43,902 bases of DNA from Dehalococcoidia bacterium (GTDB lineage: Bacteria; Chloroflexota; Dehalococcoidia; CAUJGQ01): positions 1-43,902 of the forward strand of contig DATGEL010000012.1 of the NCBI GenBank assembly GCA_035310145.1. Reading direction: 5' to 3'. The notes under the pieces were generated by a model that saw only the letters and a list, made by a program, of their open reading frames with translations, was not told where the DNA came from and did not search any database. Made by a program: the position numbers and the translations under genes. This document shows, piece by piece, positions 1 through 43,902 of this stretch; the first letter of the stretch is position 1; the number at the start of each line of letters is the position of its first letter.

Positions 1-1204
<1,204 letters not shown>

Positions 1205-1266
1205 CGGTTCCCCCCATCGGTTCCGTCTGCGTATCTCGCATCTGTCCGCACTCCCATGGTTGGGCG

Positions 1267-1812
1267 CTACGCTGCGAGCAGGTCATCGAACAGCGAGCGG
1301 TAGTGCACCATCGCCTGGCGCAGATCCTCCGTCGTCGCCTCGCCGCGTTCGTTGCGCTCGGAGATGGCGTGCGCCTGGCGGTAGTCACGCACCACGTTGG
1401 CGTGATCCACGGAGACATCGGCGGCGCGCTGATCGAAGTCGCCGACGGGATAGCCGCGCGCCGTCATCGCCTGCTGCACGAGCCGGTCGGCCTCGGCGAT
1501 CGCGTGGCCGGGCTCGTCCACGAAGTGCGCCTGCGTCGCGTGCCATTCGTCCGCAAAGCGCCGGCGGTCGTTCGCTTCCAGCGGGTGGATCTGTAATCCT
1601 TCCACGCGCTGCCGCCGCGCCTGCAATTCGTCCTCGGCGCGGCGACGGTCGCCGTAGGCGTTCACCGTGCGGTCGTATTCGGGGCCAAAGCCCTCGCGCA
1701 GCTCGCTGGTCTGACGCCTGCGCAGCGCCAGGCTGACGATCGCGGCGATCACGATCAACACGGCCACCACGATCGCGACAATGATCACGATCCAAAGCCA
1801 GACTGGCATCAT
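1267..1812 (-). CDS. Membrane-anchored hypothetical protein with the same C-terminal domain as its neighbour
   Basis: A 181-residue protein. Residues 4-30 are one strong transmembrane helix (VWLWIVIIVAIVVAVLIVIA) followed by an RRR stop-transfer signal. The rest is a charged, helical, probably cytoplasmic domain with GFGPEYDRTVNAYGDRRRAE and then HFVDEPGHAIAEADRLVQQA, matching the domain of the soluble paralogue downstream. Similar one-helix proteins are common in Chloroflexota and Actinomycetota, but I know of no assigned function. Start: two adjacent ATGs at 1812 and 1809 follow GGAGGGAG; the second has the better spacing. The pair looks like a membrane form and a soluble form of one domain. 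Confidence 0.82.
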   Translation of the reverse strand: MMPVWLWIVIIVAIVVAVLIVIAAIVSLALRRRQTSELREGFGPEYDRTVNAYGDRRRAEDELQARRQRVEGLQIHPLEANDRRRFADEWHATQAHFVDEPGHAIAEADRLVQQAMTARGYPVGDFDQRAADVSVDHANVVRDYRQAHAISERNERGEATTEDLRQAMVHYRSLFDDLLAA

Positions 1813-1970
1813 CTCCCTCCGCGTCACCGTGCGGCCGCGGCGCCATCGGCCCGCGCCCGCCGGCTCTCGCTTCAACATCCCGCCGGAATCCCGGCGCGAC
1901 ATCCCTCCCTGGGACAGGTCGCTCCTACGCCAAACGAACGTCGCGGTCGGCGCCGGCCACCTGTCCGGGC

Positions 1971-2010
1971 CATTCCGCCATTCCGCCATTCCGCCATTCC
2001 GCCATTCCGA
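1971..2010. repeat. Five tandem copies of an 8-bp unit (CATTCCGC)
   Basis: Four exact copies of CATTCCGC run from 1971 to 2002, and a fifth (CATTCCGA) ends at 2010. They sit in the gene-free stretch 1813-2190 between divergent genes. An 8-bp unit is prone to slippage and may vary between strains. Nothing else in this gap is convincing except the hairpin at 2140-2159. Confidence 0.9.
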
Positions 2011-2139
2011 TGAGGGGAGATCCAACGGGCCGCCGGTAAACGTAGTGGGTGCAAGACCCCGGGCATGCCGCCGTGGCGGCGATCGTCTCGTCGCTGGACG
2101 AGATCTTGCTGCGGGGCCGGTTGAGGCATCACCCGCGAG

Positions 2140-2159
2140 GCCGTTGTCCGAACAACGGC
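2140..2159 (+). promoter_or_regulatory. Short perfect hairpin upstream of the cupredoxin gene
   Basis: GCCGTTGT and ACAACGGC pair around a CCGA loop, ending about 30 bp before the start at 2191 and 15 bp before its AAAGGAG ribosome site. It could be a 5'-UTR hairpin or an operator. The structure is seen; the role is a guess. Confidence 0.35.
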
Positions 2160-2190
2160 GCGTGTGAGCAACGCGAAAGGAGTACCTGTG

Positions 2191-3111
2191 ATGTGCATCC
2201 GTGGCAGGGTGCCAGGTCGAATCGCGGTAACCGGGTTGCTCGCGGCAGTGCTTGTCCTGGCCAGCGCCGCGAGCGTTCCTGGCCGCTCGGCGTCGGCCGC
2301 CACGATGTGGCAGGCGCTCACTGGCGCACAGAGCGGCGATCATGCGATCCAGGCGCTGGCCTTCCTGCCCAACGAGCTCACCGTCGATGCCGGCGACAGC
2401 ATCACCTGGACGTTTCCCACGGACGAGGTGCACACCGTCACCTTCGCCTTCGCCAACTCCGGCGTGCTCCTCGGCGGGCAGCAGTTCACCGTCGCGTTCG
2501 CCACGCCGGGCACATTCGCCTTCCGCTGCCTGATCCACAGCCACATGACCGGCACCGTGCACGTCCAGGCGGCGGGCGCTCCCTATCCGCACGACCAGAC
2601 CTTCTACACCCAGGAGGGGCAGCAGCAAGGCCAGGCGCTGCTGGTGGACGGACACACGGATCGGGCGCAGCAGCAGCAGGCGGCGGCCGCCGGGCCCGGC
2701 CACCAGGCGGCGACCGTGGGCGCGGGTGAGATCAGCAGCACCAGCGGCGGGCAGCAGTCGTTCCTGATCGCGCGCTTCCTTCCCGGAACGCTGGAGGTGA
2801 AGGCGGGCGACACCGTGACCTGGACGGCGCTGGACCCGGCGACGCCGCACACCGTCACCTTCGGCGCCTTGCCTGTTCCCTTCACGAACCCCAACCCGAT
2901 CAATCTCAGCGGTCCCGGCGAGCAGACCACGCTGAGCACGCCGTACCCGCAGTTGCTCAGCGGAACGACGGTCAGCTCCGGCTTCCTGGGCGCGTTCCCG
3001 GGCACGCAGGGCACCACCTTCCAGGTGACGTTCACGGCGCCCGGCACCTACCGCTACTACTGCGAGCTGCACCACGATCTGGGCATGACCGGCACGGTTA
3101 TCGTGCACTGA
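2191..3111 (+). CDS. Exported protein with two cupredoxin (plastocyanin-like) domains
   Basis: A 306-residue secreted copper protein. Residues 1-37 are a signal peptide (basic MCIRGRVPGR, then a hydrophobic core ending near SASAA). Two type-1 copper domains follow. Domain 1 has H81 and C113-x2-H116-x2-M119; domain 2 has H220 and C291-x2-H294-x4-M299. Each has the full His-Cys-His-Met ligand set of plastocyanin/halocyanin-like proteins. A Gln-rich linker (about residues 143-165) joins them. Such proteins usually carry electrons or bind copper outside the cell; a two-domain form could also be related to multicopper oxidases, but no trinuclear-site motifs are visible. AAAGGAG precedes ATG 2191; GTG 2188 is possible. 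It stands alone, with a hairpin at 3131 after it. Confidence 0.85.
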   Translation: MCIRGRVPGRIAVTGLLAAVLVLASAASVPGRSASAATMWQALTGAQSGDHAIQALAFLPNELTVDAGDSITWTFPTDEVHTVTFAFANSGVLLGGQQFTVAFATPGTFAFRCLIHSHMTGTVHVQAAGAPYPHDQTFYTQEGQQQGQALLVDGHTDRAQQQQAAAAGPGHQAATVGAGEISSTSGGQQSFLIARFLPGTLEVKAGDTVTWTALDPATPHTVTFGALPVPFTNPNPINLSGPGEQTTLSTPYPQLLSGTTVSSGFLGAFPGTQGTTFQVTFTAPGTYRYYCELHHDLGMTGTVIVH

Positions 3112-3130
3112 CGCGGCCTCACCCCCCGGC

Positions 3131-3182
3131 CCCCTCTCCAGGTCTTTCCATCGCGCGGAGCGCGATCTCAGATGGAGAGGGG
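3131..3182. terminator. Nested inverted repeat after the cupredoxin gene
   Basis: Outer arms CCCCTCTCCA (3131-3140) and TGGAGAGGGG (3173-3182) enclose a second palindrome, ATCGCGC-GGA-GCGCGAT (3150-3166). It lies 20 bp after the stop at 3111. Terminator or mRNA-stabilising hairpin is likely; CCCTCTCC-type palindromes are also common dispersed intergenic repeats in related genomes. Confidence 0.5.
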
Positions 3183-3308
3183 AGGCGGCGGTGCTGGAAT
3201 CCGATGAGGCTGACGCCTCCCTTCCGGCCGGCGGCCGCGCCTGAGCGATCGGCGCGGCCGTTGCCGCTGGCTGTGATCGGGCGTGCCATTTTCGCCGGCG
3301 GCCGGCGG

Positions 3309-3349
3309 TGGTATACCACAGGAGCGGCACGGGTAGACTACCCTGTGCC
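3309..3349. promoter_or_regulatory. TGGTATACCA palindrome and adjoining hairpin upstream of the CoA-transferase
   Basis: TGGTATACCA (3309-3318) is a perfect 10-bp palindrome of the kind bound by FadR-subfamily GntR regulators. It is followed by an imperfect stem-loop (GGCAC-GGGTAG pairing with CTACCC-T-GTGCC, 3326-3349). Both lie 70-110 bp before the gene start at 3418, a sensible operator position. No GntR gene is in the window. Confidence 0.4.
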
Positions 3350-3417
3350 ATGTCCTGCGAGCCGAAGCATCCCAGCAAGATGCTGCGGCGCGGGCACGGC
3401 GCCGAGGAGGAGCAGCG

Positions 3418-4752
3418 ATGGTCGCGGAGGCAACGTCAACCAGCTGGCGCACCCGCTACGCGGACAAGCTCGTCTCGCCCGAGGAGGCGGTGCAGGTGGT
3501 GAAGGACGGCGACTCCGTCTGGCTCGGCGGCTGGACGGGCACGCCCGCCACGCTGGCGAAGGCGCTGGGCAACCGCGCCGGCGCCCTGCGCCACGTGGCG
3601 ATCGAGACCTTCCTCTCGCCCTACCAGTGGGACTTCAGCGGCCGCGAGCAGAGCTTCTCCGTGCGCACGTTCTACGCCGGGCCGCTGGACCGCGAGGGCA
3701 CGCGCAACAACCGCTTCGAGTACATTCCCCTCTGCCAGTGGCGCGAGGGCGAGGCGCCGCCCGGCATCGCCGCGCCGCACGACGTGAGCATGGTCAACAT
3801 CTCGGCGCCCGACGACGAAGGCTGGTGCTCGTTCGGCGGCGCCGTCTGGTTCGCGCACTCCGTCACGATGAAGGCGAAGACGATCGTGGGCGAGGTGCAC
3901 GAGGACTGGATCCGCACCGGTGGCCAGAACCGCGTGCACGTTTCGCAGTTCGGGCGGCTGGCGCTGGCCCAGCCCTCGCCCGAGCCGCCGGTGATGGCCC
4001 GCAGCGAGGAGACGATCTACGCCGCCGAAGTCATCTGCACGCTGCTTGCCAGCGAGATCGTCAAGGACGGCATGACGCTGCAGATCGGCGTGGGCGACGT
4101 CTCCGCGGCGCTGCTCGCCTACTTGGGCGACAAGCACGACCTGGGCATCCATTCGGAGATGATTCCGGGCGGCATCGTCGATCTGGTCCGGAACGGCGTC
4201 GTCACCGGCAAGCACTACACGCTGCACCCGGGCAAGGTTGTCGGCTCGGCGCTGGTGCTGATGCCGCGCGAAGACCTCGCGTTCATCGACGGCAACCCCA
4301 TGTTCGAGCTGTACGACTTCACGCACACGGATGACCTGCGCAACCTGCTGCGTATCGAGAACTTCTTCGCGGTGAACAACGCCATGGAGGTGGACATCAC
4401 CGGCAACGTCTGCTCGGAGACGCGCGGGCCGCAGGTCTACAGCGGGCCGGGCGGTCAGCCCGTGTTCGGGATCGCCTCGTCCACCAGCTCGGGAGGCTCG
4501 TGCGTCGTGTTGCCCTCGTCGCAGCTCGTGGACGGCGCGCGCTATCCGCGCATCGTCTCGCGGCTGGAGCACGGCGCCACAGCCACGCAGCACCGCGGCT
4601 ACGTGGACTACGTGGTGACGGAGCAGGGCATCGCGCGCCTGCGCGGCAAGACGCTGCGCGAGCGCATCGGCGAGCTGATCAGCGTGGCGCACCCCGACTT
4701 CCGCGCCGAACTGAAGGCGGACGCGCGCCGGCTCTACGGCGTGGACGTGTAG
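3418..4752 (+). CDS. Acetyl-CoA hydrolase/transferase family protein (4-hydroxybutyrate / butyrate CoA-transferase type)
   Basis: A 444-residue cytoplasmic enzyme of the family that moves CoA between acetate and acids such as 4-hydroxybutyrate, butyrate or succinate, through a glutamyl-CoA intermediate. The N-terminal half starts with YADKLVSPEEAVQVVKDGD. The predicted catalytic glutamate is E247 in LGIHSEMIPGG. The C-terminal half has the glycine-rich stretch YSGPGGQPVFGIASS and the terminal ISVAHPDFRAEL block typical of the family. Length is normal. The substrate cannot be read from sequence. GAGGAGGAGC just before the ATG supports the start. A second family member lies at 37428-38915. The gene appears monocistronic, with a possible GntR-type operator upstream. 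Confidence 0.9.
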   Translation: MVAEATSTSWRTRYADKLVSPEEAVQVVKDGDSVWLGGWTGTPATLAKALGNRAGALRHVAIETFLSPYQWDFSGREQSFSVRTFYAGPLDREGTRNNRFEYIPLCQWREGEAPPGIAAPHDVSMVNISAPDDEGWCSFGGAVWFAHSVTMKAKTIVGEVHEDWIRTGGQNRVHVSQFGRLALAQPSPEPPVMARSEETIYAAEVICTLLASEIVKDGMTLQIGVGDVSAALLAYLGDKHDLGIHSEMIPGGIVDLVRNGVVTGKHYTLHPGKVVGSALVLMPREDLAFIDGNPMFELYDFTHTDDLRNLLRIENFFAVNNAMEVDITGNVCSETRGPQVYSGPGGQPVFGIASSTSSGGSCVVLPSSQLVDGARYPRIVSRLEHGATATQHRGYVDYVVTEQGIARLRGKTLRERIGELISVAHPDFRAELKADARRLYGVDV

Positions 4753-4776
4753 GGCGTCCAGCGGCGATCCGCCCAG

Positions 4777-4846
4777 GGAGATTGGTACGATTGGCAGCAA
4801 AACGTACCTATCCTGTTCACAGATCGGTCATAAGGTACCAATCTCC
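4777..4846. repeat. Inverted repeat, 12-bp arms, left border of the toxin-antitoxin island
   Basis: GGAGATTGGTAC (4777-4788) pairs perfectly with GTACCAATCTCC (4835-4846) around 46 nt. Its right part (CATAAGGTACCAATCTCC) recurs with 16 of 18 matches at 6319-6336. It could terminate the CoA-transferase gene, but the second copy suggests a dispersed element. Confidence 0.65.
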
Positions 4847-4882
4847 TCAGCCTGCCGGAGACGGAACCCAGGGAGATACCAC

Positions 4883-5371
4883 GGCAACATAGCGCATACC
4901 TGCGGCTCTGGTCTGGATCTTCCCGAGCGCATGGCCCGCGGGCTTGCCGTAGTGGGTCTCGATATCAGCCGAGCGATGCTGAGCATTGCGCGGGCCGCCG
5001 TGCCTGCTGCCTCCGGTCGTCTGCTGTGTGCAGACATGCGCCACTTACCCATCGCTACAAGTTCCATGGATGCAGTCTAGGCCGTTGGAAGCCTGCACCA
5101 TCTGCCCAGGGCGAATCTTGTGAGCGCAGTGCTGGAGGTGGCTCGCGTTCTGCAGCCCGATGGTCTCCTCGGCATGTCGGTCGAGCGAGGTGGCTTTCAA
5201 GGATTCGTTGAATACCAGGAAGGCGTGGCGGGCCGGCGCTGGTATTCCCATTACGAAGCGGAAGATCTGCGAGCTGCCGTCGAGACGGCGAACCTCCACT
5301 TCGTTGACCTGTTCGTTGGTGGTCCCAGCGAGCACTCGGCCGGCTTTGTGGGACTCTTGATGCGGAAATGA
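4883..5371 (+). pseudogene. SAM-dependent methyltransferase pseudogene
   Basis: One frame from about 4883 to the TGA at 5371 reads as a class I methyltransferase. It has a decayed motif I (CGSGLDLPERMARG), the acidic strand end AVVGLDISRAMLSIARAA, then CADMRHLPIATSSMDAV, a TAG at 5078-5080, and AVGSLHHLP...VLQPDGLLG. Relatives normally have an aromatic residue at the stop position, so the TAG most simply reflects a TGG-to-TAG change. No start codon or N-terminal helix region is recognisable upstream, so the 5' end seems lost too. The downstream part could be made alone from GTG 5120 but would lack the SAM-binding site. Substrate unknown. Confidence 0.8.
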
Positions 5372-5484
5372 CACCGGCTGAGGGACGGGCGGGGACCGAT
5401 GTGCTGTGGGATCCTCGGCGTGCCTGCGCCAATTGGACGATCTGCGTGGCGAAGGGCGCTAACGTATGGTCAGTCGTCTTGCCA

Positions 5485-5499
5485 TGTACAATATGTACA
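5485..5499. promoter_or_regulatory. Paired TGTACA palindromes, likely operator of the Phd/YefM-PIN operon
   Basis: TGTACA-ATA-TGTACA lies 38 bp before the antitoxin start. TGTACA is the core of the palindromes bound by the E. coli YefM antitoxin at its own promoter, so repression by the product of 5537-5824 is a direct prediction. Centre-to-centre spacing is 9 bp here. Confidence 0.6.
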
Positions 5500-5536
5500 A
5501 TTCCCTCGCGCCGCTGCGTAGAACGGAGGTCCGGCC

Positions 5537-5824
5537 ATGACCCGACGCATCAGTATTGCCGACGCGCGGGCGTCGCTCAGCGATGTCACCGGCTCGGTGT
5601 ACCACACCGGCGAAACGGTGATCCTGGAGCGGCACGGCAAGCCGGTGGCCGTGCTGATCAGCCCGGCCGAGTACGAGCGCTACCGCGAATTCTTGAAGCG
5701 CGATCTGTTTGAAGCCATGCGCGAGCTGCAGGCGCTGAACGCCGACAAAGATCCCGATGAGGTGCTGGCCGACGTGACACGAGCGGTTGAGGAGGTCCGC
5801 CGCGAGCAGCGCGGGCAGAAATAG
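5537..5824 (+). CDS. Type II antitoxin, Phd/YefM family
   Basis: A 95-residue antitoxin expected to bind and neutralise the PIN-domain toxin encoded next and to repress the shared promoter. The N-terminal half is a Phd/YefM DNA-binding fold: RRISIADARASLSDV, then a beta hairpin ETVILERHGKPVAVLISPAEYERY. The C-terminal half (about residues 52-95) is a long charged helix that would wrap the toxin. GGAGGT sits 8 bp before the ATG. The toxin gene begins 6 bp after the stop. A pair of TGTACA palindromes upstream fits autoregulation by this family. Confidence 0.9.
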   Translation: MTRRISIADARASLSDVTGSVYHTGETVILERHGKPVAVLISPAEYERYREFLKRDLFEAMRELQALNADKDPDEVLADVTRAVEEVRREQRGQK

Positions 5825-5830
5825 GCTGCG

Positions 5831-6307
5831 ATGAATGGAGTCGCCCGCCTGCTCCGCGTCGTGATTGATACCAATCTGTTTGTGAGCGCGCTGATTCGCA
5901 TGGGCAGCATCCCCGATCAGGTGATTACCGCCTGGCTGGAGCACCGCCTTTGGCTTGTGACCACGCGGGCGCTGAACGCCGAGATCGCCAACGTTCTTGC
6001 GCGCCCCTGGCTTGGCGAGCGCTACACAATTGACTCGGCGAGACAGCGCCGCTTTGTAGACGGTCTTGAAGCAGCCGAGCCGGTGCAGCCGCTCGCAGTT
6101 TTGCCGCTGCAATCGCGCGACGTTGCGGACAACAAGGTCTTGGCCGCGGCGCTCGGCGGCCACGCCGACTACCTCGTCTCCGGAGACAACGATCTGCTTG
6201 CGCTCGACGGCGATCCCGCGCTCGGAGTTCTGCGCATCGTGACGCCGGCCGCGTTTATGGAGCGCCTCGCGGCCTGGGAGCGCGAGGACCGTGAGCTGGG
6301 AGATTGA
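5831..6307 (+). CDS. PIN-domain toxin (COG1569-type ribonuclease)
   Basis: A 158-residue putative RNase toxin paired with the antitoxin at 5537-5824. The PIN fold is seen from the first acidic residue in LRVVIDTNLFVSALI (D13), through LNAEIANVLARPWL with its acidic residue, to RDVADNKVLAAAL and GHADYLVSGDNDLLAL, which carry the remaining magnesium-binding acids. The catalytic set looks intact, so the toxin is probably active; VapC-like PIN toxins cleave RNA. The start lacks a strong ribosome site, fitting coupling to the antitoxin. The stop codon lies inside a hairpin repeat that may end the transcript. Confidence 0.88.
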   Translation: MNGVARLLRVVIDTNLFVSALIRMGSIPDQVITAWLEHRLWLVTTRALNAEIANVLARPWLGERYTIDSARQRRFVDGLEAAEPVQPLAVLPLQSRDVADNKVLAAALGGHADYLVSGDNDLLALDGDPALGVLRIVTPAAFMERLAAWEREDRELGD

Positions 6308-6337
6308 TGCTTTCGTGGCATAAAGTACCAGTCTCCC
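6298..6337. repeat. Related hairpin repeat, right border of the toxin-antitoxin island
   Basis: GGGAGATT at 6298-6305 and GTACCAGTCTCCC at 6325-6337 form an imperfect hairpin. CATAAAGTACCAGTCTCC (6319-6336) matches the right arm of the 4777-4846 repeat at 16 of 18 positions; the centre is shorter. It overlaps the toxin stop codon. Confidence 0.55.
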
Positions 6338-6357
6338 GGCGAAGGTGACGCGAAGCA

Positions 6358-6786
6358 TCAATTGCCCGCCGCCGGCTGGGCCTTGGCGGCGCCCAGGACA
6401 TAAAACTCGATCGCGATGCCGTCCGGGTCGCGCACGGTGAGGCCGGCGCCGTGCGACCACTCCTCCGCCGGCGTGTAGTCGAGGCCGAGCTCGGCCAGCC
6501 GCTGCTCCCAGGCGCGCAGTTCGGCGCGGTCGGCGACGGCGAAGGAGAGATGGTCGAGTCCTGGGCGGCGCACGTCGAAGCGCTCGCCCGTTTGCGCGAG
6601 GTGCTGCGTCAGTCCGAGCACGACGCGGCTCTGCGGCTCCAGCAGGGCGCGGGCTGTGATCTGCTGCGCCTCGTCGCGGCCCTCCCAGACACGGCGCAGG
6701 CCAAGCACCTTCGCGTACCAGGCTTCGCTGGCATCGAGATCGCGCACCGTGAGTTCAACATGGGCGATTCCCTGGAGTGCAGGCAT
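6358..6786 (-). CDS. VOC-family protein (glyoxalase/dioxygenase-like)
   Basis: A 142-residue vicinal-oxygen-chelate protein with two beta-alpha-beta-beta-beta modules (IAHVELTVRDLDASEAWY and GLDHLSFAVADRAEL). Probable metal ligands are H9, H79 and E127 (in IAIEFYVLG), the usual pattern of VOC metalloenzymes such as glyoxalase I, fosfomycin-resistance enzymes and extradiol-type dioxygenases. The reaction cannot be told from sequence. It is transcribed leftwards from a region holding a 27-bp TetR-type palindrome (6842-6868), so a ligand-responsive repressor probably controls it. An AAGGTGAG ribosome site precedes the ATG. Confidence 0.85.
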   Translation of the reverse strand: MPALQGIAHVELTVRDLDASEAWYAKVLGLRRVWEGRDEAQQITARALLEPQSRVVLGLTQHLAQTGERFDVRRPGLDHLSFAVADRAELRAWEQRLAELGLDYTPAEEWSHGAGLTVRDPDGIAIEFYVLGAAKAQPAAGN

Positions 6787-6841
6787 AACTCACCTTCGTG
6801 ATTGGGTGGTTGGATTGAGCGGCGCCCCGCTGCCCTTCACT

Positions 6842-6868
6842 TTTACATACCATCAGACTGTATGTAAA
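6842..6868. promoter_or_regulatory. 27-bp TetR-type operator palindrome
   Basis: TTTACATAC (6842-6850) and GTATGTAAA (6860-6868) are perfect 9-bp arms around 9 nt. The arms contain TACATAC/GTATGTA, as in the E. coli AcrR site. It lies about 56 bp upstream of the VOC start and 62 bp beyond the end of the flavoprotein gene at 6930. It stands out as AT-rich in GC-rich surroundings. No tetR gene is in the window. Confidence 0.65.
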
Positions 6869-6929
6869 TCGCTGATGCGTGCGCTGCGCAGACGCACGCC
6901 GTACGGGTCGCCCGACGCCGGCGCCGCGC

Positions 6930-8087
6930 TCAGAAAATCCGCGTCCCCGGCGGCAGGCCCAGCAGCGCCCGTCCGGCGACCTCGTAGACCGGCTGCTGCA
7001 CCATCATGTGCGCCGTGACCACGTGCACGTCACGGAAGCAGCGTTCGAGCGGGCTGCTCTCGTAGATGCTGCTGGCGCCGCCGGCGTTGTACATCAGGTC
7101 CACCGCCTGTGCCGCCTTGTGGGCGCCGTCCGCCGCGGCGAGGCGCAGCAGGGCGCGCTGCTCAAGCGTCGCCTTGCGTCCTGCCGCGACATCGGCCCAG
7201 ACCTCGTCGATCGTCTGGTAGAGCATGGTGCGGGAGGAGCGCAGCAACGCCTCGGCGCGGGCCACGTCGGCCTGCACGGCGGCGCGCTCGCGCAGCAGGT
7301 TGGTCTGCCCGGCCGGCGTCTTCGCCTGCGCCAGCTCCACAAGCGTGTCGATCGCGTGCCGGGCGATGCCCAGCGCCACGGCTGCCTTCGCAACGGCCAG
7401 CGTGGCGAAAAACGGGAAGGCGTAGAGCGGCCCCGGCTCATACGGCGCCTCGGGGTTGAGGTTCATTACCCGACCCTCGGGCACAAACAGGTCCTGCACG
7501 GTCCAGTCGTGGCTGCCGGTGCCGCGCAGCCCCGCCGTGCGCCAGGTGTCGACGATCTGCACCTCGACGGCGGGGATCAGCGCCTGGCGCCGCTGCGGCT
7601 CGCCGTCCGGTCCCGTCTCGTCGCACAGCACGCCGCCGCCCACAAACCAGTCGGCCTGCTGGCAGCCGCTGCCGAAGGGCCAGCGCCCGCTCACGCGGTA
7701 GCCGCCGTGCACACGGCTGAGGCTGCCGAGGGCATTGATGGAGCCGGCCAGGATCGGCGTCGGCTTGCCGGCGAAGGCCGCCCGCGCTTCGGCGGTGGCG
7801 GCGAACCCGCTGAGCACGCCGGCGTCGCCCGTCAGCATCACGTTCCAGCCGGTGGCGCCGTCGGCGCGCGCGGCCTCCTCGACGACCCGCGCCGCCGTGG
7901 CGATCGCGACCTCCGGCCCGCCCAGCGAGCGCGGCGCATACATGCTGTACAGCCCCGCCGCGCGCAGCGCCTCCACCACCGGCCGCGCCAGGCAGCGCTC
8001 GCGCTCCGTTTCGTCCGCGTGGGCACGGATCAGCGGCGCGAGCGCGCGGGCGGCGGCGAGCAGATCGGGGGCGGCCGTGGCGGTCAT
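6930..8087 (-). CDS. Acyl-CoA-dehydrogenase-fold flavoprotein (two-component monooxygenase type)
   Basis: A 385-residue cytoplasmic protein with the acyl-CoA dehydrogenase fold: helical N-terminus (ETERERCLARPVVEALRAAG), beta domain (YRVSGRWPFGSGCQQADWFV, RGTGSHDWTVQDLFVPEG) and C-terminal four-helix bundle ending SPLERCFRDVHVVTAH. The FRD(V/I)H ending and 'type 2' C-terminal domain resemble flavin-dependent monooxygenases such as HsaA and DszC more than true acyl-CoA dehydrogenases, and I see no clear catalytic glutamate of the dehydrogenases. It probably hydroxylates an aromatic or sulfur compound using reduced flavin from a separate reductase; none is adjacent. GGGAGGA precedes the ATG. 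It may share a transcript with the VOC gene, though a palindrome separates them. Confidence 0.85.
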   Translation of the reverse strand: MTATAAPDLLAAARALAPLIRAHADETERERCLARPVVEALRAAGLYSMYAPRSLGGPEVAIATAARVVEEAARADGATGWNVMLTGDAGVLSGFAATAEARAAFAGKPTPILAGSINALGSLSRVHGGYRVSGRWPFGSGCQQADWFVGGGVLCDETGPDGEPQRRQALIPAVEVQIVDTWRTAGLRGTGSHDWTVQDLFVPEGRVMNLNPEAPYEPGPLYAFPFFATLAVAKAAVALGIARHAIDTLVELAQAKTPAGQTNLLRERAAVQADVARAEALLRSSRTMLYQTIDEVWADVAAGRKATLEQRALLRLAAADGAHKAAQAVDLMYNAGGASSIYESSPLERCFRDVHVVTAHMMVQQPVYEVAGRALLGLPPGTRIF

Positions 8088-8272
8088 CTGTGTCCTCCCG
8101 GCCAGTGCTGCGACGGACCTGGCCAGGACCGATGTGGATGCCGGCTACTGTAGCACGCCGGCCACGGTCCCGCGGCCGGGCCGCGCCGGTTTACAAACGC
8201 GGCGCACGCTGTTACCTCTTACGCATGGCCCGCCGCGCCTGAACCGGCGGGCCGGCGAAAGAGGGCGTCACC

Positions 8273-9454
8273 ATGCCGGCACCGCTGCGCTTCGGCATCT
8301 TCCTTGCGCCGTTTCACCCCGCGGGCCAGAACCCCACGCTCGCGCTCGAACGCGATCTGGAGCTGATCCAGCACCTCGACCGCCTCGGCTACGACGAGGC
8401 CTGGATCGGCGAGCACCACTCCGGCGGCTACGAGATCATCGCCGCGCCCGAGGTCTTCATCGCCACGGCCGCCGAGCGCAGCCGCCACATCAGGCTCGGC
8501 ACCGGCGTCTCCAGCGTGCCCTACCACCACCCGCTGATCCTGGCCGACCGCATGGTGCTGCTCGACCATCTCACCCGCGGCCGGGCGATGTTCGGCGTCG
8601 GCCCCGGCGCCCTGCCCTCCGATGCCTACATGATGGGCATCGACACGGGCGAGCAGCGGCGCATGATGGAGGAGTCGGTCGAGGCGATCGTGGCGCTGCT
8701 GGCCAACGACGGTCCGGTGAACCGCCAGACCGACTGGTTCGCGTTGCAGGACGCGCGCTTGCAGCTGCGGCCCTACACCTACCCGCACTTCGAGATCGCG
8801 ATCGCGGCCACGATCTCGCCCGCGGGGCCGCGGCTGGCCGGGCGTTTCGGCCTCGGCCTGCTCAACATCGGCGCCACCTCGGCCCTCGGCTTCGACGCGC
8901 TCGGCTCCGCCTGGCAGATCATGGAGGAGCAGGCGCAGCGCTACGGCAGGGCCGTCGATCGCCGCGCCTGGCGCCTGGTCGGGCCGATGCACATCGCGCC
9001 GACGGTCGAGCAGGCGCGCGAGGAGGTGCGCTACGGCCTGATGGACTGGCACCGCTACTTCGGCCTGAGCGCCGCCTTCGGCATGAAGCCGGGCGACAGC
9101 CAGGACATCGACAGCGTGATCGACGCGATGAACGAATCGAAGTTCGGTGTGATCGGCACGCCGGAGATGGCCGCGGCGCAGATCGAGCGGCTGCTGGCGA
9201 AGACGGGCGGCTTCGGCAGCTATTTGTTCCTCGCGCACGACTGGGCCGACCAGGCGGCCACGCACCGGTCGTACGAGCTGTTCGCCCGCGCCGTGGCGCC
9301 GCGCTTCCAGGGTTCGGCGCAGATGACCGAGTATTCGTGGAACTGGATGACGGAGAACCGCCAGCAGTTCGGCTCCGCCATGGCCAACGCGCAGAAGAAA
9401 GCCACGGAGCAGTACCTGGCCGAGCGCGCCGCGCTTGTGGGGAATAGGGAATAG
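8273..9454 (+). CDS. LLM-class flavin-dependent oxidoreductase (luciferase-like monooxygenase)
   Basis: A 393-residue TIM-barrel enzyme of the bacterial luciferase family. Family blocks include LRFGIFLAPFHPAGQNPT at the N-terminus, YDEAWIGEHHSGGYE, HIRLGTGVSSVPYHHPLILA and MFGVGPGALPSD. The long form with GEHHSGG resembles limonene-monooxygenase-like and alkanal-monooxygenase-like members using FMNH2. The substrate is unknown. A GGGCGTCACC context precedes the ATG, so the ribosome site is weak. A GTG-started gene follows 2 bp after the stop, so 9457-10529 are probably co-transcribed with it. A second, shorter LLM protein lies at 39326-40387. Confidence 0.9.
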   Translation: MPAPLRFGIFLAPFHPAGQNPTLALERDLELIQHLDRLGYDEAWIGEHHSGGYEIIAAPEVFIATAAERSRHIRLGTGVSSVPYHHPLILADRMVLLDHLTRGRAMFGVGPGALPSDAYMMGIDTGEQRRMMEESVEAIVALLANDGPVNRQTDWFALQDARLQLRPYTYPHFEIAIAATISPAGPRLAGRFGLGLLNIGATSALGFDALGSAWQIMEEQAQRYGRAVDRRAWRLVGPMHIAPTVEQAREEVRYGLMDWHRYFGLSAAFGMKPGDSQDIDSVIDAMNESKFGVIGTPEMAAAQIERLLAKTGGFGSYLFLAHDWADQAATHRSYELFARAVAPRFQGSAQMTEYSWNWMTENRQQFGSAMANAQKKATEQYLAERAALVGNRE

Positions 9455-9456
9455 AC

Positions 9457-10071
9457 GTGGCGGCAGACAGTCCGGTGAAGAAGCGAGCAATCGCTACTGT
9501 GCTCGGGATCGACTATAGCCGGGACGCCTCCCGGTATGGAGCCTTCCCGGCGCTGAAAAACGCGGCACTCGCGCTCGATAACATCGTTCGCGAGTGCTAC
9601 CCACACGATGCGCTGCATGTCGTGCAGTATTCGGCCTATGCCCGCGAGATCTGGCGCGAGCAGCTTGCCAATCTCAATTGGCATGAGAGAGTGCCCGGAA
9701 CCAACCTCCACGCGGCCCTGCTACTGGCGCAGGCAATCCTTAGGGAGTGTCCAACGAGAGGGCGCCGCATCATACTCTTGTCGGGCAGCGAACCGACTGC
9801 CCACTTCGAACGCGGTCGCTCGTATTTCGCCTATCCACCGTCTCCGGTAACCGTGCGTGAGACCATTCGCGCAGCACAGTGGTGCGCCGCCAACGGAACT
9901 GAGCTCACCGCATTCTGGGTCGGCCATGGCTCGTTCAAGTACGCCAAAGACTTCTACGATCGGTTTGCTGCCGAGGCGGGCGTGAAGGTTATCCGGCCTT
10001 CGCTCGAGCCGCTTTCGAACGCGGTGATGGAGGCCTACGAGCGAGGACGCGGATCGGGTGGGGCGGCGTGA
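9457..10071 (+). CDS. Von Willebrand factor A-like protein with a degenerate metal site
   Basis: A 204-residue protein that follows the pattern of bacterial VWA proteins related to COG4867: VLGIDYSRDAS, DALHVVQYSAYAREIW, GTNLHAALLLAQAIL, RRIILLSGSEPTAHFERG and YPPSPVTVRETIRAA. In active relatives a MIDAS metal site uses DxSxS, a threonine and the aspartate of TDGEPTAH. Here D19, S21 and T82 remain, but the aspartate is G110 and the second serine has shifted, so metal-dependent binding is probably lost or changed. It sits between an LLM oxidoreductase (2 bp) and the CxxC/CC protein (4-bp overlap). VWA proteins often work with MoxR-type ATPases; none is nearby. Function unknown. Confidence 0.7.
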   Translation: MAADSPVKKRAIATVLGIDYSRDASRYGAFPALKNAALALDNIVRECYPHDALHVVQYSAYAREIWREQLANLNWHERVPGTNLHAALLLAQAILRECPTRGRRIILLSGSEPTAHFERGRSYFAYPPSPVTVRETIRAAQWCAANGTELTAFWVGHGSFKYAKDFYDRFAAEAGVKVIRPSLEPLSNAVMEAYERGRGSGGAA

Positions 10072-10529
10072 GCACGAACTGGGTGCTTGTAATTCCAACC
10101 AACCCCACCTGGGTGCCGGGCGCCGAGACCGCGGCCGCCGCTCTTGACCTCTATCGCACGCTCTTCCCGCTACACTCCGGCGATGGCGGGATTTGCGCCA
10201 AGGTCTACGACGAGATCACATTCGTTCACCAGGGCGCCAACTGGGAGGAACTGCGCTGTCCCGCCTGCGCAGCCATACTTGATGCTGGCTGGTGGCAAGA
10301 GCGGATGGACGAGGCAAATGCCATGAAGTTCACGCAGCTTGCTGTCTCCACGCCCTGCTGCGGCGCGCAGACATCGCTCAACGACCTTGCCTACGACTGG
10401 CCGGCGGGATTCGCCCGGTTCGTGCTTAGCGCGGAGAACCCGGAGCGCGGTTGGCTGAACGCCGAAGAGCTAAGCGCGATCGCCGCCGCGCTCGACCATC
10501 CGGTCCGCCAGATCCTCAGGCACATGTGA
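10068..10529 (+). CDS. Hypothetical cysteine-motif protein, coupled to the VWA-like gene
   Basis: A 153-residue cytoplasmic protein I cannot name. It carries C64-x2-C67 in LRCPACAAIL and a C97-C98 pair in STPCCGAQTSL, spaced as a possible four-cysteine zinc site. The N-terminus (WVLVIPTNPTWVPGAETA) and C-terminal helix (NAEELSAIAAALDHPVRQIL) are well ordered. Its GTG start overlaps the stop of the VWA-like gene by 4 bp, so translation is coupled and the two products may act together. It has no signal peptide or membrane segment. Confidence 0.7.
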   Translation: MSTNWVLVIPTNPTWVPGAETAAAALDLYRTLFPLHSGDGGICAKVYDEITFVHQGANWEELRCPACAAILDAGWWQERMDEANAMKFTQLAVSTPCCGAQTSLNDLAYDWPAGFARFVLSAENPERGWLNAEELSAIAAALDHPVRQILRHM

Positions 10530-10542
10530 GACAGTTGAGATC

Positions 10543-11073
10543 GTGAGTGACCCGCCTGCCGTCGTCCAGATCCGCCGCATTCTGGCGCATGAGGGGATGC
10601 GGCTGCGCGAGATCCGCTTGCGGGCGCTGGCAGAGGCGCCCACGGCGTTTGGCAGCACGCTGGCCGAGACCGAGCAACGGCCCGACGCCGTCTGGAGCAA
10701 GCGCGCGAGCGGCGCCGCGGCCGGCAACATCGACGCGCTGTTCGTGGCCGAAGACGGCGGGCGTTGGCTGGGCCTGGCGGGCGGCGTGGTCGACGAGGAG
10801 ACGCCGCCGGGCGAGGTCGAGCTGGCCTCGATGTGGGTCGATCCGGCCGTGCGCGGCCGCGGCCTCGGGCAGCAGCTGATCGAGGCCGTGGTCGCCTGGG
10901 CACGGGCGGGCGGCGCCGGCCAGTTGCGGCTCTGGGTCACGGTGGGCAACGCGCCGGCCATCGCATTGTACGAGCGCCACGGCTTCGCCTTCAGCGGCGA
11001 CACGGCGCCGCACCCCTCGAACCCGGCGCTGCGCGAGGCGCTGATGCTGCGGCCGCTGCCGCCGGAAGCCTGA
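10543..11073 (+). CDS. GNAT-family N-acetyltransferase
   Basis: A 176-residue acyl-CoA-dependent N-acetyltransferase. The acetyl-CoA pyrophosphate loop is in VDPAVRGRGLGQQLIEAVV (Q/RxxGxG/A pattern), preceded by the strand VELASMWV and followed by LRLWVTVGNAPAIALYERHGF, the usual C-terminal GNAT block. The N-terminus (LREIRLRALAEAPTAFGST) is typical of small GNATs acting on small molecules or protein N-termini; the substrate is unknown. It starts with GTG 13 bp after the previous stop and converges with the gene at 11080, with only 6 bp between stops. Confidence 0.88.
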   Translation: MSDPPAVVQIRRILAHEGMRLREIRLRALAEAPTAFGSTLAETEQRPDAVWSKRASGAAAGNIDALFVAEDGGRWLGLAGGVVDEETPPGEVELASMWVDPAVRGRGLGQQLIEAVVAWARAGGAGQLRLWVTVGNAPAIALYERHGFAFSGDTAPHPSNPALREALMLRPLPPEA

Positions 11074-11079
11074 GCGCCG

Positions 11080-11601
11080 CTACTCCAGCTCCACCTGCAT
11101 CGGCTCCAAAAAGCGCACCGCAAGGTTGTAGAAGCCGACGGCCAGCGCCAGCTCCACCATCTGCTCGTTGCCCAGGAAGGCGTGGCAGGCGTCGAACACG
11201 GCGTTGGAGACGCGCACGTCGCGCGTCACGGTCTCCGCGTAGCGGATCACGGCGCGCTCTTGCTCATTGAACGCCGGGTGGCGCTCCCACACCGGCAGCG
11301 CGTCGATCTGCTGCTCCGTCACGCCCACGCGCCGGGCGATGGCGATGTGATGGTCGTACTCGTAGACCGCCTCGGTCACGCGGCCGACGGTGAGGATCGC
11401 CAGCTCGCGCAGGTGCGGGTCGAGCTGCGAATGGTTCAAGATCGCGTTGCCGAGGCGCAGGAACTGGTGCAGCGAGTTCGGACTCCAGGCCAGCGTGCGG
11501 AAGATGTTGCCGACACGGCCGCCGTCGCGGGCCAGGTTGTCGAACAGGTAGCGGTACTGCTCGGGCAGCTCCTCGCGGGTGCGGTAGGGCAGGCGGGCCA
11601 T
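11080..11601 (-). CDS. Carboxymuconolactone decarboxylase / AhpD-like family protein
   Basis: A 173-residue, mostly helical protein. Diagnostic blocks are NIFRTLAWSPNSLHQFLRLGNAIL, LRELAILTVGRVTEAVYEYDHHIAIARRVGV and MVELALAVGFYNLAVRFL. The AhpD CxxC redox pair is absent (TEAVYEYDHH sits at that place), so peroxidase-reductant activity is unlikely and a decarboxylase-like or unknown role is more probable. The ATG at 11601 is preferred over longer in-frame starts because GGAGGT lies 7 bp upstream. It is divergent from the HpaB-type monooxygenase gene across 170 bp, a common pairing in aromatic catabolism. Confidence 0.85.
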   Translation of the reverse strand: MARLPYRTREELPEQYRYLFDNLARDGGRVGNIFRTLAWSPNSLHQFLRLGNAILNHSQLDPHLRELAILTVGRVTEAVYEYDHHIAIARRVGVTEQQIDALPVWERHPAFNEQERAVIRYAETVTRDVRVSNAVFDACHAFLGNEQMVELALAVGFYNLAVRFLEPMQVELE

Positions 11602-11615
11602 GCGCGGACCTCCTT

Positions 11616-11635
11616 GGAACGTGTGGGAACGTGTG
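11616..11635. repeat. Two tandem 10-bp units (GGAACGTGTG) in the divergent promoter region
   Basis: Two exact copies lie 15-35 bp upstream of the start at 11601, between divergent genes. They could be paired half-sites for a regulator; there is no other support. Confidence 0.4.
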
Positions 11636-11771
11636 CGGACGGGAGACAGCGTACAGGATGCCGTCGCCCGCGGCTTGAGGCAGACGGCCGGCTGCGCCAA
11701 ACTGTGCCTGCCGCGCCGCGCAACGAGCGTGCACGGGCCGGCGCGGCCGGCAAGATGGGGGGCTGCGCCAC

Positions 11772-13277
11772 ATGGGCGAGACAAGGCAGACGTCGCTGCT
11801 CACGGGCGAGGAGTACCTCGCCGGCCTGCGCGACGGCCGCCGCGTCTTCATCGGCGGCGAGCCTGTGGCGGACGTGACCGCGCATCCCGCCTTCCGCAAC
11901 GCCGCCCGCTCGGTCGCCCGCCTCTACGACGCCCTGCACGATCCCGCGCAGCAGCAGGTCCTGCTCGGCGCCGACCGGCAGGGTATCACCACGCACAAGT
12001 TCTTCATGCCCAGCTACTCGGCCGACGAGCTGCTGGCGGCGCGCGAGGCGATCGCCGCCTGGGCGCGGCTGTCGTACGGCTTCATGGGGCGCACGCCCGA
12101 CTACAAGGCCGCGTTCATGGCCACGCTCGGCGCCGCACCCGAGTTCTACGCGCCGTTTCAGCAGAACGCCGAGCGCTGGTACCGGCGCTTCGCGGAGCGG
12201 GCGCTCTTTCTCAACCACGTGCTGATCAACCCGCCGATCGACCGCAACAAGCCCGTGCACGAGGTCGATGACGTCTACGTCCACGTCGTGCGCGAGCGCG
12301 ACGACGGCATCATCGTCAGCGGCGCCAAGATGCTCGCCACCGGCTCGGCACTCACGCACGCGACCTTCGTCGCACAAAACAGCGCCGCGCATTTGCAGCA
12401 GGGTAAGGCCGAAGATTATGCGCTGGTCTTCATCGCGGAGATGAACACGCCCGGCAAGACGCTGATCTGCCGTCGCTCGTATGAGCAGACGGCCGAGTCG
12501 CCGTGGGACAACCCGCTCTCCAGCCGCTTCGACGAGAACGACGCGATCGTGATCTTCGACGAGGCGTTCATTCCCTGGGAGAACGTGCTCGTCTACCGCG
12601 ACGTGCAGAAGGCAACGGGCTTCTACCCCGCCTCCGGCTTCATGAACCGCTACACGCTGCAAGCCGGCACGCGGCTGGCGGTCAAGTTCGACTTCGTCTG
12701 CGGCCTGATCGCCAGGGCGCTGGAAGCGAATGGCACCGACGGCTTCCGCGGTGTGCAGGCGCAGCTCGGCGAGCTGATGGGCTGGGGTAACCTGCTCTGG
12801 GCGCTGACGGCGGCGCTGGCGCTGGATCCGCAGGAGGGGCCGGGCGGCATGGCGATTCCGAAGGCCGAGTTCGCCGTGCTGGTGCGCCTGTTCGGGGCGA
12901 TGGCCTGGCCGAAGGTGGAAGAGGTCGTGGCGCAGACGCTCGGCGGCAGCCCGCTCGTCGTGCCCTCGAGCTTCCGCGACCTGCAGAACGCCGAGCTGCG
13001 GCCGCTGATCGATCGCTTCTACCGCGGCAGCGGCGATGGCGGTGACGCGCACGACCGCATCAAGCTGTTCAAGCTGCTCTGGGACGCGGTGGGCAGCGAG
13101 TTCGGCGCCCGCCACACGCTCTACGAGCGCAACTACGGCGGCAACCACGAGCAGGTGCGGCTGGACGTGCTCGGCTTCAACCGCCGCCGCGGCCGGCTGG
13201 AGGAGATGCAGGCACTGGTGGAAAGCTGCCTGGCCGAGTACGACCTCGACGGCTGGAGCGGCGAACCCTGGCGCTGA
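11772..13277 (+). CDS. HpaB-type 4-hydroxyphenylacetate 3-monooxygenase family protein, oxygenase component
   Basis: A 501-residue FADH2-using monooxygenase of the HpaB/HpaH family, which hydroxylates phenolic substrates ortho to the hydroxyl group. The family opening LLTGEEYLAGLRDGRRVFIGGE, the NPPIDRNKP block, GAKMLATGSALTHATFVAQN, the region around DEAFIPWENVLVYRD and PSSFRDLQNAELRPLIDRFY are all present. Length is normal. The family also includes 4-hydroxybutyryl-CoA dehydratase, but the iron-sulfur cysteines of that enzyme are not seen, so a monooxygenase is favoured. It needs reduced FAD from an HpaC-type reductase; none is in the window. A 13-bp-stem hairpin at 13332 probably terminates it. 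Confidence 0.9.
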   Translation: MGETRQTSLLTGEEYLAGLRDGRRVFIGGEPVADVTAHPAFRNAARSVARLYDALHDPAQQQVLLGADRQGITTHKFFMPSYSADELLAAREAIAAWARLSYGFMGRTPDYKAAFMATLGAAPEFYAPFQQNAERWYRRFAERALFLNHVLINPPIDRNKPVHEVDDVYVHVVRERDDGIIVSGAKMLATGSALTHATFVAQNSAAHLQQGKAEDYALVFIAEMNTPGKTLICRRSYEQTAESPWDNPLSSRFDENDAIVIFDEAFIPWENVLVYRDVQKATGFYPASGFMNRYTLQAGTRLAVKFDFVCGLIARALEANGTDGFRGVQAQLGELMGWGNLLWALTAALALDPQEGPGGMAIPKAEFAVLVRLFGAMAWPKVEEVVAQTLGGSPLVVPSSFRDLQNAELRPLIDRFYRGSGDGGDAHDRIKLFKLLWDAVGSEFGARHTLYERNYGGNHEQVRLDVLGFNRRRGRLEEMQALVESCLAEYDLDGWSGEPWR

Positions 13278-13331
13278 TCGGCGCCCGGCGCGGCGCCGAC
13301 GTGGGCCGCGCCGACATCAAACGGCAATGCA

Positions 13332-13367
13332 GCGGCGGCGAGGCTTGTCTGCCTGCCTCGCCGCCGC
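13332..13367. terminator. Bidirectional terminator hairpin between convergent genes
   Basis: A perfect 13-bp stem (GCGGCGGCGAGGC at 13332-13344, complement at 13355-13367) with a 10-nt loop lies between the stops at 13277 (plus) and 13386 (minus). A poly-T tract is lacking. Confidence 0.65.
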
Positions 13368-13385
13368 GAGCAACGTTGCTGGGTC

Positions 13386-14012
13386 TTACGTTCCGGTCGC
13401 GGTGATATGCACCACGCCGATCGGAATGCCCTGCTTGAAGATGCTGACGCCGAACGTCTGGTTGAGGGCGCTGGCGGCGGCGCTCGAAAGCTCAGCCACT
13501 GTGCCGTCCAGGTGCACCATGCCCTGGGCGTCTTTGGTCACCTTCACGTCATGACCGTCGAGATCGAGCAGTTGCACCTGCTGGCCGCCGACCGTTGCCG
13601 TCAAGGTGGAGGCACCGGGATCGACGACGAAATTCGTCGCGGTGAGCGTCTTATCGCCGGCCGAGAAGGTCAAGCCACCGGAGTGGCTGACGCTGCCGCG
13701 GATGAAGGGTAGGTCGTTCTGCGGGTAGATCGAGACGTGGCCGCCGGTGATCGGGAAGCTAACGGCGGTGGTGCCGCCGCTCGGCGCGGCCGTTGCCGGA
13801 CCGACGGGCGCCACCATCACGTGGTTGTCCGCAAGCACTTTGGCCGTGTCCGGGTTGAGATCGACCACGGTGCTGACACCCGACAGGGTGCTGATCGTCG
13901 CCGTCGGCTTGGCCGCCGTGTTGGCATTGTTCTTGCTCGAGCAGGCGGCAACCAGCACCGCCACGCCGATCAGGATCGCGACGCTGAGCATGCGTATCCG
14001 GCTGGGAAACAT
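13386..14012 (-). CDS. Lipoprotein with an HtaA-like domain
   Basis: A 208-residue lipoprotein. The signal peptide MFPSRIRMLSVAILIGVAVL ends in the lipobox VAAC (C24), followed by a low-complexity Asn/Thr/Ala linker. The body (about residues 60-208) contains TAVSFPITGGHVSIYP, VSHSGGLTFSAGDKTLTATNF, LTATVGGQQVQLLDLDG and a C-terminal LNQTFGVSIFKQGIPIGV. This pattern resembles HtaA-type domains, which occur in haem-binding surface proteins of Actinomycetota and in many proteins of unknown role; haem binding here is not shown. The ATG at 14012 follows AAGGAG at good spacing. The gene is transcribed alone and ends at a shared terminator. Confidence 0.78.
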   Translation of the reverse strand: MFPSRIRMLSVAILIGVAVLVAACSSKNNANTAAKPTATISTLSGVSTVVDLNPDTAKVLADNHVMVAPVGPATAAPSGGTTAVSFPITGGHVSIYPQNDLPFIRGSVSHSGGLTFSAGDKTLTATNFVVDPGASTLTATVGGQQVQLLDLDGHDVKVTKDAQGMVHLDGTVAELSSAAASALNQTFGVSIFKQGIPIGVVHITATGT

Positions 14013-14324
14013 CGATCGACTCCTTATGCGATATGCTGAATTAGGAGAGCAGCAGCGATGGGCAGGCTGAATCGTGTGCAGTCGCCGCCGATTGCACACA
14101 CGGGATTGGCGGCCGCGAGAACTGAACCGGTCACCCCTAGTACGGAGCGCAGGCGGCCTTGGCTCACCGCCGCGCTGCTTCCTTCGGCCCATCGCGCTGC
14201 GCGGCGGCGGACAGGGTGCGTGCGTGCGCGCTGTGCAGCGGCCGCCCGGGGCAGCGTAGGGCCCTGGTGACATCCGTCCGGGCGTCACCGCCGCCACGGC
14301 TTGTTGCGTACAATCGATACAACC

Positions 14325-14365
14325 GGTGCTGGCGGTGCGAATGGCGTGATCAAAGCACCAGCACC
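14325..14365 (+). promoter_or_regulatory. Leader hairpin before the 14378 operon, in gene-free stretch 14013-14377
   Basis: GGTGCTGG (14325-14332) pairs with CCAGCACC (14358-14365), right before the AGGGGG ribosome site of the gene at 14378. It could hide or expose that site. The rest of the 365-bp gap holds a GTGTGCA/TGCACAC inverted repeat (14074-14099) about 60 bp upstream of the lipoprotein start, and nothing else convincing. Confidence 0.3.
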
Positions 14366-14377
14366 CAGGGGGCGCAG

Positions 14378-14602
14378 ATGCCCGACTTCGGCGTCGACCA
14401 GGCGAAGCAGCGCGTGACCGATGCGCTGCGATCCGGCAACTGGCAGAGCGTCGACGCCCAGGTCACCGCCTACGGCGCCGCCGTGCGTGCCGAGGCGCGC
14501 TGGCAGGCGCTGCAAGAGGCGATCGCGGCCCTGCAGGACATCGCCGAGAAGGACGGCGGCAGCGTGGCCGACTGCCTCGCCGCCGTGCGCCGCCTGCAAT
14601 GA
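14378..14602 (+). CDS. Small helical hypothetical protein, coupled to the propeller gene
   Basis: A 74-residue soluble protein, almost entirely helical (VDQAKQRVTDALRSGNWQSV, WQALQEAIAALQDIAEKDGG), of unknown function. AGGGGG sits 6 bp before the ATG. Its stop overlaps the ATG of the TolB-like gene by 4 bp, so translation of the two is coupled. No motif points to a partner or substrate. Confidence 0.7.
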   Translation: MPDFGVDQAKQRVTDALRSGNWQSVDAQVTAYGAAVRAEARWQALQEAIAALQDIAEKDGGSVADCLAAVRRLQ

Positions 14603-16191
14603 GCCGCACCCTGGGCCTGTCCGACGGCGCGCTGCTGTTCCTGACCAACCCCCGGAACGTGATCTCAGGCGTGCGTCGGCACGCCTCGCCCGTTCCGCTG
14701 CTTCTGCTGCTCGCCGCGCTCAGTCTCTCGCAGATGCCGGTGCAGGCCGCGACCCGACAGGAGGTGCCGGCGGCAACCATCGCCGTTATCCGCGCCGGCG
14801 ACCTCTTTCTGCTCGATACAGCGACGGGCCGTCAGATCCGGCTCACGACAGACGGCGATAACCTCGACCCGGCGTGGGATCCGAGCGGCTCTGTGCTCAC
14901 CTTCGTGAAGAGCCGTCCGCCCGACCCCGCAGCGGTCTGGCGCTGGACCGCGGCCGGCGGCGCCGAACAGGCCGGCTTTCCCGCGTTCTGGGGCGTTGTC
15001 TCGCCCGACGGCGACTCGTGGGCCTACCCCGACTACGACCGCAGCGCCCCGAACCCCCACTGGGCGCCGGCCATCGCCTGGATCACCGAGCATCGCCTGC
15101 GCGGGCCGATCTCGCCCACGTTCGAACCGAGTGTGACAGGCAAGGTTGGCGTGCACTGGGAGCCGATCGCCTGGTCGCCCGACAGCCGCGAGCTGGCGCT
15201 GGCACGCTTCAACGCGCTGCCGTCGACGCCGCTGCCGAAGGATTTCAACTACACCGCCGACACCACCCTCTGGCTGACCGTTGGCGATCCGCTCGCCGGC
15301 AAACGAACGCAACTGCAAATGCCGAACGACTGCTGCGGCCAGCTCGGCGTGCCAGATGTCGCCTGGTTCTCGCCCGATGGCCGCTTCCTCACGGTCGGCG
15401 TTGGTCCGGCGATGCCGTGCAGCTCCTGCCGCGCCGATGGGCTGCCGTTCTACGCCGTGCCGGTGGATGGCGGCGCGCCGATCGCCCTCGGCAGCGGGCT
15501 GGCTCGTGGCACTGTGGCGTGGGCGCCCGACGATTCCTTCGTCGTCCTGTCGGGACCGCTCGGGCGTTTCGCCTACACCGACAAGCATCTCTACCTGACC
15601 GAAACGGCAACCGGCGCCCAGCGGCAACTCACCAACGACCGTACGGCGGCCGATACCGTGGCCGCCGTGTCGCCTAACGGCCGGCTGATCGCCTTCGTAC
15701 GGGCGCACGACCCCGGCAGTGCCGCCGGTGGCCCTGTCGCTCCCTCCGCCGCACGCCGCATCTGGCTGGCGACGCCAGACGGCGGCCTGCGCCAGCTCGA
15801 CCCCGGCGCGGACGGCTGGGGCGATGATGTACCGGCCTGGACACCGGATGGCCGCTGGGTCGTCTTCACCCGGTCGCGACCCTCCGACGGCACGCTGGAG
15901 CTGTGGGCCGCGCCGGTTGCCGGCGGCCCGCCGCGGCGGCTCGCGAGCGGTCTCGGCCCGCCGCCAACCGGACCCGTGGCGGGTCAGCAGCCGGTCTTCC
16001 TCGCCTCTGATTACTTCGCGGTTCAGCCCAACCCGGCTGTGCGGGCAACACGGCTCGCGCCGCTTGGCAGCGGCGGCGCACCACGCCACGGCCGCGCACC
16101 GCTGCTTTCGGTTTGCGCGGGGCTGGCGCTGCTGGGTGCCGGCCGCGGTCTGCTGCGGCTGGCGCGGCGCGCTGATGGCAGCGTTGCGTAG
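14599..16191 (+). CDS. Exported TolB/WD40-like beta-propeller protein
   Basis: A 530-residue protein with an N-terminal hydrophobic segment (PVPLLLLLAALSLSQMPVQA, about residues 31-50) as signal peptide or anchor. Repeated propeller blades follow, with the PD40 signature (DNLDPAWDPSGSVLTFV, EPIAWSPDSRELALARF, AAVSPNGRLIAFVRA, DVPAWTPDGRWVVFTRS). A C-terminal hydrophobic stretch (LLSVCAGLALLGAGRGLLRLA) could be a second membrane anchor with an RR-rich tail. Such propellers bind proteins or sugars at the surface; the ligand is unknown. It overlaps the 74-residue gene by 4 bp. Confidence 0.82.
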   Translation: MSRTLGLSDGALLFLTNPRNVISGVRRHASPVPLLLLLAALSLSQMPVQAATRQEVPAATIAVIRAGDLFLLDTATGRQIRLTTDGDNLDPAWDPSGSVLTFVKSRPPDPAAVWRWTAAGGAEQAGFPAFWGVVSPDGDSWAYPDYDRSAPNPHWAPAIAWITEHRLRGPISPTFEPSVTGKVGVHWEPIAWSPDSRELALARFNALPSTPLPKDFNYTADTTLWLTVGDPLAGKRTQLQMPNDCCGQLGVPDVAWFSPDGRFLTVGVGPAMPCSSCRADGLPFYAVPVDGGAPIALGSGLARGTVAWAPDDSFVVLSGPLGRFAYTDKHLYLTETATGAQRQLTNDRTAADTVAAVSPNGRLIAFVRAHDPGSAAGGPVAPSAARRIWLATPDGGLRQLDPGADGWGDDVPAWTPDGRWVVFTRSRPSDGTLELWAAPVAGGPPRRLASGLGPPPTGPVAGQQPVFLASDYFAVQPNPAVRATRLAPLGSGGAPRHGRAPLLSVCAGLALLGAGRGLLRLARRADGSVA

Positions 16192-16256
16192 TCCGCTTGC
16201 CGGCACGACCCGTGCAGCCGATGCATCGGTTGGACCCAGCGTGGCCCGCGTCCGTA

Positions 16257-16871
16257 TCAAAAGTGGCGGCCGACGGCGTAGCAGGCGAGCAGGTTGCCGG
16301 AGCTTTCCCAGGTTCGCGATTCGATCAGCTTCAGCGATACGCCTGGCTGACCCATGACCAGCGGCGTGCCTGCACCGGCGATCACCGGGGAATAGGTCAG
16401 GTGCAGCTCGTCGACGAGGTCGTGCACGAGCAGGTCGTTCCACAGCGTGCGCCCGCCGAGGATGAGGATCTCTCCGCCGTCCTGCTGCCTGAGCGCCCGC
16501 ACCTCCTGGTGCGCGTCCGCTCTACTCGCGATGCGCGTGTTGTGCCACGGCGCCAGCTCATCAGCGCCGAGCTGATCCGAGATCACGACCTTCTCGATAT
16601 CACGCATCAAGCGCGCGATCTCTTGCCTGATCGCGGTGGCCGGCGCGCCGTCAAGGATTCCCGTCCAGTACTCCTTACAGCTCAGGAAGAAGGAGCCGCT
16701 GCCGATCAGCCAGGCGCCCGCGCTGCGCAGGCGCTCGGCGTTGTAGTGGTCAAACCGGTCGTCGCCGCGGTAGTCCGGGTGCGTGTAGCGAAACAGCGCG
16801 CCGAGACTCCTGTTCTCCCCTTCGTAGAATCCATCCAGCGAAACCATGTTACTGACGATGACTTTGCCCAC
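16257..16871 (-). CDS. Dihydrofolate reductase / RibD C-terminal-like reductase
   Basis: A 204-residue protein of the RibD_C/DHFR-like superfamily, which usually uses NADPH. Landmarks are the opening [29 protein letters not shown], the [17 protein letters not shown] nucleotide-binding block and [19 protein letters not shown]. Stand-alone members are mostly uncharacterised reductases, not true DHFR or RibD. A GTG at 16871 is chosen because CAGGAG lies 9 bp upstream and family members begin at this strand; longer in-frame starts lack a ribosome site. It converges with the propeller gene (stops at 16191 and 16257). Confidence 0.85.
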
Positions 16872-16885
16872 GATGCGGAACTCCT

Positions 16886-16990
16886 GGAGCATGAGGGAGC
16901 ATGAGAATAATCGCGGCAGCCCGCGATGGCGGCTGCCCCACGTTCCCGGTATCGGCCAGGCGGTGCCGGGCGCCGGACGCCGGCACCTGG
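16886..16990. repeat. Tandem 10-bp repeat and hairpin in gene-free stretch 16872-17183
   Basis: Two exact GGAGCATGAG units (16886-16905) sit just upstream of the reductase start. GGTGCCGG (16962-16969) and CCGGCACC (16980-16987), extended by CCAGG/TGG outside, form a hairpin that could terminate transcription from the kinase-like gene. Nothing else was seen in the rest of the gap. Confidence 0.45.
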
Positions 16991-17183
16991 CCACCTTATG
17001 CATGATGCCGACTCACGACAACGAAACGAATAGAGGGCATTCTGCGGCCTCGGTAGAGACGTCTACAGCCCCGCAGATCTCCTGCGCCTGCCGCCGCCAG
17101 TAGCTTGTGGACGCCGGCACGGCGGCATCTGATCGGCTCTGCGCTATCCGGCCCGGAAACGGACACCGGCCTGCAGCACACCG

Positions 17184-17741
17184 CTACGGGGCAGTGAGGA
17201 TCGCGAAGGCGCGATCGAGTGCGTCCAGGAAGTCCGCGGAGCCGTCGACATAGGGCAGCGAGTACTGCCGACATTCCTCTTTCAGAAAGCGGCTGTACGC
17301 AAGCATCTCCGTGATCAGGCCGTCAAGCTGCGCGTCCGTGTGCTGCCTGACCCAGTCGTTCGCTTCACCGCCGAAGCCGCGGATCTCGCGCCGCTTGCGC
17401 ACGGGATCCGCGCTCGTGTAACCGATGAAGCAGATGCGTACGGCCTCGCCCCAGGCCTGATGCAGCTCCGCCGCGTGCCTGGGCTGGAGGGCCGCGCCCT
17501 CGAACAGAAAGTCATACGACTCTTCCAGCACGTTGACCGCCATGGCCCTCACAACCGGCCAAAGCCGCTCGCCGATCACCACTTCGGCGGCGTCGGGGTC
17601 TATGCCGGCTACCGGCAGGCCGTTGGCGATCCCCATCATCAGGATGTCGATCGGCAGGTACGGAACCTGCCGCGCGACCAGCAGGCGCCGAGCGAGCTTT
17701 GACTTCCCGGCACGAGACGCACCCCCCAGGAGGTAGAGCAT
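17184..17741 (-). CDS. P-loop kinase-like ATP-binding protein
   Basis: A 185-residue P-loop NTPase. The N-terminal strand and Walker A (MLYLLGGASRAGKSKLARRL, GASRAGKS at 7-14) are followed by YLPIDILMMG, a conserved acidic region, and YDFLFEGAALQPRHAAEL, which resembles the acceptor part of small-molecule kinases (AAA_33/adenylate-kinase-like). A lid-like basic segment follows (DPVRKRREIRGFGG). The substrate is unknown. Start: relatives begin directly at the P-loop strand, so ATG 17741 is preferred; an in-frame GTG at 17786, 5 bp after the upstream stop, is possible. It is probably co-transcribed with the amidohydrolase. Confidence 0.72.
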   Translation of the reverse strand: MLYLLGGASRAGKSKLARRLLVARQVPYLPIDILMMGIANGLPVAGIDPDAAEVVIGERLWPVVRAMAVNVLEESYDFLFEGAALQPRHAAELHQAWGEAVRICFIGYTSADPVRKRREIRGFGGEANDWVRQHTDAQLDGLITEMLAYSRFLKEECRQYSLPYVDGSADFLDALDRAFAILTAP

Positions 17742-17791
17742 GGCGTGCCCGTGCACCCCATCACTGCCCGCGGCGACCAGCCGCACGCGGC

Positions 17792-19018
17792 TCAGGCAAA
17801 TCCAGACGCGGCGACTCTCCCGCTGATGTCGGCCAGCGCCAGGTCGTCGCGGTAGACCGTGCCGCCGCGCATCACGAAGACGACGCGCTCTTTCAGCGCG
17901 GTGATCGCTTGCAGCGGGTTGCCGTCGATCACGACGAGGTCGGCCTGCTTGCCCGGCTCCAGCGAGCCGATCTCGGCGTCCAGCCGCAGCAGCCGCGCCG
18001 CCCCGATCGCGCCGGCCGCGATCGCCTGCTCCGGCTTCATGCCCGCCTCGGCCATGAACTGGTACTCCTCGGCGTTATCGCCGGCCTTGAAGCGGCTGGG
18101 CGCGCCGTTGTCGCTGCCCAGCGCGATCGGCACGCCGCAGGCCAGCGCCGTCTGCAAGCTGCGCACGTGCTGCTCGTGCACACCCAGCGCCCGCTGCCAG
18201 CGCCAGGGCTCGGCAATGCGCTTGAACTCGTAGTAGACGAACGGCCCGAACGTGGGCACGAGATAGATGCCGCGTTCGGCCATGCGCCGGCAGACCTCCT
18301 CATCCAGGTAGATGCCGTGGTCGATCGAGTTCACGCCGGCCTCGACGGCGTTGCGGATGCCCTTGAGGCTGATCGCGTGCGTCTGGTTCAGCTTGCCCAG
18401 CTTGTGCGACTGGTCGACCGCGGCGGCGATCTCCTCCACGGTGTAGTGCTCGGTGTCGATCTCCTGGTTCGCCGTGGCGATGCCGCCGGAGATGGCAAGG
18501 ATCTTGATGCTGTCCACGCCCAGACGCAGGATCTGCCGCCGCACCTCGGCGCGGATCGCGTCCGGCCCGTCGACTTCGCTGGCCCAGAAGTGGCCGTGGC
18601 CGGCGGTGCAGGTGATGCCCGGCCCGCTGGCGATGATGCGCGGCCCCCAGACCAGCCCCTCGCGGATCGCGTCACGCACATCCACGTCCACGCCGTACTT
18701 CGTGCCGGCGCTGCGGATCGTGGTGAAGCCGGCGCGCAGCGTGCGTTGCGCCGCCTCCACCGTGCGCAGCGCCTGCATGCCGGGTGGCTCGTTCTCGTGT
18801 GTGGGGTCGTAGTCGCCGCCGCCGGGATGGCAGTGCGTGTCGATCATGCCGGGCATCAGCGTGCGGCCCTGCAGGTCGATCACGGTCAGGCCGTCGCGCC
18901 GCCGCTCGGCCAGCCGCGGGCCGACTTCGGCGATGCGGCCGTCCTCCACCAGCAGGGCGCCGCGCTGCTGGTAGCCGCCGAGCCCGTCGAGCAGCAGGGC
19001 ATTGAGGAAGAGGTGCAT
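17792..19018 (-). CDS. Amidohydrolase (imidazolonepropionase / Xaa-Pro dipeptidase-like)
   Basis: A 408-residue metal-dependent hydrolase of the amidohydrolase superfamily. Metal-site landmarks are MPGMIDTHCHPGGG (H62, H64), a lysine in VDSIKILAISGGIA, histidines in KLNQTHAISLKG and VNSIDHGIYLD, and the aspartate in IALGSDNGAPS. The N-terminal and C-terminal beta sandwich (VEDGRIAEVGP; LEPGKQADLVVIDGNPLQAI) is complete. This arrangement fits the subgroup that hydrolyses N-acyl amino acids or Xaa-Pro/Xaa-Arg dipeptides; the actual substrate is unknown. No signal peptide. It heads a two-gene minus-strand unit with the kinase-like gene. Confidence 0.9.
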   Translation of the reverse strand: MHLFLNALLLDGLGGYQQRGALLVEDGRIAEVGPRLAERRRDGLTVIDLQGRTLMPGMIDTHCHPGGGDYDPTHENEPPGMQALRTVEAAQRTLRAGFTTIRSAGTKYGVDVDVRDAIREGLVWGPRIIASGPGITCTAGHGHFWASEVDGPDAIRAEVRRQILRLGVDSIKILAISGGIATANQEIDTEHYTVEEIAAAVDQSHKLGKLNQTHAISLKGIRNAVEAGVNSIDHGIYLDEEVCRRMAERGIYLVPTFGPFVYYEFKRIAEPWRWQRALGVHEQHVRSLQTALACGVPIALGSDNGAPSRFKAGDNAEEYQFMAEAGMKPEQAIAAGAIGAARLLRLDAEIGSLEPGKQADLVVIDGNPLQAITALKERVVFVMRGGTVYRDDLALADISGRVAASGFA

Positions 19019-19072
19019 GCCGGCAGCATAGCACCCGCGCGTCGGCGCCGGCCGCTCTCACGAATCGTGGGG

Positions 19073-19078
19073 TATAAT
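19073..19078 (+). promoter_or_regulatory. Possible -10 element (TATAAT) upstream of the peptidase
   Basis: A consensus TATAAT in an otherwise GC-rich divergent region, about 147 bp before the start at 19225. No clear -35 hexamer lies 16-18 bp upstream, so it is a weak call. Confidence 0.3.
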
Positions 19079-19224
19079 AAGGACACGGTCTATCCTTCAG
19101 AATGCAGCAGTTGATCGTTTCATACGGTAGAGCGCCGCACAATCGCTGTGTCCGGCGTCGTGGATGAGACCGGCCCTCCGGCCGATCGGCGGGCCGGCAG
19201 GTAATGTGAGAGGAACGTGTCACT

Positions 19225-19989
19225 ATGCCTCGCAAGACCGCCCGCTACGGTTGGATTCCCGACGAGCCAGACTACCGCGACTATCTCTACGCCGCGCCAC
19301 CGGCCGTCCTGATCACGCTGCCGAGCAGCGCCGACCTGCGCCCCCAGTGTCCGCCCGTCTACGACCAGGGGCAGCTCGGCAGTTGCACGGCCAACGCCAT
19401 CGCCGGCGCCTTTCAGTTCGACGAGCTCAAACAGCAACTGGCGGCCAGCTTCACCCCCTCGCGCCTCTTCGTCTACTACAACGAGCGGGCGATAGAGGGC
19501 ACCACGGGCACCGACGCGGGCGCCCGCATCCGCGACGGCGTCAAGAGCATCGCTAAACAGGGCGTATGCCCCGAGAGCGAGTGGCCGTACGATCCGGCGC
19601 AGTTTGCGAAAAAGCCGTCCGCGAAGTGCTACCGCGACGCGCTGCAGAACCGGGCCATCCAGTATCAGCGCGTGCTGCAGGACCTGATGCAGATCAAGGG
19701 CTGCATCGCCTCCGGCTTCCCGGTGATCTTCGGCTTCACCGTTTACGACAGCTTCGAGAGCCAGCAGGTGGCGCAGACGGGCGTGGTGCCGCTGCCGGCG
19801 CCGACGGAGACCGTGATCGGTGGGCACGCCGTCGTCGCGGTAGGCTACGATGACGCCAGTCAACGCTTCATCGTACGCAACTCCTGGGGCACGGGCTGGG
19901 GTATGCAGGGCTACTGCACCATGCCCTACGCCTACCTCGTGCAGGCGACCCTCGCCAGCGACTTCTGGACGGTGCGCCTCGTGGCCTGA
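19225..19989 (+). CDS. Papain-like (C1 family) cysteine peptidase without prodomain
   Basis: A 254-residue C1A-type peptidase. Oxyanion Q48 and nucleophile C54 lie in VYDQGQLGSCTANAIA, the catalytic histidine is H201 in VIGGHAVVAVGYDD, and the asparagine is N219 in FIVRNSWGTGWGMQGY. All catalytic residues are present. There is no signal peptide and no inhibitory propeptide; the ~35 residues before the core (WIPDEPDYRDYLYAAPP) are the short N-terminal block common in bacterial and archaeal stand-alone C1 peptidases. It may thus be cytoplasmic, or exported by an unknown route. Target unknown. The gene follows a possible TATAAT box and a moderate GAGAGGAAC ribosome site. Confidence 0.9.
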   Translation: MPRKTARYGWIPDEPDYRDYLYAAPPAVLITLPSSADLRPQCPPVYDQGQLGSCTANAIAGAFQFDELKQQLAASFTPSRLFVYYNERAIEGTTGTDAGARIRDGVKSIAKQGVCPESEWPYDPAQFAKKPSAKCYRDALQNRAIQYQRVLQDLMQIKGCIASGFPVIFGFTVYDSFESQQVAQTGVVPLPAPTETVIGGHAVVAVGYDDASQRFIVRNSWGTGWGMQGYCTMPYAYLVQATLASDFWTVRLVA

Positions 19990-20088
19990 CCACCGCATTG
20001 CCGGCCGGGAGTATCAACAGCGCGGCGGTCCGCCCCTACACTGCATGCGTCGGAGCCGGGGCAGCGCACCGGCAGGGGAGGCGGGACG

Positions 20089-20295
20089 ATGGCCGAGTTT
20101 CAGCCCGGCGAGCGTGTGCTGGTGGACGTCGCCGCCGGCATCCTGCCCGGCGAGCACGCCGCGCCGGACTGGCAGCCCGGCACGGTGGACGAGCGCCTGG
20201 AGAACGGCTACTACCGCGTGCGCCTGGACATCGAGATCGGCGGCCGCGCGGCGGTGAAGGAGGCCGCGCCCGAGCACGTGCGCCCGCTGCGTTGA
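20089..20295 (+). CDS. Small beta-rich hypothetical protein (SH3/KOW-like)
   Basis: A 68-residue protein with alternating strands (FQPGERVLVDVAAGI, WQPGTVDERLENGYYRVRLD, VKEAAPEHVRPLR), the look of a small SH3-like barrel such as KOW or Tudor-type modules. Function unknown. AGGGGAGGCGGG precedes the ATG. It may follow the peptidase on the same transcript (100 bp after). The repeat element at 20341 lies downstream. Confidence 0.65.
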   Translation: MAEFQPGERVLVDVAAGILPGEHAAPDWQPGTVDERLENGYYRVRLDIEIGGRAAVKEAAPEHVRPLR

Positions 20296-20340
20296 GCCGG
20301 CGACCGCTTGAGGCGCGCACGGCTTTCGGTCGCTCGCGCG

Positions 20341-20419
20341 CTTACAGATGGTTTCAAAACCAGCGTTCTGGTGGTCATGCACGCGCAGCACACGACGATG
20401 GAGCCGGTTTTGAAACCAT
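20341..20419. repeat. 72-79 bp inverted-repeat element, copy 1
   Basis: ATGGTTTCAAAACC (20348-20361) and GGTTTTGAAACCAT (20406-20419) are inverted ends; the arms extend to 17 bp with one mismatch. The left end is preceded by CTTACAG (20341-20347), which also borders the right end of copy 2 in inverted orientation. The centre shows no clear similarity to copy 2. It fills the space between the convergent stops at 20295 and 20423, so it may also serve as a terminator. It resembles REP- or MITE-type non-coding elements. Confidence 0.8.
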
Positions 20420-20422
20420 GGC

Positions 20423-21805
20423 TTAGCGCGCCTGCCAGATCCGCTCCGGCCGCCCGCCGGTCTGCAGCCGGGCGAGCAGACCGCCGCTGCTGGCAGCGAA
20501 CACCAGCAGGTCGTTTCCATCCGCCGGCAGCGCGTAGAGGCGAGCGCCGTCGGGGCTGAGGCGCAGGCCGACGATCGCCTGGCCGCCGAGTATCCGCCCG
20601 CGCGGCTGCAACGTGCCCGTATCGATCGCCAGTACGCCGTTGCCGGTCGCGACGAAGAGTGTGCCGCCATCCGCCGAGAGTGCGGCGCCGCCGTGCATGA
20701 GCTGCTTGGCCGCGGCGGGAGCCGGTGCGAGCCACTGCAGCAGCGCCTCAAGCGGCCCGCGTAACCGAGGCGGCTGCGCGCCGAGCATCACGGAGCGACG
20801 CACCGTGTTGCTGTTCAGGTCGATCGTGACAACCTGGCCGCTGGCGCTGTTCACCGCGTAGAGCAGGCTGCCGCCCGGACTCAAGGCCAGCGACCAGGCC
20901 AGCAGCAGATCCTCCTGCGCAGGCGAGCCCGCCGCGGCACCGCGCCCCGGCGGGTTCGGCAGGTCGATGCAGACGGCGAAGCGTCCGGAGAGCGTGAGCG
21001 CGTGCACGAAGGCGCCGTCCGGCCCGTTGGTGTAGAGGCTGTAGAGCCGGTCCCCGTTCGGCGCGGCCACGGCGGTGAGGCGCAGGCCGCGCATCTGCTC
21101 AGGGCCGCCCTTCTCCACCACGATCGTCGGATCGAGCGCGCCGGCGTTCAGGTCGAAGCGGCGCACGCGGTAGTCGAGCGAGCCGTTGACGTCGGGCCGT
21201 GTGCGCTCGGTGAGGAACAGCGAGGCGCCGTCGTCGCTGAGCGCGTCGAACTCGAAGCTGCCGTCCAGCGCCACCAGTTTCGGCGGCGTCATGAAGCTGG
21301 TGTCAACCACGGCAAGCTCGCTGCTCCGTGCGGCATAGTCGCCGTGTGAGGTTGCGGTCAGCGCCAGCCAGCGGCCGCTGGGCGAAAGGCCGCCCGGCGT
21401 GCCGTCCAGGTCGGTTGCGGCCAGCGCGTAGTCGCCGTCGAGCGCCTGCTGGCGCAGCACGGCGCCGCTGGCCGGATCGATCGCTTGCACGATGGTCTGC
21501 GTGCTGGCGCCGCCGCGCGGCGCGACCGTATAGAGCGCGGACCAGTCCGGCGCCGGCACGCCGTCCGGCAGCAGTCGTTCGATCGCGCCGCCGGCGGCGT
21601 CGATCACGGCGATCTGCTCCGCCGATGCGCCGGCCACGCGCACGAAGACGCGCTCGCCGTTGGGCGGCGGCTGCCCGGCGCTGCTCCCCCGCGCCGCGGC
21701 CGGCGAGGATGGCGACTGCTGGCGGGACGCCGCGCCCGCGCCGCAGGCGAGGCACGCGACACCGCCGGCGAGCAGGAGGGCATGAAGCAAGCGAGACGTA
21801 CGCAT
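20423..21805 (-). CDS. Beta-propeller lipoprotein, third gene of the sigma-factor unit
   Basis: A 460-residue lipoprotein. The signal peptide MRTSRLLHALLLAGGVACLA ends at the lipobox cysteine C21, followed by a Ser/Ala/Pro/Gln-rich linker. The body is made of propeller blades of the YVTN/WD40 kind (GGLSPSGRWLALTATS, LALSPGGSLLYAVNSASGQVV, GGAALSADGGTLFVATGNGV, GLRLSPDGARLYALPADGND). It lies 78 bp after the anti-sigma gene on the same strand, so the ECF unit probably includes it. It may sense or bind something at the cell surface; the ligand is unknown. Confidence 0.82.
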   Translation of the reverse strand: MRTSRLLHALLLAGGVACLACGAGAASRQQSPSSPAAARGSSAGQPPPNGERVFVRVAGASAEQIAVIDAAGGAIERLLPDGVPAPDWSALYTVAPRGGASTQTIVQAIDPASGAVLRQQALDGDYALAATDLDGTPGGLSPSGRWLALTATSHGDYAARSSELAVVDTSFMTPPKLVALDGSFEFDALSDDGASLFLTERTRPDVNGSLDYRVRRFDLNAGALDPTIVVEKGGPEQMRGLRLTAVAAPNGDRLYSLYTNGPDGAFVHALTLSGRFAVCIDLPNPPGRGAAAGSPAQEDLLLAWSLALSPGGSLLYAVNSASGQVVTIDLNSNTVRRSVMLGAQPPRLRGPLEALLQWLAPAPAAAKQLMHGGAALSADGGTLFVATGNGVLAIDTGTLQPRGRILGGQAIVGLRLSPDGARLYALPADGNDLLVFAASSGGLLARLQTGGRPERIWQAR

Positions 21806-21883
21806 ATCCGGCTCCTTGATCGATCCGCAGCTCGGGTCTGCACGTCTTACATCCCGCGCCGCCGATCGGTTCCCGCCGCGGCC

Positions 21884-22723
21884 TCAACGGGCCGACTCCG
21901 CGATGCGCAGGGCCGCGTCCCGCGCAAGGTTTGCCTCCAGCCGCAGCGTCAGCGCGCCGTGCTCCCACAGCAGCGTGTTGCCCGCCAGGCGGATGCGGTC
22001 CTGCCGCACCTGGCCGTCCGGCGCGTGGTAGAAAACGACGTGCGGCGCTCCTTCCAGCCACCAGCCCGCTTCGCCGCCCACGGTCAGCGGCGTGAGCGTG
22101 GTGCCCGGGCTCACGCCCTTGCCGAGGAAATCGGGCTCGATGCCGCCGCGAAACTCGCTGAGCAGCAGGCCCACACCCGTCGTTGCCGCGGGCGGCAGCC
22201 CCGGCCGCGGCGCGTAGAGCAACGTTACCGCGCCGCCCGGCACGCTGCGATCGAGGTAGACCGCGTTCGGCGCTCCCAGCGCGGCGGGCACGAACACACG
22301 GAAGCCGGCGGCCGCCTCCGCTTCCGCCAGCGACACGGGTTCGCCCAGTTGCAGCGCCGTCGCCGCCGGCGAGCCGGCCGGCGTGGCGCTCGGCCGCGGG
22401 TGCGGCGTCAGGCTCGGCGCCAGCGTGATGTGCACGCCGCGCAGACCGAGGCGGTCGGCCACGGCGTTGCGAGCGGAGGGCGAGAGCAGCAACGCCAGCC
22501 CGGCCAGCAGCGCCACGAACAGCAGCGCGGCTCCCGCAAGCCAGCCCGCCGCCGGCCGCGGCGCCCAGAACGGCCGCGGCCGGCGCGCCTGCCGCCGCTG
22601 TGGCAGCGAGGCGCGCACCCGCGCGGCAAGCTCCGGCTCCGGCGGGAAGGCGAGGGCGCCGGCCAGCTCGCGCAGGGCGCGCGCCAGCTCGACGTCGCTA
22701 AGCGGGCGGCGGCGCTCAGTCAT
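21884..22723 (-). CDS. Membrane anti-sigma factor
   Basis: A 279-residue single-pass protein predicted to hold the adjacent ECF sigma factor at the membrane. Residues 1-60 are cytoplasmic and charged (SDVELARALRELAGALAFPP). One transmembrane helix (WLAGAALLFVALLAGLALLL) follows, then a Pro/Thr-rich stretch and an extracytoplasmic domain (FRVFVPAALGAPNAVYLDR, GEAGWWLEGAPHVVFYH). No zinc-binding HxxxCxxC motif is seen, so it is not a ZAS-type anti-sigma. ATG 22723 overlaps the sigma stop by 8 bp, giving translational coupling, which also decides the start. Confidence 0.8.
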   Translation of the reverse strand: MTERRRPLSDVELARALRELAGALAFPPEPELAARVRASLPQRRQARRPRPFWAPRPAAGWLAGAALLFVALLAGLALLLSPSARNAVADRLGLRGVHITLAPSLTPHPRPSATPAGSPAATALQLGEPVSLAEAEAAAGFRVFVPAALGAPNAVYLDRSVPGGAVTLLYAPRPGLPPAATTGVGLLLSEFRGGIEPDFLGKGVSPGTTLTPLTVGGEAGWWLEGAPHVVFYHAPDGQVRQDRIRLAGNTLLWEHGALTLRLEANLARDAALRIAESAR

Positions 22724-23303
22724 CGACCGCCTCCTCGCCCGCCCCGCCAAGCCGCGCCCGCAGCCGGGCCAGCGCCCGCGAGAGCCGCGACTTGACCGTG
22801 CCACGCGGACAGCCCAGCGCTTCGGCCATCTCGGCCTCCGACAGCTCGAACAGGTAGCGATGGGCGATCACCAGCCGTTCCTCGGGGCGCAGGCCGTTGA
22901 GCGCCTCCAGCAGCGCGGCGCGGCGCTCGGCGGCCAGCGCCGCATCCTCGGACGATGGCGGATCCTCGCCGGCTGCCGGCAGCTCGGCCGCGCGCAGCGC
23001 CAGGCGGCCGCGCCGCGAGGCCGCGCTGCGCCGGTTGCGCGCTTCGTTGGCGACGATGCGCAGCAGCCAGGGCCGCAGGGGCGCGCCCGCACGGAAGCGC
23101 GGCAACGCCTGCCACGCCTTCAGAAACGCCTCCTGCGCGGCGTCTTCGGCCTCGGCCGCGTCGCCCAGCAGTACGAAGGCGACGCGGAAGGCGAGCGCCT
23201 GGTAGCGTCGCACCAGCATCTCGTAGGCCGCCGCTTCGCCGCCGCGCGCCCGCTCGACGAGCTCGCTCTCCTCCAGAGTCGGCCTCCGCCGGGGTGCATG
23301 CAT
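22716..23303 (-). CDS. ECF-type RNA polymerase sigma factor
   Basis: A 195-residue group IV sigma-70 factor. Region 2 (about residues 14-85) has ESELVERARGGEAAAYEML, VAFVLLGDAAEAEDAAQEAFLKAW and RPWLLRIVANEARNR. Region 4 (about 135-185) has LNGLRPEERLVIAHRYL and the helix-turn-helix LSEAEMAEALGCPRGTVKSRLSRAL. Regions 1.1 and 3 are absent, as usual for ECF. It heads a unit of sigma, anti-sigma and propeller lipoprotein, so it probably answers an envelope signal. ECF factors often activate their own operon; I could not identify a matching promoter upstream. Confidence 0.93.
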   Translation of the reverse strand: MHAPRRRPTLEESELVERARGGEAAAYEMLVRRYQALAFRVAFVLLGDAAEAEDAAQEAFLKAWQALPRFRAGAPLRPWLLRIVANEARNRRSAASRRGRLALRAAELPAAGEDPPSSEDAALAAERRAALLEALNGLRPEERLVIAHRYLFELSEAEMAEALGCPRGTVKSRLSRALARLRARLGGAGEEAVDD

Positions 23304-23433
23304 CTGTCATACAACGCCGGCGCCCGCGCGGTTCCCGGCAAGCGCCCAACCGGCGGCAGCGACGACAACCGCCGCCATGCCATACTGTGGGCGAACGAAG
23401 GGCGCCGCGTTGAACGCCGCAGGAGGGGACGTC

Positions 23434-24240
23434 ATGACGCGCTATGTGAAATCGGCCGAGGAGATCCGCGCGCTGCTGCGCCTGCACGCCGAGCCGGCCT
23501 TTCTGGGCCGCCGCGGCCTCGCGATCCAGTTCGAGACGGACCCCGCGTTCGTGCGCGCCGTGCTGCCGCCGCCGCTCGTGCCGGCGGAGCGGCCGCTGGC
23601 TTCGGTGGGCATCAGCTCGTTCCGCGCCTCCAACTGCGTCGGGCCGTTCGACGGCGGCGCGATCACCGTGCGCTGCCGCTACGGCGAAGGTGGTGGAATC
23701 GAAGGGCAGTACTGCATCACCATGCCGATGAGCACCGACACCGCCGTGATCTACGGCCGCGAGCTGTACGCCGAGCCGAAGAAGCTCGCCGCTGTCACGC
23801 TCGAACGCGAAGGCAACCGCGCCCGCGCCACGGTCACGCGCCATGGCGTCGCCTATATCGAGCTCGACGCCGAGCTGAGCGAGCCGGTGCCCGACGGCGA
23901 TTCCGAGGTGAACAACTTCTACTTCAAGTACACGATCGCCGCCGACGGCAGCGGTCTCGACCACGACCCGCTGCTCGTCTGCGTGCGCAGCGAATCCACG
24001 ATCCGTAACGCCGTGCGCGGCAGCGGCACGATCCGCTTCGCCGCCAGCCCGCACGACCCCGTGGCCGATATCCCCATCGTGCGCGTGCTCGGCGCCGTCT
24101 GGAGCGAGGGCGACACCTTCACCCACGGCCGCACCCTCGGCAGCGTGCCGGCGGACCAGTTCCTGCCCTACGCCTTCGCCAAGATGGACGACCTGACGTG
24201 CGTCGCCGCGTCCGCGGAGGCGCTCGCGCCGATCGGTTAA
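23434..24240 (+). CDS. Acetoacetate decarboxylase family protein
   Basis: A 268-residue protein of the ADC family, whose founding enzyme decarboxylates acetoacetate to acetone through a Schiff base on lysine. The likely Schiff-base lysine is K116 in YGRELYAEPKKLAAVTLER, matching the EPKK motif. Other blocks are LAIQFETDPAFVRAVLPPPL and YCITMPMSTDTAVIYGREL. Many homologues act on other keto acids or as hydratases/aldolases, so the substrate is open. ATG 23434 is chosen because AGGAGGGG lies just upstream; an earlier in-frame ATG at 23377 has no ribosome site. It is divergent from the sigma gene. A repeat element begins 3 bp after its stop. Confidence 0.88.
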   Translation: MTRYVKSAEEIRALLRLHAEPAFLGRRGLAIQFETDPAFVRAVLPPPLVPAERPLASVGISSFRASNCVGPFDGGAITVRCRYGEGGGIEGQYCITMPMSTDTAVIYGRELYAEPKKLAAVTLEREGNRARATVTRHGVAYIELDAELSEPVPDGDSEVNNFYFKYTIAADGSGLDHDPLLVCVRSESTIRNAVRGSGTIRFAASPHDPVADIPIVRVLGAVWSEGDTFTHGRTLGSVPADQFLPYAFAKMDDLTCVAASAEALAPIG

Positions 24241-24243
24241 GAC

Positions 24244-24322
24244 ATGGTTTCAAAACCGGCGTTCACGTGCGATCGCATCTCTGCAAGCGGGAACTCGAGC
24301 CGGTTTTGAAACCATCTGTAAG
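24244..24322. repeat. 72-79 bp inverted-repeat element, copy 2
   Basis: Perfect 17-bp inverted ends (ATGGTTTCAAAACCGGC at 24244-24260, complement at 24299-24315) enclose a unit of exactly 72 bp, the same length as copy 1. CTGTAAG (24316-24322) is the complement of the CTTACAG that borders copy 1, so the copies are inverted relative to each other. It begins 3 bp after the stop at 24240. Confidence 0.85.
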
Positions 24323-24329
24323 GGAAGGC

Positions 24330-24374
24330 GGGGCGCCTAACCCTGACGGCGAAGCCGTCAGGGTTAGGCGCCCC
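24330..24374. terminator. Perfect 21-bp hairpin with GAA loop
   Basis: The arms start GGGGCGCCTAACCCTGAC (24330-24350) and pair exactly with 24354-24374 around a GAA triloop. It lies 7 bp after repeat copy 2 and downstream of the decarboxylase-like gene. It may terminate transcription or belong to the mobile repeat. It is in gene-free stretch 24241-24542, which also has the SOS-box-like site. Confidence 0.6.
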
Positions 24375-24450
24375 GGGGTGATCTGCCACAAAACGTCCGC
24401 AAACTCCCGCGTGGCGACACTTGCGATTTGTGCCCAATGGCGACAGAATG

Positions 24451-24462
24451 GAACAAACGTTC
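24451..24462. promoter_or_regulatory. SOS-box-like site (GAAC-N4-GTTC) before the DinB-family gene
   Basis: GAACAAACGTTC matches the core of the LexA box of Gram-positive bacteria, with 12 of 14 positions fitting CGAACRNRYGTTYC. It lies 80 bp upstream of the start at 24543. LexA repression is predicted, not shown; lexA is not in the window, and the SOS box of this organism is unknown. Confidence 0.45.
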
Positions 24463-24542
24463 TGTGTTCGTCATAACATCTACGCCGCGCATTGCTGTAA
24501 TGGTGTATCAAGAAGTGTGCGCACCCGCGCGTGAGGTGGCCC

Positions 24543-25037
24543 GTGAATCCGGAGTCCGAGGCGCTGGCGCGGCGCTTCGAGCAGTCCGCAACCGAGGCGG
24601 AGGCCGAGATCGCCGCCATCCCCGATGTTCGCTGGGACGCGCTCTGCGCCGCCGAGGGCTGGCCGGTGGCCGTCGTCGCTTGCCACGTCGCCGAGGGGCA
24701 TCGCTTCATCGCCGGCGCGATCCGGCGCGCCGCCGGCCTCTGCGAGATCGACCCGCTGGGCGGCGAGGACATCCACACGATCAACGCCCGCCACGCGCGC
24801 GAGCACTTCGCCGTCGCTAAGGACGAGGTGCTGCGCGCCTCGCACGAGAACACCGCCTATCTCGCCGGCATCATCCGGGCGTTGACACCTGAGCAGCTCG
24901 AGCGCACCCGCGAGCTGGCGCCGGGCCGGCCGCGGCTGAGCGTGCGCCAAATCGTCGAGCTGGCCGCCTGCGGCCACATCGAGAACCACATGCAGAGCGT
25001 CCGCGCCGCCGTGCGCGGCCAGGGCGTCACGGCCTGA
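24543..25037 (+). CDS. DinB/YfiT-superfamily protein
   Basis: A 164-residue four-helix-bundle protein of the DinB/mycothiol-maleylpyruvate-isomerase N-terminal superfamily. Candidate metal-binding histidines are in VACHVAEGHRF, NARHAREHF and CGHIENHMQSV. Members are metal-dependent thiol transferases or of unknown function. GTG 24543 is chosen because GAGGTGG lies just upstream; GTG 24531 is in frame but has no ribosome site. An SOS-box-like palindrome lies 80 bp upstream. A second DinB-like gene is at 40421-40948. Confidence 0.8.
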   Translation: MNPESEALARRFEQSATEAEAEIAAIPDVRWDALCAAEGWPVAVVACHVAEGHRFIAGAIRRAAGLCEIDPLGGEDIHTINARHAREHFAVAKDEVLRASHENTAYLAGIIRALTPEQLERTRELAPGRPRLSVRQIVELAACGHIENHMQSVRAAVRGQGVTA

Positions 25038-25130
25038 ACGCGCACGGATCTGCAGCGGGGTAGGCGTGGCGCCGGGGCTTGTTGGCCCTCCACCACGCCG
25101 TGGAAGACACAGAACGAAAGGAGCATCACC

Positions 25131-26225
25131 ATGCCGGGTCAAACCCGACTCTACGCCGGCACGAAGAAGGGCGGCTTCCGCTTCAGCTCTTGCGACGGCC
25201 GCGCCAGCTGGCACACCGAGGAGCCGGTGCTGAAGGGCTGGAGCCTCAACCACCTGATCGAAGACCCGCGCGACCCGCGCCGCGTCTACGCCGCCGCCAA
25301 CCACGCCGTCTGGGGGCCGATGTTCCCACGCAGCTGCGACGGCGGCCAGACCTGGGACGAGAAAGGCCCCTCGCCGGCGTTTCCCGCCGAGGACGGCCGC
25401 ACGGTGGCCGCCGCCTGGTGCGTGCGCCCGGGCCACGCCGACCACCCCGGCGAGGTCTGGGCCGGGGCCGACCCGGCCGCCCTCTTCCGCTCCGAGGACT
25501 GGGGGCAAAGCTGGCAGTCCGTGCCTGGCCTCACCGACCACCCGACGCGCCAGGCCGGCATGTGGCAGCCCGGCGGCGGTGGCCTCATCATTCACAACGT
25601 CAGCCTCGATCCGGCCAACGCCAACAGCCTGATTGCCACGATCTCGGCCGGCGGCGTCTTCCGCAGCGAGGACGGCGGCGTCACCTGGCAGGCGAGCAAC
25701 AGCGGCCTGCGCGCCGGCTTCATGCCCGACGCCACGGTCGAGGCCGGCCACTGCGTGCACCGCCTCGAACGCTCGCCCGCCGACCCGAACTTCCTCTTCC
25801 AGCAGAACCACTGCGGCGCCTACCGCAGCGCCGACGGCGGCCGCACCTGGCAGGAGGTCACGGCCGGCCTGCCTTCGGAGTTCGGTTTCGCCGCCGCGGC
25901 GCATCCGCATGAGGCACACACCTTCTACTGCGCCCCGCTCGTGGCCGACGCGTTTCGCGCCTTCCACGACGGCAAGATGACGATCTGGCGCACGCGCGAC
26001 GGCGGCGACAGCTGGGAGCCGCTGCGCAACGGTCTGCCGCAGGAAAGCGCCTATCTCTGCGTCTACCGCGGCGCCATGGTCACCGACGAGCACGACCCGG
26101 CCGGCGTCTACGTCGGCACCAGCACCGGCCAGATCTTCGCCAGCCGCGACGGCGGCGACTCCTGGACGCTGCTCGCCGACTTCCTGCCGCCGGTGCTCTC
26201 ACTCACGGTGGCGACGGATGGCTAA
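25131..26225 (+). CDS. BNR/Asp-box repeat protein (sialidase-like propeller)
   Basis: A 364-residue beta-propeller with six Asp-box turns: SCDGGQTW, SEDWGQSW, SEDGGVTW, SADGGRTW, TRDGGDSW and SRDGGDSW. The N-terminus (RLYAGTKKGGFRFSSCDGR) is typical of cytoplasmic 'WD40/YVTN/BNR-like' proteins related to the sialidase and Vps10 propellers. No signal peptide and no obvious sialidase arginine triad, so hydrolase activity is doubtful. Its stop overlaps the start of the YcaQ-family gene by 8 bp, so the two are coupled. GAAAGGAGC precedes the ATG. Function unknown. Confidence 0.85.
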   Translation: MPGQTRLYAGTKKGGFRFSSCDGRASWHTEEPVLKGWSLNHLIEDPRDPRRVYAAANHAVWGPMFPRSCDGGQTWDEKGPSPAFPAEDGRTVAAAWCVRPGHADHPGEVWAGADPAALFRSEDWGQSWQSVPGLTDHPTRQAGMWQPGGGGLIIHNVSLDPANANSLIATISAGGVFRSEDGGVTWQASNSGLRAGFMPDATVEAGHCVHRLERSPADPNFLFQQNHCGAYRSADGGRTWQEVTAGLPSEFGFAAAAHPHEAHTFYCAPLVADAFRAFHDGKMTIWRTRDGGDSWEPLRNGLPQESAYLCVYRGAMVTDEHDPAGVYVGTSTGQIFASRDGGDSWTLLADFLPPVLSLTVATDG

Positions 26226-27462
26226 GCGACGCACGGACGGGGTGGCGGCCACGTCGCTGACGCTGAGCGCGAGCGCGGCACGGGCGTTGATGCTCGCCGC
26301 GCAGGGGTTGCTGCGCGAACCCGAGCGGCAGGCGACAAAGGACGACCTGCTCACCTGCATCCGCCAGATGGGTGCGCTGCAAATCGACACGATCCACGTC
26401 GTGGCGCGCAGTCCCTACTTCGTGCTCTGGAGCCGGCTCGGCGCGTACGCGCCGGGCTGGCTCGACGAGCTGCTGGCCGAAGGCGCCCTGTTCGAGTACT
26501 GGGCGCACGCCGCCTGCATGCTGCCGATCGAGGACTTTCCCTTGTTTCGCCGGCTGCGGCTCGCGGGCCTGCGCGACGTGCACGGCAGCGACGGCTGGCT
26601 GCGGCAATACGGCGAGGTGTCCGAACGTGTGCTCGCCCACGTGCGCGAGCGTGGCCCCACGCGGGCGCTGGATTTCGAGGGCGATGGCGCCGCCCGCGGC
26701 GGCTGGTGGGACTGGAAGCCGGAGACGCGTGCGCTCGATTATCTGCACACCACGATGGCGCTGATGATCGTGCGGCGCGAACGTTTCCAGCGGCTGTACG
26801 ACCTGCGCGAGCGCATCCTGCCCGCCTGGGACGATGCGTCCACGCCGCCGCTGCCCGAGGTCTACCGCGCCCTCACGCTGAAGGCGCTGCGGGCGCTGGG
26901 CGTGGCGAAAGCGAGCTGGCTGCCCGACTACTTCCGCCTGCCGAAGGCCGGCGTCGCCGCGGCGCTGCGCGAGCTGGTCGAGGCCGGCGAGGCGCTGCCG
27001 GCCAGCGTGGACGGCTGGTCTGAGCCAGTCTACATCGCACGAGAAGAGCTGCCGTTGGTCGATCAGGCGGCTGCGGGCGCGTTGCGCCCCGAGCGCACGA
27101 CGCTGCTCACCCCGTTCGACCCGCTGATCTGGCACCGCGCCCGCCTGCGCGAGGCGTTCGCCTTCGACTACCTGCTGGAATGTTACGTGCCGGCAGCGAA
27201 GCGTCGCTACGGCTACTTCACGCTCGCCATTCTGCACGGCGACGCCGTGGTCGGCCGGCTGGACGCGAAGGCGCAACGCAAAGCGGGCCAGTTCGAGGTC
27301 TTCAACCTCTACCTTGAGCCGGAGATTGCGCCGGACGGCGAGCTCGCGGCCGCGATCGCCTCAGCGTTGCGCGACTGCGCCGCCTGGCACGCCACGCCGG
27401 AGGTCGTCGTGCGCCGCAGCGAGCCTGCTGGCTTCGCCGCGCAGCTGCAGCGCAACCTGTAA
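26218..27462 (+). CDS. YcaQ/AlkZ-family DNA glycosylase (winged-helix crosslink repair protein)
   Basis: A 414-residue member of the HTH_42 family. E. coli YcaQ removes damaged bases from interstrand crosslinks, and Streptomyces AlkZ acts on azinomycin crosslinks; catalysis uses a QxD/QxQ motif. Here Q55-I-D57 in MGALQIDTIHVVARSPYFVLW matches QxD. Other blocks are FEYWAHAACMLPIEDFPLFRR and the C-terminal LLTPFDPLIWHRARLREAFAFDY with RRYGYFTLAILHGDAVVGRLDAK, typical of the family. Length is normal. The 8-bp overlap with the BNR protein gene means a shared transcript. It converges with the DUF402 gene at 27511. Confidence 0.9.
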   Translation: MAKRRTDGVAATSLTLSASAARALMLAAQGLLREPERQATKDDLLTCIRQMGALQIDTIHVVARSPYFVLWSRLGAYAPGWLDELLAEGALFEYWAHAACMLPIEDFPLFRRLRLAGLRDVHGSDGWLRQYGEVSERVLAHVRERGPTRALDFEGDGAARGGWWDWKPETRALDYLHTTMALMIVRRERFQRLYDLRERILPAWDDASTPPLPEVYRALTLKALRALGVAKASWLPDYFRLPKAGVAAALRELVEAGEALPASVDGWSEPVYIAREELPLVDQAAAGALRPERTTLLTPFDPLIWHRARLREAFAFDYLLECYVPAAKRRYGYFTLAILHGDAVVGRLDAKAQRKAGQFEVFNLYLEPEIAPDGELAAAIASALRDCAAWHATPEVVVRRSEPAGFAAQLQRNL

Positions 27463-27510
27463 ACGGAAGGCCGCAGCACCGCCGCGAGCGTGCCGGAGAG
27501 CGAGGACGTG

Positions 27511-28092
27511 CTACTGCCCCGACCGCGAGGCGAATGCGGCGATCGTCGGGTCGTCGAGCGGGCCGAGGTGCTTTCGCCGCAGAAAGTCGTGCACGCGGCC
27601 GGCGAACGCGCGCAGCAAGCAGGCCGTCGCCTCCCACGCCTGCTCCACGACCGCGGCCGGGTAGCGCAGCCGCTCGCACGCCTCGAGAAACTCGTCTTCG
27701 TCCACCAGGCGCGGCGGCGCGTCCGGCTCCAGCACTACGTCGAGGTCAAGATCGATGTAGGAGATCAGCTCGCCGTCGAAAACCGCGGGCGTCTGCACGT
27801 TGCCGTACCAGTGGCGCAGTCCGTGCGGCTCGCCGAGGTCGAAGACGCTGTACCAGCGGTCGGACCAGAGATAGTGCACCACGGGGCGATGCCGCAGCAC
27901 AGCGAGGGTGCTGCCGTCCCCGGTGAGCGCCGTGCCGAGCGGGTGAACGATCGTCGCCCGCCCGTTGCACCGCGCCGCCAGCAGTCCACGGATGGCCCAG
28001 TTGAGCCGCCCGTCGAAGCAGAGCTTGCGCACCAACACCTGGCGCCCGGGTTCGCTGTCGCCCGGCAGGCCGCCTATCCGTTCATCCGGCAT
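27511..28092 (-). CDS. DUF402-domain protein
   Basis: A 193-residue protein with the DUF402 fold, whose known members include nucleoside di/triphosphatase (Ntdp), FomD and the FAU-1 RNase domain. The signature is WYGNVQTPAVFDGELISYID followed by LDLDVVLEPDAPPRLVDEDEF, whose acidic residues bind divalent metals. A C-terminal helical tail follows. A phosphatase acting on nucleotides is the best guess. The ATG at 28092 has a weak ribosome site; a GTG at the 'VRKLCFDG' strand is an alternative. It is divergent from gyrB; an AT-rich stretch (28125-28137) may carry its promoter. Confidence 0.82.
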   Translation of the reverse strand: MPDERIGGLPGDSEPGRQVLVRKLCFDGRLNWAIRGLLAARCNGRATIVHPLGTALTGDGSTLAVLRHRPVVHYLWSDRWYSVFDLGEPHGLRHWYGNVQTPAVFDGELISYIDLDLDVVLEPDAPPRLVDEDEFLEACERLRYPAAVVEQAWEATACLLRAFAGRVHDFLRRKHLGPLDDPTIAAFASRSGQ

Positions 28093-28172
28093 GGTAGATT
28101 GGGCTCCGTTCAGGCACGCGCCCTACATTTATTATTTGCGCCCCGCGCTGGCCTTCAGCGGCCCGCATCGAC

Positions 28173-28178
28173 TATAAT
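28173..28178 (+). promoter_or_regulatory. Possible gyrB promoter -10 (TATAAT)
   Basis: A consensus TATAAT in the divergent region upstream of gyrB, about 186 bp before its start. A -35 match is not evident. A long leader would result. Confidence 0.35.
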
Positions 28179-28258
28179 GGTGTTGCAGAGGGCGGCGGGG
28201 CGCGGTCGAGATCCGTGCACTTCGGTGTTGCCTGCTGCGCCCCGTTGCACCTGTGTGA

Positions 28259-30313
<2,055 letters not shown>

Positions 30314-30348
30314 GGCGGCCAAGGATCAGGTGTTAGGGAAATATAGAG

Positions 30349-30378
30349 AAGGGCGGCCCCGGAGTGGGCGCCGCCCTT
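30349..30378. terminator. Bidirectional terminator after gyrB
   Basis: AAGGGCGGC (30349-30357) pairs with GCCGCCCTT (30370-30378), followed by TCCGTTTG on the plus strand. It lies between the gyrB stop (30313) and the convergent stop at 30405. Confidence 0.75.
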
Positions 30379-30404
30379 TCCGTTTGTGGGCGTTGAGCGG
30401 CGCG

Positions 30405-31565
30405 CTACGCGGGCTGCAGCTCGGGCGGCACGCTGAAGCCGTAGAGCTGGGCGGCGTTAAGGCCGAGGACCTTGCGGCGGTCGGCGAGCGGTAGCTGGCC
30501 CATCGTGCGCTCGATTACATCGGCGGAGTGCGGCCAGGTGCCTTCGTGGTGCGGGTAGTCGTTGCCCCAGAGGATCTTCTCCGCGCCGCCGAAGTAGCGC
30601 ATCGTGTCGATGCCCATCGGGTCGTCGCCGAACGTCGCCCAGCCCTGTCGCTTGAAGTACTCGCTTGGCAGCAGCGGCAGCTTCGGCGAAACGGCCCAGT
30701 GGTGCTTGTGATAGCCCTCGTCCGCTGCCCACAGCGTCCACGCCAGCCAGCCGATTCCGGCCTCCACCGTGACGAAGCGCAGATTCGGGTGGCGCTCCAG
30801 CACGCCGGAGGCGCAGAGCTGCACCACCGGCTCGATTGCGGTCGAGAGCGCGTGCACGACGTAGTTGATCACGGCGCCGCCGTTGCCGCTGGCCGTGCGC
30901 GGGTCTTTGCCCGTGCCGACGTGGAAGCTGATCGGCATCCCCGTCTCTTCGATCGCCGCCCACAGCGGCTCGAACAGCGGCAGGTTGTAGCCGGGGCGCC
31001 GCTCGCTGGGCGGCGCCGTGCCCAGCGGCTGCACCGGCAGGAAGACGCCGCGGTAGCCCAGCTTCGCCACGCGCTCGACCTCGGCCACGGCGCCGTCGAC
31101 ATCCGCGGGGGCGACGGCGGCCACCGGCGCCATGCGATCTTCGTAGCCGCGGAAGAGCTCGATCGCCCAGTCGTTCCAGACGCGGCACATGGCGGCCTGC
31201 ATCTGCGGATCGGGCGAGGCCCACATCGCCAGGCCGCGGTTCGGGTAGATGATTTCGGCGTCGATGCCGTCGCGGGCGTGGTCGCGCAGCCGTTCTTCCG
31301 GGTCGCGGCTGCCGGCCTTCGAGCGCTCCAGGTCCTCGCCCTCGAGCTTAAGGTCGCGCACGCGCACCGGTCGGTGGCCCTCGACCACCGACCACTTCTG
31401 CCCGGAGGCGTCGACCTCGATGCGCGGCAGGCGCGAGCGGAAGGCGCCGTCGATGCGCGTCTCCCACAGGTCCGGCGGCTCGGCCACGTGGCAGTCGGCG
31501 GAGACGATGAAGTAGCGCTTGCCAGTTGCCGCGGCGCTTGCCGCCGGTGCGGTGGTGGTGGTCAT
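30405..31565 (-). CDS. Amidohydrolase-2 family protein (ACMSD-like TIM barrel)
   Basis: A 386-residue metal-dependent hydrolase or decarboxylase of the PF04909 group. Landmarks are FIVSADCHVAEPPDLWETR near the N-terminus, IIYPNRGLAMWA, GMPISFHVGTGKDPR, RFVTVEAGIGWLAWTLW and ILWGNDYPHHEGTWPHS, which give the histidines and the final aspartate of the metal site. Such proteins often follow aromatic-ring hydroxylation, in ACMSD-like decarboxylation or hydration. Substrate unknown. AAGGAGCAGCGCC precedes the ATG. Stands alone on its strand. Confidence 0.87.
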   Translation of the reverse strand: MTTTTAPAASAAATGKRYFIVSADCHVAEPPDLWETRIDGAFRSRLPRIEVDASGQKWSVVEGHRPVRVRDLKLEGEDLERSKAGSRDPEERLRDHARDGIDAEIIYPNRGLAMWASPDPQMQAAMCRVWNDWAIELFRGYEDRMAPVAAVAPADVDGAVAEVERVAKLGYRGVFLPVQPLGTAPPSERRPGYNLPLFEPLWAAIEETGMPISFHVGTGKDPRTASGNGGAVINYVVHALSTAIEPVVQLCASGVLERHPNLRFVTVEAGIGWLAWTLWAADEGYHKHHWAVSPKLPLLPSEYFKRQGWATFGDDPMGIDTMRYFGGAEKILWGNDYPHHEGTWPHSADVIERTMGQLPLADRRKVLGLNAAQLYGFSVPPELQPA

Positions 31566-32050
31566 GGCGCTGCTCCTTCAGGCGTTCCCTGCGCGGCGGC
31601 CTCTGCGCCAGTTGTATCACAGCGCCGCCGCCCCTGCCCACGCACGGCGGCGACGCCTAACCCCGCCGCGCCAGAAGGCCCGTCCGCACGGGAAGTCTCT
31701 GTCTGACATGGGCGCCCAGCGCCCATCGAGCACCGTTGCGCTGCGCTCTGGCCCGACGCGGGAAGGGTAGGTTCGAGAGCTACCGAGAGTGCTCGACCCG
31801 CGCCCTCTCCTTGGAGGAAAGGCCCAGCCGAGCCCGAGCGAGGCAGGGAGAGGCGCTCCGGGCTGGCGCGATATTCGGCAAACAGGCATGTTTTCCGCGG
31901 AGGCACGCGGCGGCTTCCGCGGCGGCATCCCCGGAAGCGCCTTGTATGGTTGGAGCGCGTCTGGACAGCGTTCGCGGGCGGGTATAGAATCCGCCACGTT
32001 CTGCCGGCACGGGCCGCTGCAGAGCGAGAATGCGCGGAGGAGCGTGTGCC
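31566..32050. other. Gene-free stretch with inverted repeats
   Basis: 485 bp between divergent genes. It contains the palindrome ATGGGCGC-CCA-GCGCCCAT (31708-31726) and GCGCCCTCTCC pairing with a GGGAGAGGCGC segment further on (about 31800-31857), similar in style to the CCCTCTCC hairpin at 3131. The stretch around 31740-31860 reads like a dispersed intergenic repeat. No coding or RNA gene was recognised. Confidence 0.5.
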
Positions 32051-32956
32051 ATGGCGAGCGAGGCGATGCAGGCGTTGACGGCGCAGATCCGAGAGCAGGC
32101 GGGGGCGCTTGGCGAACTCGATCTGCCCGGTATGCGCGCCTGGTACGACGGCGTGGGCACGCAGACGCCGCTTGGCGCCGACGTGAAGGTGCAGGAGGTC
32201 AGCGCCGGCGGCGTGCCGGCGGAGTGGGTCTCGACGCCGGATGCCGGCAACGGCGTTGTGCTCTACCTGCACGGCGGCGGCTACGTAATCGGCTCGCCCA
32301 CCAGCCACCGCGAGCTGTGCTCGCGCATCGCCCGCGCCTCCGGCGCCCGCGTGCTGCTGCTCAACTACCGCCTGGCGCCGGAGAGCCCCTTCCCGGCGGC
32401 GGTGGATGACGCGGTGAAGGCCTACCGCTTCCTGCTGGCCGAGGGCGTCGAACCGTCGAAGATCATCGTCTCCGGTGATTCGGCCGGCGGCGGTCTGACG
32501 CTGGCCACGCTGGTGGCGCTGCGCGACGCGGGCGAGCGCCTGCCCGCCGGCGGCGTGCCGCTCTCCGCCTGGACCGACCTGGCGCAGACGGGCGGCACGA
32601 TCCAGAGCAAGGCGGAGGAGGATCCGATCGTCACCGGTGAGATGCTGACGGGGATGTCCGCAACCTACCTCAACGGCGCGGACAACACGCATCCGCTCGC
32701 CTCACCGCTCTACGCCGACTTCACCGGGCTGCCGCCGCTGCTGCTGCAGGTGGGCACGGCCGAGACACTGCTGGACGACACCCGCCGCGCGGCGGAGCGG
32801 GCCAGGGCCGCCGGCGTCGACGTGAAGGTGGAGGAGTACGACGGCGCCTTCCATGTTTTCCAGCAGATGGGGCCGGATACGCCCGAATCGCAGCAGGCGC
32901 TGGAGAGCATCGGCAGCTTCGTGCGGCAACGCACCGCCGCGGGCGTGACGGCGTAG
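32051..32956 (+). CDS. HSL-family alpha/beta-hydrolase (esterase)
   Basis: A 301-residue esterase/lipase of the hormone-sensitive-lipase family. The oxyanion motif HGGG (74-77) lies in VVLYLHGGGYVIGSPTSHRE, the nucleophile is S144 in IVSGDSAGGGL, an acidic residue is in LLQVGTAETLLDD (E238 or D242) and the histidine is H268 in YDGAFHVFQQM. It probably cleaves short-chain esters; substrate unknown. GGAGGAG lies 8 bp before ATG 32051, which beats the in-frame upstream start. Archease begins about 35 bp after its stop. Confidence 0.9.
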   Translation: MASEAMQALTAQIREQAGALGELDLPGMRAWYDGVGTQTPLGADVKVQEVSAGGVPAEWVSTPDAGNGVVLYLHGGGYVIGSPTSHRELCSRIARASGARVLLLNYRLAPESPFPAAVDDAVKAYRFLLAEGVEPSKIIVSGDSAGGGLTLATLVALRDAGERLPAGGVPLSAWTDLAQTGGTIQSKAEEDPIVTGEMLTGMSATYLNGADNTHPLASPLYADFTGLPPLLLQVGTAETLLDDTRRAAERARAAGVDVKVEEYDGAFHVFQQMGPDTPESQQALESIGSFVRQRTAAGVTA

Positions 32957-32991
32957 CGGCGCGAGGCCGGGCAGCACCGGCCGGCTACGCG

Positions 32992-33408
32992 CTGCTCGAC
33001 CATACCGCCGACGTGGGCGTGCGGGCCTGGGGGCCGGACCCGGCCGCGGCCTTCGCGCAGGCGGCGCGCGGGCTGTTCGCCGTGGTGCTGGACGCCGACC
33101 CGCTGACCTGGCACGGCCCTGGCCGGCCGGCGACGCGCGTGGCGGCCGCGGCAGGCACAACGTGGCAGGCGCTGCTGGTCAACTGGCTGTCCGAGCTGCT
33201 CTACCTGTTCGAGGTCGAGCGTTTCGTGCCGCGCACGATCGCGGTGACGGAGTGCGCGCCGCCGCGTGTGACAGCGCTGCTTACGGGCACGGTGCTCGAA
33301 CGGCTGGACGCTGCCGGCGGCACGGCGGTGAAGGCGGTGACCTATCACCAGCTCGCCGTCGCGATCGGTCCGCGGCGCAGTGAAGTGCGCGTGATCCTGG
33401 ACATCTGA
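32992..33408 (+). CDS. Archease (RtcB activator), start codon uncertain
   Basis: Archease stimulates the tRNA ligase RtcB and its guanylylation. The frame reads YALLDHTADVGVRAWGPDPA at the N-terminus, the hallmark of archease, then LLVNWLSELLYLFEVERF and ends EVRVILDI. About 139 residues. The first standard start codon in frame is GTG 33013, which would remove the conserved DHTAD block with its metal-binding aspartates. No ATG, GTG or TTG lies in frame between 32851 and 33013. CTG 32992 is shown as the start because it preserves the motif. An alternative is a frameshift from the upstream esterase or a base-call error. It lies just before rtcB, the usual partnership. Confidence 0.8.
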   Translation: MLDHTADVGVRAWGPDPAAAFAQAARGLFAVVLDADPLTWHGPGRPATRVAAAAGTTWQALLVNWLSELLYLFEVERFVPRTIAVTECAPPRVTALLTGTVLERLDAAGGTAVKAVTYHQLAVAIGPRRSEVRVILDI

Positions 33409-33425
33409 CGGTTTTCACCCAGATT

Positions 33426-33469
33426 GGCGAGGGCGCGAATCGGGCGAATCGGGCGAAGGCGCCCTCGCC
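33426..33469 (+). promoter_or_regulatory. Stem-loop between archease and rtcB
   Basis: GGCGAGGGCGC (33426-33436) and GCGCCCTCGCC (33459-33469) form an 11-bp stem. The loop carries a tandem GAATCGGGC-type repeat. It lies 34 bp before the rtcB start. It could attenuate or process the archease-rtcB transcript. Confidence 0.5.
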
Positions 33470-33502
33470 CGTGAGCGCCCGGCGAAGAGGACGGTTCCGG
33501 CC

Positions 33503-34987
33503 ATGAAGCAGAAGAAGACCGCGACGAAGGCGCCGCGCGACTGGGTTCGCCTGCTGCGCCGACTCGACGCGGTGCGCTGGGAGCTGCCGGCGGAGGCCGT
33601 GCCGGGCATGCGCGTGCCCGGCCGCATCTACGCCAACGAGAAGCTGATCGCGCTGATCGCGAAGGACGAGGCGGTCGGCCAGGTGGCCGGCGTGGCGGGG
33701 CTGCCGGGCATCGTCGGCGCGGCGCTGGCGATGCCGGACATCCACCAGGGCTACGGCTTCCCCATCGGCGGCGTGGCGGCCACGCGCGTGAGCGACGGTG
33801 TGGTCTCGCCGGGGGGCGTCGGCTTCGACATCAACTGCGGCGTGCGTCTGTTGCGCACGAGCCTCTTCCGCCACGAGGTCGAGCCGCGCCTGGGCGAGCT
33901 GCTGGATCAGTTGGCGCGCGACGTGCCCGCCGGCGCCGGCACCGGCACGAAGGCGATCTCGGCGGACGACGAGGAGGGCGTGCTCTGGGAGGGCGCGGCG
34001 CGGGCGGTGCAGATGGGCCACGGCAGCGAGGCCGATCTCGCCCTGCTCGAATCGAACGGCGCCCTGCCCGATCCGGAGCCGGCGCTGGTGAGCGAGCGGG
34101 CGCGCAAGCGCGGCCTGCCGCAGCTCGGCACGCTCGGCTCGGGCAACCACTTTTTGGAAGTGCAGGCAGTGGACCGCGTCTTCGACGAGGAGGCGGCCGC
34201 GGCCTATGGGTTGGAGGGCCGCGGCCAGGTGGTGGTGATGCTGCACACCGGCTCGCGCGGGCTGGGGCACCAGGTCTGCCAGGACTTTTTGGGCCTGATG
34301 CAGGGCGCGATGCAGCCGTACGGCATCTCCGTGCCGGACGCGCAGCTCGCCTGCGTGCCGGTGCGCTCACAGGAGGGCCGCGAGTACCTGGGCGCGATGG
34401 CTGCCGCGGCGAACTTCGCCTGGGCGAACCGCCAGGCGATCACCGGCGCGGTGCGGCGCGCCTTCGGACGTGTGCTCGGCCTGCGCGACCCCGATGCCGC
34501 GCTGCCGGTCGTGTACGACGTCTCCCATAACATCGTGAAGATCGAACGGCATCAGCTCGACGGCGAAGAGATCGAGCTGTGCGTGCACCGCAAGGGCGCG
34601 ACGCGCGCCTTCCCCGCCGGCCATTCCGAGGTGCCCGAACTGTACCGCGGCGTGGGCCAGCCGGTGCTGGTGCCGGGCGACATGGGCCGCTATTCGTATG
34701 TGTGTGCCGGGCTGCCGGGAGCGATGACGGAGACGTTCGGCTCCTGCTGTCATGGCGCGGGTCGCGTGCTCAGCCGCAGCGCCGCCAGGCGCAGCCTCGC
34801 CGGCGTGGATATTGTGCAGCGCCTGCGCGGCGCGGGCGTGCTGGTGCGCGCGGCAAACAAGGCGGACCTGGCCGAAGAGGCGAGCGAGGCGTACAAGGAC
34901 GCGCGTGAGGTCGTGCTCACCGTGCAGGAGGCCGGCATCGCCCGCATGGTGGCGCAACTGCGGCCGCTTGGCGTCGTGAAAGGCTGA
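33503..34987 (+). CDS. rtcB: RNA-splicing ligase RtcB
   Basis: Joins RNA 2',3'-cyclic-phosphate (via 3'-phosphate) and 5'-OH ends using GTP, in tRNA splicing or RNA repair. 494 residues. The metal-binding and catalytic residues seen are D109 and C112 (GVGFDINCGVRLL), H216 (GSGNHFLE), H248 (HTGSRGLGHQ), H342 (DVSHNIVK) and the guanylylated histidine H417 in SCCHGAGRVLSR. The spacing from H342 to H417 is 75, as between H329 and H404 of Pyrococcus RtcB. All key residues are present. The neighbouring archease supports the role. The ATG follows GAAGAGG. Bacteria with rtcB may use it to repair damaged tRNA or rRNA. Confidence 0.96.
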   Translation: MKQKKTATKAPRDWVRLLRRLDAVRWELPAEAVPGMRVPGRIYANEKLIALIAKDEAVGQVAGVAGLPGIVGAALAMPDIHQGYGFPIGGVAATRVSDGVVSPGGVGFDINCGVRLLRTSLFRHEVEPRLGELLDQLARDVPAGAGTGTKAISADDEEGVLWEGAARAVQMGHGSEADLALLESNGALPDPEPALVSERARKRGLPQLGTLGSGNHFLEVQAVDRVFDEEAAAAYGLEGRGQVVVMLHTGSRGLGHQVCQDFLGLMQGAMQPYGISVPDAQLACVPVRSQEGREYLGAMAAAANFAWANRQAITGAVRRAFGRVLGLRDPDAALPVVYDVSHNIVKIERHQLDGEEIELCVHRKGATRAFPAGHSEVPELYRGVGQPVLVPGDMGRYSYVCAGLPGAMTETFGSCCHGAGRVLSRSAARRSLAGVDIVQRLRGAGVLVRAANKADLAEEASEAYKDAREVVLTVQEAGIARMVAQLRPLGVVKG

Positions 34988-34996
34988 GCCAGATGC

Positions 34997-35344
34997 TCAT
35001 CGCCGCAATGTGAGCATGGCAGATGGGCGCTGGCAGCAAACCTCACTGAAGTTGGCCGGAAAGCTCAAGCCAAGCATGGCTTCGAAACCGATCGTCGATA
35101 CGACCCGACTCGCGCGGACATCGATATCCGGTAGAGTCCGGTCTTCAACGTGCATGCCATGGATGCGCCAGGTCTTTCCCGACAGCAGCGTAATCAGCCC
35201 GAAGGCTTCGAGCAGCGTGTGTTCGCGTGCTGATTCTGGAGATCGGGTAGCTGGTATCGGGGATGAAGGCGATCGAGAGGAAGTCACCGGCGCTGATCGG
35301 TGCCCCCGTCCCTGAATGGTGATCTCAGTGTTTGCGTTGGCCAC
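34997..35344 (-). pseudogene. Possibly frameshifted gene downstream of the 35325-35678 gene
   Basis: From GTG 35344 one frame gives VANANTEITIQGRG, then Ser/Pro-rich text that looks out of frame, then EHTLLEAFGLITLLSGKTW...LPDIDVRASRVVSTIGFEAM and LGLSFPANFSEV to 34997. In the middle (about 35308-35240) a second frame gives a more protein-like APISAGDFLSIAFIPDTSYP. A shift at the C5 run (35303-35307) and a compensating one near 35240 would join them. It is either a decayed gene, a sequencing error, or an intact gene with an odd middle. The end is loosely like aspartic-protease-type domains; function is not assigned. The GTG overlaps the upstream gene by 20 bp. Confidence 0.4.
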
Positions 35345-35678
35345 CGCTTCTCCTCGGCCGCCAGTTCTCGTCCAGCGTCGCACGCCAGTCATCCCAGGAG
35401 CGATAGCGGGCAAAGGCGTTGAATAGATAGTACCGGCGGTCGGAGCCCTCAGCCGCACGAAGGATCGCAATAGAAGGCACCTGGACGCTGTCCCGTGTTG
35501 GACCGCGCACCACGATGATTCCCGCCTCGGGCCTCCCGTGATCGGCCTCATCCGTGACCTGCAGTAGGATCCACTCGTCGCGGTAGCGCTCGGTAATCTG
35601 GTCTATGGTCAGAACTTCTTCGGAATCCGGGGTCACGATGGCTGCTTCAACCGCCGCGACCTTTGCTTTCGCCTTCAT
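35325..35678 (-). CDS. Hypothetical protein, upstream partner of the 34997-35344 gene
   Basis: A 117-residue cytoplasmic protein. It has an N-terminal KAKAKVAAVEAAIVTPD stretch, EEVLTIDQITERYRDEWILL, VTDEADHGRPEAGIIVVRG and a C-terminal YLFNAFARYRSWDDW followed by a basic tail. It was not recognised; the overlap with the next gene and the pairing suggest a two-gene unit. GAGGTGGG upstream supports ATG 35678 over an in-frame start at 35702. It lies 117 bp after the AAA ATPase gene. Confidence 0.68.
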   Translation of the reverse strand: MKAKAKVAAVEAAIVTPDSEEVLTIDQITERYRDEWILLQVTDEADHGRPEAGIIVVRGPTRDSVQVPSIAILRAAEGSDRRYYLFNAFARYRSWDDWRATLDENWRPRRSGGQRKH

Positions 35679-35795
35679 GCCGCACCCACCTCGTCGTCTC
35701 ACGCTCGATTCAATCGAAAGCCGGCCTTGCCCGGACGCGCCTGGGCCAGGCGCCGAGATCTGCCACCGGCTCCGCGCTGATCACTGCGGCGACGG

Positions 35796-36596
35796 TCACA
35801 AATGGCGCAGGAAGCGGTCGGGGTTGGCGAGGAAGTCGCGGGTGAGGCGGACGTGCTCCAGTTCGTCGTAGGCCGCGGGGGCGATGCTGCCGTCCTCAAG
35901 CAGCAGGATCTCGGCGCCGGGCAGCGCCATGAGCAGCGGCGAGTGCGTGGCGATGATGAACTGGCAGTCGTGCTGCACGCGGTCCTTGAGCAGCGCCAGC
36001 AGGCTGAGCACACGCGACGGCGAAAGCGGTGTCTCCGGCTCGTCCAGGAAGTAGAGGCCGCCGGGCGCCAGGCGCGCCTGCAGGATCGCCAGAAACGTCT
36101 CGCCGTGCGAGCGGGCCAGCGGCTCCTCGCCGTAGCGCGCCGCCAGCGCCCGGCGTTGGCCCGCCATCAGCCCCGTGACGCGAATCTGGCCGCTGCTGCC
36201 GTCCGGCAGCCGTGCGCGGAAGTCCTGCTCCAGCACGCGCAGACCGGACATTTCGCCCGCCACACGCCGGGTGAAGCCGAAGACGTCCTCGGCGCGCAGA
36301 AAGAGCTTGACGCGCGGGTGGCGCCGGCGTTGGAAGCGGAAGGCGCGGGCGAACTCGCGCACGCCGTGCAGGCTGTCGTCGCGGTCGAGGTCGCGGCTGC
36401 CCACCGCCACGGCGCCCATGCCGGCGGCGAGCCCTTCCAGCAGGCTCGACTTGCCGGAGCCGTTCTCGCCCACGAGAAAGGTGACGGGCGCGCTGAACGC
36501 GAGCGCGTCCAGGTCACGCAGCACGGGCAGCGACCAGGGAAACTGGCCCGCAGGCCGCGCCGGGGCACGCCGCTCGATGCCGGAGAGAAAGATCAC
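35796..36596 (-). CDS. AAA-family ATPase (ABC-type ATP-binding fold)
   Basis: A 266-residue stand-alone ATPase of the SMC/RecF-like ABC type. Walker A is in PVTFLVGENGSGKSSLLEGL (about 43-50), Walker B in APGGLYFLDEPETPLSP and the switch histidine in FIIATHSPLLMALPGAEILL. A short middle region with SHGETFLAILQARL precedes Walker B. Small AAA_21-type proteins of this layout are found in many genomes and are mostly uncharacterised. GTG 36596 is chosen because the longer frame runs into the divergent gene's promoter and start area. No transmembrane partner is adjacent. Confidence 0.85.
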   Translation of the reverse strand: MIFLSGIERRAPARPAGQFPWSLPVLRDLDALAFSAPVTFLVGENGSGKSSLLEGLAAGMGAVAVGSRDLDRDDSLHGVREFARAFRFQRRRHPRVKLFLRAEDVFGFTRRVAGEMSGLRVLEQDFRARLPDGSSGQIRVTGLMAGQRRALAARYGEEPLARSHGETFLAILQARLAPGGLYFLDEPETPLSPSRVLSLLALLKDRVQHDCQFIIATHSPLLMALPGAEILLLEDGSIAPAAYDELEHVRLTRDFLANPDRFLRHL

Positions 36597-36705
36597 CTGC
36601 CGAGTGTAGCAGCGCCGGCGTGCTAACTTCGGCTGAACGGAGCGACAAACCGTTGCCGTCGCGGCACGTCCGGGCGGGGCGGGCAGCGTAGAAGGGAACA
36701 CGGTC

Positions 36706-37221
36706 ATGGCGAAGCGCGTTGAGCGGCGCACGGTCGACCTCACGCAGTATCCCGATCTGGTGGTCATCTATCTCGGCATGCGCGTCAATCGCTGGTTCGG
36801 CTTCAGGCGGCTGCTGGGGCTGGGGCCGCAGATCCAGAAGTCGGTGGCGGCGCAGCCGGAGGGGCTGCTGCTGCACGAGAACCTGTTCTTCTCCCTGCGC
36901 CACCTGGGCATGCGCCAGTACTGGCGCGATTGGGAGTCGCTGGAACGCTGGACGCGCAGCGAGCCGCACCAGCGCTGGTGGAAGCAGTTTCTCAAGGACT
37001 CCGGCGGCACCGGCTTCTGGCACGAGTCCTACTTCCTGCGCGGCGGCATGGAGGCGATCTACGACGACGTGACAAGTCCGCTCGGCTTCCTGAAGTTCGC
37101 GCCATCAGAGGCCGCGCGCGGCGGCATGTTCTCCGCCCGCCGTCGCGCCGGTCTGCCGGGCGACTCGCCCACGCCCGTCCTGGACGAGCAGGCGCTCTAC
37201 GCCGGCGGCCCAACGCGGTAA
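36706..37221 (+). CDS. DUF4188-domain (monooxygenase-like) protein
   Basis: A 171-residue protein matching the DUF4188 family: VDLTQYPDLVVIYLGMRVNRWFGFRRL at the start, LLLHENLFFSLRHLGMRQYW, LERWTRSEPHQRWWKQFLKD and TGFWHESYFLRGGMEAIYDD. Members resemble dimeric alpha-beta barrel proteins and are often annotated as monooxygenases or phenylacetaldoxime-dehydratase-like, with little experimental support. GGGAACACGGTC precedes the ATG, a weak site. It is divergent from the AAA ATPase. A tandem repeat lies downstream at 37280. Confidence 0.8.
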   Translation: MAKRVERRTVDLTQYPDLVVIYLGMRVNRWFGFRRLLGLGPQIQKSVAAQPEGLLLHENLFFSLRHLGMRQYWRDWESLERWTRSEPHQRWWKQFLKDSGGTGFWHESYFLRGGMEAIYDDVTSPLGFLKFAPSEAARGGMFSARRRAGLPGDSPTPVLDEQALYAGGPTR

Positions 37222-37279
37222 ACTGCCGTCGGAGCGTGCTGTCCCCGCCGCGCGTCAACGCGCCTCTCCCTTCCCCTCA

Positions 37280-37313
37280 CGTGCCGCGTGTGCCACGTGT
37301 GCCGCGTGTGCCA
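37280..37313. repeat. Tandem 9-bp repeat (CGTGTGCCR)
   Basis: Three units CGTGTGCCA / CGTGTGCCG / CGTGTGCCA (37287-37313) follow a 7-bp partial copy (37280-37286). It lies in the space between the DUF4188 gene and the CoA-transferase gene. No function is evident. Confidence 0.75.
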
Positions 37314-37427
37314 TAAGAAGAGGGCCGGTCCTGGCACAGAACGGGTCGCCTCGACTCGTCGTGCCTATGGGAAAGCGCGAGGCGGTGGTGTTCAGCGCAA
37401 GCCCCATTCCTGCCGGGAGATCGTTCC

Positions 37428-38915
37428 GTGACCGCAACCGTGCCCAGCGCCTACGCCGACTGGCGAGAGACCTACAAATCGCGCTGCCAGAGCGCCGATG
37501 AGGCAATGCGGCTCATCCACGACGGCGACCTCGTCGGCCTGACGATCCTGGCGCCGGCCGAGCTGACCGCTGCCTTCGAGCGGCGGGCGAAGCAGCTCGA
37601 TCGCGTGGATATCCGCCTGCTGGCGCCGCGCGAGCTGCAGCTCTTCACGCCCGATGGCCCGCGCGGCGAGAAAGAGATCGAGCTGTTCATCGGCGACATC
37701 TCGCGTCCCAGCCACGACGCGCGCATCACGACCTATCTGCCCAATACCTTCATGCTGGGGATGAAGGCGTTCGACGACGGCCGGCCGGAGGCGCGCCTGC
37801 CCGACGTGTTCCTGACGCCGTGCAGCCCGCCGAACGAGGCGGGCTACGTGCACTTCGGCCCGCACATGTGGAACCGCAAGGCGTACATCCGCCGCTGCAA
37901 GCGCTCGATCGCGATGATCGACCCGAACATGATGCCCGTGCACGGCGATGTCTGGCTGCACGTCAGCGAGATCGACGCCTTCGTGGAAGGCGTCGTGCAG
38001 CCGGTGGACATGACGGCGATGGCGCGGCGCATCGAGGTGGAGACGCCGCCAGAGAACCGGCCGGCGCTGCGCCGCCTGCTCGGCCTGGCGCTGCCGGAGC
38101 AGATCGCGCTGGTGCAGGACCGCTTTCCCCTGCTGCCGCCCGATATGCTGGAGCGGGCGCTGGGCCTGAGCGAAGTCGACGAGGCGTCGAAAGGCATCGC
38201 CGCCAACCTGCGCGAGCTGATCCGCGAGGGTGCGACGATCCAGATCGGCGTGGGCGAGCCGAGCCAGCTGATGGTCAAGGCCGGCGCCTTCGACGTCGCG
38301 CACGGCCTCGGCATTCACACCGAGCTGGGCTCGCCGGGGCTGGCGCAACTCTGGCAGCGCGGCATCGTCGACAACGCGCGCAAGCGCCTGCATCACGGCG
38401 CCAGCGTCGCCGTGGCCTGGAGCGGCTGCGACGGCGAAGACATGCGCATCATCCGCGACAACCCCGCCTTCCAGCTCTACGACCCGGATTACCTGCTCAA
38501 CCCGCTGCTGATGGCGCAGAACCCGCGCATGACCTCGATCAACAGCGCCGTGGCCGTGGACGTGCTCGGCCAGATCGCCAGCGAGGATCGTTTCGGCGGC
38601 AACATGATCAACGGCACCGGCGGCCAGCCCGACACGCATATCAGCGCGGCGCTGTGCAAGGACGGCCGCGCGATCACGGTGATGCGCTCGACGGCGCTGG
38701 CCGGCTCCGTCTCGAAGGTGGTGGCGCGGCACGAAGCCGGCACGCTGATCACGATCCCGCGTTACCTGGCCGACACGATCGTGACCGAGCACGGCGTCGC
38801 CCGCCTGCTGGACAAGAACCACCGCCAGCGCGCGGCCGAGCTGATCAGCATCGCCCACCCCGACTTCCGCGCCGAGCTGCGCAAAGAGGCGGCGAAGATC
38901 GTGGGTGAGCTGTGA
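37428..38915 (+). CDS. Acetyl-CoA hydrolase/transferase family protein (second copy)
   Basis: A 495-residue member of the same family as 3418-4752, clearly diverged. Family blocks include SRCQSADEAMRLIHDGDLVG at the N-terminus, IQIGVGEPSQLMVKAGAFD, the predicted catalytic glutamate in GLGIHTELGSPGLAQLW, FGGNMINGTGGQPDTHISAA and the terminal RAAELISIAHPDFRAEL. The opening half is longer than in the first copy. Acetate:succinate-type or acyl-CoA hydrolase activity is possible; the acceptor is unknown. It starts with GTG; GGGAGATCGTTCC precedes it. Its stop overlaps the GTG of a small downstream gene by 4 bp (TGA in GTGA), so that gene was translationally coupled. Confidence 0.88.
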   Translation: MTATVPSAYADWRETYKSRCQSADEAMRLIHDGDLVGLTILAPAELTAAFERRAKQLDRVDIRLLAPRELQLFTPDGPRGEKEIELFIGDISRPSHDARITTYLPNTFMLGMKAFDDGRPEARLPDVFLTPCSPPNEAGYVHFGPHMWNRKAYIRRCKRSIAMIDPNMMPVHGDVWLHVSEIDAFVEGVVQPVDMTAMARRIEVETPPENRPALRRLLGLALPEQIALVQDRFPLLPPDMLERALGLSEVDEASKGIAANLRELIREGATIQIGVGEPSQLMVKAGAFDVAHGLGIHTELGSPGLAQLWQRGIVDNARKRLHHGASVAVAWSGCDGEDMRIIRDNPAFQLYDPDYLLNPLLMAQNPRMTSINSAVAVDVLGQIASEDRFGGNMINGTGGQPDTHISAALCKDGRAITVMRSTALAGSVSKVVARHEAGTLITIPRYLADTIVTEHGVARLLDKNHRQRAAELISIAHPDFRAELRKEAAKIVGEL

Positions 38916-39313
38916 GCGGGCCGGCGGAGCAGGCGATGCGCTTCGCGCTCTCGGCCTCGGTCTTCCTGCAGATCTACAGGTATGGTAACGTCCCCGTGTT
39001 GCATCCGGCCCCACCGCCGGGTGAGGATTGAAACCCTTCGCCGGCGGAGCAGCACCACGGCCTGATCTACGTGGCGCCCTGCCCCGCGGGCGCCGAGTGC
39101 CTGCTGAACGATGAGCACAGCGGCTTCCGCCGGGTCAGCCCGGACTACCACATCGCCCCCTTCCTCAGCGAGGAGCGCATCGCGGCGGCGAGCCTGGCCG
39201 AGCCGCTGCCGCGCACCGCGCGCGAGACGCGCCGCGTGGCCGAGGCCGTCGCCCGGCTGCTCGGCGGCACGACTCCTCCGCCCCCGTCGCCGCGCTCCCA
39301 TACTCACGGATGA
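38912..39313 (+). pseudogene. Small coupled gene interrupted by a CRISPR-repeat-like insertion
   Basis: A GTG at 38912, overlapping the CoA-transferase stop by 4 bp, opens a frame MSGPAEQAMRFALSASVFLQ that stops at TGA 39029-39031. The same frame continues to 39313 with EQHHGLIYVAPCPAGAECLL, HSGFRRVSPDYHIAPFL and ARETRRVAEAVARLLGG. The 13-bp GCCGGCGGAGCAG occurs at 38920-38932 and 39040-39052, in phase. Removing one copy and the DNA between (120 bp, 40 codons) would leave an intact 93-residue protein starting MSGPAEQHHGLIYVAPC. As it stands, only a product from GTG 39071 or a fragment could be made. The protein family is not recognised. Confidence 0.62.
38998..39034 (+). repeat. Single CRISPR-repeat-like 37-bp sequence
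   Basis: It begins GTTGCATCC and ends GGATTGAAAC, both hallmarks of type I/III CRISPR repeats, and is 37 nt long. An internal CCGGC-CCCACC-GCCGG stem is nested within ATCC/GGAT, the usual hairpin layout. Only one copy is present; no second repeat at spacer distance on either side and no cas gene in the window. A chance resemblance cannot be excluded. Confidence 0.5.
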
Positions 39314-39325
39314 GGCAGTCGTGGG

Positions 39326-40387
39326 CTATGAAGGATGACTCGCCGCTGTCGCCTCCGCGTTTACCTGCTCCACCAGGCGCAGCAGGCGGCCCAGCGTCTC
39401 GAGCCGCTCGGCCGGCGTCTCGCCCTGCGGGTTGGCCTGCAACGTCGTGACGCCGGCGTCGCGGTAGACGCGCAGGCGCTGCTTCACCATCGCCTCGCTG
39501 CCCAGCAGGTTGGACTGGATCACGAACGCGTCCGGGATCAGCGCGGCGGCTTCGTCGCGGCGCCGCTCGAGCCACAGATCCTGCACGCGCTGCGCCAGCT
39601 CGGCGTAGCCCTGGCGGGCGTAGGCGTCCTTGTAGAAGTTGTGGTCGCGCGAGCCCATCGCGCCGATCTCGAAGGCGAAGCCCGGCTTGCGCGGCGCGAT
39701 CAGCCGCTCCAGGTCGTCGCCGAAGGCCACCACGCCGCCGGCCATGCGGTCGATCGCCGCGAAGTCGCGGCCGGCGCGCGCGGCGCCGCGGCGCAGCGGC
39801 GCAAAGAAGACTTCGGCGTGCTCCGGCATGAACGCGCTGGCGATCCAGCCGTCGGCCAGGGCGCCGGTCAGCTCCAGGCTCTTCGGACCGAGCGTCGCCA
39901 GGTAGATCGGCACCTCCGCCGGCGGGGCGCTGCTCTTCAGGGCGCGGCCCACGCCGCCCGGCAGCGGCAGTTTGTAGACCGCGCCGTCATAGGTCACGCG
40001 CTCGCCGCGCACGGCCATGCGCACGATTTCGACCGTCTCGCGCAGGCGTGTGACCGGCTGCTTGAAGGGCACGCCGTGCCAGCCCTCGATCACCTGCGGC
40101 CCGCTGGTCCCCAGGCCGAGGCTGAAACGGCCGTCCGAGAGCGCTGCCAGGCTGAGCGCCGACATCGCCAGCACGGCCGGCGTGCGGGTGCCCGCCTGCA
40201 CGATCGCGCTGCCCAGACGGATGCGGCTCGTGCGCGCGGCCAGGTAGGCCAGCGGCGTGAGCGCGTCGAAGCCCCAGGCCTCGCTGGTCCAGACCGAATC
40301 CACGCCCAGCCGCTCGGCTTCCAGCACGTAGGCGGCCGTCTCTTCCCGCCGATCGCGCCCCAGCCCGACGCCGATCGCCACCCGCAT
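39326..40387 (-). CDS. LLM-class (F420- or FMN-dependent) oxidoreductase
   Basis: A 353-residue luciferase-like TIM-barrel enzyme. Family blocks are MRVAIGVGLGRDRREETAAY, GVDSVWTSEAWGFDALTPLAY, SRIRLGSAIVQAGTRTPAVLA, GRFSLGLGTSGPQVIEGWHG and PIYLATLGPKSLELTGALAD. The layout (GSAIVQAGTRTP, GTSGPQV) is like F420-dependent members such as methylenetetrahydromethanopterin reductase homologues. The cofactor and substrate are not proven. AGGAG lies before ATG 40387. It is downstream of the DinB gene on the same strand (33 bp between), so the two are probably one unit. Confidence 0.88.
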   Translation of the reverse strand: MRVAIGVGLGRDRREETAAYVLEAERLGVDSVWTSEAWGFDALTPLAYLAARTSRIRLGSAIVQAGTRTPAVLAMSALSLAALSDGRFSLGLGTSGPQVIEGWHGVPFKQPVTRLRETVEIVRMAVRGERVTYDGAVYKLPLPGGVGRALKSSAPPAEVPIYLATLGPKSLELTGALADGWIASAFMPEHAEVFFAPLRRGAARAGRDFAAIDRMAGGVVAFGDDLERLIAPRKPGFAFEIGAMGSRDHNFYKDAYARQGYAELAQRVQDLWLERRRDEAAALIPDAFVIQSNLLGSEAMVKQRLRVYRDAGVTTLQANPQGETPAERLETLGRLLRLVEQVNAEATAASHPS

Positions 40388-40420
40388 GGCCGTGCTCCTA
40401 ACCACGCCGTCGCCGCCGCG

Positions 40421-40948
40421 CTACGCGGCGAACTGCTGGGCGATCGCCTGCAACTGACGCAGGTGGTCGAGGTCGTGTACGCGCATGAACAGCAGCCACT
40501 CGCGCCAGTTGAAGGCGCCAAAGGTCTGATGGGTGATCGCGATCTCGAGGTGCTCGTCGCCGCGGGCATGCAGCACGCGGGCGAGCAGTTGCTCGCGCCG
40601 CCGCGTATGCGCTTGCCAGTAGGCCTCGGCCGTGGTCAGGCCGGCGCTGGTTTCGCCCGAGATCGTGTCACGCACGGGCGGCGGCAGGGCGCCGCCATCG
40701 AGGATGCCCTCGATCGCGCGGGCGCCCGTCTCGTTCATCTGCAGGATGTGGGTGTAGACCTCCGCCGCCGACCAGGCGTCTGGGCCGGGGCGCTCAGCGA
40801 AGCGTGCGGCGGGCACGGCGGCGCCGGCCTCGCGCAGCGGCATGGTATCGCGGCGCACCTTCTCCACCAGTTCGGGAATGCTGAGCTTGTTCGCCTGCGC
40901 CAGGAGATAGCCGCGCACACGCTGGGCTTCGTCGGCTTGCGTTGTCAT
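40421..40948 (-). CDS. DinB-family protein, next to the HxlR regulator
   Basis: A 175-residue four-helix-bundle protein of the DinB superfamily. Candidate metal histidines are in AEVYTHILQMNETGARA, ITHQTFGAFNWREW and the C-terminal RVHDLDHLRQLQAI. Members are metal-dependent thiol transferases or unknown. ATG 40948 has AGGAGA at 8-bp spacing; ATG 40954 is too close to it. It is divergent from an HxlR gene across a palindromic operator at 40997, so it is a likely target of that regulator. The LLM gene follows on the same strand. Confidence 0.83.
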   Translation of the reverse strand: MTTQADEAQRVRGYLLAQANKLSIPELVEKVRRDTMPLREAGAAVPAARFAERPGPDAWSAAEVYTHILQMNETGARAIEGILDGGALPPPVRDTISGETSAGLTTAEAYWQAHTRRREQLLARVLHARGDEHLEIAITHQTFGAFNWREWLLFMRVHDLDHLRQLQAIAQQFAA

Positions 40949-40996
40949 CGCCATTCTCCTGCGCCGCGGGCGCGGCCCGGCTGCGTTGTATGGGAT

Positions 40997-41013
40997 ACTA
41001 TCTTCAAGATAGT
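40997..41013. promoter_or_regulatory. Palindromic operator in the DinB/HxlR divergent promoter
   Basis: ACTATCTT-C-AAGATAGT is a perfect 8-bp inverted repeat, rare and AT-rich in this GC-rich DNA. It is 49 bp upstream of the DinB gene and 85 bp upstream of the HxlR gene. HxlR-type regulators bind such sites and often regulate a divergent neighbour. Confidence 0.65.
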
Positions 41014-41097
41014 TCACGGTCAAGCGGGGTGGCTGGATCGCCCGCGTCCAGAGTGCGGCTGCACAGCGCGGGCACGCGGGGAACGGGAGTACCGCAG

Positions 41098-41781
41098 GTG
41101 GCGAGAACGCGCAGCTATCAGCACTTCTGCCCGGTGGCGCGCTCGCTGGAGCTGATCGGCGAGAAGTGGTCGTTGTTGGTGGTGCGCGATCTGCTGCGCG
41201 GTCCGCAGCGCTTCAGCGACCTGCTCGCATCGCTGGGCGGCATCACGCCGAAGTGGCTGACGCTGCGGCTGCGCGAGCTGGAGGCGGCCGGCATCGTCGC
41301 GCGCGACGCGCGGCCGGGGCGGCGCGAGGTCTGGTATCAGCTCACCGCGGCGGGGCGCGACCTGGCGCCGGTAGTGGAAGCGCTTTCGGTATGGGGCGTC
41401 GAGCATGCGATCCGGCCGCCGCAGCTCGGCGAGGCGGTGCACCCGGCGCAGACGATGTCGGGCATCGCCAGCGTGCTGAACCGGCGCGGCCGCCTCCTCG
41501 AGCGGCCGGCGGTCTGGGTGATTCGCTTCGCGGCCGATCGCGCCTGGACGCTGCGCTGTGACGGCGCCCGTTGGTCCGTGCAGCGCGGCGCCGCCGAGCC
41601 GGCCGACCTGGCGATCGAGGCGACGCCGGAAGCGTGGGTGACGTTTCTGCTCACGCCGCCGCCGCAGCGGGCGGCGCTGCTGGGCGGCCTGCGCGTCAGC
41701 GGCGCCGCCGAGCAGCTTGAGCTGCTCGTCAACCGCTTCGGCTGGTGGGAACGGCCGGCCCGCGCGGCGGCGCAGCCGTAG
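41098..41781 (+). CDS. HxlR-family transcription regulator with C-terminal SCP2-like extension
   Basis: A 227-residue regulator. Residues 1-105 form the HxlR winged helix: YQHFCPVARSLELIGEKWSL with the N-terminal cysteine (C11) often used for redox or electrophile sensing, then RFSDLLASLGGITPKWLTLRL and REVWYQLTAAGRDLAPV. Residues about 110-227 are an extension with AVWVIRFAADRAWTLRCDG, DLAIEATPEAWVTFLL and LGGLRVSGAAEQLELLVNRF, like an SCP2 sterol-carrier-type domain, which could bind a ligand. GTG 41098 has GGGAG upstream at 9 bp. It is divergent from the DinB-LLM unit. Confidence 0.87.
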   Translation: MARTRSYQHFCPVARSLELIGEKWSLLVVRDLLRGPQRFSDLLASLGGITPKWLTLRLRELEAAGIVARDARPGRREVWYQLTAAGRDLAPVVEALSVWGVEHAIRPPQLGEAVHPAQTMSGIASVLNRRGRLLERPAVWVIRFAADRAWTLRCDGARWSVQRGAAEPADLAIEATPEAWVTFLLTPPPQRAALLGGLRVSGAAEQLELLVNRFGWWERPARAAAQP

Positions 41782-41868
41782 CCACGCGGCGATCGAGCAA
41801 GCCGCGGTTATTGCAAACGCTTTGCAGCGCGCTTACGATGCGATTGAACCGGCCGCGAGGTAGTCTCG

Positions 41869-42675
41869 ATGCGCCCTCTGCCCCGTCGCGTGTATGTCGC
41901 GGTGGCGATCGTCGCCGTTGCCGCGGTCGTTGCTTTTGGTATCGCGGTCGCGGTGTCGCCGTGGCAGCCGCGGCTGGTCACCTGGCTGATGGCCGGCGAG
42001 ATCGGCGTCGCGGTCGTGGCCTCGCTGCTCGTACCGGTGCCGCTCGCCACGCGCACCTTGCACTACGTCAATACGACGGCCTTCCTGCTGGCCGCAGTGC
42101 TCTTGCCGGCGCCGCTCGCGATGGTTGAGGCGGCGCTCGCCTGGATCATCACGGATCAGGTCCGCCGCGCGGGTTGGCGGGCGGCGCGCCAGATCCCCTG
42201 GATTGAGACGGTGTTCAACGCCGCACAGGTGGCCCTGCGCGTCGCGGCGGGAGCGATCGTCTTCCGTTCGGTGAGCGGCGTGCCGCTGGTGGACGGAACG
42301 CTCACCGATCGGATGCTGCTCGCCGTTGTGGCGGCCGGCGTCGCGATGTACCTGACGAATCAAGTCCTCGTGCAAGGCATCGTGAGCGTGCAGTCCGGCC
42401 GCTGGCGCCTTGGGGCACTGCTTCGGCTCGTGCGCGTGGACCTGGTGCAGGAAGGTTCCTTGCTGCTGCTGGGCGTGCTCGGCGCGATCATCGCCGGGCG
42501 CGCTCCGCTGGCGATCGCCGTACCGCTTGCCTGCACCATCGTGATCCACCGCGAACTCTCGCGCTCACGCGGCGAGGCGCTGGTGGATGTCACAGGATCG
42601 GATGCCCCTCCGCGCCTGGCGGCCGCCCCGAGCGCGACGGCGCCGCTCACCGCCATGTTCTGGTGGGCGAGCTGA
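41869..42675 (+). CDS. Multi-pass membrane protein, isolated MASE-like sensor domain
   Basis: A 268-residue integral membrane protein with about six or seven helices (VYVAVAIVAVAAVVAFGIAV, LVTWLMAGEIGVAVVASLLV, TTAFLLAAVLLPAPLAMVEA, MLLAVVAAGVAMYLTNQVLV, GSLLLLGVLGAIIAGRAPLA). It resembles the N-terminal membrane domain that in related bacteria precedes GGDEF or HD-GYP output domains. Here the frame stops about 25 residues after the last helix (VIHRELSRSRGEALVDVTG), so no output domain is present. Such a protein may be a truncated signal protein or a partner of another. Start ATG 41869 lacks a strong ribosome site. Confidence 0.7.
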   Translation: MRPLPRRVYVAVAIVAVAAVVAFGIAVAVSPWQPRLVTWLMAGEIGVAVVASLLVPVPLATRTLHYVNTTAFLLAAVLLPAPLAMVEAALAWIITDQVRRAGWRAARQIPWIETVFNAAQVALRVAAGAIVFRSVSGVPLVDGTLTDRMLLAVVAAGVAMYLTNQVLVQGIVSVQSGRWRLGALLRLVRVDLVQEGSLLLLGVLGAIIAGRAPLAIAVPLACTIVIHRELSRSRGEALVDVTGSDAPPRLAAAPSATAPLTAMFWWAS

Positions 42676-42712
42676 CAGACCGACCCGATGGTTCACACCC
42701 GCAACGAGTGGG

Positions 42713-42853
42713 CTAGCAGCCGGCACACCAGCTCATATCGGCGTGCACCGGCGTGGCCTGATGGCCGGCGCCGATGCCGCCGCCCACCGCCGCCAGACCA
42801 AGCACCGCCGCCACCAGCAAGCCGCGCAGCCCGAAGCGCTTTACCCGACGCAT
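42713..42853 (-). CDS. Tiny exported peptide precursor ending in CxxC
   Basis: A 46-residue product. The basic start MRRVKRFGLRG, hydrophobic core LLVAAVLGLAAVGGGIGAGH and a PVHA cleavage-type site form a signal peptide. Only DMSWCAGC would follow, an octapeptide with two cysteines. AAGGAG lies about 7 bp before ATG 42853, so translation is plausible; an in-frame ATG further upstream adds only polar residues. Signal-like peptide, redox or metal-binding tag, or lipid-anchored peptide are all possible; no function is assigned. Neighbours give no hint. Confidence 0.5.
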   Translation of the reverse strand: MRRVKRFGLRGLLVAAVLGLAAVGGGIGAGHQATPVHADMSWCAGC

Positions 42854-43137
42854 CTCGTTCTCCTTCGTAGCCATGCGGCGTTGTGCCGCACCTTGAGCAA
42901 CGAAGGCAGGCGCTCCCTCCCGCAGCGGCGCCGAGTAACGGAACAGGAACAGATGCGTTGCGGGCCGGTCTCGGCGTTCATGGCGCGGCGCGGCCTCGGC
43001 TGGCAAGCGACCCACGGCGTCTGGCCGGATGCGGCGCAACTGCATGCGGCGGCGTCAGACCCTCGGCCGGTGGCGGCAGTCAGGCACTCACGAAACACCA
43101 ACCGCAAGGAGGAGCGAACCACGATCGGCAATGAAGC

Positions 43138-43167
43138 GAGTGCCGCCGCCCACGGGCGGCGGCACTC
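43138..43167 (-). terminator. Terminator hairpin of the 43174 lipoprotein gene
   Basis: A perfect 14-bp stem (GAGTGCCGCCGCCC at 43138-43151, complement 43154-43167) with an AC loop lies 6 bp after the stop on the minus strand. The rest of gene-free stretch 42854-43173 shows nothing convincing. Confidence 0.7.
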
Positions 43168-43173
43168 ATGCAT

Positions 43174-43902
43174 TCACTGCTGAACGAGCGAGAGATACAC
43201 GCGACTCTGGTTTCCAGCCAGAAATGGGTTGTCAAACATCACCAGCGAGCCGGCGTCCGACGAACGTATCTCCCAACAGAGATTGCCGCTGATGGTGCCC
43301 CCGGTGAAGGTTTCCGAGTCGGGCAGCTCGTTTGGGATCACGCCGCAGCTATTGTCGAAGGTCGAGTAAGCGACGGCGCTGGCGCCGACCGCCCGCAGGC
43401 GAAAACCGCCATCGAGCTTCGCTGAGCCGGAACCGGTAAACGTGGCCTGCAGTTGCGCGATGAAGAATTGGTGATCTGCCGCAGGCGGTTTGTTGAATTG
43501 ATTCCGCACAAGCACCGCCTGCGTCGCGTTCGGCTGGACGGATAGCACCTTTACGCGCCAACCGTCGCCCAGGGCAACCTCGGTATTGACGGGAACGGGG
43601 TTTTCGCGCGTGCCGGCCGCAGCAGGAGTGGGACTCGGCGATGGACTGGGCGTGCGTGTCGGCGGTGGCGTGACCGTGACGAGCACGGTCTTCACGACGG
43701 GCGCCGGCGTATCCTGCGCCTGTTTCTGCAACGCAGCGACCGTGGCCTGCAGATCGGCAAGCTGCTGATTTTGCGCGCTGATCGTCGCCTGCAGATTCCT
43801 TGTGTCCGGAGCGGCGGCGGCCACACTGGCGGCCGGCGGCCTGGTGGCGTTCGCCTTTGCGCTGGACCTGGTCGCGTTGTTGTTGCCGCTGCAGGCGGCG
43901 AG
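43174..43902 (-). CDS. Lipoprotein with coiled coil and DUF4352-like domain (5' end outside window)
   Basis: The frame runs off the right edge. The first visible residues LAACSGNNNATRS are a lipobox and the start of the mature lipoprotein, so only the signal peptide is missing. Then follow a coiled coil (LQATISAQNQQLADLQATVA), a Pro/Thr/Ser linker (TPPPTRTPSPSPSPTPAA) and a C-terminal immunoglobulin-like domain: NPVPVNTEVALGDGWRVKVL, VLVRNQFNKPPAADHQFFIA and DSETFTGGTISGNLCWEI. This arrangement fits DUF4352/telokin-like extracellular proteins. A GTG at 43824 is in frame but would drop the lipobox, so it is not the true start. Function unknown. Confidence 0.8.
   Translation of the reverse strand, partial: LAACSGNNNATRSSAKANATRPPAASVAAAAPDTRNLQATISAQNQQLADLQATVAALQKQAQDTPAPVVKTVLVTVTPPPTRTPSPSPSPTPAAAGTRENPVPVNTEVALGDGWRVKVLSVQPNATQAVLVRNQFNKPPAADHQFFIAQLQATFTGSGSAKLDGGFRLRAVGASAVAYSTFDNSCGVIPNELPDSETFTGGTISGNLCWEIRSSDAGSLVMFDNPFLAGNQSRVYLSLVQQ

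Follow-up and report, generated by a model that had tools for sequence, protein, structure and literature searches.

This analysis identified an apparently undescribed two-gene sensing module, found across the phylum, in which a small exported protein with a conserved Trp-Cys near its mature N-terminus is encoded beside a MASE9-like membrane sensor. A 46-codon open reading frame in the window (the whole stretch of DNA analysed, 43,902 nucleotides) is, at a rough probability of 0.55, the leftover 5′ end of one such exported-partner gene, and its locus the remnant of a rearranged pair. The wider module is a more interesting result than the octapeptide that this reading frame would release. The features of the locus, in window coordinates, are as follows.

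42713 to 42853, minus strand: open reading frame with its stop codon, encoding a signal peptide and the mature octapeptide DMSWCAGC (from translation and codon use)
42860 to 42865, minus strand: ribosome-binding site AAGGAG, six bases 5′ of the ATG (from the sequence)
42740 to 42853, minus strand: predicted signal peptide of 38 residues ending PVHA (from simple rules and the cleavage site shared in the family alignment)
42716 to 42739, minus strand: mature octapeptide, whose W42-C43 occupies mature +4/+5, the register of the exported WC family
42676 to 42712, no strand: 37-bp junction between two facing 3′ ends, with no remnant of the family body in any frame
41869 to 42675, plus strand: stand-alone MASE9-like membrane protein of 268 aa, the convergent neighbour, in which the histidine kinase or HD-GYP output domain of its relatives is absent
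42586 to 42672, plus strand: last 29 codons of this sensor, unalignable to relatives past the linker and with the coding GC pattern lost

The reading frame (window 42853-42713, minus strand; 46 codons and a stop) translates as MRRVKRFGLRGLLVAAVLGLAAVGGGIGAGHQATPVHADMSWCAGC and looks like a genuine gene. Its GC content at the three codon positions (76, 59 and 85 %) has the pattern of a gene in this 70 % GC genome, and the codon score is positive in its own frame and negative in both shifted frames of the same strand. The frame upstream is open, and an in-frame ATG seven codons earlier, which would give 53 aa, has no ribosome site. The original prediction had described an export signal ending PVHA and a good ribosome site before the ATG, and both are borne out, the former by simple rules together with a family alignment in which the cleavage site recurs. 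Judged from its sequence, the product would be exported if expressed. Strong ribosome sites combined with a signal-like start and a short tail occur in a handful of reading frames in 2.23 Mb of the same genome, the convincing ones being, by the author's reading, this one and a duplicated pair on contig C104. A WC at mature +3 to +6 was found in one out of 208 signal-like reading frames in the genome sample, namely this one.

Direct homologues with an invariant C-terminal WCxxC, for which the original prediction had suggested a search, did not emerge. Comparison of the 46-aa protein with 60 relatives gave chance matches only, each of which was inspected; pattern and tblastn searches of GTDB contigs gave pattern matches and no confirmed relative, plasmids gave nothing, and no named relatives were reached through the neighbouring gene in the GTDB contigs. 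Among the genomes compared, the same-family relative of the source genome is G001 only, which belongs to a different genus. Within the source genome, no convincing sibling was seen among the other WCxxC-stop reading frames inspected. An Rfam search gave no credible match, and no promoter-like site was found for the reading frame. It is not an attenuator or leader peptide, since the next gene downstream is convergent.

That convergent gene encodes the 268-aa membrane protein. Its match to MASE9 (PF20972; E 0.0022, 18.4 bits) and that of the sensor at locus L025 (20.4 bits) both lie below the Pfam curated cut-off of 24.3, and the label MASE9-like is therefore used. The class sample contains 18 other genomes with relatives of the gene. 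Most matches there are membrane domains at the N-terminus of proteins about 430-540 aa long, and in the six that were compared with Pfam, HisKA-HATPase or HD domains are present. The window sensor aligns with its relatives as far as residue 239 or so, close to the linker at which their HD-GYP or HisKA domain starts, and is the sole aligned sensor without an output domain. The frame of its membrane domain is open and intact, and the domain scores 127 bits against the profile. In the searched parts of the genome there are only two strong MASE9-like genes, this one and that of an intact pair on contig C83.

Inspection of the flanks of sensor genes related to the neighbour revealed small exported reading frames directly upstream. 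A family profile built from three of these (A2) recovered further members by sequence alone, others came from flank inspection, and a profile of eight full-length members (A3) brought in more from the class and phylum samples; phylum-wide here means the phylum genome sample searched with the family profile, and the phylum is probably Chloroflexota, judging by gene content and the make-up of the class sample. The mature N-terminus has the form A|xxxWCxxDP, commonly followed by [IV][IV]xxNG, with W at mature +4 in 26 of 33 members and C at +5 in 27 of 33. The proteins are mostly 140-170 aa, of which the mature part is mostly 100-140 residues. Neither Pfam nor NCBIfam has a model for the family, no Pfam domain was found in it, and a PDB search with it returned insignificant matches only. 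A short subfamily of 77-80 aa (L025, L026, and L033) lies beside MASE9-like histidine kinases and shares the C-terminus ST[DE][KR]GG.N.HK.

Of the 35 unique loci, 27 are followed directly, on the same strand and under a strict distance rule, by a MASE9-like gene. In two loci beyond these, L296 and L297, the MASE9-like gene is in an overlapping frame, and the L290 locus is at a contig end. As a rule the downstream sensors carry a fused histidine kinase or HD-GYP domain, and the family is common to these two output types. G001 has three such pairs and the source genome one intact pair (contig C83; L250/L270), whose sensor is of the HD-GYP type. That members found by sequence profile, independently of gene order, were then seen beside MASE9-like sensors supports the pairing. 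In the open literature searched no account of this pairing was found, and none naming MASE9. In the intact pairs, the exported protein may be an extracytoplasmic partner that sets the activity of the sensor, and the module offers a testable candidate for the input to MASE9-like domains, namely an exported protein dedicated to the sensor and bearing the conserved Trp-Cys close to its N-terminus.

A known likeness is functional only. In the DbfQ-DbfS system of Vibrio cholerae (PMC12714742) a small Sec-exported protein is likewise encoded beside a membrane sensor, and the WC pairs may work in a similar way. DbfQ has a PepSY domain and its binding is established (PMC12714742), whereas the WC family is inferred to bind; no PepSY match was found in eight members of the family or in the 46-codon reading frame.

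The reading frame shares part of the family pattern. A Sec-type signal peptide is predicted, behind which xxxWC places its last two residues at mature +4/+5, and its ADMSWC matches ADVVWC of G001 in four of six residues at the same spacing from the cleavage site. The DP that follows WC and the body of about 100 residues are absent, the protein stopping at WCAGC, and therefore it is called a likely stub and not a full member. The adjacent gene has a MASE9-like membrane domain, but is convergent instead of co-directional. With the family profile, the signal peptide and WCA align at a weak 10.6 bits, and with the N-terminal profile unrelated decoy signal peptides score comparably or higher, so the score was rejected as proof of membership. 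The assignment therefore rests on the rare register of WC and on the adjacency to a MASE9-like gene. As the link was reached through the neighbour and not through the peptide sequence, these two pieces of evidence are for the most part independent of each other, although the judgement is post hoc. In the pair on C83 and those of G001 there is likewise a signal peptide, its cleavage site is followed by xxxWC at an identical spacing, and the partner genes have the same membrane domain as the window sensor. These pairs differ from the window pair in having a full-length body (about 130 mature residues) and a sensor with an output domain, and in being co-directional and nearly overlapping.

Co-direction is seen in every pair other than that of the window. 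The ancestor may have been a co-directional pair, with an xxxWCxxDP exported protein just upstream of a MASE9-like sensor with histidine-kinase or HD-GYP output. A rearrangement, such as an inversion that broke each gene once and was accompanied by loss of the pieces removed, would have left the signal peptide with eight residues opposite a sensor without its output domain; because the removed gene pieces were not found, further loss has to be assumed. No remnant of the family body was detected in any frame downstream of the reading frame. A frameshift was considered because the +1 frame beyond WC gives PAASPLVAGVNHRVGL, in which a likeness to DPVISVNG can be seen by eye, and was rejected when 654 of 3000 shuffles scored as high or higher. 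We infer truncation and inversion from these comparisons, and the locus is probably a non-functional or residual pair, its stub no longer part of a working circuit. Counting against a remnant, both frames are intact with good codon use, and decay is thus invisible.

The original prediction gave weight to the cysteine motif and proposed a precursor of a peptide signal, a redox or metal ligand, or a substrate for modification. The WC probably does matter, given its position in the family; the second cysteine of CxxC is outside the conserved pattern, and therefore the mature length of eight residues most likely reflects truncation. The form conserved elsewhere is an N-terminal mature xxxWC, then DP, then about 100 more residues, which makes such a precursor less likely than truncation. 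The anatomy would fit a secreted octapeptide of its own kind, and the same genome has a duplicated precursor with an eight-residue tail, DGIESWGH, beside an Os1348-type leader. Against this, no homologue was found in which a messenger or RiPP core peptide might be conserved, no gene for maturation, processing, transport or modification was identified among the adjacent genes scanned, and the family evidence better accounts for the WC. A messenger octapeptide has no positive support and is very unlikely. Chance is a more serious, if still unlikely, alternative to the remnant: a small and unrelated exported protein, or else a spurious reading frame, could have a fortuitous WC beside a MASE9-like gene. 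The weak profile score and the convergent orientation are in keeping with this, and signal-like reading frames arise also in shuffled GC-rich sequence, but WC in that position is rare (1/208), as are MASE9-like neighbours in this genome.

It is also conceivable, though distinctly doubtful, that the two genes are a minimal functional pair, in which the octapeptide keeps the xxxWC tip and acts on a stand-alone MASE9-like receptor that signals via another protein; the tip itself would then be what the sensor recognises. The ribosome site, signal peptide and codon use are all intact, conservation within the family is highest at the residues kept, and the receptor retains its complete membrane domain (127 bits). 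Yet a form this short, or a sensor without output paired with it, is seen in no relative, the gene order is inverted, and the conserved DP has been lost with the entire domain body. Lastly, a chimeric join at 42676-42712 could have brought two cut genes together in the assembly, a draft of 148 contigs in which the locus lies <1.3 kb from a contig end. This is the most improbable of the explanations: there is no long repeat at the junction, and the HD-GYP matches elsewhere in the genome are all in long open frames, so that no orphan output domain is seen, a mild argument against a chimeric contig. The leftover of an exported-partner gene is the preferred reading.

In addition, the genome has a better candidate than the 46-codon reading frame for a duplicated exported-peptide gene. 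On contig C104 (L132; G000:C104:30001-50000, minus strand, 3501-3623 and 3952-4074) two near-identical 40-aa reading frames, M[ST]YLRTHLHLLLALAAGPLALFLASPHAKALADGIESWGH, lie about 450 bp apart, each with a signal-like start and the tail DGIESWGH. Between them is a 77-aa reading frame with a sub-cut-off match to the Os1348-family NHLP leader, and upstream is a 1052-aa BTAD/TPR regulator; searches for relatives of the 40-aa reading frames found none. A BTAD regulator link for the window locus, suggested by these precursors, was discarded, the genome having only two BTAD genes, neither of them near the 46-codon reading frame.

Elsewhere in the window, an open frame at 43174-43902 (minus strand), cut by the contig end, starts LAACSGNNN in the manner of a lipoprotein and has a Pro/Thr/Ser-rich linker; it matches no Pfam family and has partial relatives in the class, the best at 47 % over 169 aa (G297). 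Just downstream of this putative lipoprotein gene, at 43138-43167, is a perfect inverted repeat of 14 bp whose arms are 2 nt apart (RNA fold z = -6.9), which is terminator-like without a clear T run. On the other side of the sensor, at 40942-41781 (plus strand), an HxlR-type regulator has at its C-terminus a fused SCP2-like domain, matched below the cut-off, and adjoins DinB-like and F420-dependent oxidoreductase genes.
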